A stretch of DNA of 7,938 nt from Phycisphaerae bacterium (GTDB lineage: Bacteria; Planctomycetota; Phycisphaerae; Sedimentisphaerales; SG8-4): NCBI GenBank assembly GCA_030613765.1, contig JAUWLI010000124.1, positions 1 to 7,938 on the forward strand. Direction: 5' to 3'. Shown here one piece after another: positions 1 to 7,938 of the stretch (positions are counted from its first letter, which is position 1; the number at the start of each line of letters is the position of its first letter). A program made the translations under genes and the position numbers. The notes below the pieces were generated by a model. The model searched no databases, had not been told where the DNA came from, and saw nothing but the letters and a program-made list of their open reading frames with translations.

Positions 1-215
1 AAAACAAAGCCAAACAAACCCAAAACGAACCCAAACGAACCCAAAACGAACCCAAACTCAAAAAGGCCAAAATGAACGTAAATAAAGTATTAACAAAGGA
101 TTATGAAAATAAGTCAAATTGGGCAATTTGTGAAAACGAACCCAAAACAAACACAATCAAACCCAACTTGTCGCGGCGTAGCCTCTGGCGAAGACGGAAC
201 AAACCCAATTTCAAA
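1..215. repeat. A/C-rich degenerate intergenic repeat
   Basis: The + strand is strongly biased to A and C. At 19-60 a 10-11 nt unit of the form CCCAAA(A)CGAA is repeated: 19-29, 30-39, 40-50, and a degenerate copy at 51-60. A related copy is at 135-150 and looser ones at 151-168 and 200-212. Between them lie segments whose translation reads MNVNKVLTKDYENK and NKPNFKGKK. I recall such peptides as recurrent spurious ORFs in uncultured Phycisphaerae genomes; this is memory, not a search. The reading frame through it (72-650) overlaps topA in another frame, has no ribosome-binding site and no recognisable domain, so I treat the stretch as a dispersed non-coding repeat rather than a gene. Confidence 0.6.
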
Positions 216-317
216 GGCAAAAAATTGCTGCCAAAAGGCCACAACCGGCTATATACCAAATACTATCGAATATCGACTCGACGAAGGCGTGTCCCCATAA
301 TTTGTGTAAATAGCAGG

Positions 318-329
318 ATTTACGTAAAT
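318..329. promoter_or_regulatory. 12-bp perfect palindrome upstream of topA
   Basis: ATTTACGTAAAT is self-complementary over 12 bp. Its left half also pairs with GTAAAT at 306-311, so the half-site occurs three times in 24 bp (306-311 forward, 318-323 reverse, 324-329 forward). It lies 11 bp before a TTGACT hexamer, a plausible place for an operator of a dimeric regulator. No regulator is encoded nearby and the sequence is AT-rich, so function is only inferred. Confidence 0.3.
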
Positions 330-339
330 ATATTTTTAC

Positions 340-368
340 TTGACTTCTTTATAAGTTCTCGGTATTTG
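340..368 (+). promoter_or_regulatory. weak sigma70-like promoter candidate for topA
   Basis: TTGACT (340-345) is followed after 17 nt by TATTTG (363-368). The -35 matches the consensus in five of six positions, the -10 in only three. It would give a leader of about 130 nt before topA. The rest of 216-501 contains no gene I can support. Confidence 0.25.
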
Positions 369-501
369 TCCTTTTCTAAATTTTGTACTAAAAAACGCCG
401 ATTAGTAGGTCATAGTACTTGGCACTCGATACTCGTTCGGGATTCAAGCTGTGATTCTTGGTTTTTCGGCGGTCTTTGCGTGCTCTATGGTAAGAAGGTA
501 A

Positions 502-3027
502 ATGCCGAAAACGAACTCGAAAAAATCGCTGGTAATTGTCGAATCGCCCGCCAAGGCCAAGACAATCAACAAATACCTCGGCTCAGGCTTTATAGTAAAG
601 GCCTCCATGGGTCATATACGCGATCTGCCATCGAAAGATCTCAACGTTGATATAGAGAACGATTTCGCCCCGACCTACGAGATATCACCCGGCAAACAAC
701 GCACCGTAGCATCCTTAAAAGCCGCCGCCAGGGATTGCAGCGACCTCTATCTGGCCACCGACCTGGACCGTGAAGGCGAGGCGATTGCCTGGCACCTTGC
801 CGAAGTTCTCGGCGTCCCGCAGGAAAATACTTACCGCGTGATTTTCAACGCCGTAACAAAAACCGCCATAACACGCGCATTTGACCAGCCCGGCCGAATC
901 GATATGGATAAAGTAATGGCCCAGCAGGCCCGCCGGATCCTCGACCGCATTGTCGGCTATAAGATTTCACCCCTGCTGTGGAAAAAAGTCGCCCGCGGAC
1001 TTTCCGCTGGCCGCGTGCAATCCGTGGCCACAAAACTTGTAGTCGAGAGGGAGAGGCTAATCCGGGATTTCAAGCCGGAAGAATATTGGTTTATTCCCGC
1101 GGTTTTCAGTACTGATATCCAGCCTGACTATCATCAGGATTGGCTTGATTTTATCACGCCCGAAACCGAAGATGGCAAGCCCCCTACCGTTGCCGAGCAG
1201 AATAAATGGCTGGCCGAGCATAATGCCTTTAAGGCCGAGCTTAACAAAATAGGTGATAAAAAATTCGAGGCCTCTAATACGGACCAGGCGCACAAGGTTT
1301 TTGCTGCGCTAAAGGGTGCGGAATTTAAGCTCGCTGATATACAGACCAAGGAGTCCATATCCAAACCAACAGCTCCCTTTATCACTTCCACATTGCAACA
1401 GGCGGCCGCGAATCGCATGGGCTTTACGACGAAAAGGACCATGCGGGTCGCCCAGCAGCTCTACGAAGGTATCGATTTGGGCTCGATGGGTCATCTCGGC
1501 CTGATTACCTATATGAGAACGGACAGCACGCACCTTTCCCCGGAGGCCCTCAACGAGGCACGCAGTTATATCAACAGGCATATCGGCCCCGAGTACCTGC
1601 CGAAAAAGGCCAATATTTACACCTCGAAGAAAAATGCCCAGCAAGCGCACGAAGCCGTCCGCCCCACCGATGTTGATTTTACGCCGGTCGATATAAAGCC
1701 GTTCCTTTCCGAGGAGCAGTTCAAGCTCTACGACCTCATCTGGCGGCGCTTCGTGGCCAGCCAGATGAAGCCATCGAAATCGAATATAACGACTCTGGAA
1801 ATCGTGGCCGAGACCTCGATCGGCCCCTGTTACTATAAAGCAACCGGCCGGGTATTGGTGTTCGATGGCTTCACAAGAATCTGGCCGACTAATTCGAACG
1901 GACAGCAGCTTCCCCCGACGAAAGTCGGTCAGACCCTTGCGACCGTGGATATCAAGGCGGAGCAGCATTTCACCAAGCCGCCCGCCCGGTATACGGAAGG
2001 CTCGCTGGTCAAGGCGCTGGAAAAGGAAGGCATCGGCCGGCCGAGCACGTACGCCTCTATCATCAGCACTATCCAGGACCGAAAGTACGTCGAGAAGCAG
2101 GAGAAAAAGTTCTTCGCCACCGATATGGGCGAGGTCGTTACCGACAAGCTCAACGAGTACTTCCCGAATATAATGGATATCGCCTTCACCCGGCATATGG
2201 AGGCCGAGCTTGATAAGATTGAAGAGCAGAACCTCGACTGGCTTGGCATCTTAAAGGATTTTTACGGCCCGTTCAAAGAAAACCTCGACACCGCCACCGA
2301 GGAAATGAAACACGCAAAGGCCGAGGTCACCCCCAGCGAATATACATGCCCCAAGTGCGAACAGCCGCTCGTTTATAGATTTGGCAAAAACGGAATGTTC
2401 CTGAGCTGTTCAGCCTATCCAAACTGCCAATTTGCCTGCCCTTGTCCTAAAGACGCCACAATCATGAAAGAGGTCGATGCTCCGAAGGAAAACATATATT
2501 TGCGAATGCCGATTGAGCGCGTTCAAGCAGATGCGAAATACTGCGTAAAATTAGCCCAACAAGCATGGCGACAGCGGGAGCCTGAGGAAGCAGCTAATTT
2601 TTTGGGGGAAATCGTCATCAAGCAGAGCAAGGAGAGCGAGCTTAAATGTACAGTCTGCGGCAAGCCGATGGTGTATAAGAACGGACGATTCGGCCCGTTC
2701 CTCGGCTGTAGCGGATATCCCGATTGTAAGACCATCCTCAATATCGATAAAGATGGCAACGTCCTGCCGCCCAAACCACCGCCCGAGCCGACCGAAATCA
2801 AATGTCATAAATGCAAGGAAGGCCTCCTTGTTATCAGGCAGGGCAAAAAAGGACCTTTCATGGGCTGCGGCCGGTTCCCAAAGTGCAGGACCATTATCAG
2901 CATCAAGCAGTTGGACCACCTCAAGAAATTGCAGGCCGAAGGCCAATGGCCACCCAAAACACTCGAAGAAGCCGACCTGCTCATCGGCAGAAAAAAGGCC
3001 AAAAAAGCAAAAGCACTCAAAGAGTAG
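502..3027 (+). CDS. topA: DNA topoisomerase I (type IA)
   Basis: An 841-residue type IA topoisomerase, which relaxes negative supercoils by transient single-strand cleavage through a 5'-phosphotyrosine link. The TOPRIM domain opens the protein: VIVESPAKAK with E14, then the acidic triad D87, D89, E91 in TDLDREGE. The central topoisomerase domain has RGLSAGRVQS (165-174) and the catalytic tyrosine Y337 in GLITYMRTDS. A second conserved segment is EGIGRPSTYA (509-518). Three C-terminal zinc ribbons follow: C616/C619/C636/C642, C716/C719/C736/C742 and C768/C771/C789/C795. The tail is lysine-rich (KKAKKAKALK). Fingers 1 and 2 are separated by about 70 residues of unrecognised sequence. The ATG at 502 is supported by AAGAAGG at 492-498, although the spacing is only 3 nt, and by the usual MxxxxKKSLVIVESPAKAKT beginning. 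Codons are GC-rich, unlike the next two genes. It appears monocistronic and complete. Confidence 0.97.
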   Translation: MPKTNSKKSLVIVESPAKAKTINKYLGSGFIVKASMGHIRDLPSKDLNVDIENDFAPTYEISPGKQRTVASLKAAARDCSDLYLATDLDREGEAIAWHLAEVLGVPQENTYRVIFNAVTKTAITRAFDQPGRIDMDKVMAQQARRILDRIVGYKISPLLWKKVARGLSAGRVQSVATKLVVERERLIRDFKPEEYWFIPAVFSTDIQPDYHQDWLDFITPETEDGKPPTVAEQNKWLAEHNAFKAELNKIGDKKFEASNTDQAHKVFAALKGAEFKLADIQTKESISKPTAPFITSTLQQAAANRMGFTTKRTMRVAQQLYEGIDLGSMGHLGLITYMRTDSTHLSPEALNEARSYINRHIGPEYLPKKANIYTSKKNAQQAHEAVRPTDVDFTPVDIKPFLSEEQFKLYDLIWRRFVASQMKPSKSNITTLEIVAETSIGPCYYKATGRVLVFDGFTRIWPTNSNGQQLPPTKVGQTLATVDIKAEQHFTKPPARYTEGSLVKALEKEGIGRPSTYASIISTIQDRKYVEKQEKKFFATDMGEVVTDKLNEYFPNIMDIAFTRHMEAELDKIEEQNLDWLGILKDFYGPFKENLDTATEEMKHAKAEVTPSEYTCPKCEQPLVYRFGKNGMFLSCSAYPNCQFACPCPKDATIMKEVDAPKENIYLRMPIERVQADAKYCVKLAQQAWRQREPEEAANFLGEIVIKQSKESELKCTVCGKPMVYKNGRFGPFLGCSGYPDCKTILNIDKDGNVLPPKPPPEPTEIKCHKCKEGLLVIRQGKKGPFMGCGRFPKCRTIISIKQLDHLKKLQAEGQWPPKTLEEADLLIGRKKAKKAKALKE

Positions 3028-3035
3028 TTAATTGG

Positions 3036-3065
3036 TTGACAGACTATTCATTAATCCTTTATTCT
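3036..3065 (+). promoter_or_regulatory. promoter candidate for the restriction-modification operon
   Basis: A perfect TTGACA (3036-3041) is followed by an 18-nt spacer and TATTCT (3060-3065; four of six consensus positions). It lies in the short gap after the topA stop, and start of transcription near 3072 would leave a leader of 25-40 nt before the methyltransferase. This fits independent expression of the operon. I see no clear intrinsic terminator between topA and this promoter, so read-through from topA is also possible. Confidence 0.45.
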
Positions 3066-3110
3066 CTTGTGCAATCTTTTTTTGATGATTGAGTTTTGAG
3101 TCGCGCCAAG

Positions 3111-5990
3111 ATGAATAATATAGCCCTCCAATCTCTAAACTTTCTTAAGCCTGATGGAAAGCTTGCCACAGGATTAATCCCTGTTCACGATCGAAGAAAT
3201 ATCAAGACTACTCTGAGTATCGATGAGAGAGCTGCCGTTATTAATGCTGAGTTGTTCAACCGAATCGATTTTGTGTACTTTCGTCGGTTCTCAGACGGAC
3301 GTTCATCGCAAGTGGCAGCATATGTCGTCGACAACTCCGATGAGCAGCTCGATGGACGCATACTGGCAGAACTTCACTTGCAAGTCTGGCTCCAAGGAAA
3401 AGCGCCGCTCCTTTATGTGGCGTGGCCAAGTCGAGTAGATGTGTTGACATGTGCACGAGAGCCGGATTTTTGGAACGAACAAGACAAGTCGTGTCAATAT
3501 AATCCCGCCGAGAAACTAAATATCCTGAAAACTGCCGGAGAGATTAGCAGCGAAATACAGAGGTTTTCAGCGTGGCGTCTTGCCGATGGAACATTCTGGG
3601 AGGATCCTTATAATGCCAAATTGGCAAAACACGATAAGGCCGCACATCAATCTCTGATTCAGGCCGTTGTTGAAGCAGACAGGGAGCTTCAAGGTGAAAA
3701 GAATCCAACTCTCCGTCGATTGCTTCTGTTGATGGTGCTCGTTAAGTATCTTGAGGATCGAGGAGTTTTCCCTAATGACGGTTGGTTTGGCCGATTTCAC
3801 AAGGGAGCAAGGAGATTTTTTGACGTTCTGAAGGGAGGTGAACCTGATGAGGTTTATCAGTTGTTGGATTTTCTTGAGCGTAAATTCAACGGCGATGTAT
3901 TTGTTCTCCCAGGTATCGGTCATAAAAAACTCACAAAGGAAAACCTAAAGACATTTGCTGGATTGGTTCAAGCAAGAACTCTGGAGCGCCAGCGATACCT
4001 CTGGGACCAATTCTCTTTCAGGCATCTGCCTGTTGAGATAATTAGCCATCTTTACCAACGATTTGTCAAAGGTGGCCATGGTACTGTCTACACACCTCCT
4101 TTTCTAGCGGCTTTATTGCTGGATCATGCTGTGCCATATAACAACCTTACAGGCGATGAACGAATTTTGGACCCGGCTTGCGGATCGGGAGTCTTTCTTG
4201 TCGGGGCTTTCCGCAGACTGGTAAATGTCTGGCGCAGCCGAAATCGATGGAAAAGGCCGAATGTCAAAGATCTCAAAAAGATTCTACGCCAGAGCATTTA
4301 TGGAATCGATCTGGATAGGAACGCCATTGATCTGGCGGCGTTTAGCTTATCCTTAGCCGTTTGCGATGCCTTGAAGCCGGAGATCATTTGGAAGGAATTG
4401 GAACTCGACCAGCTTCGTGAATCGAACCTGTTCGAAGCAGACTTTTTCCGCGTGCTGCTTGACGCTAGGCTAGGGAGACCGACCATACTAAAGAAACCCT
4501 TCGAAATAATCATTGGTAATCCGCCATTCGAATCGGAAGTAACCGAAGCGGGATATAAAGTTGATCAAGCTGCCAAACTCAAGCATAATAGTCGCGGATC
4601 GCTGCCGGACAAACAGGTGGCGTATCTTTTCCTTGAGCAGGTATTGACAGTTCTATGCCCCAAACATGGCCGATTATGCCTGATTCAACCGGCGGGCTTG
4701 CTTTACAACCGAAATGTTAATAATTTCCGTACTAATCTCTTTCAGCAGTGCGAAATCGATAAAATTCTCGATTTTACTTCGATTCGCAAACTATATGAAG
4801 CAGACCCAAAAACAATCGCAGTGTCTGCTCGGGCATGCAAACCTTTAGATGACCATTGGATTTCTCATTGGACATTTAGACGAACAGTAAGCGTCAAAGA
4901 GAGAATTTGCTTCGAGTTGGACCATTACGACCGCCATCGTGTCTCGCAGGAGCAGGCTGAAGCTGACCAATTCGTATGGCGTGCAAACCTTCTTGGAGGG
5001 GGGCGCCTGGTCGGCATGTCAAAACGTCTGCGGAGCATGCGTACCATGGTAGAATATCTTCAAAAGAAAAAGGAAGAAAAGAGTTGGGATTATGGTGAAG
5101 GTTTCATTGCCGCAGAAACTGGAAGGAGAGAACCGGCTCCTTTCTTAACGGGCAAACCATTCTTACCGACTGACGCCTTCACAATTTCAGGCATTGATGA
5201 AACCCGAATTGGAACAGTTACGGAAACAAAATTCCGGTCTGCATATACAGAGGAACGATATAGTGCACCTTTGATTTTGATAAAGGAAAATGATTCTCTT
5301 CCCGTCGCTTTTTGGAACAAAGGTCCCCTCGCATATCGCCATAAGATTGTCGGAATCCACGCTTCCGAGACACAAGCTGCTGAACTTGGTGTTCTTTATA
5401 AAACGCTCTGCTACAAACACGAGATCTACCGGTTCTGCTGTATTCTGAATGGTTCGCAATCACTTGTTGCCAAAGCAACCGCGATTCTTAAGCGTGATAT
5501 CGATTTACTGCCTTACCCTGAGGATCAGGATGATTTAGCCTTTTCGTTTTGGGAAGAAACCCTGTGCGAAGATGTTCTCAAACATATAACTGAATATGTT
5601 CGCCTCGGTCAAAACTCACGGTTGCTACAGGCACATGCAGGTATTGAAGACATTAGGGAATATTGCAGTACGTTCGTTCGAATGCTTGGCAGTGTTTACG
5701 ACAACTTGCGGGCAACTGACCCTGTTTTCCTCAATGGATTGATATGTCAACCATTTTACTTCGGTGACCCTCCGAGTTTGTCTTGGCTAAATCGTGACTC
5801 TGAAGATGAGTTGCGTAAGCTCGTTTATTACGAAAATCATGAGCTTCTTCGAACAGTTAGGATTTTCCGCTTATACATGGAAAATGTTATTCTGATTGTC
5901 AAGCCGGATAGACTTCGTTACTGGATTCGTTCTACGGCGATTAAAGACGCCGATGAAACGCTTATAGATTTAAGAAATCAGGGATACTAA
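3111..5990 (+). CDS. N6-adenine DNA methyltransferase of a restriction-modification system (Eco57I-like)
   Basis: A class I SAM-dependent DNA methyltransferase expected to methylate the N6 of adenine in a specific target, protecting host DNA. Numbering is from the upstream TTG at 3096 (964 aa). Visible motifs: motif X-like GTVYTPPFLAALLLD (329-343), SAM-binding motif I ILDPACGSGVFL (357-368), acidic motif II YGIDLDRNAIDLA (402-414) and catalytic motif IV IIGNPPF (472-478). A strand like GRLCLIQPAGLL (525-536) follows. Residues of about 640-810, ending in ILKRDIDLLPYP, look like a target-recognition region. The N-terminal 330 residues carry FRRFSDGR and LLYVAWPSRVDVLTC but no D..ExK nuclease triad that I can see, so a fused type IIG endonuclease is not supported; the next gene may supply it. 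I prefer ATG 3111 (959 aa); TTG 3096 is possible, and neither has a strong ribosome-binding site. Codon use is more A/T-rich than in topA. Specificity cannot be read from the sequence. Confidence 0.88.
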   Translation: MNNIALQSLNFLKPDGKLATGLIPVHDRRNIKTTLSIDERAAVINAELFNRIDFVYFRRFSDGRSSQVAAYVVDNSDEQLDGRILAELHLQVWLQGKAPLLYVAWPSRVDVLTCAREPDFWNEQDKSCQYNPAEKLNILKTAGEISSEIQRFSAWRLADGTFWEDPYNAKLAKHDKAAHQSLIQAVVEADRELQGEKNPTLRRLLLLMVLVKYLEDRGVFPNDGWFGRFHKGARRFFDVLKGGEPDEVYQLLDFLERKFNGDVFVLPGIGHKKLTKENLKTFAGLVQARTLERQRYLWDQFSFRHLPVEIISHLYQRFVKGGHGTVYTPPFLAALLLDHAVPYNNLTGDERILDPACGSGVFLVGAFRRLVNVWRSRNRWKRPNVKDLKKILRQSIYGIDLDRNAIDLAAFSLSLAVCDALKPEIIWKELELDQLRESNLFEADFFRVLLDARLGRPTILKKPFEIIIGNPPFESEVTEAGYKVDQAAKLKHNSRGSLPDKQVAYLFLEQVLTVLCPKHGRLCLIQPAGLLYNRNVNNFRTNLFQQCEIDKILDFTSIRKLYEADPKTIAVSARACKPLDDHWISHWTFRRTVSVKERICFELDHYDRHRVSQEQAEADQFVWRANLLGGGRLVGMSKRLRSMRTMVEYLQKKKEEKSWDYGEGFIAAETGRREPAPFLTGKPFLPTDAFTISGIDETRIGTVTETKFRSAYTEERYSAPLILIKENDSLPVAFWNKGPLAYRHKIVGIHASETQAAELGVLYKTLCYKHEIYRFCCILNGSQSLVAKATAILKRDIDLLPYPEDQDDLAFSFWEETLCEDVLKHITEYVRLGQNSRLLQAHAGIEDIREYCSTFVRMLGSVYDNLRATDPVFLNGLICQPFYFGDPPSLSWLNRDSEDELRKLVYYENHELLRTVRIFRLYMENVILIVKPDRLRYWIRSTAIKDADETLIDLRNQGY

Positions 5991-5992
5991 GA

Positions 5993-6697
5993 ATGCGGAG
6001 GAAACAGAGCAAGACAAGTTCTATTGGACAAATCACTTGCGGAATAACCTTAAAAACTCTCGCTCTGAAAACGATCGCTTTTGTGCGTGAGCAGTTGCCG
6101 ACTTGGCGAGATGACCCAAATAGACAGAATGAGCAATCCGAAAACAAATTGAACCTTCAATTATGCAAGTTCCTCGATTCCAGAACTCGTAAAGTTTTTC
6201 CTATGGTTTGCTTTTATCGTGAAGAGTACCAAACTGGTCGTCGAAGTGTCGATCTATCGGCATCTCTTGCAGAAAGCAAGGTTATTGAAGCAAAAACATA
6301 TTCAATCTACGATACTATTCTTGTTCTGGAAGGTAAGAGAATCCCTGCTCCTTCACCAGACCGAGAAAAAGAGTATGTTATTGGAGCTACTTCGGGAAAG
6401 ATAAGCGGAGGGATTCAGAGATTCAAGATGGGGCTACACGGAGCAGAGCAGGACCTTGCGGCAATGGTCGGGTATGTACAGGCTCACACACCTCGTTACT
6501 GGCAAAAGAAGATCAACGAATGGATTGTCCAGCATTCAAGCGATTCAATGGAAGACGGTTGCGTATGGAACGATGATGAAACTCTTAAGCCCCTTACAGC
6601 AGATATCAAAAGGGGTATTGTTAGTTACTGCTCATTGCATAATCGAATATCTGGAAATAAGATAGAAATCCATCATCTTTGGATTGTAATGAATTAG
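5993..6697 (+). CDS. putative PD-(D/E)XK restriction endonuclease partner
   Basis: A 234-residue soluble protein without signal peptide or membrane segment. It begins 2 nt after the methyltransferase stop, with AGGGA at 5980-5984 eight nt before the ATG, so the two genes are co-transcribed and probably translationally coupled. A restriction-type core can be proposed: a helix with E50 (SENKLNLQLCKFL), then D87 in RRSVDLSAS, and E113-G114-K115 in ILVLEGKRIP. This gives the order E..D..ExK typical of the PD-(D/E)XK fold. Conserved-looking stretches follow: PDREKEYVIG (122-131), GGIQRFKMGLHG (139-150) and MVGYVQ (158-163). I recall small proteins with this EGKR..REKEYV..GGIxRFK layout beside adenine methyltransferases, but cannot name a family. 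IEAK at 98-101 is an alternative ExK but sits close to D87. Nuclease activity is inferred from motif and context; it could instead be a specificity or accessory subunit. Confidence 0.6.
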   Translation: MRRKQSKTSSIGQITCGITLKTLALKTIAFVREQLPTWRDDPNRQNEQSENKLNLQLCKFLDSRTRKVFPMVCFYREEYQTGRRSVDLSASLAESKVIEAKTYSIYDTILVLEGKRIPAPSPDREKEYVIGATSGKISGGIQRFKMGLHGAEQDLAAMVGYVQAHTPRYWQKKINEWIVQHSSDSMEDGCVWNDDETLKPLTADIKRGIVSYCSLHNRISGNKIEIHHLWIVMN

Positions 6698-6711
6698 GGG
6701 AGTGTTATTAA

Positions 6712-6732
6712 TCGAATATCCTTTTTATTCGA
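6712..6732. other. stem-loop just downstream of the restriction-modification operon
   Basis: TCGAATA (6712-6718) pairs perfectly with TATTCGA (6726-6732) around a 7-nt T-rich loop. It starts 14 nt after the nuclease-candidate stop codon. The stem is AT-rich and weak and is not followed by a T-tract, so it is not a convincing terminator alone; it may protect the 3' end of the operon mRNA. Confidence 0.4.
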
Positions 6733-6737
6733 ATTTT

Positions 6738-6770
6738 CTGAATCCCTGCATACGACATACAGGGATTCGG
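6738..6770. other. second stem-loop after the operon
   Basis: GAATCCCTG (6740-6748) and CAGGGATTC (6760-6768) form a perfect 9-bp stem with an 11-nt loop. One G-U pair and one C-G pair extend it outward to 6738 and 6770. No run of T follows directly on either strand, so it is not a canonical intrinsic terminator. Confidence 0.5.
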
Positions 6771-6774
6771 GCGG

Positions 6775-6808
6775 CCTCAGTGAGATAACGTTTCACTATC
6801 TCACGAGG
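6775..6808. terminator. strong third stem-loop, possible operon terminator
   Basis: CCTC (6775-6778) plus GTGAGATA (6780-6787) pair with TATCTCAC (6797-6804) plus GAGG (6805-6808). This makes 12 bp with one bulged A at 6779 and a 9-nt loop. It is the strongest hairpin of the three after the operon. A T-rich run occurs only at about 6831-6842, some 22 nt later, so intrinsic termination here is possible but atypical; a factor-dependent stop or an mRNA-stabilising structure is equally likely. Confidence 0.4.
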
Positions 6809-6844
6809 TAAACCAAAAAAAAGTTAATATTTTCTTTTTTTTGT

Positions 6845-6874
6845 TTGCATTGTTTGATATTCTGTTAATATACT
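6845..6874 (+). promoter_or_regulatory. promoter candidate in front of the hairpin array
   Basis: TTGCAT (6845-6850), an 18-nt spacer and TATACT (6869-6874; five of six consensus positions) lie in an AT-rich stretch. Transcription would start near 6881, which is the first base of the first hairpin of the array. The -35 is weak (three of six), so the fit could be chance in AT-rich DNA. Confidence 0.3.
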
Positions 6875-6880
6875 TGTATG

Positions 6881-7057
6881 TTTGCCAGTGGGCAAACGTA
6901 AATCGCCAGCAGGCGCCGGATATAGCCCAGGAGGGCACGAAAGCGGAGAACCGCACGAAAAGGGGCAAGACGCCCACGGAAAGGGAACAGCAGTTCCACG
7001 AAAGCCCAGAAGGGCAAGAGTCAGCACCAGCATGCGAAGGATATAACCCAAGTGGGC
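6881..7057 (+). repeat. array of about nine small phased hairpins (unrecognised element)
   Basis: Consecutive short inverted repeats, written stem-loop-stem: TTTGCC-AGTG-GGCAAA (6881-6896), CGCC-AGCA-GGCG (6904-6915), GCCC-AGGA-GGGC (6925-6936), GCGG-AGAA-CCGC (6943-6954), GGGC-AAGAC-GCCC (6963-6975), GGAAC-AGCA-GTTCC (6984-6997), GCCC-AGAA-GGGC (7004-7015), GCA-CCAGCA-TGC (7024-7035) and CCC-AAGT-GGG (7047-7056). Stem sequences differ but remain complementary. Loops are mostly AGNA, and the sequence after the stem is ACGAAA or close to it in units 3-6. Loop centres are 18-21.5 nt apart, mostly near 21. GGATATA precedes units 3 and 9, so 6918-6940 and 7039-7061 match at 20 of 23 positions. 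Reading frames exist on both strands but code for nothing recognisable. The direction of the A-rich linkers favours action as a + strand RNA or ssDNA. I do not recognise a named family. Confidence 0.65.
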
Positions 7058-7066
7058 ACGAGATAA

Positions 7067-7099
7067 ATAAGGGAAAAGGGATAAGTGATAAGGGAAAAG
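7067..7099. repeat. 21-bp-period purine-rich direct repeat
   Basis: ATAAGGGAAAAG occurs at 7067-7078 and again at 7088-7099, exactly 21 bp apart, separated by GGATAAGTG. The spacing continues the period of the hairpin array immediately to the left, although these units do not form hairpins. It may be a degenerated continuation of the array or an unrelated low-complexity repeat. Confidence 0.6.
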
Positions 7100-7116
7100 T
7101 GCGCAGTGTCTTGTCC

Positions 7117-7133
7117 TGTGATAAGTTGTCACA
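7117..7133. other. inverted repeat near the presumed IS left end
   Basis: TGTGA (7117-7121) and TCACA (7129-7133) form a short inverted repeat with 7 nt between. It lies between the presumed IS end and orfA, where it could bind the OrfA helix-turn-helix protein or form part of the transposase binding site. It is short and only suggestive. Confidence 0.3.
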
Positions 7134-7169
7134 TAAATATTTTTGATTTACTTATTATAGGAGAATATC

Positions 7170-7571
7170 ATGCAGCAGAGGTTGGTAATTCGTTATAGTA
7201 TGAACTTTAAGCGGCAGGTTGTCTCGGAGCTTGAATCCGGCCGGTTCGATAGCATTGTACAGGCTTCTGAGCATTACGGGATTACCGGCTCAATGACGAT
7301 TAGGAAGTGGCTTGGCAAATTCGGAAGAAACCATTTATGTCCAAAGGTGATTCGCGTGGAAAAACCAAACGAACAAGATCAAGTGCGGCAATTAAAAAAA
7401 CAGATCAAACAACTCAAAGAGGCCCTGGGGCAGACTCAGGCAGAGAATGTTATCAACCAGGAATTCCTCAAGATCGCCTGCGAGGAAATGGGCCAGGATG
7501 TCGATGCTTTCAAAAAAAAAGCCGATACCAAGCGGTCCACGGAGGAAGGGGACGATCAGAGATCAGTGTGA
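7170..7571 (+). CDS. IS3-family transposase OrfA (DNA-binding subunit)
   Basis: A 133-residue OrfA. Residues of about 11-52 form the helix-turn-helix of the transposase_8 type: MNFKRQVVSELESG, then SIVQASEHYGI and SMTIRKWLGKFG. RVEKPNEQDQ leads into a lysine- and glutamine-rich leucine-zipper coiled coil (about 69-105), used in this family for OrfA and OrfAB dimerisation. OrfA binds the IS ends and regulates transposition; the fusion protein OrfAB catalyses it. The start is supported by AGGAG at 7159-7163, 6 nt before the ATG. The last 16 or so residues lie beyond the A9 run and are dispensable-looking. The length is normal for the family and there is no internal damage. I can place it in IS3 but not in a subgroup. 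Confidence 0.9.
   Translation: MQQRLVIRYSMNFKRQVVSELESGRFDSIVQASEHYGITGSMTIRKWLGKFGRNHLCPKVIRVEKPNEQDQVRQLKKQIKQLKEALGQTQAENVINQEFLKIACEEMGQDVDAFKKKADTKRSTEEGDDQRSV
7512..7520 (+). other. programmed -1 frameshift site (A9)
   Basis: Nine consecutive A residues encode KKK (codons 115-117) of OrfA. A slip by -1 here joins orfA to the orfB frame, which is open from the run to the end of the window (next residues SRYQAVHGGRGRSE). IS3-family elements make the OrfAB transposase this way. The purine-rich GGAGGAAGGGG at 7541-7551 lies downstream, so it is more likely a ribosome-binding site for a separate orfB start than an upstream stimulator. Confidence 0.7.
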
Positions 7572-7938
7572 TTCGGCTTTGTAAGGTTGTTAGGATGAGT
7601 CGTCAGAATTATTATAAGCATCGACATTATCGCCGCGGGCGTGAAGTTGACGAAGAATTAATTTTGTCTCTTGTTCGACGTGAGCGAGCGATCCAGCCTC
7701 AATTAGGTGCCCGTAAGCTGTTGCATATTCTCGGAGGTAAACTGAAGTCGGCTGGCGTTTCTGTGGGCAGAGACAAGTTTTTTTCGATTCTTGACAGAAG
7801 CTCGCTTTTGATCAAGAGGCGGTTCAAAGGTTACAGGACGACCGACAGCCGTCATCGTTTTCGGGTTTACGGTAATCTGCTCAAGGATTTTGTTTTGACG
7901 TCTCCGCATCAGGCTCTGGTCAGTGATATTACTTATAT
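7568..7938 (+). CDS. IS3-family transposase OrfB, N-terminal part (truncated)
   Basis: The first 123 codons of OrfB in the -1 frame relative to orfA, continuing past the right edge. The N-terminal region matches the HTH_21 layout of IS3 transposases: CKVVRMSRQNYYKHR, then LGARKLLHIL and VSVGRDKFFSIL. It ends at ALVSDITY, where the D at 7925-7927 is the first aspartate of the DDE (rve) catalytic triad; the family's usual tryptophan before VSDITY is L here. The other two catalytic residues lie outside. The protein is probably made mainly as an OrfAB fusion through the A9 slip at 7512-7520. A separate start at GTG 7568, overlapping the orfA stop, or ATG 7595 is also possible, so the given start is provisional. 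Confidence 0.85.
   Translation, partial: MIRLCKVVRMSRQNYYKHRHYRRGREVDEELILSLVRRERAIQPQLGARKLLHILGGKLKSAGVSVGRDKFFSILDRSSLLIKRRFKGYRTTDSRHRFRVYGNLLKDFVLTSPHQALVSDITY

Follow-up and report, generated by a model that had tools for sequence, protein, structure and literature searches.

The window, by which we mean the whole stretch of 7,938 nucleotides analyzed here, contains parts of two copies of one kind of repeat element. At its left edge, on the + strand, positions 1 to 213 are the 3' part, or tail, of a copy upstream of topA. This part has the composition of the tails at other loci, contains ATGAACGTAAATAAAGTATTAACAAAGGATTATGAAAATAA at 72 to 113, and ends with CCCAATTTC near 213; the 5' part of that copy lies outside the window. 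Upstream of the second copy are topA, an Eco57I-like N6 methylase gene (PF07669), and a gene of 234 aa without a Pfam or NCBIfam match, the last two occupying 3096 to 6697, which is probably a restriction-modification or related defense locus. Two palindromes, GAATCCCTGCAT/ATACAGGGATTC at 6740 to 6768 and GTGAGATA/TATCTCAC at 6780 to 6804, stand directly upstream of the second copy. Look-alikes occur inside or near the hairpin-bearing leaders of other copies (e.g., L102, L107, L140, and L149), and they look like separate repeat families.

The second copy begins with an A/T-rich 5' end and a sigma70-like promoter of class B (6812 to 6877, + strand), with a poor -35-like TTTGCA at 6844 to 6849 and a -10-like TAATAT at 6866 to 6871. 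After the hairpin array, the left part of an insertion that we take to be IS3-like stands directly behind the leader (7107 to 7936, + strand) and runs off the window. Its first ORF has no Pfam match and is 99% identical to an ORF in the MAG Phycisphaerae bacterium (L001). The L001 copy of the insertion shares DNA from window position 7106, the identical start point, and has no array beside it; thus, the array is not part of the insertion.

The hairpin array

From 6880 to 7015, seven hairpins follow one another on the + strand, each with a stem of 4 bp or more that is complementary throughout. In the first (6878 to 6899), a TTTGCC agtg GGCAAA core is enclosed by outer GC, T.G, and A-T pairs, so that the perfect GTTTGCC/GGCAAAC stem extends by eye to A6878-T6899, including one T.G wobble; its first paired base lies about 7 nt behind the -10. 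The others are CGCC agca GGCG (6904 to 6915), GCCC agga GGGC (6925 to 6936), GCGG agaa CCGC (6943 to 6954), which is the core hairpin of the family, GGGC aagac GCCC (6963 to 6975), GGAAC agca GTTCC (6984 to 6997), and GCCC agaa GGGC (7004 to 7015). A chain of seven did not arise in any of 2,000 dinucleotide shuffles of 6860 to 7100 (maximum, 3) or when the whole window was shuffled 60 times (maximum, 5), and none of 110 further stretches of 241 nt from the window had one (maximum, 3). The predicted RNA fold was more stable than the shuffles on both strands (z of -4.0 for + and -5.0 for -). Among 133 leaders, this chain is the longest; the runner-up has five hairpins, and most have two or three.

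A preliminary description of the locus had placed about nine inverted repeats at 6881 to 7057, with loops close to AGNA and linkers close to ACGAAA. The array is indeed there, and its stems change from unit to unit with pairing kept, as they also do between homologous leaders; the loop is AGNA in five of the seven units (AGTG and AAGAC in the other two), and an ACGAAA-like linker follows four. The count of nine includes two units that no longer pair, and the span omits the promoter and the remainder of the element. Positions 7027 to 7061 on the + strand (repeat family D1) are an 83% direct repeat of 6906 to 6940, i.e., of hairpins 2 and 3, in which pairing has decayed (CACC/TGCG; ACCC/GGGC). 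This decayed duplicate suggests that the array grew by copying of units. The array did not prove to be a fragment of a known Rfam element, an outcome that the preliminary description had named as refuting: the window had no Rfam match at the gathering threshold and five related loci had none at E values up to 0.5, and a described Rfam RNA was rejected on these grounds. Most hairpins also lack a REP-type tag.

A dispersed element with a leader, a tail, and sometimes an ORF

The array had been regarded as an element in itself. As read from sequence, it is instead the 5' leader of a larger, dispersed, promoter-bearing repeat element of Phycisphaerae that has a tail and, where complete, an ORF for a small protein. 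When the MAG Phycisphaerae bacterium was searched at the DNA level, further array-like places came up. Within one family of 89 genomes, the core hairpin AGCGGAGNACCGCACG (at most one mismatch) occurs at least once in 38 genomes and at least five times in 11, where the counts range from 5 to 64 (G017, 64; G018, 31; G059, 27; G016, 19; the other seven, at most 11). The reversed core pattern never exceeded three per genome. The search of relatives with a covariance model, as proposed in the preliminary description, yielded matches to the class B leader in 13 of 397 genomes of the class at an E value of ≤0.001. This model (R1) matched the window at 6833 to 6938 with 111.7 bits. Weak R1 matches in G272 and G282 (E values of 4e-5 to 6e-4; L239, L240, and L251), in which the stems are not visible, may be matches to the promoter only. 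With up to nine candidates scored per genome in this search and up to 40 in the search for tails, copy numbers are to be read as "at least," and absences from genomes weigh little since many genomes are fragmented.

The element opens with an A/T-rich 5' end, followed by a sigma70-like promoter (at least two classes exist) and usually two to four hairpins; an ORF of about 190 aa is sometimes present, and an A/C-rich tail ending with CCCAATTTC closes it. Class A promoters read TTGAACA ... TTTGGTATAAT and class B promoters TTGACT ... TGTTAAAATAC; one or the other was found within 200 nt upstream in all 60 core-bearing regions of four genomes, with up to three errors allowed. The tail followed the leader on the same strand in 50 of these 60 regions, and 7 of the other 10 reach the contig end soon after the leader. 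Because these leaders were first selected by the core hairpin, which favors copies that have it, selection by the tail served as a check. Of 20 tail-picked regions of G017, hand-chosen mainly from outside the first set (L317 was added since it contains an ORF copy), 16 had a class A or B promoter and a leader start, and L298, among the other four, retains the core hairpin. Conservation sets in sharply some 60 nt ahead of the last base of the -10 (51 class A and 50 class B leaders) and drops after CCCAATTTC at the 3' end (39 tails, lined up by that motif).

Two other readings of these parts were rejected. The array could have been a leader of adjacent chromosomal genes; however, by eye, a number of the genes downstream have their own promoter-like sequence, which lies behind the tail, and some are oriented in the opposite direction. 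The tail as a conserved protein was likewise discarded, as by eye its frame stops at arbitrary positions and one translation had no Pfam or NCBIfam match. Translated, the tail gives MNVNKVLTKDYENK..., whose ends are arbitrary (window 72 to 170; tails of L129, L136, and L142); proteins of this kind occur in databases, presumably by spurious annotation.

In L309 and L314, the class A promoter is fused straight to the second class B hairpin (CGCC agta GGCG), so that modules mix, yet the place behind the promoter is still occupied by a hairpin. In L008, L150, and L151, a second hairpin, CCCCTTAGGGG, sits within the loop of the first, and the outer stem is retained around the insertion. In L106, L108, L110, L114, and L142, the first class A hairpin has an A/T-rich insertion of about 60 to 70 nt where its 5' arm should be; near-identical ones turn up in different copies. 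Low-complexity runs of slightly varied, repeated words (such as TTCGTGTTCTTCGTGG and CAATAATCAATAATC) lie around or inside elements, e.g., at L118, L142, and L149.

In some copies, the leader is followed by the ORF of about 190 aa, whose product we label the KHGL protein after a conserved motif. A protein search of 14 genomes gave 17 near-complete ORF copies in 10 genomes. The leader models matched ahead of nine copies and found no leader at the other eight; at L259 and L263, the ORF stands behind another promoter-like sequence without hairpins. A GGAG lies shortly ahead of the start in 14 of the 16 ORFs read. With dN/dS ratios of 0.12 to 0.41 in 12 chosen pairs, the ORF is under purifying selection. 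Three query proteins had 3,627, 2,950, and 2,365 matches, and there was no Pfam domain among the 120 matches listed for each; across the phylum, 18 of 392 genomes had a protein match at 1e-10. Four of the proteins had no Pfam or NCBIfam match at E values up to 1, which includes reverse transcriptases; two matched no PHROGs family, and a profile found no sequence match in the PDB. The predicted protein model is all-helical but poor (pLDDT of 64) and revealed no known nucleic-acid-binding fold. Foldseek with this low-confidence model returned nothing significant, the best hits being a viral terminase small subunit (E value of 0.29) and, in the PDB, one at an E value of 1.3.

Pairing and promoter spacing of the leaders

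The leader models were built from standard-length leaders only, 29 of 51 in class B (with L202 dropped and the window added) and 47 of 53 in class A. In the 29 class B leaders, 95.1% of cells were paired, and pairing fell to 30 to 40% when the partners were slid by one to three columns. Six of the 17 base pairs were changed on both sides, against a mean of 1.5 in the shuffles and no value as high in 500 of them, relatedness not being corrected for. One class B outer pair is U-G in 20 of 29 leaders and U-A in 8, and these can pair on the + strand only. In the 47 class A leaders, two of nine pairs were changed on both sides, which 3 of 500 shuffles reached (again with no correction for relatedness), and one slid control matched the covariation score, so this set proves little. 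Similarly, a set in which the core was required had 53 of 70 cells paired, which is not above the best shuffle (54). The suggestion that variation in the stems preserves pairing, with its test for compensatory changes between homologous arrays, is thus borne out by class B, above shuffles, and is unconvincing for class A alone.

Individual stems have also been replaced. Window hairpin 3 is GCCC/GGGC, against GCGG agaa CCGC in 28 aligned relatives, which were chosen by that hairpin. In the distant leaders L238 and L249, the corresponding place is taken by another, wholly different perfect stem whose loop is of the same type (CGTTCATC agta GATGAACG). A strand bias of mismatches was considered as proof of RNA and dropped, as none was seen: by eye, G.T mismatches were not in excess of A.C (4 versus 3 in class A and 6 versus 8 in class B).

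In 60 of 82 class A leaders and 35 of 55 class B leaders, a perfect hairpin began no more than 12 nt from the -10; shuffles gave means of 10.3 (maximum, 20) and 9.0 (maximum, 15), respectively. The first paired base was most often separated from the -10 by 7 nt in class A (38 of 60) and by 8 nt in class B (19 of 35). This near-constant gap holds across unrelated stems, i.e., GCCAT/ATGGC, AACATG/CATGTT, and TCGCC/GGCGA in class A and GTTTGCC/GGCAAAC and its variants in class B. Transcription usually starts about 7 nt behind the -10, so that, with the promoter just upstream, the RNA is predicted to start at the first stem or no more than a few bases from it. Homologues with unpaired stems, which had been named beforehand as an argument against a selected fold, do exist: 22 of 82 class A leaders and 20 of 55 class B leaders have no perfect first hairpin, and this counts against our main reading. 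Many of the imperfect ones have one mismatch or a nested hairpin or insertion in the loop, and in some class A leaders an insertion replaces the 5' arm.

Spread of the element, rival explanations, and known systems

Most copies have both ends and little or nothing of the ORF. Among 80 leader-tail intervals (24 leaders, counted with repeats, had no recognized tail within 1,300 nt and were left out), 3 contained a near-complete ORF, 21 contained part of the ORF 3' end, and 56 had no remnant at the threshold used, so that 77 keep both ends without a near-full ORF. Shuffled and reverse-complemented intervals, as two controls, gave no remnants. Twenty of the 21 remnants are from G017, nearly all stand directly or almost directly before the tail, and 13 begin at nt 565 of 609. 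From this common breakpoint, one may suspect a master copy with a deletion or, alternatively, a 3' signal that includes the last 43 nt.

Upstream of one gene, the element is present in G016 and G017, with a tail-like remnant in G064 and none seen in eight genomes (up to 900 nt); upstream of another, it is present in G016, G017, and G018, and none was seen in eight genomes (up to 900 nt). At three sites judged orthologous (0.8 to 1.4 kb compared), the 3' flank is common and the 5' flank and leader class differ. Ectopic recombination and independent insertion each fit this pattern. Because orthologous sites differ in leader class, a leader does not stay with its copy, which again counts against the main reading. 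The ORF copies L262, L265, and L259 lie at an apparent single orthologous site in three genomes and differ in their 5' ends, one being class A, one class B, and one another promoter without hairpins.

Tails cluster by genome: labels changed 14 times on the tree, compared with 29.6 times in shuffles. Their identity is 65 to 89% at the same site across genomes, with means of 80 to 86% within genomes and 71 to 78% between genomes (58 rows, 54 of them different; four loci under two names raise the within-genome means a little). This clustering fits recent amplification, homogenization, or ectopic recombination. No target-site duplication was found in 74 elements, where the longest shared flank word averaged 2.74 against 3.26 (standard deviation, 0.26) for re-paired flanks; the mobility of the element is therefore putative. 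As for enzymes that might act on it, Y1_Tnp (PF01797) matches were present in all 10 copy-bearing genomes and in 5 of 14 control genomes. In G018, which has four Y1 transposase genes, two are separated from a leader copy by 1.6 and 4.4 kb (G018:C71 and G018:C10). RVT_1 was present in 4 of the 10 copy-bearing genomes and was not found in G015, G016, G018, and G059, which have 9 to 31 core hairpins each and may be incomplete.

From these observations, we infer that the element is transcribed, that its hairpins act as RNA at the 5' end through RNA stabilization or protein binding, and that it moves. RNA polymerase would start within a few bases of the first hairpin, and the RNA would open with a stem followed by phased hairpins with mostly AGNA loops. 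A 5'-terminal stem-loop is said, in work by Emory from 1992 (cited in PMC7509114), to be able to stabilize mRNA in E. coli; by analogy, the hairpin chain could hinder 5'-end-dependent decay. It could also offer repeated sites for an RNA-binding protein, most likely the element's own. The leader and tail may be the parts needed in cis for spread, as the ORF-less copies that retain both suggest. We lean toward a function in which the element RNA folds into hairpins at its 5' end that protect it, mark it for the element's own protein, or both. A broader proposal is more tentative and, in our view, doubtful as it stands: the element might belong to a new class of selfish or mobile element, in which a small helical KHGL protein recognizes the 5' RNA hairpin chain and the 3' A/C-rich tail of its own and ORF-less transcripts and drives spread without terminal repeats, target duplication, or a known transposase.

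The preliminary description had offered a structured RNA, a single-stranded DNA substrate, or a set of protein-binding sites. A structured RNA fits best, owing to the near-constant distance of the first hairpin behind the -10 in two leader classes. The same distance argues against hairpins acting as single-stranded DNA for a host Y1 (HUH) transposase, like REP with RAYT or IS200/IS605 ends with TnpA, the promoter being incidental. No target-site duplication is known for IS200/IS605 elements either. This agreement, the Y1 matches in every copy-bearing genome, and the lack of a G.T excess speak for such a role; however, Y1 genes occur in control genomes as well, the element has its visible hairpins at the 5' end, and a tag of the GTAG or CGTC type lies within 6 nt of only 72 of 687 leader hairpins, so we consider it unlikely. 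Somewhat less likely than this is that the repeats are inert and decaying, moved by chance, with paired stems inherited from a few master copies. First stems broken in a quarter to a third of the leaders, the decayed duplicate in the window, and tails that cluster by genome are what such repeats might show, but paired changes in class B, replaced yet perfect stems in distant genomes, and purifying selection on the ORF are not.

Repeated near-AGNA loops, phased linkers, and many promoter-bearing copies would also suit a regulatory RNA family whose hairpin chain titrates a host RNA-binding protein, as CsrB titrates CsrA. We rate this a shade below inert repeats, as the loops are AGAA, AGCA, and alike rather than the GGA of CsrA sites, the leader is accompanied by a tail and sometimes an ORF, and the copy number varies greatly between genomes. 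Retroposition of the transcript, with a structured 5' end, an A-rich tail, a chaperone-like protein, and a reverse transcriptase from elsewhere, seems very improbable. The A-rich 3' tail has a defined end, and tails cluster by genome, as recent amplification would lead one to expect; however, copies contain about 60 nt upstream of the predicted start that a transcript from that promoter would lose, RVT_1 matches are confined to 4 of 10 genomes (some may be incomplete), and there is no target-site duplication.

If the 5' RNA reading is true, the element represents a further type of repeat, one in which a 5' RNA structure is coupled to a tail located apart from it, and it accounts for some of the intergenic DNA of Phycisphaerae, which is rich in repeats. 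The ORF family has thousands of members in public data, with no Pfam domain among the matches listed, and the leader and tail make it testable, since a defined promoter and a covarying structure can be assayed jointly with a protein. Within the literature searched, no description of this element was found.

Several known systems are similar in part. Dispersed short hairpins are also known as the double-hairpin elements of fungal and algal mitochondria, for which we know of no promoter, tail, or ORF. In CsrB and RsmZ sponge RNAs, rows of small hairpins have GGA in their loops as CsrA sites. The present leader is likewise a row of small hairpins with a repeated loop motif, but its first-hairpin loops are mostly AGAA and AGCA, there are many copies, and complete copies have an ORF. 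The ompA-type stabilizer resembles it in having a stem-loop at the predicted RNA 5' end, with more stem-loops before the ORF here; unlike that stabilizer, the leader lies within a dispersed repeat and has up to seven hairpins.

Correia-type MITEs are described as short, dispersed, ORF-less copies of a longer element with sigma70-like promoters and transcripts predicted to form stem-loops (PMC10969869). The present element is similarly short and dispersed, with ORF-less copies, a sigma70-like promoter, and predicted stem-loops. By eye, however, it has no terminal inverted repeats, its A/T-rich 5' end differing from the CCCAATTTC 3' end, and it differs from MITEs and insertion sequences in showing no target-site duplication and in an ORF of no known transposase family. 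IS families without target-site duplication exist. REP and REPIN sequences are described as small palindromes with many intergenic copies and few full protein-coding copies per genome, and Planctomycetes are named there among the hosts of REP-type repeats (PMC3733652, PMC6006769). Many small intergenic palindromes and few full protein-coding copies are found here as well; in contrast to REP/RAYT, the hairpins are mostly without a tag (GTAG, CTAC, CGTC, or GACG within 6 nt in the 72 of 687 mentioned above), the stems vary, and the palindromes are located between a promoter and an ORF that belongs to no known transposase family. Taken as labels, REP, MITE, known transposase, and retroelement each failed a defining test, although the element may still work in a way similar to one of them.
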